In this document: positions 1 to 10,363 of the stretch, piece by piece
Layout: the number at the start of each line of letters is the position of its first letter
Numbering within the stretch: position 1 is the first letter of the stretch
NCBI GenBank assembly: GCA_937868035.1
Contig: CALMLK010000245.1
Coordinates: 1 to 10,363, forward strand
From: an uncultured Alphaproteobacteria bacterium
Lineage (GTDB): Bacteria > Pseudomonadota > Alphaproteobacteria > Rhizobiales > Aestuariivirgaceae
Direction: 5' to 3'
Length of the DNA stretch: 10,363 bases
The notes under the pieces: generated by a model
Told to the model about the DNA's origin: nothing
The model's input: the letters and a program-made list of their open reading frames with translations, nothing else
Database searches by the model: none
Made by a program: the position numbers and the translations under genes

Positions 1-342
1 ACACGCTCAAAAACGGTTTTGGCTTTCCTGCTTTTGTTCGGCATGCTCGCCGGGCCATCACTCACGACACCTGCAAAAGCGGGCAAGACATCGGATGCCA
101 TCGCGGCGGGCATTGTGGGCGCGGCCATTCTCGCGGCGGCGTCCAAACATCACAAGCACCACAAGAGATTCTATTACGACGATTATCAACCGTATCCCGA
201 GAACGGCTACAACACCTATTGGAACGATGTCTATTCGCCCGTGCCGGGCATTACCTGTTATCGTGCGCAAGTAGCTTGTTACAAAGCCAACGGCCATTTC
301 TCGGCGAAATGGACACGCATCCAATTTGCTGACGGCGAGTGA
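1..342 (+). CDS. Small secreted histidine-containing protein, 5' partial
   Basis: The frame is open from the left edge of the window, so the start codon probably lies upstream. A TTG at 19 is the only start-like codon near the edge, and using it would remove the basic residues before the hydrophobic core. The visible N-terminus is a typical Sec signal peptide: a short basic stretch, a leucine/phenylalanine-rich core, then a Pro-Ala-Lys-Ala cleavage site near visible residue 27. The mature part has an alanine/glycine-rich hydrophobic stretch, a cluster of histidines and lysines (HHKHHK), a Tyr/Asp/Asn/Pro-rich middle, and a C-terminal CYRAQVACYK motif followed by WTRIQF. The two cysteines could form a disulfide. 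I do not recognise a named family. Small exported proteins with a paired CY...CY motif and a terminal WT are, from memory, common in Hyphomicrobiales. The next gene starts 4 bp after the stop, so the two are probably co-transcribed. Confidence 0.72.
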   Translation, partial: TRSKTVLAFLLLFGMLAGPSLTTPAKAGKTSDAIAAGIVGAAILAAASKHHKHHKRFYYDDYQPYPENGYNTYWNDVYSPVPGITCYRAQVACYKANGHFSAKWTRIQFADGE

Positions 343-346
343 GATC

Positions 347-775
347 ATGACCATGAAAAAATTGATATTGGGCATTGCAGCCATTTCGCTTCTCGCCGGG
401 TCGGCCGCGCTTGCGGCGGACGACGATCACAGACTCGATGCCGCTTGGAAGGCAGCCGTCGAAGACAATGAGGGCATGCTCACGCCGGCGCAGGTGGCGG
501 GCCTCAACATCCTCGCCTTCGAATCTGCGGCTGCGCGGCTGTGCGAGGGTTTCAAGCTGGACGAGAAGAAGTACGCCACGAGTGTGGCGCAGGTCATAAC
601 CGGAGGCGAGAAGCTCTCTGAGGAGGACCAGGTTCAACGTCTCTCCGCCGTCATGTTCAGGCTTGGCACGGCGAACGGCTTGTTCCTGTCGGAAGGTGCG
701 TTGAATGCGGAAAGCTTCTGTGCCCAGGCGGCTCAGGAAAAAGCCGACAAGGACAACCCGCACAATTGGCAGTGA
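347..775 (+). CDS. Small periplasmic protein of unknown function
   Basis: This encodes 142 residues from the ATG at 347; a second in-frame ATG at 353 is equally possible. A TTG at 326 would overlap the previous gene and spoil the signal peptide. Residues 3-23 form a clear Sec signal peptide (MKK, hydrophobic core, then ALA before ADDD), so the protein should be exported to the periplasm. The mature part is acidic and mostly helical by composition. It carries two cysteines, C66 (in RLCEGF) and C125 (in SFCAQ), which could pair in the oxidising periplasm. It ends in a charged tail finishing NPHNWQ. No catalytic motif or known domain is recognised. It starts 4 bp after the upstream small secreted protein ends, suggesting one transcript and perhaps a shared envelope role; that is inference. 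Confidence 0.72.
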   Translation: MTMKKLILGIAAISLLAGSAALAADDDHRLDAAWKAAVEDNEGMLTPAQVAGLNILAFESAAARLCEGFKLDEKKYATSVAQVITGGEKLSEEDQVQRLSAVMFRLGTANGLFLSEGALNAESFCAQAAQEKADKDNPHNWQ

Positions 776-804
776 CGAGCTTGCTGCATCTCAGGTGACC
801 GGTG

Positions 805-823
805 GTGGCGCGCGCGCCGCCAC
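805..823. terminator. Possible bidirectional GC hairpin between convergent genes
   Basis: GTGGCG at 805-810 can pair with CGCCAC at 818-823, giving a 6-bp stem around a CG-rich loop. It lies in the 60-bp gap between the plus-strand small exported gene and the end of the minus-strand HAD gene, where a shared terminator would be expected. No real T-run follows on either strand (only TTCT on plus), so the call is weak. Confidence 0.25.
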
Positions 824-835
824 TTCTGCCCGAGC

Positions 836-1549
836 CTATCGGCGGCCGCCCACTTCATCGATGTGGCGCAGGAGGTCGGCCGGGTCTTCGTAGACGCGGT
901 AGGCGCCGGCGCGTTCCAGTTCGCCGGTGGAGTAGCCGCCGGAGAGGAGGCCGATGCCAAGCGCTGCGGCGCGGCGCGAGGCCAGCATGTCCCACACGGC
1001 ATCGCCCACCACGCAGGCATGGGTGATGTTGGTGCCCAGCTTTTCGGCGCAGGCGATGAAGAGGTCCGGATCGGGCTTGGCGTAGCGCACAAGGTCGCGC
1101 GTGATCACCACGTGCTTGGCCGGATCGACGCCGAGGGCCTCCAGCACCGGCCCGGCGGTACGCATGCGGCCCGAAGTGGCGATGCCCCAGGGGATTTCGT
1201 TTTCGGTGAGGTGTTTGAGCAGTTCGCGCGCGCCCGGCAGCACGACGGTTCCCGTGGTGCGTGTGTTGTAGTGATGGGCATGGAGGTCGCTCAGTTCGCT
1301 GCGCAGGCCGTCGCTGATGTCGCGGCCGATTTCGCGCGAGAGGGCGGCAGTGAACAGATCACCCGACATGCCGATGCGCCGGTGGATGCGCCAGATGGAG
1401 ACATCAATGCCCTTGTCCTGCAAGGCGCGGTGCCAGGCGATGACATGATCGTAGACGCTGTCCACGAGGGTGCCATCGAGATCAAAGAGGAAGGAGGTTT
1501 GCGTGCGGGCGGAGGGGCGCTGTGTCATGGGGCGAATGTGTAAGGGCAT
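836..1549 (-). CDS. HAD-superfamily hydrolase (phosphatase-like, subfamily IA)
   Basis: This is a 237-residue haloacid-dehalogenase-fold protein with all four motifs in order. Motif I is FLFDLDGTLVDS, with nucleophile D23 and acid/base D25. Motif II is the T125-S126-G127 segment. Motif III is K158 in KPDPDLF. Motif IV is VVGDAVWD, with D183 and D187. The helical cap between motif I and II is of the phosphoglycolate-phosphatase/beta-phosphoglucomutase type, so a small phosphorylated metabolite is the likely substrate, but it cannot be read from sequence. The start at 1549 has a GGA about 5 bases upstream; an ATG at 1528 would shorten the protein by seven residues and keep the fold. It lies 54 bp downstream of ccrM on the same strand and may be read through from it. 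No gene name is assigned because this family is notoriously hard to place. Confidence 0.9.
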   Translation of the reverse strand: MPLHIRPMTQRPSARTQTSFLFDLDGTLVDSVYDHVIAWHRALQDKGIDVSIWRIHRRIGMSGDLFTAALSREIGRDISDGLRSELSDLHAHHYNTRTTGTVVLPGARELLKHLTENEIPWGIATSGRMRTAGPVLEALGVDPAKHVVITRDLVRYAKPDPDLFIACAEKLGTNITHACVVGDAVWDMLASRRAAALGIGLLSGGYSTGELERAGAYRVYEDPADLLRHIDEVGGRR

Positions 1550-1603
1550 TCACGTCCGCTGACAAATGCGGAAAATGCAGTGCTGGGGGCGGAAGCGGTG
1601 CCC

Positions 1604-2719
<1,116 letters not shown>

Positions 2720-2752
2720 TCACACTCAAATCACTGTTGCTGGGGGTGTTAT

Positions 2753-2799
2753 GAGTCCTCGGAGTCAGCGCGTGAATCGAAACCGCTTTTTATGGTTAA
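2753..2799 (-). promoter_or_regulatory. Putative ccrM control region: CtrA half-site plus three GANTC sites
   Basis: Read on the minus strand towards ccrM, this contains TTAACCAT (2792-2799), GATTC (2774-2778), GACTC (2762-2766) and GACTC (2753-2757), ending 42 bp before the ccrM ATG. TTAACCAT is the known CtrA half-site of alphaproteobacteria, and GANTC is the sequence CcrM itself methylates. In Caulobacter, ccrM transcription is activated by CtrA and lowered when promoter GANTC sites are fully methylated. The same arrangement here suggests that feedback loop. The half-site overlaps the TAA stop of rnhB (2796-2798), so control elements are embedded in the end of the upstream gene. A full TTAA-N7-TTAA site is not seen, and the exact -35/-10 elements are uncertain. 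Confidence 0.6.
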
Positions 2800-3404
2800 C
2801 AACCGAGCAGCAGGCGGATGGGCGCGAAGCTGCGGCGGTGTTCGGCGCAGGGGCCGTGACGTGACAGTGCCTGCTGGTGGCCCTCCGTGCCGTAGCCCTT
2901 GTGGGCGGCGAAGCCATAGTCCGGGTACTGACGATCGAGATCGTGCATCAGCCGGTCGCGCGTCACCTTGGCGATGATGGATGCGGCCGCGATGGAAAGG
3001 CTCTTGGCGTCACCCTCGACAATGGTTTCGCAGCGGCAGGAGAGCGGCGGCGCGCGGTTGCCGTCGATGAGGGCCAGATGGGGTGCGGTGGCGAGGGATT
3101 GCACGGCCTCGCGCATCGCCTCGTAGGTGGCTTGCAGGATATTGATCTCGTCAATCCGCGCCGCGCTGATGATGCCAACGCCGACGATGGCCGCCTGCAT
3201 GATCGGCCCGTAGAGGGCCTCGCGCTTTGCTTCCGTCAGCTTCTTGGAGTCGTTCAGCCCCGGCGGAATGTTGCGGGAACTGAGGATGACGGCCGCCGCG
3301 ACCACGGGACCTGCCCAGGGCCCGCGTCCCGCTTCGTCCACGCCGCACACGATCGTGCCATTCATGGCAAGTTCCGTCTCGCGGTCGAAGGAAGGGAAGA
3401 GCAT
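2796..3404 (-). CDS. rnhB: Ribonuclease HII
   Basis: RNase HII cleaves RNA in RNA-DNA hybrids and starts removal of ribonucleotides misincorporated in DNA. The 202-residue product has the signature VDEAGRGPWAGP with catalytic D23 and E24. The other two carboxylates are D114 in LIDGN and D132 in VEGDAKS, followed by the conserved SIIAKVTRDR. The 18-residue spacing of D114 and D132 matches D108/D126 of the E. coli enzyme. Two starts are possible. The ATG at 3404 gives 202 residues. The ATG at 3365 starts 9 residues before the catalytic Asp and has a better-placed GGAA, so it may be the true start. It lies 85 bp upstream of ccrM on the same strand, and its stop codon is shared with the CtrA-like half-site. 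A 125-bp gap separates it from the upstream radical SAM gene. Confidence 0.96.
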   Translation of the reverse strand: MLFPSFDRETELAMNGTIVCGVDEAGRGPWAGPVVAAAVILSSRNIPPGLNDSKKLTEAKREALYGPIMQAAIVGVGIISAARIDEINILQATYEAMREAVQSLATAPHLALIDGNRAPPLSCRCETIVEGDAKSLSIAAASIIAKVTRDRLMHDLDRQYPDYGFAAHKGYGTEGHQQALSRHGPCAEHRRSFAPIRLLLGC

Positions 3405-3519
3405 TCCGCCCCATAGCCTTCGCCGTTGAGTCGCTCCAAATCCGCCGCGGGGTTATCCGCAACCATATGCCGGCCCGTGGACAGTCTGCGGCGGCGCGGG
3501 GGAGAGGGTCAAGAGGTGG

Positions 3520-3550
3520 AAAAAGTCCGCTAGAACAGCATCATCTGCTC
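3520..3550 (-). terminator. Weak terminator-like hairpin at end of radical SAM gene
   Basis: On the minus strand GAGCAG (3550-3545) can pair with CTGTTC (3538-3533), giving a 6-bp stem with one G-T pair and a 6-base loop. It spans the last codons of the gene. A run of five T follows (3524-3520), but it is 8 bases away from the stem, longer than in a good intrinsic terminator. It could separate the radical SAM transcript from rnhB, but the evidence is thin. Confidence 0.25.
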
Positions 3551-4666
3551 GCCTCTTTGGAGCGGACGGCGGAAAAGGTCGGTGCGCAGCTTGATGCGGT
3601 TGGCGTTGAGGCCGAGGCGCTGGGCCGCCAGCTGGAAGCGGCGGCCGATCATCCAGGCCATGGGGCCGGTGCCGGTCATGCGGCTGCCGAAATTGGGATC
3701 GTTCTCGCGGCCACCGCGCACGTCCTTCACATGGCTCATCACCTTGGCGGCCCGGTCAGGGTGTTCGCGCTGCAGCCAGTCCTTGAATATCTCCTTCACC
3801 TCGAAGGGCAGGCGCAGCATGGTGTAGCCCGCCTCCGCAGCGCCGGCATTGCGCGCCGCCTTCAGGATGTTCTCGATCTCGTGGTCATTGAGGCCGGGAA
3901 TGATGGGACCCATCATTACCACGGTGCGCACGCCGGCCTTGGCCAGCATCTCGATCGCGGCGAGGCGCTTTGCCGGTGTCGAGGCGCGGGGCTCCATGCT
4001 GCGGGCGAGCTTTGGATCGAGGGTGGTGATGGAGAGCGCCACCTTCACCAGATCCCGTTCCGCCATCGGTTTCAGAAGGTCGAGGTCGCGCGTGACGTTG
4101 GCTGATTTCGTCACGATGCCGAAAGGGTGCTGGAACTCGGCCAGCACTTCAATCACGCCCCGAGTGATGCGGTAGCTGCGTTCAATCGGCTGATAGGGAT
4201 CAGTGTTGGCCCCCAGCGCAATGGTGGCCGGCACGTAGCTTTGCGCCGACAGTTCCGCGCGCAGCAATTCCGCCGCGTTGGGCTTGATGAAGAGCTTGCT
4301 CTCGAAGTCCAGCCCCGGCGACAGGCCCATGTAGGCGTGGGCCGGTCTGGCATAGCAATAGACGCAGCCGTGTTCACAGCCGCGATAGGGATTGATGGAG
4401 CGGTCGAAGGAAATGTCCGGCGACTGGTTGCGCGTGATGATTGCCTTCGGCGTCTCGGTGAATATTTCTGTGCGCAGCTTCGGAATGTCGGACAGCGAGT
4501 CCCAGCCGTCATCCACGTAGGTTTCGGTATAGTTCTCGAAGCGTCCGGCAGGATTGATGCCGGCACCACGGCCACGTTCCATCTGCGGCAGGCGGGTCAT
4601 CTTCCCCGTGCCCAGGGCATCAACGGCGAGGCCCGGAGAGGGGCGCATGTCCATCAGCGTTGGCAT
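3530..4666 (-). CDS. PA0069-family radical SAM protein (spore-photolyase-like)
   Basis: This is a radical S-adenosylmethionine protein of the group often annotated as 'DNA repair photolyase' or PA0069-like, related to spore photoproduct lyase. The 4Fe-4S-binding motif is RGCEHGCVYCYARP, a CX3CX2C with cysteines at residues 97, 101 and 104 from the ATG at 4666. The N-terminal ~90 residues carry the family's RGRGAGINPAGRFE and INPYRGC segments. Later segments (LGANTDPYQPIE, TKSANVTRDLDLL, MGPIIPGLNDHEI) form the radical SAM barrel. The product is 378 residues, normal for the family. A TTG at 4672 would add two residues, and no good ribosome-binding site favours either. The true substrate is unknown for the family. 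A perfect GAAC-N7-GAAC repeat 26 bases upstream hints at SOS control, which would fit a DNA-damage role; that is inference. Confidence 0.9.
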   Translation of the reverse strand: MPTLMDMRPSPGLAVDALGTGKMTRLPQMERGRGAGINPAGRFENYTETYVDDGWDSLSDIPKLRTEIFTETPKAIITRNQSPDISFDRSINPYRGCEHGCVYCYARPAHAYMGLSPGLDFESKLFIKPNAAELLRAELSAQSYVPATIALGANTDPYQPIERSYRITRGVIEVLAEFQHPFGIVTKSANVTRDLDLLKPMAERDLVKVALSITTLDPKLARSMEPRASTPAKRLAAIEMLAKAGVRTVVMMGPIIPGLNDHEIENILKAARNAGAAEAGYTMLRLPFEVKEIFKDWLQREHPDRAAKVMSHVKDVRGGRENDPNFGSRMTGTGPMAWMIGRRFQLAAQRLGLNANRIKLRTDLFRRPLQRGEQMMLF

Positions 4667-4691
4667 GTTCAAATAGGTAGTCTGTTACCAT

Positions 4692-4706
4692 GAACAAATC
4701 AAGAAC
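4692..4706 (-). promoter_or_regulatory. Candidate LexA (SOS) box, GTTC-N7-GTTC
   Basis: The plus strand reads GAAC AAATCAA GAAC, which on the minus strand is GTTC TTGATTT GTTC. This matches exactly the direct-repeat LexA box described for alphaproteobacteria. It lies 25 bases before the ATG of the minus-strand radical SAM gene (4666) and 46 bases before the plus-strand transporter start (4753), so it could control either or both. On the minus strand the TTGATT inside the spacer could also act as a -35 element, which would let LexA block the promoter. The radical SAM gene is the closer target. No binding data are available, and a chance match is possible. Confidence 0.5.
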
Positions 4707-4752
4707 AATCTTGCGCCGCGCGGCGAATCCGGGTTAGCCCCCGCACACCATC

Positions 4753-5622
4753 ATGATGCAACCCCGCAACCTCCTGCTCGCGCTCCTGCCACCGCTCTGC
4801 TGGGGAACCGGTTTCACGTTTTCCAAGCCGGCGGTGAGTCATTTCCAGCCGTTGTTCATGATGTACATGGTCTACGGCAGCATCGCGCTCGTGATGCTGC
4901 TCACGCTTCGCGACATGCCGAAGACGCCGTGGCCGAAGCTCCTCATCATCTCGGCCTGCTCAGTCACCATCCAGGGTGCGCTGCTCTTTTACGCCATGGC
5001 CTATGTGGACGCCACAACGGCCAACCTTGTGCTGCAAACGCAGGTTCCGATTGCCATCCTGTTCGGCTGGCTTCTGCTGGGCGAAACACTTGATGCGCGG
5101 AAGATCATCGGCACCGCGATTGCGCTGACCGGCGTCGCCATCGTCATTGGCCTGCCGCAGGAGAGGCCGCCGCTCCTTGCCGTGGCGGTGGTAATCGTGG
5201 CGGGCGGGGTCTGGGCGCTGGGGCAGGTGCTGACACGGCTGTGGTCGCAGGATTCAGGCTTGCTGGTGTTGAAGGCCAATGCGCTGTTCGGTGTGCCGCA
5301 ATTGCTGCTGGCGACGCTGCTCCTGGAGAGCGGACAGTGGCAGTCACTTGCAACGGCGACGCCGCTGCAATGGTTCTATCTCGCGTTCGTCGGCATCATC
5401 GGTTTCTATGTGGCCTATGTGGCGTGGTTCACCTTGCTGAAGCGTGTGCGCGTGGACGAGGCGACGCCGTTCGTGTTGCTGATGACACCAATCGGCGTGC
5501 TCACCGCGGTGCTGCTGCTCGGCGAACGGTTGCAATGGCCGCAAGTGGTGGGCGGTTCGATCCTGCTTCTGGGGCTTGCGGTGGTGAGCGGCGTACTGAA
5601 CCTGCCGTTGCGGCGCGCCTGA
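4753..5622 (+). CDS. EamA/DMT-family membrane transporter
   Basis: This is a 289-residue inner-membrane protein of the drug/metabolite transporter superfamily. It has two EamA repeats and about ten hydrophobic helices, roughly at 5-25, 33-53, 63-85, 88-110, 116-135, 140-160, 169-190, 205-228, 238-256 and 262-283. The first repeat ends with the typical sequence FGWLLLGETLDARKIIGTAIALTGV and the second with LLLGERLQWPQVVGGSILLLG, the conserved 'GE' helix ends. The N-terminal CWGTGFTFSKP is also typical. The substrate (amino acid, metabolite or drug) cannot be read from sequence. Two tandem ATGs at 4753 and 4756 start the gene. It is divergent from the radical SAM gene, sharing an 86-bp region with a candidate LexA box, and convergent with the sulfotransferase only 9 bp away, with no obvious terminator between. 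Confidence 0.92.
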   Translation: MMQPRNLLLALLPPLCWGTGFTFSKPAVSHFQPLFMMYMVYGSIALVMLLTLRDMPKTPWPKLLIISACSVTIQGALLFYAMAYVDATTANLVLQTQVPIAILFGWLLLGETLDARKIIGTAIALTGVAIVIGLPQERPPLLAVAVVIVAGGVWALGQVLTRLWSQDSGLLVLKANALFGVPQLLLATLLLESGQWQSLATATPLQWFYLAFVGIIGFYVAYVAWFTLLKRVRVDEATPFVLLMTPIGVLTAVLLLGERLQWPQVVGGSILLLGLAVVSGVLNLPLRRA

Positions 5623-5631
5623 CGCCAACCG

Positions 5632-6396
5632 CTACTCGCCGTTTTCAAAACCGAAGCGCTCGATATCCTCGCGGCAGAGTTCTGCATAGGTGCGGCGGAT
5701 ATCGGGGCGCCATTCCAGCGGCACGCTGAGGCCGCGGTTCTCCCAGGGCATGTCGAAACCGGTGAGTCCGACGGTGTGACACATGTAGTCGACGATGCGC
5801 GCTTGCTCCTCGAGGCGGAACAGGTCGGTGACCATGGTGTTTCCCTTGGCGTCCGTCACATAGCGGCCGATGGCGTTGCACCACCTGTCATCGGCGACGC
5901 GTTCGAGAAACTCATCGAAGCTATCCGAGAGAATTGCAGCGGGGATGGTGCCGCGATTGTGCTGGTACCACCATGCAGGAATGATGGGTGAGAATTCATC
6001 CTCCAGCGCCGCGCGTGCCTTACGTTCGAAATGGAACAGTGCGTCGGGCACGCCGTGGTGATTGAGGTAGTATTCGCGCAGCAAGTCACGCCACTGGCTC
6101 AGGCCGAAACGGTACTCACTCTCCACGATCTCGAGTGGCGGGCGGATGATGGCCATGGACCGCATGGCCGCGAATGTGCCGTGGCCGATCGCCTCCGCGA
6201 TCCGCAGGGCCGTTGTATGCTTGGCGATGCCGTAGAGCCTTTCAAAGCTCGCCTGGATGATCTCGCCTTCCGTTGACCCGCCAATAACAAAGTCGCCCCA
6301 GCGCTGGTGCTTGCTCCACCCGATCTCGATGGACGTTCCGCCGCATTTCGGAATGTGGATGGAGACAAAATTCAGCCGGTGGGAGATGACGGTCAT
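5632..6396 (-). CDS. Sulfotransferase family protein (PAPS-dependent type)
   Basis: The 254-residue product has the two nucleotide-binding signatures of sulfotransferases. The 5'-phosphosulfate loop is HIPKCGGTS at 14-22, with K17. The 3'-phosphate-binding segment is R85-P-P-L-E-I-V-E-S93-E-Y, with the Arg-Ser spacing of the family. A KHTTA segment at 59-63 is also typical of the Sulfotransfer_2-like group that acts on glycans and other cell-surface molecules. It should transfer sulfate from PAPS to a hydroxyl or amine acceptor in the cytosol; the acceptor is unknown. The start at 6396 lies 6 bp after the moaB stop, so it is probably translated from the moaB transcript. Only a weak ribosome-binding sequence precedes it. 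The link with moaB looks like shared transcription rather than shared function. No polysaccharide biosynthesis genes are visible nearby. Confidence 0.85.
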   Translation of the reverse strand: MTVISHRLNFVSIHIPKCGGTSIEIGWSKHQRWGDFVIGGSTEGEIIQASFERLYGIAKHTTALRIAEAIGHGTFAAMRSMAIIRPPLEIVESEYRFGLSQWRDLLREYYLNHHGVPDALFHFERKARAALEDEFSPIIPAWWYQHNRGTIPAAILSDSFDEFLERVADDRWCNAIGRYVTDAKGNTMVTDLFRLEEQARIVDYMCHTVGLTGFDMPWENRGLSVPLEWRPDIRRTYAELCREDIERFGFENGE

Positions 6397-6402
6397 GTGC
6401 CG

Positions 6403-6954
6403 TCAGCTTTTCGTGCGGCGCAGGTGCTCGTCGAGGCGGGGCATGATCTCGATGAAGTTGCAGGGGTGGTGACGGTAGTCGAGCTGATGCACGAGGATTT
6501 CATCCCACGCGTCCTTGCAGGCGCCGGGCGAACCAGGGAGGCAGAAGACATAGGTGCCGTTCATCACGCCCGCCGTGGCGCGGGACTGGACGGTGGAGGT
6601 GTGAATCTTCTGGAACGAGACCATGTGAAAGACGACGCTGAAGCCTTCGATCTCCTTGTCGAAGAGCGGGCGCAGGGCTTCCACGGTCACGTCGCGGCCG
6701 GTCAGCCCGGTGCCGCCGGTGGTGATGACGACGTCGATGTCGTCGCGCTGCGTCAGGCCCCGTACGGCGGCGCGAATGTCTTCGATCTCGTCCTTCACAA
6801 TGAGACGGTCGGCCAACATGTGACCCGCACCCGTGACGCGATCGGCGAGGGTCTGGCCTGACTTGTCATTTTCCAGTGTGCGGGTGTCGGAGATGGTGAT
6901 GACTGCGATGTTGGCGGGCAGGAAATCGCGGGGTGCGTTGCTGATCTTGTTCAT
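6403..6954 (-). CDS. moaB: Molybdenum cofactor biosynthesis protein MoaB/Mog family
   Basis: This 183-residue protein belongs to the MoaB/MogA family, whose members bind molybdopterin and, in MogA-type enzymes, adenylate it before molybdenum insertion. The N-terminal IAVITISDTRT (16-26), the central VVITTGGTGLTGRDVT (75-90) and the later FCLPGSPGACKDAWDEIL are hallmark family segments. T79-G80-G81-T82-G83 is the molybdopterin-binding loop. The ATG at 6954 is the right start: family homology begins a few residues later. Its first bases overlap the stop of the upstream UDG-like gene as ATGA, a standard arrangement for translational coupling. Much longer in-frame extension upstream exists but runs antiparallel to none of the family and lies inside the UDG-like gene. 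No other molybdenum cofactor gene is in the window. Confidence 0.94.
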   Translation of the reverse strand: MNKISNAPRDFLPANIAVITISDTRTLENDKSGQTLADRVTGAGHMLADRLIVKDEIEDIRAAVRGLTQRDDIDVVITTGGTGLTGRDVTVEALRPLFDKEIEGFSVVFHMVSFQKIHTSTVQSRATAGVMNGTYVFCLPGSPGACKDAWDEILVHQLDYRHHPCNFIEIMPRLDEHLRRTKS

Positions 6955-7778
6955 GTTGATGCGTCCAGTTTGGCCCGGAACGCCAGGAGGTCGCGCCAGG
7001 CCAGCCGTTTCAGGGCAGGTGATTTCAGGAGGGATTCGGGATGGAAGGTCGAGAGCAATGGTACGTTGCCCGCCGTCAGCCAGGTGCCGCGCTGGCGCTG
7101 GATCGATTCCGCGCCACCCGCCAGCCATTGTCCGGGCAACCCCCCGAAGGCCAGAATGATCTGCGGCTGCAGCAGTGCCACGGCGCGCTCGGCGAAGGGC
7201 AGGATCATCCGGCATTCAAGTTCGGTGGGCGGACGGTTGCCGGGCGGACGCCAGGGAAGGAAACTGAGCAGCGAGACAGGCACGCCTGCCTCACCGCCCA
7301 ATCCGATGGCGGCCAGCATGCGCTGGAACAGGACCTCGTGCTTGTCGGCGAAAATCCTGCCGCTGCGGTCTTCCTCGCTGCGCGGTCTGTCGCACATCAC
7401 GAGAATGCGGGCGCCCGGCGTTGCCTCGGCGAATCAGAGGCGCGAGGCGGTTCGCCGCAAGGGGTGGGCGTGGAACGTGTCGAGCAATTCCGCAAGTGCT
7501 GCCAGCGAGGGTGCCTGGCGCGCGGCGGCGTGAACCTGCTCCATGGATGCCTCTGCTTCCATCGCGGCGCGGGGCTGCGGTGGGGCGGGAGAGGAAGGTG
7601 CGCTTGGCCGTGGCGGGGCGGCCCGTGGCGGTGCTGCGGCCACCACGGGTGGCGGCGCGGCAAAGCGGTTGACCGGGTCGGCGCCGAGAATTTCGTCCGC
7701 CCCCATCTCGCGCAGCCACAGCAATGCCGCCGCGGCTTCGGCGGCGGAGAGGGATGCGGCGTTTGGACTTTGGCTCAT
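6951..7778 (-). pseudogene. Uracil-DNA glycosylase-like gene interrupted by an in-frame TGA
   Basis: Both parts of this gene lie in one frame, separated only by a TGA at 7434-7436 (codon 115 of 275). The first part (ATG at 7778, 114 residues) has the N-terminal ALLWLREMGADEILGADPVNRFA segment, a Pro/Ala-rich linker at about 43-70, and LRRTASRL. The second part continues FAEATPGARILVMCDRPRSEED and on to PWRPPGNRPPT and STFHPESLLKSPALKRLAWRDL. These match the layout of the family 4/5-type UDGs of alphaproteobacteria, which remove uracil from DNA. Oddly, the catalytic GEAPG motif is CDRPR here and the PFVG segment is IFAD. The histidine of the HPxxLL motif is kept. No other stop or frameshift occurs, and the stop codon overlaps the moaB start. 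It may be a recent pseudogene, a noncatalytic paralogue with a new stop, or a sequence error. Restart at GTG 7400 or ATG 7397 would yield only the C-terminal part. Confidence 0.78.
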
Positions 7779-7793
7779 GTCGCAATTGGGTGC

Positions 7794-7821
7794 TTGTTAG
7801 ACCTTGCCCAAATCCTATAAC
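7794..7821 (+). promoter_or_regulatory. Likely sigma-70-type promoter for ETF-QO
   Basis: TTGTTA at 7794-7799 (4 of 6 to the -35 consensus) and TATAAC at 7816-7821 (5 of 6 to the -10 consensus) are separated by 16 bases. They lie 32 bases before the ATG of the oxidoreductase gene, which is preceded by GAGG at 7847-7850. The 75-bp gap is shared with the divergent UDG-like gene, for which no comparable promoter is evident. Confidence 0.45.
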
Positions 7822-7853
7822 AGGCCCTCATCCGAACTCAAACCGCGAGGCTT

Positions 7854-9506
7854 ATGGTGAGCGATATTCAGCGTGAAGCAATGGAATATGATGTCGTGAT
7901 CGTGGGCGCAGGCCCCGCCGGCCTTTCCGCTGCCATCCGCATCAAGCAGATTTCCCCCGACACGACCGTTTGCGTGCTGGAGAAGGGTTCGGAGGTGGGG
8001 GCGCACATCCTTTCGGGTGCCGTGATTGATCCCATTGCGCTCAACGAGCTCATTCCGGACTGGAAGGAAAAGGGAGCGCCGCTCAATACGCCGGTCATTG
8101 AGGACCGCTTTTATGTGCTGGGCAAGGGTGGGTCGCTGCGCATTCCCAACGCGATGATGCCGCCGCTCATGGACAATCACGGCAACTACGCCGTGTCGCT
8201 GGGCAATGTGTGCCGCTGGCTCGGACAACAGGCGGAAGGCCTGGGCGTAGAAATCTATCCGGGCTTCGCGGCCTCGGAAGTCCTGTACCGTGAGGACGGT
8301 TCGGTGCGCGGCGTCGTCGCGGGTGTCATGGGCATCGCCAAGGATGGCAGCCACAAGCCGGATTACCAGCCCGGCATGGAACTCACCGGCAAATATGTGC
8401 TCATCGCCGAAGGCGTTCGTGGTTCGCTCGCCAAGGAAATCATTGCCCGGTTCAACCTGCAGGAAGGCCGGCAGCCCGCCAAGTTCGGCATCGGCATGAA
8501 GGAACTGTGGGAGGTCAAGCCCGAGAACCACAAGCAGGGGCAGGTCACGCACACCATGGGTTGGCCGCTCGGCATGAAGGCCGGTGGCGGCAGCTTCATG
8601 TATCACCTTGAAGACAACCTGGTGTCGATCGGGTTCGTGGTGCATCTCAATTATGAGAACCCGCACCTCTTCCCCTACATGGAGTTCCAGCGCTTCAAGC
8701 ATCACCCGCTGATCGCGCCTGTTCTCGAAGGTGGGCGCCGCGTGGCCTATGGTGCGCGCGCCATCACCGAAGGTGGGCTGCAGTCGGTGCCGAAGCTCTA
8801 TTTCCCTGGTGGTGCGCTGATCGGTTGTTCGGCAGGCTTCGTGAACGTGCCGCGCATCAAAGGCAGCCACAACGCCATGAAGACCGGCATGCTGGCGGCT
8901 GAGGCGGTGGTTGCCGCCCTCGCAGCGGGCCGTGAGGCAGATGAACTCCCCGAATATGAAGACGCATTCCGCAACTCGTGGGTCTACGCAGATCTGGCCA
9001 GGGTCAAGAATGTCAAGCCCATGTGGTCCAAGTTGGGGCTCTTGGGCGGCGTGGCGCTGGGAGCCGCCGACATGTGGATGCGGACGCTGTTCGGCTTTGG
9101 CCTCGGCACCTGGAAGCATGGCAAGCCCGACTATGCGACGCTCAAGCCTGCCTCGGCCTGCAAGAAGATCGACTATCCCAAGCCAGATGGCATCTTGTCG
9201 TTTGACCGTCTGACCAACGTCGCCTTCTCCGCCACCAACCACGAGGAAGACCAGCTCGTACACCTGCGGTTGCGTGATCCTGCCATTCCGGTGCAGCAGA
9301 ACCTGCCGCTCTATGATGAGCCGGCCCAGCGCTACTGCCCGGCGGCGGTCTATGAAATCGTTAACGAAGAGGGCCACCCGCCGCGCTTCCAGATCAATCA
9401 CCAGAACTGCGTGCACTGCAAGACCTGCGACATCAAGGATCCGGCGCAAAACATCACATGGACCGTGCCGCAGGGCGGCGAAGGGCCGAATTATCCCAAT
9501 ATGTAA
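7854..9506 (+). CDS. etfQO: Electron transfer flavoprotein-ubiquinone oxidoreductase (ETF-QO)
   Basis: ETF-QO takes electrons from reduced electron transfer flavoprotein, supplied by acyl-CoA and other dehydrogenases, and passes them to ubiquinone at the inner membrane. The 550-residue product has the usual family length. The FAD-binding VIVGAGPAGLSAA starts the protein (GxGxxG at 18-23). A central block (GMKELWEV, MGWPLGMKAGGGSFMYHL, IGCSAGFVNVPRIKGSHNAMKTGMLAAEA) contains the conserved flavin and membrane/quinone regions. The 4Fe-4S cluster ligands are C495, C519, C522 and C525, in YCPAAVYE and NCVHCKTCDIKDP, close to the human enzyme. Start at ATG 7854 is preceded by GAGG at short spacing; an ATG at 7881 is less likely. 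It stands alone on its strand; no etfA/etfB genes are in the window. Confidence 0.97.
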   Translation: MVSDIQREAMEYDVVIVGAGPAGLSAAIRIKQISPDTTVCVLEKGSEVGAHILSGAVIDPIALNELIPDWKEKGAPLNTPVIEDRFYVLGKGGSLRIPNAMMPPLMDNHGNYAVSLGNVCRWLGQQAEGLGVEIYPGFAASEVLYREDGSVRGVVAGVMGIAKDGSHKPDYQPGMELTGKYVLIAEGVRGSLAKEIIARFNLQEGRQPAKFGIGMKELWEVKPENHKQGQVTHTMGWPLGMKAGGGSFMYHLEDNLVSIGFVVHLNYENPHLFPYMEFQRFKHHPLIAPVLEGGRRVAYGARAITEGGLQSVPKLYFPGGALIGCSAGFVNVPRIKGSHNAMKTGMLAAEAVVAALAAGREADELPEYEDAFRNSWVYADLARVKNVKPMWSKLGLLGGVALGAADMWMRTLFGFGLGTWKHGKPDYATLKPASACKKIDYPKPDGILSFDRLTNVAFSATNHEEDQLVHLRLRDPAIPVQQNLPLYDEPAQRYCPAAVYEIVNEEGHPPRFQINHQNCVHCKTCDIKDPAQNITWTVPQGGEGPNYPNM

Positions 9507-9682
9507 GGTGGGGACGCGAGGGGAGCTTTCCCTGGTGTTCGCTATAGGTTCTCTGACAGTTTGAATTAACGCTATTTGAAATTGCGGCTTAACCAGCGCG
9601 GAAACACTAAAAGTTGAGCCATGGTGGCAAGGAGTTGTTGAACTCTGTGGACTAACCCTGACCCATTCGAAGGGGAGAAGTC
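9507..9682 (+). other. Intergenic region between ETF-QO and TadG-like gene
   Basis: No gene is seen here. After the ETF-QO stop, AGGGGA at 9519-9524 can pair with TTTCCCT up to 9533 as a small hairpin, but no T-run follows. Further on lie a GTTC-N7-GTTC repeat (9537-9551), TTAA at 9566-9569 and TTAACCAG at 9589-9596 (7 of 8 to the CtrA half-site). A strong ribosome-binding sequence, AGGGGAGAAG, is at 9671-9680, two bases before the ATG at 9683. The promoter of the next gene is probably in this stretch, but no clear -35/-10 pair stands out. Confidence 0.5.
9537..9551 (+). promoter_or_regulatory. Second GTTC-N7-GTTC repeat, possible LexA box
   Basis: The sequence reads GTTC GCTATAG GTTC, a perfect match to the alphaproteobacterial LexA direct repeat, on the same strand as the downstream TadG-like gene. 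It lies 131 bases before that gene's ATG and 30 bases after the ETF-QO stop. The distance and the lack of a clear promoter next to it make this weaker than the site at 4692-4706. Confidence 0.3.
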
Positions 9683-10363
9683 ATGGAACTTCAGCACTCA
9701 GATTCTTGCGCAACCTGGAAGAAGCGGCTGTTCAGCCGTTTTCTCAAGGACACCAGCGCAACTGTGACGCAGATCTTTGCGCTCTCGACCATTCCGATCT
9801 TCCTTGCAGCGGGAGCGGCCGTCGATGGTGCCCGCATCAATGATGAACACAGCAAGTTCCTTGCGGCCGTCGATGCGGCGGTGATTGCCGTGGCGTCTGA
9901 TGACCGTGCGTCGGTGCAGAGTCTCAGCGGTTCACAGCTCAATGCGCGCATGCTGGAACTCGAAAATCTGGCCGCGACCTATGTGAACAAGAATTATCAC
10001 GCCAGCGGCGAGATTTCCGTCGACCTGACCATCACCGGCCAGAAGGTGAAGCTGGATGCAAACTTCCAGTTCCCCACGACGATCATGTCTCTTGCGGGCA
10101 TTTCCGAAATCGACATGAAGGCCAGCTCAACGGTTCAGAAGGCCATGCGGCCCATCGAACTCGTGATGGTGATGGATACCACAGGCTCCATGGCCTCGAG
10201 CGGCAAGATCGACGGCGCCAAGACGGCTGCGCACAATCTTCTGCAGACGCTTTATGGCGGCACGCTCGGCAATGAGCCGCGCAGCGAATTCCTGCGCACG
10301 GCATTGGTGCCCTTTGCAGCCGCCGTGAAACTCGACACTGCCGCTTATGATTTCAACTTGAAC
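9683..10363 (+). CDS. TadG-like membrane-anchored vWA protein, 3' partial
   Basis: The frame stays open to the right edge, giving the first 227 residues. An excellent ribosome-binding sequence (AGGGGAGAAG) precedes the ATG. Residues 1-23 are polar and basic, followed by a hydrophobic segment (about 27-50, ATVTQIFALSTIPIFLAAGAAVDGAR). This is the N-terminal anchor typical of TadE/TadF/TadG-like pilus-assembly proteins, where the TAVIFAL-like helix is followed by VDYAR-like residues. After a periplasmic stretch with repeated beta-like segments comes a von Willebrand A domain whose metal-site motif begins at D165-T-T-G-S-M170, preceded by the hydrophobic strand ELVMVM. In this family the protein is linked to Flp/tight-adherence pili or the envelope; vWA domains bind divalent metal and partners. 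No other tad genes are visible in the window, so the pilus role is inferred from family only. Confidence 0.88.
   Translation, partial: MELQHSDSCATWKKRLFSRFLKDTSATVTQIFALSTIPIFLAAGAAVDGARINDEHSKFLAAVDAAVIAVASDDRASVQSLSGSQLNARMLELENLAATYVNKNYHASGEISVDLTITGQKVKLDANFQFPTTIMSLAGISEIDMKASSTVQKAMRPIELVMVMDTTGSMASSGKIDGAKTAAHNLLQTLYGGTLGNEPRSEFLRTALVPFAAAVKLDTAAYDFNLN

Follow-up and report, generated by a model that had tools for sequence, protein, structure and literature searches.

A LexA operator, GTTCTTGATTTGTTC, very probably controls a radical SAM gene of the PA0069 family in the window (the whole stretch of DNA analysed, 10,363 nucleotides), as judged from comparative sequence analysis. The initial annotation had proposed this control, and the proposal is strongly supported by conservation of the box among alphaproteobacteria and by the presence, upstream of the same family, of the LexA motif of gamma- and betaproteobacteria in genomes outside the class. 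In most of the sampled alphaproteobacteria, this poorly characterised family is very likely a permanent part of the SOS regulon, and very likely also in many genomes beyond the class, there with a different operator. The features discussed are listed in Table 1.

Table 1. Predicted genes and sites in the window, with one related box elsewhere in the assembly
Feature	Position	Strand	Remarks
CcrM-like adenine DNA methyltransferase	1604..2719	-	626 bits, under curated cut-off 830
rnhB, ribonuclease HII	2796..3404	-	Conserved downstream neighbour
PA0069-family radical SAM protein, 378 aa	3530..4666	-	NF033668, PF04055
Candidate -10, TACCTA	4674..4679	-	17 bases past TTGATT; poor match in this genome
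LexA operator (SOS box), predicted	4692..4706	-	GTTCTTGATTTGTTC; exact match; kept upstream of orthologues
Candidate -35, TTGATT	4697..4702	-	Inside box spacer; predicted
Divergent EamA-family transporter	4753..5622	+	PF00892; intergenic region common with radical SAM gene; outside conserved unit
Second perfect GTTC-N7-GTTC	9537..9551	+	Intergenic, upstream of TadE/G-like gene
GTTCTGTTTTTGTTC box	L112 1510-1524 (contig C308:3909-3923)	Opposite strand	At TIGR03916 gene

The exact GTTC-N7-GTTC repeat described in the initial annotation on the minus strand was recovered as GTTCTTGATTTGTTC, and the distance of 25 bases given there between the box and the radical SAM start codon (ATG, position 4666) is correct; 46 bases separate the box from the ATG of the EamA gene (position 4753). 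The annotation had also estimated ~0.25 perfect matches by chance in the window, in line with the 0.23 expected from 200 shuffles, whereas two are present. Across the whole assembly (2.64 Mb, 79% complete), GTTC-N7-GTTC has 56 matches versus 62 for the reversed pattern, i.e., no enrichment. Given 0.23 matches expected against two found and the lack of genome-wide enrichment, the match by itself says little, and it is conservation that carries the case. The second perfect match lies between a gene for a FAD-dependent oxidoreductase-like protein (7854-9506) and the TadE/G-like gene. It was present in none of six orthologous upstream regions, and regulation of the Tad-like gene through it was rejected for that reason; it is probably a chance occurrence. 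An in silico LexA site at a Tad pilus gene of Dinoroseobacter shibae is described in a passage of PMC6473078.

Comparison of the upstream regions of related genes, which had been named in the initial annotation as a check on the site, showed that the box is kept. For one sample, the best 80 were taken out of 588 relatives confirmed in named genomes; judged by title, these are mainly Hyphomicrobiales, with Mesorhizobium and Bradyrhizobium heavily represented. Between 350 bases upstream and 30 bases inside the match start, a perfect box was found in 77 of these 80 orthologues, against 3 for the reversed pattern and 0 to 4 for each of the other spacings (3 to 13). Among the three loci with no box in this range, L072 has a perfect box farther upstream, and L039 and L077 have one-mismatch sites. 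A second sample consisted of 40 alphaproteobacterial genomes of 40 different families, taken from 200 listed among the 385 that match over the cut-off. Here the perfect box was present in 35 of 40 genomes (controls, 0 to 2 of 40). Of the remaining five, three (L197, L200, and L207) keep the TTG spacer and the usual position in a site with one mismatch, L213 has a one-mismatch site ~50 bases before the profile start, and L222 has a one-mismatch site on the opposite strand only. Within the same genus, 9 of 10 other loci reaching the gene start (excluding the fragment L358) carry the perfect box, and the box was found within 200 bases in five of six loci from other genera of the same order.

Outside the class, 20 genomes (13 families) were fetched from the 65 phylum members among the matches listed; we infer that they are gamma- and betaproteobacteria. 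The gamma/betaproteobacterial LexA motif CTGT-N8-ACAG was identified upstream of the same family in 13 of the 20, including L243, in which the stretch is shortened by a contig end. The alphaproteobacterial box occurred in none of these 20 genomes, nor did spacings of 7 and 9 or the scrambled pattern TGTC-N8-GACA, and the reversed alphaproteobacterial pattern occurred in one. In the other seven (L236 to L238, L246, and L248 to L250), CTGT-N8-ACAG is missing even with one mismatch allowed, and these orthologues may use another LexA motif or may have no such control. The case for LexA as the regulator is strongest here, in that one family has a different LexA operator in each of the two groups. 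The same two-operator argument, for alpha- versus betaproteobacteria, is made in a passage of PMC3323433. LexA itself scored over the cut-off in all 30 sampled genomes that carry the family and in 20 of 39 genomes without it, the latter being the listed part of a longer no-match list and many of them small; as genome size confounds the comparison, the co-occurrence is at most consistent with a LexA link. PA0069 itself is said to belong to the Pseudomonas aeruginosa regulon described by Cirz in 2006.

The arrangement of the promoter is regular across the family. In 121 sequences (the window, the 80 from named genomes, and the 40 of different families), the box is on the strand of the gene only in 110, on the other strand only in 3, and on both in 1, and no box was found within 400 bases in 7. 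In the 111 promoters with a same-strand box, the spacer starts with TTG in 84, TA is found at box offset 26 or 27 in 73%, and the first in-frame ATG or GTG follows 23 to 25 bases past the box in 70. The best -10 falls at offsets 26 to 28 in 61%, whereas shuffling of the downstream sequence gives 18%; in either case, tied scores favour offset 27. The corresponding counts in the different-family subset are 23 of 34 for TTG, 19 of 34 for TA, and 23 of 34 for a start at 23 to 26 bases. The TTG spacer occurs in none of 12 recA boxes and none of 28 lexA boxes. The latter come from 26 of 31 lexA loci. A perfect recA box is present in only 12 of 29 alphaproteobacterial recA loci, which shows that members of the regulon can be missed when the exact pattern is used to find them. 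These regularities suggest a promoter in which a -35 element of the form TTGNNN is embedded in the LexA box, with the -10 element 16 to 17 bases farther on and the start codon soon after; the radical SAM mRNA is probably leaderless or nearly so. In the window the -10 is a poor match, and a strict consensus scan of positions 3350 to 4800 returned no sigma-70 promoter, so the anatomy is proposed at the level of the family. LexA bound at the operator would cover the -35 element and block RNA polymerase, repressing the radical SAM gene. Upon damage, activated RecA would bring about the self-cleavage of LexA, and the gene would be transcribed. Both LexA binding and damage induction at this promoter are predictions from sequence.

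The home genome encodes lexA (182 bits, over the cut-off), with the box GTTCCGCACCTGTTC located 50 to 55 bases upstream; for recA, a 30-bit match below the cut-off was all that was found in the assembly, itself 79% complete. The sequence around each of the 54 sites lying elsewhere in the assembly was examined. A crude frame picker assigned 41 of all 56 sites to the interior of long frames, in some cases wrongly. Boxes lie one base before an ATG of the DNA polymerase IV gene (dinB), 104 bases before the start of the single-stranded DNA-binding protein gene (ssb), and 17 bases before the start of an ImuA-like gene (34 bits; cut-off, 150). The genome-wide scan proposed in the initial annotation yielded no enrichment of the pattern but did place boxes at lexA and at the ImuA-like gene. 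In addition, the perfect box GTTCTGTTTTTGTTC abuts the ATG of a TIGR03916 (rSAM_link_UDG) gene, scoring 566 bits and encoding a putative DNA modification/repair radical SAM protein, which would be a second radical SAM gene of the SOS type in this genome. SOS control of a COG1573-COG4277 gene pair is mentioned in a passage of PMC8565304. The TTG spacer is absent from the home boxes at lexA, dinB, ssb, the ImuA-like gene, and the TIGR03916 gene. A class II ribonucleotide reductase frame also has, close to its end, two perfect boxes 33 bases apart (L126 1553-1600; C431:4052-4099).

Of the 136 loci with enough sequence, 103 have rnhB in the same orientation no more than 900 bases downstream of the radical SAM gene; a same-strand ccrM lies downstream in 24 of 138 loci, as counted with flanks of 3000 or 1500 bases. 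In the same-genus loci, rnhB was found in 9 of 10, ccrM in 8 of 10, and a divergent EamA gene in 7 of 10. One reading, which we regard as doubtful, is that the LexA promoter drives a radical SAM-rnhB(-ccrM) unit in which read-through raises RNase HII, and perhaps CcrM, upon damage; RNase HII would then clear ribonucleotides left by damage-induced synthesis. The frequent linkage of rnhB fits such a unit, as do the absence of a LexA box from the gap before rnhB in all 103 loci, the absence of a terminator-like site from window positions 3350 to 4800, and the short gap (40 bases at most) in 5 of the 103 loci. However, the median gap is ~202 bases if rnhB is taken to begin at the nearest start codon and 93 bases if at the earliest possible one, which leaves room for a separate promoter, and ccrM is present in a minority of loci only. 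With no LexA box in the gap, read-through into rnhB would be possible. As a tight operon partner, rnhB was rejected because most gaps are long. Three GANTC sites lie between rnhB and the CcrM-like gene (positions 2720 to 2795). GANTC is the target of CcrM, and the three sites suggest methylation-sensitive control of ccrM, which they fit instead of the proposed unit.

It was also suggested in the initial annotation that the EamA transporter could be damage induced. Such joint control, in which the same box would regulate the divergent gene and the exporter would be induced together with the radical SAM gene, is improbable. It would accord with the divergent EamA genes of the same genus, in which the matched region starts ~40 to 100 bases from the box, and LexA located between two promoters could repress both. 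In other genera, however, none of 138 loci has EamA next to the box while the box persists, which rules EamA out as a conserved SOS partner beyond the genus. Moreover, the orientation, spacer, and spacing of the box track the radical SAM start, whereas the distance to EamA varies among relatives. The suggestion is thus unsupported, the promoter signals facing the radical SAM gene. Farther along the window, a minus-strand frame at positions 6951 to 7778 is interrupted by one in-frame stop. Its 6951-7400 piece resembles a family-4 uracil-DNA glycosylase (79 bits; cut-off, 125), and its 7434-7778 piece has no family match; the break could reflect gene decay or a mistake in sequencing or assembly.

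The assignment of the radical SAM protein to the PA0069 type holds: it scored 545 bits with NF033668 (cut-off, 360) and covers the profile completely (1 to 348 of 348). The [4Fe-4S] cluster motif CX3CX2C corresponds to C97-x3-C101-x2-C104, and these three residues are invariant in 48 aligned sequences, among which no further invariant cysteine was found. They are the only cysteines of the window protein, so there is no fourth. At position 146, cysteine is present in 15 of the 48, mostly in relatives from outside the class, and proline in the window protein and in 27 of the 48; at position 157, five of the 48 have cysteine. Judged from this alignment, Cys146 may mark a functional split inside the family. 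The predicted fold is closest to that of spore photoproduct lyase (SPL) by a clear margin, with 15% identity in the structural match; sequence-based searches against solved structures gave no alignment of SPL with the window protein.

The resemblance to photolyase-like enzymes noted in the initial annotation therefore stands as regards the fold but not as regards the fourth cysteine, which is absent from the window protein; in Bacillus subtilis SPL this residue (C141) is essential, according to a passage of PMC3742179. It is very unlikely that the enzyme is a true SPL, repairing the thymine photoproduct under SOS control. The fold agrees with that reading, and so do the names given to the gene in parts of two papers, splB/photolyase in PMC3323433 and SplB-like photolyase in PMC3765255. 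Cys146, where it occurs, is 42 residues past the last cluster cysteine, which resembles the distance from C98 to C141 in the lyase. Yet the window protein reached only 19 bits with the SPL model TIGR04070 (cut-off, 400), its structural identity to SPL is low, its cysteines are confined to the cluster, and it has proline at position 146. In addition, when CYTDP of L381, an SPL-like protein from a different genome that scores 282 bits with TIGR04070 (cut-off, 400), was aligned by eye to (T/A)NTDP, its cysteine fell on position 153, at which none of the 48 sequences has cysteine; an hhalign comparison with L381 covered residues 183 to 297 only and not the region of position 153.

A shared fold does not imply a shared function, and the lack of the catalytic cysteine of the lyase suggests that the label "photolyase/SplB" overstates what is known. 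The target of the SOS-controlled product would most likely be a damaged base or nucleotide in DNA, processed without the fourth cysteine on which the lyase relies. A DNA lesion is a reasonably likely substrate for the PA0069-family enzyme. More tentatively, we propose that the family is a widespread SOS-induced radical SAM DNA repair enzyme distinct from SPL, with an SPL-like fold, no obligatory thiol hydrogen donor, independence of light, and a target lesion that has no assigned enzyme so far, and that LexA control was kept across the change of operator from GTTC-N7-GTTC to CTGT-N8-ACAG. The question of the substrate becomes directly testable, through the lesion that accumulates, or the agent that kills, upon deletion of the gene. 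That GTTCTTGATTTGTTC is a mere chance match is extremely unlikely: the home genome has no more matches to its pattern than to the reversed one, but a single orientation and a similar spacing are kept before orthologues that are 44 to 65% identical, and nearly all of the same-genus loci have the perfect box.

Previous work bears on this regulatory link. In a passage of PMC3323433 (2012), LexA regulation of splB is predicted in alpha- and betaproteobacteria and is stated not to have been observed in gammaproteobacteria. Part of PMC8565304 gives splB (COG1533) as SOS regulated in several species, including Bacteroidetes, and cites Cirz 2006 on P. aeruginosa. A radical SAM protein appears within the LexA regulons of Gram-positive bacteria and Balneolaeota in a passage of PMC7739468, and a Streptomyces venezuelae LexA table in PMC9380542, as excerpted, includes one radical SAM gene among those that have a LexA box. 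The passages of PMC1839093 and PMC12700426 concerning Caulobacter do not mention the radical SAM gene. Our literature search found no paper joining PA0069 with LexA or Rv2578c with DNA damage, and the passages it returned held nothing on an overlap of the -35 element with the LexA box or on the cysteines of the PA0069 family. The link between this family and DNA damage put forward in the initial annotation is accordingly supported but is not new, having been predicted in the 2012 passage.

Compared with known systems, the site has the same GTTC-N7-GTTC pattern as the alphaproteobacterial LexA regulon, to which the home boxes at lexA, dinB, ssb, and the imuA-like gene also correspond. However, it differs in the TTG spacer and the fixed orientation, features that neither the sampled recA and lexA boxes nor the other home boxes named above display. 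The SOS-regulated "splB" (COG1533) of the relevant passages of PMC3323433 and PMC8565304 is likewise a SplB-like radical SAM gene with LexA sites, and the alphaproteobacterial "splB" of PMC3323433 is very probably the same gene as here. Whereas those passages label it as photolyase/SplB, the protein studied here belongs to NF033668 and lacks the fourth cysteine. It is likewise set apart from spore photoproduct lyase proper (TIGR04070; PDB 4fhc to 4fhg) by the low identity, the low model score, and the three-cysteine complement described above. The next best NCBIfam model is that of the Rv2578c family (NF038135), with 232 bits, below its cut-off of 430, and rSAM_link_UDG (TIGR03916) is a separate family, neither protein matching the model of the other. 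The regulatory link is thus known in kind; to it the present analysis adds a class-wide count of boxes at NF033668 genes, a count of the other operator outside the class, the regularity of the promoter arrangement, and the tally of cysteines.
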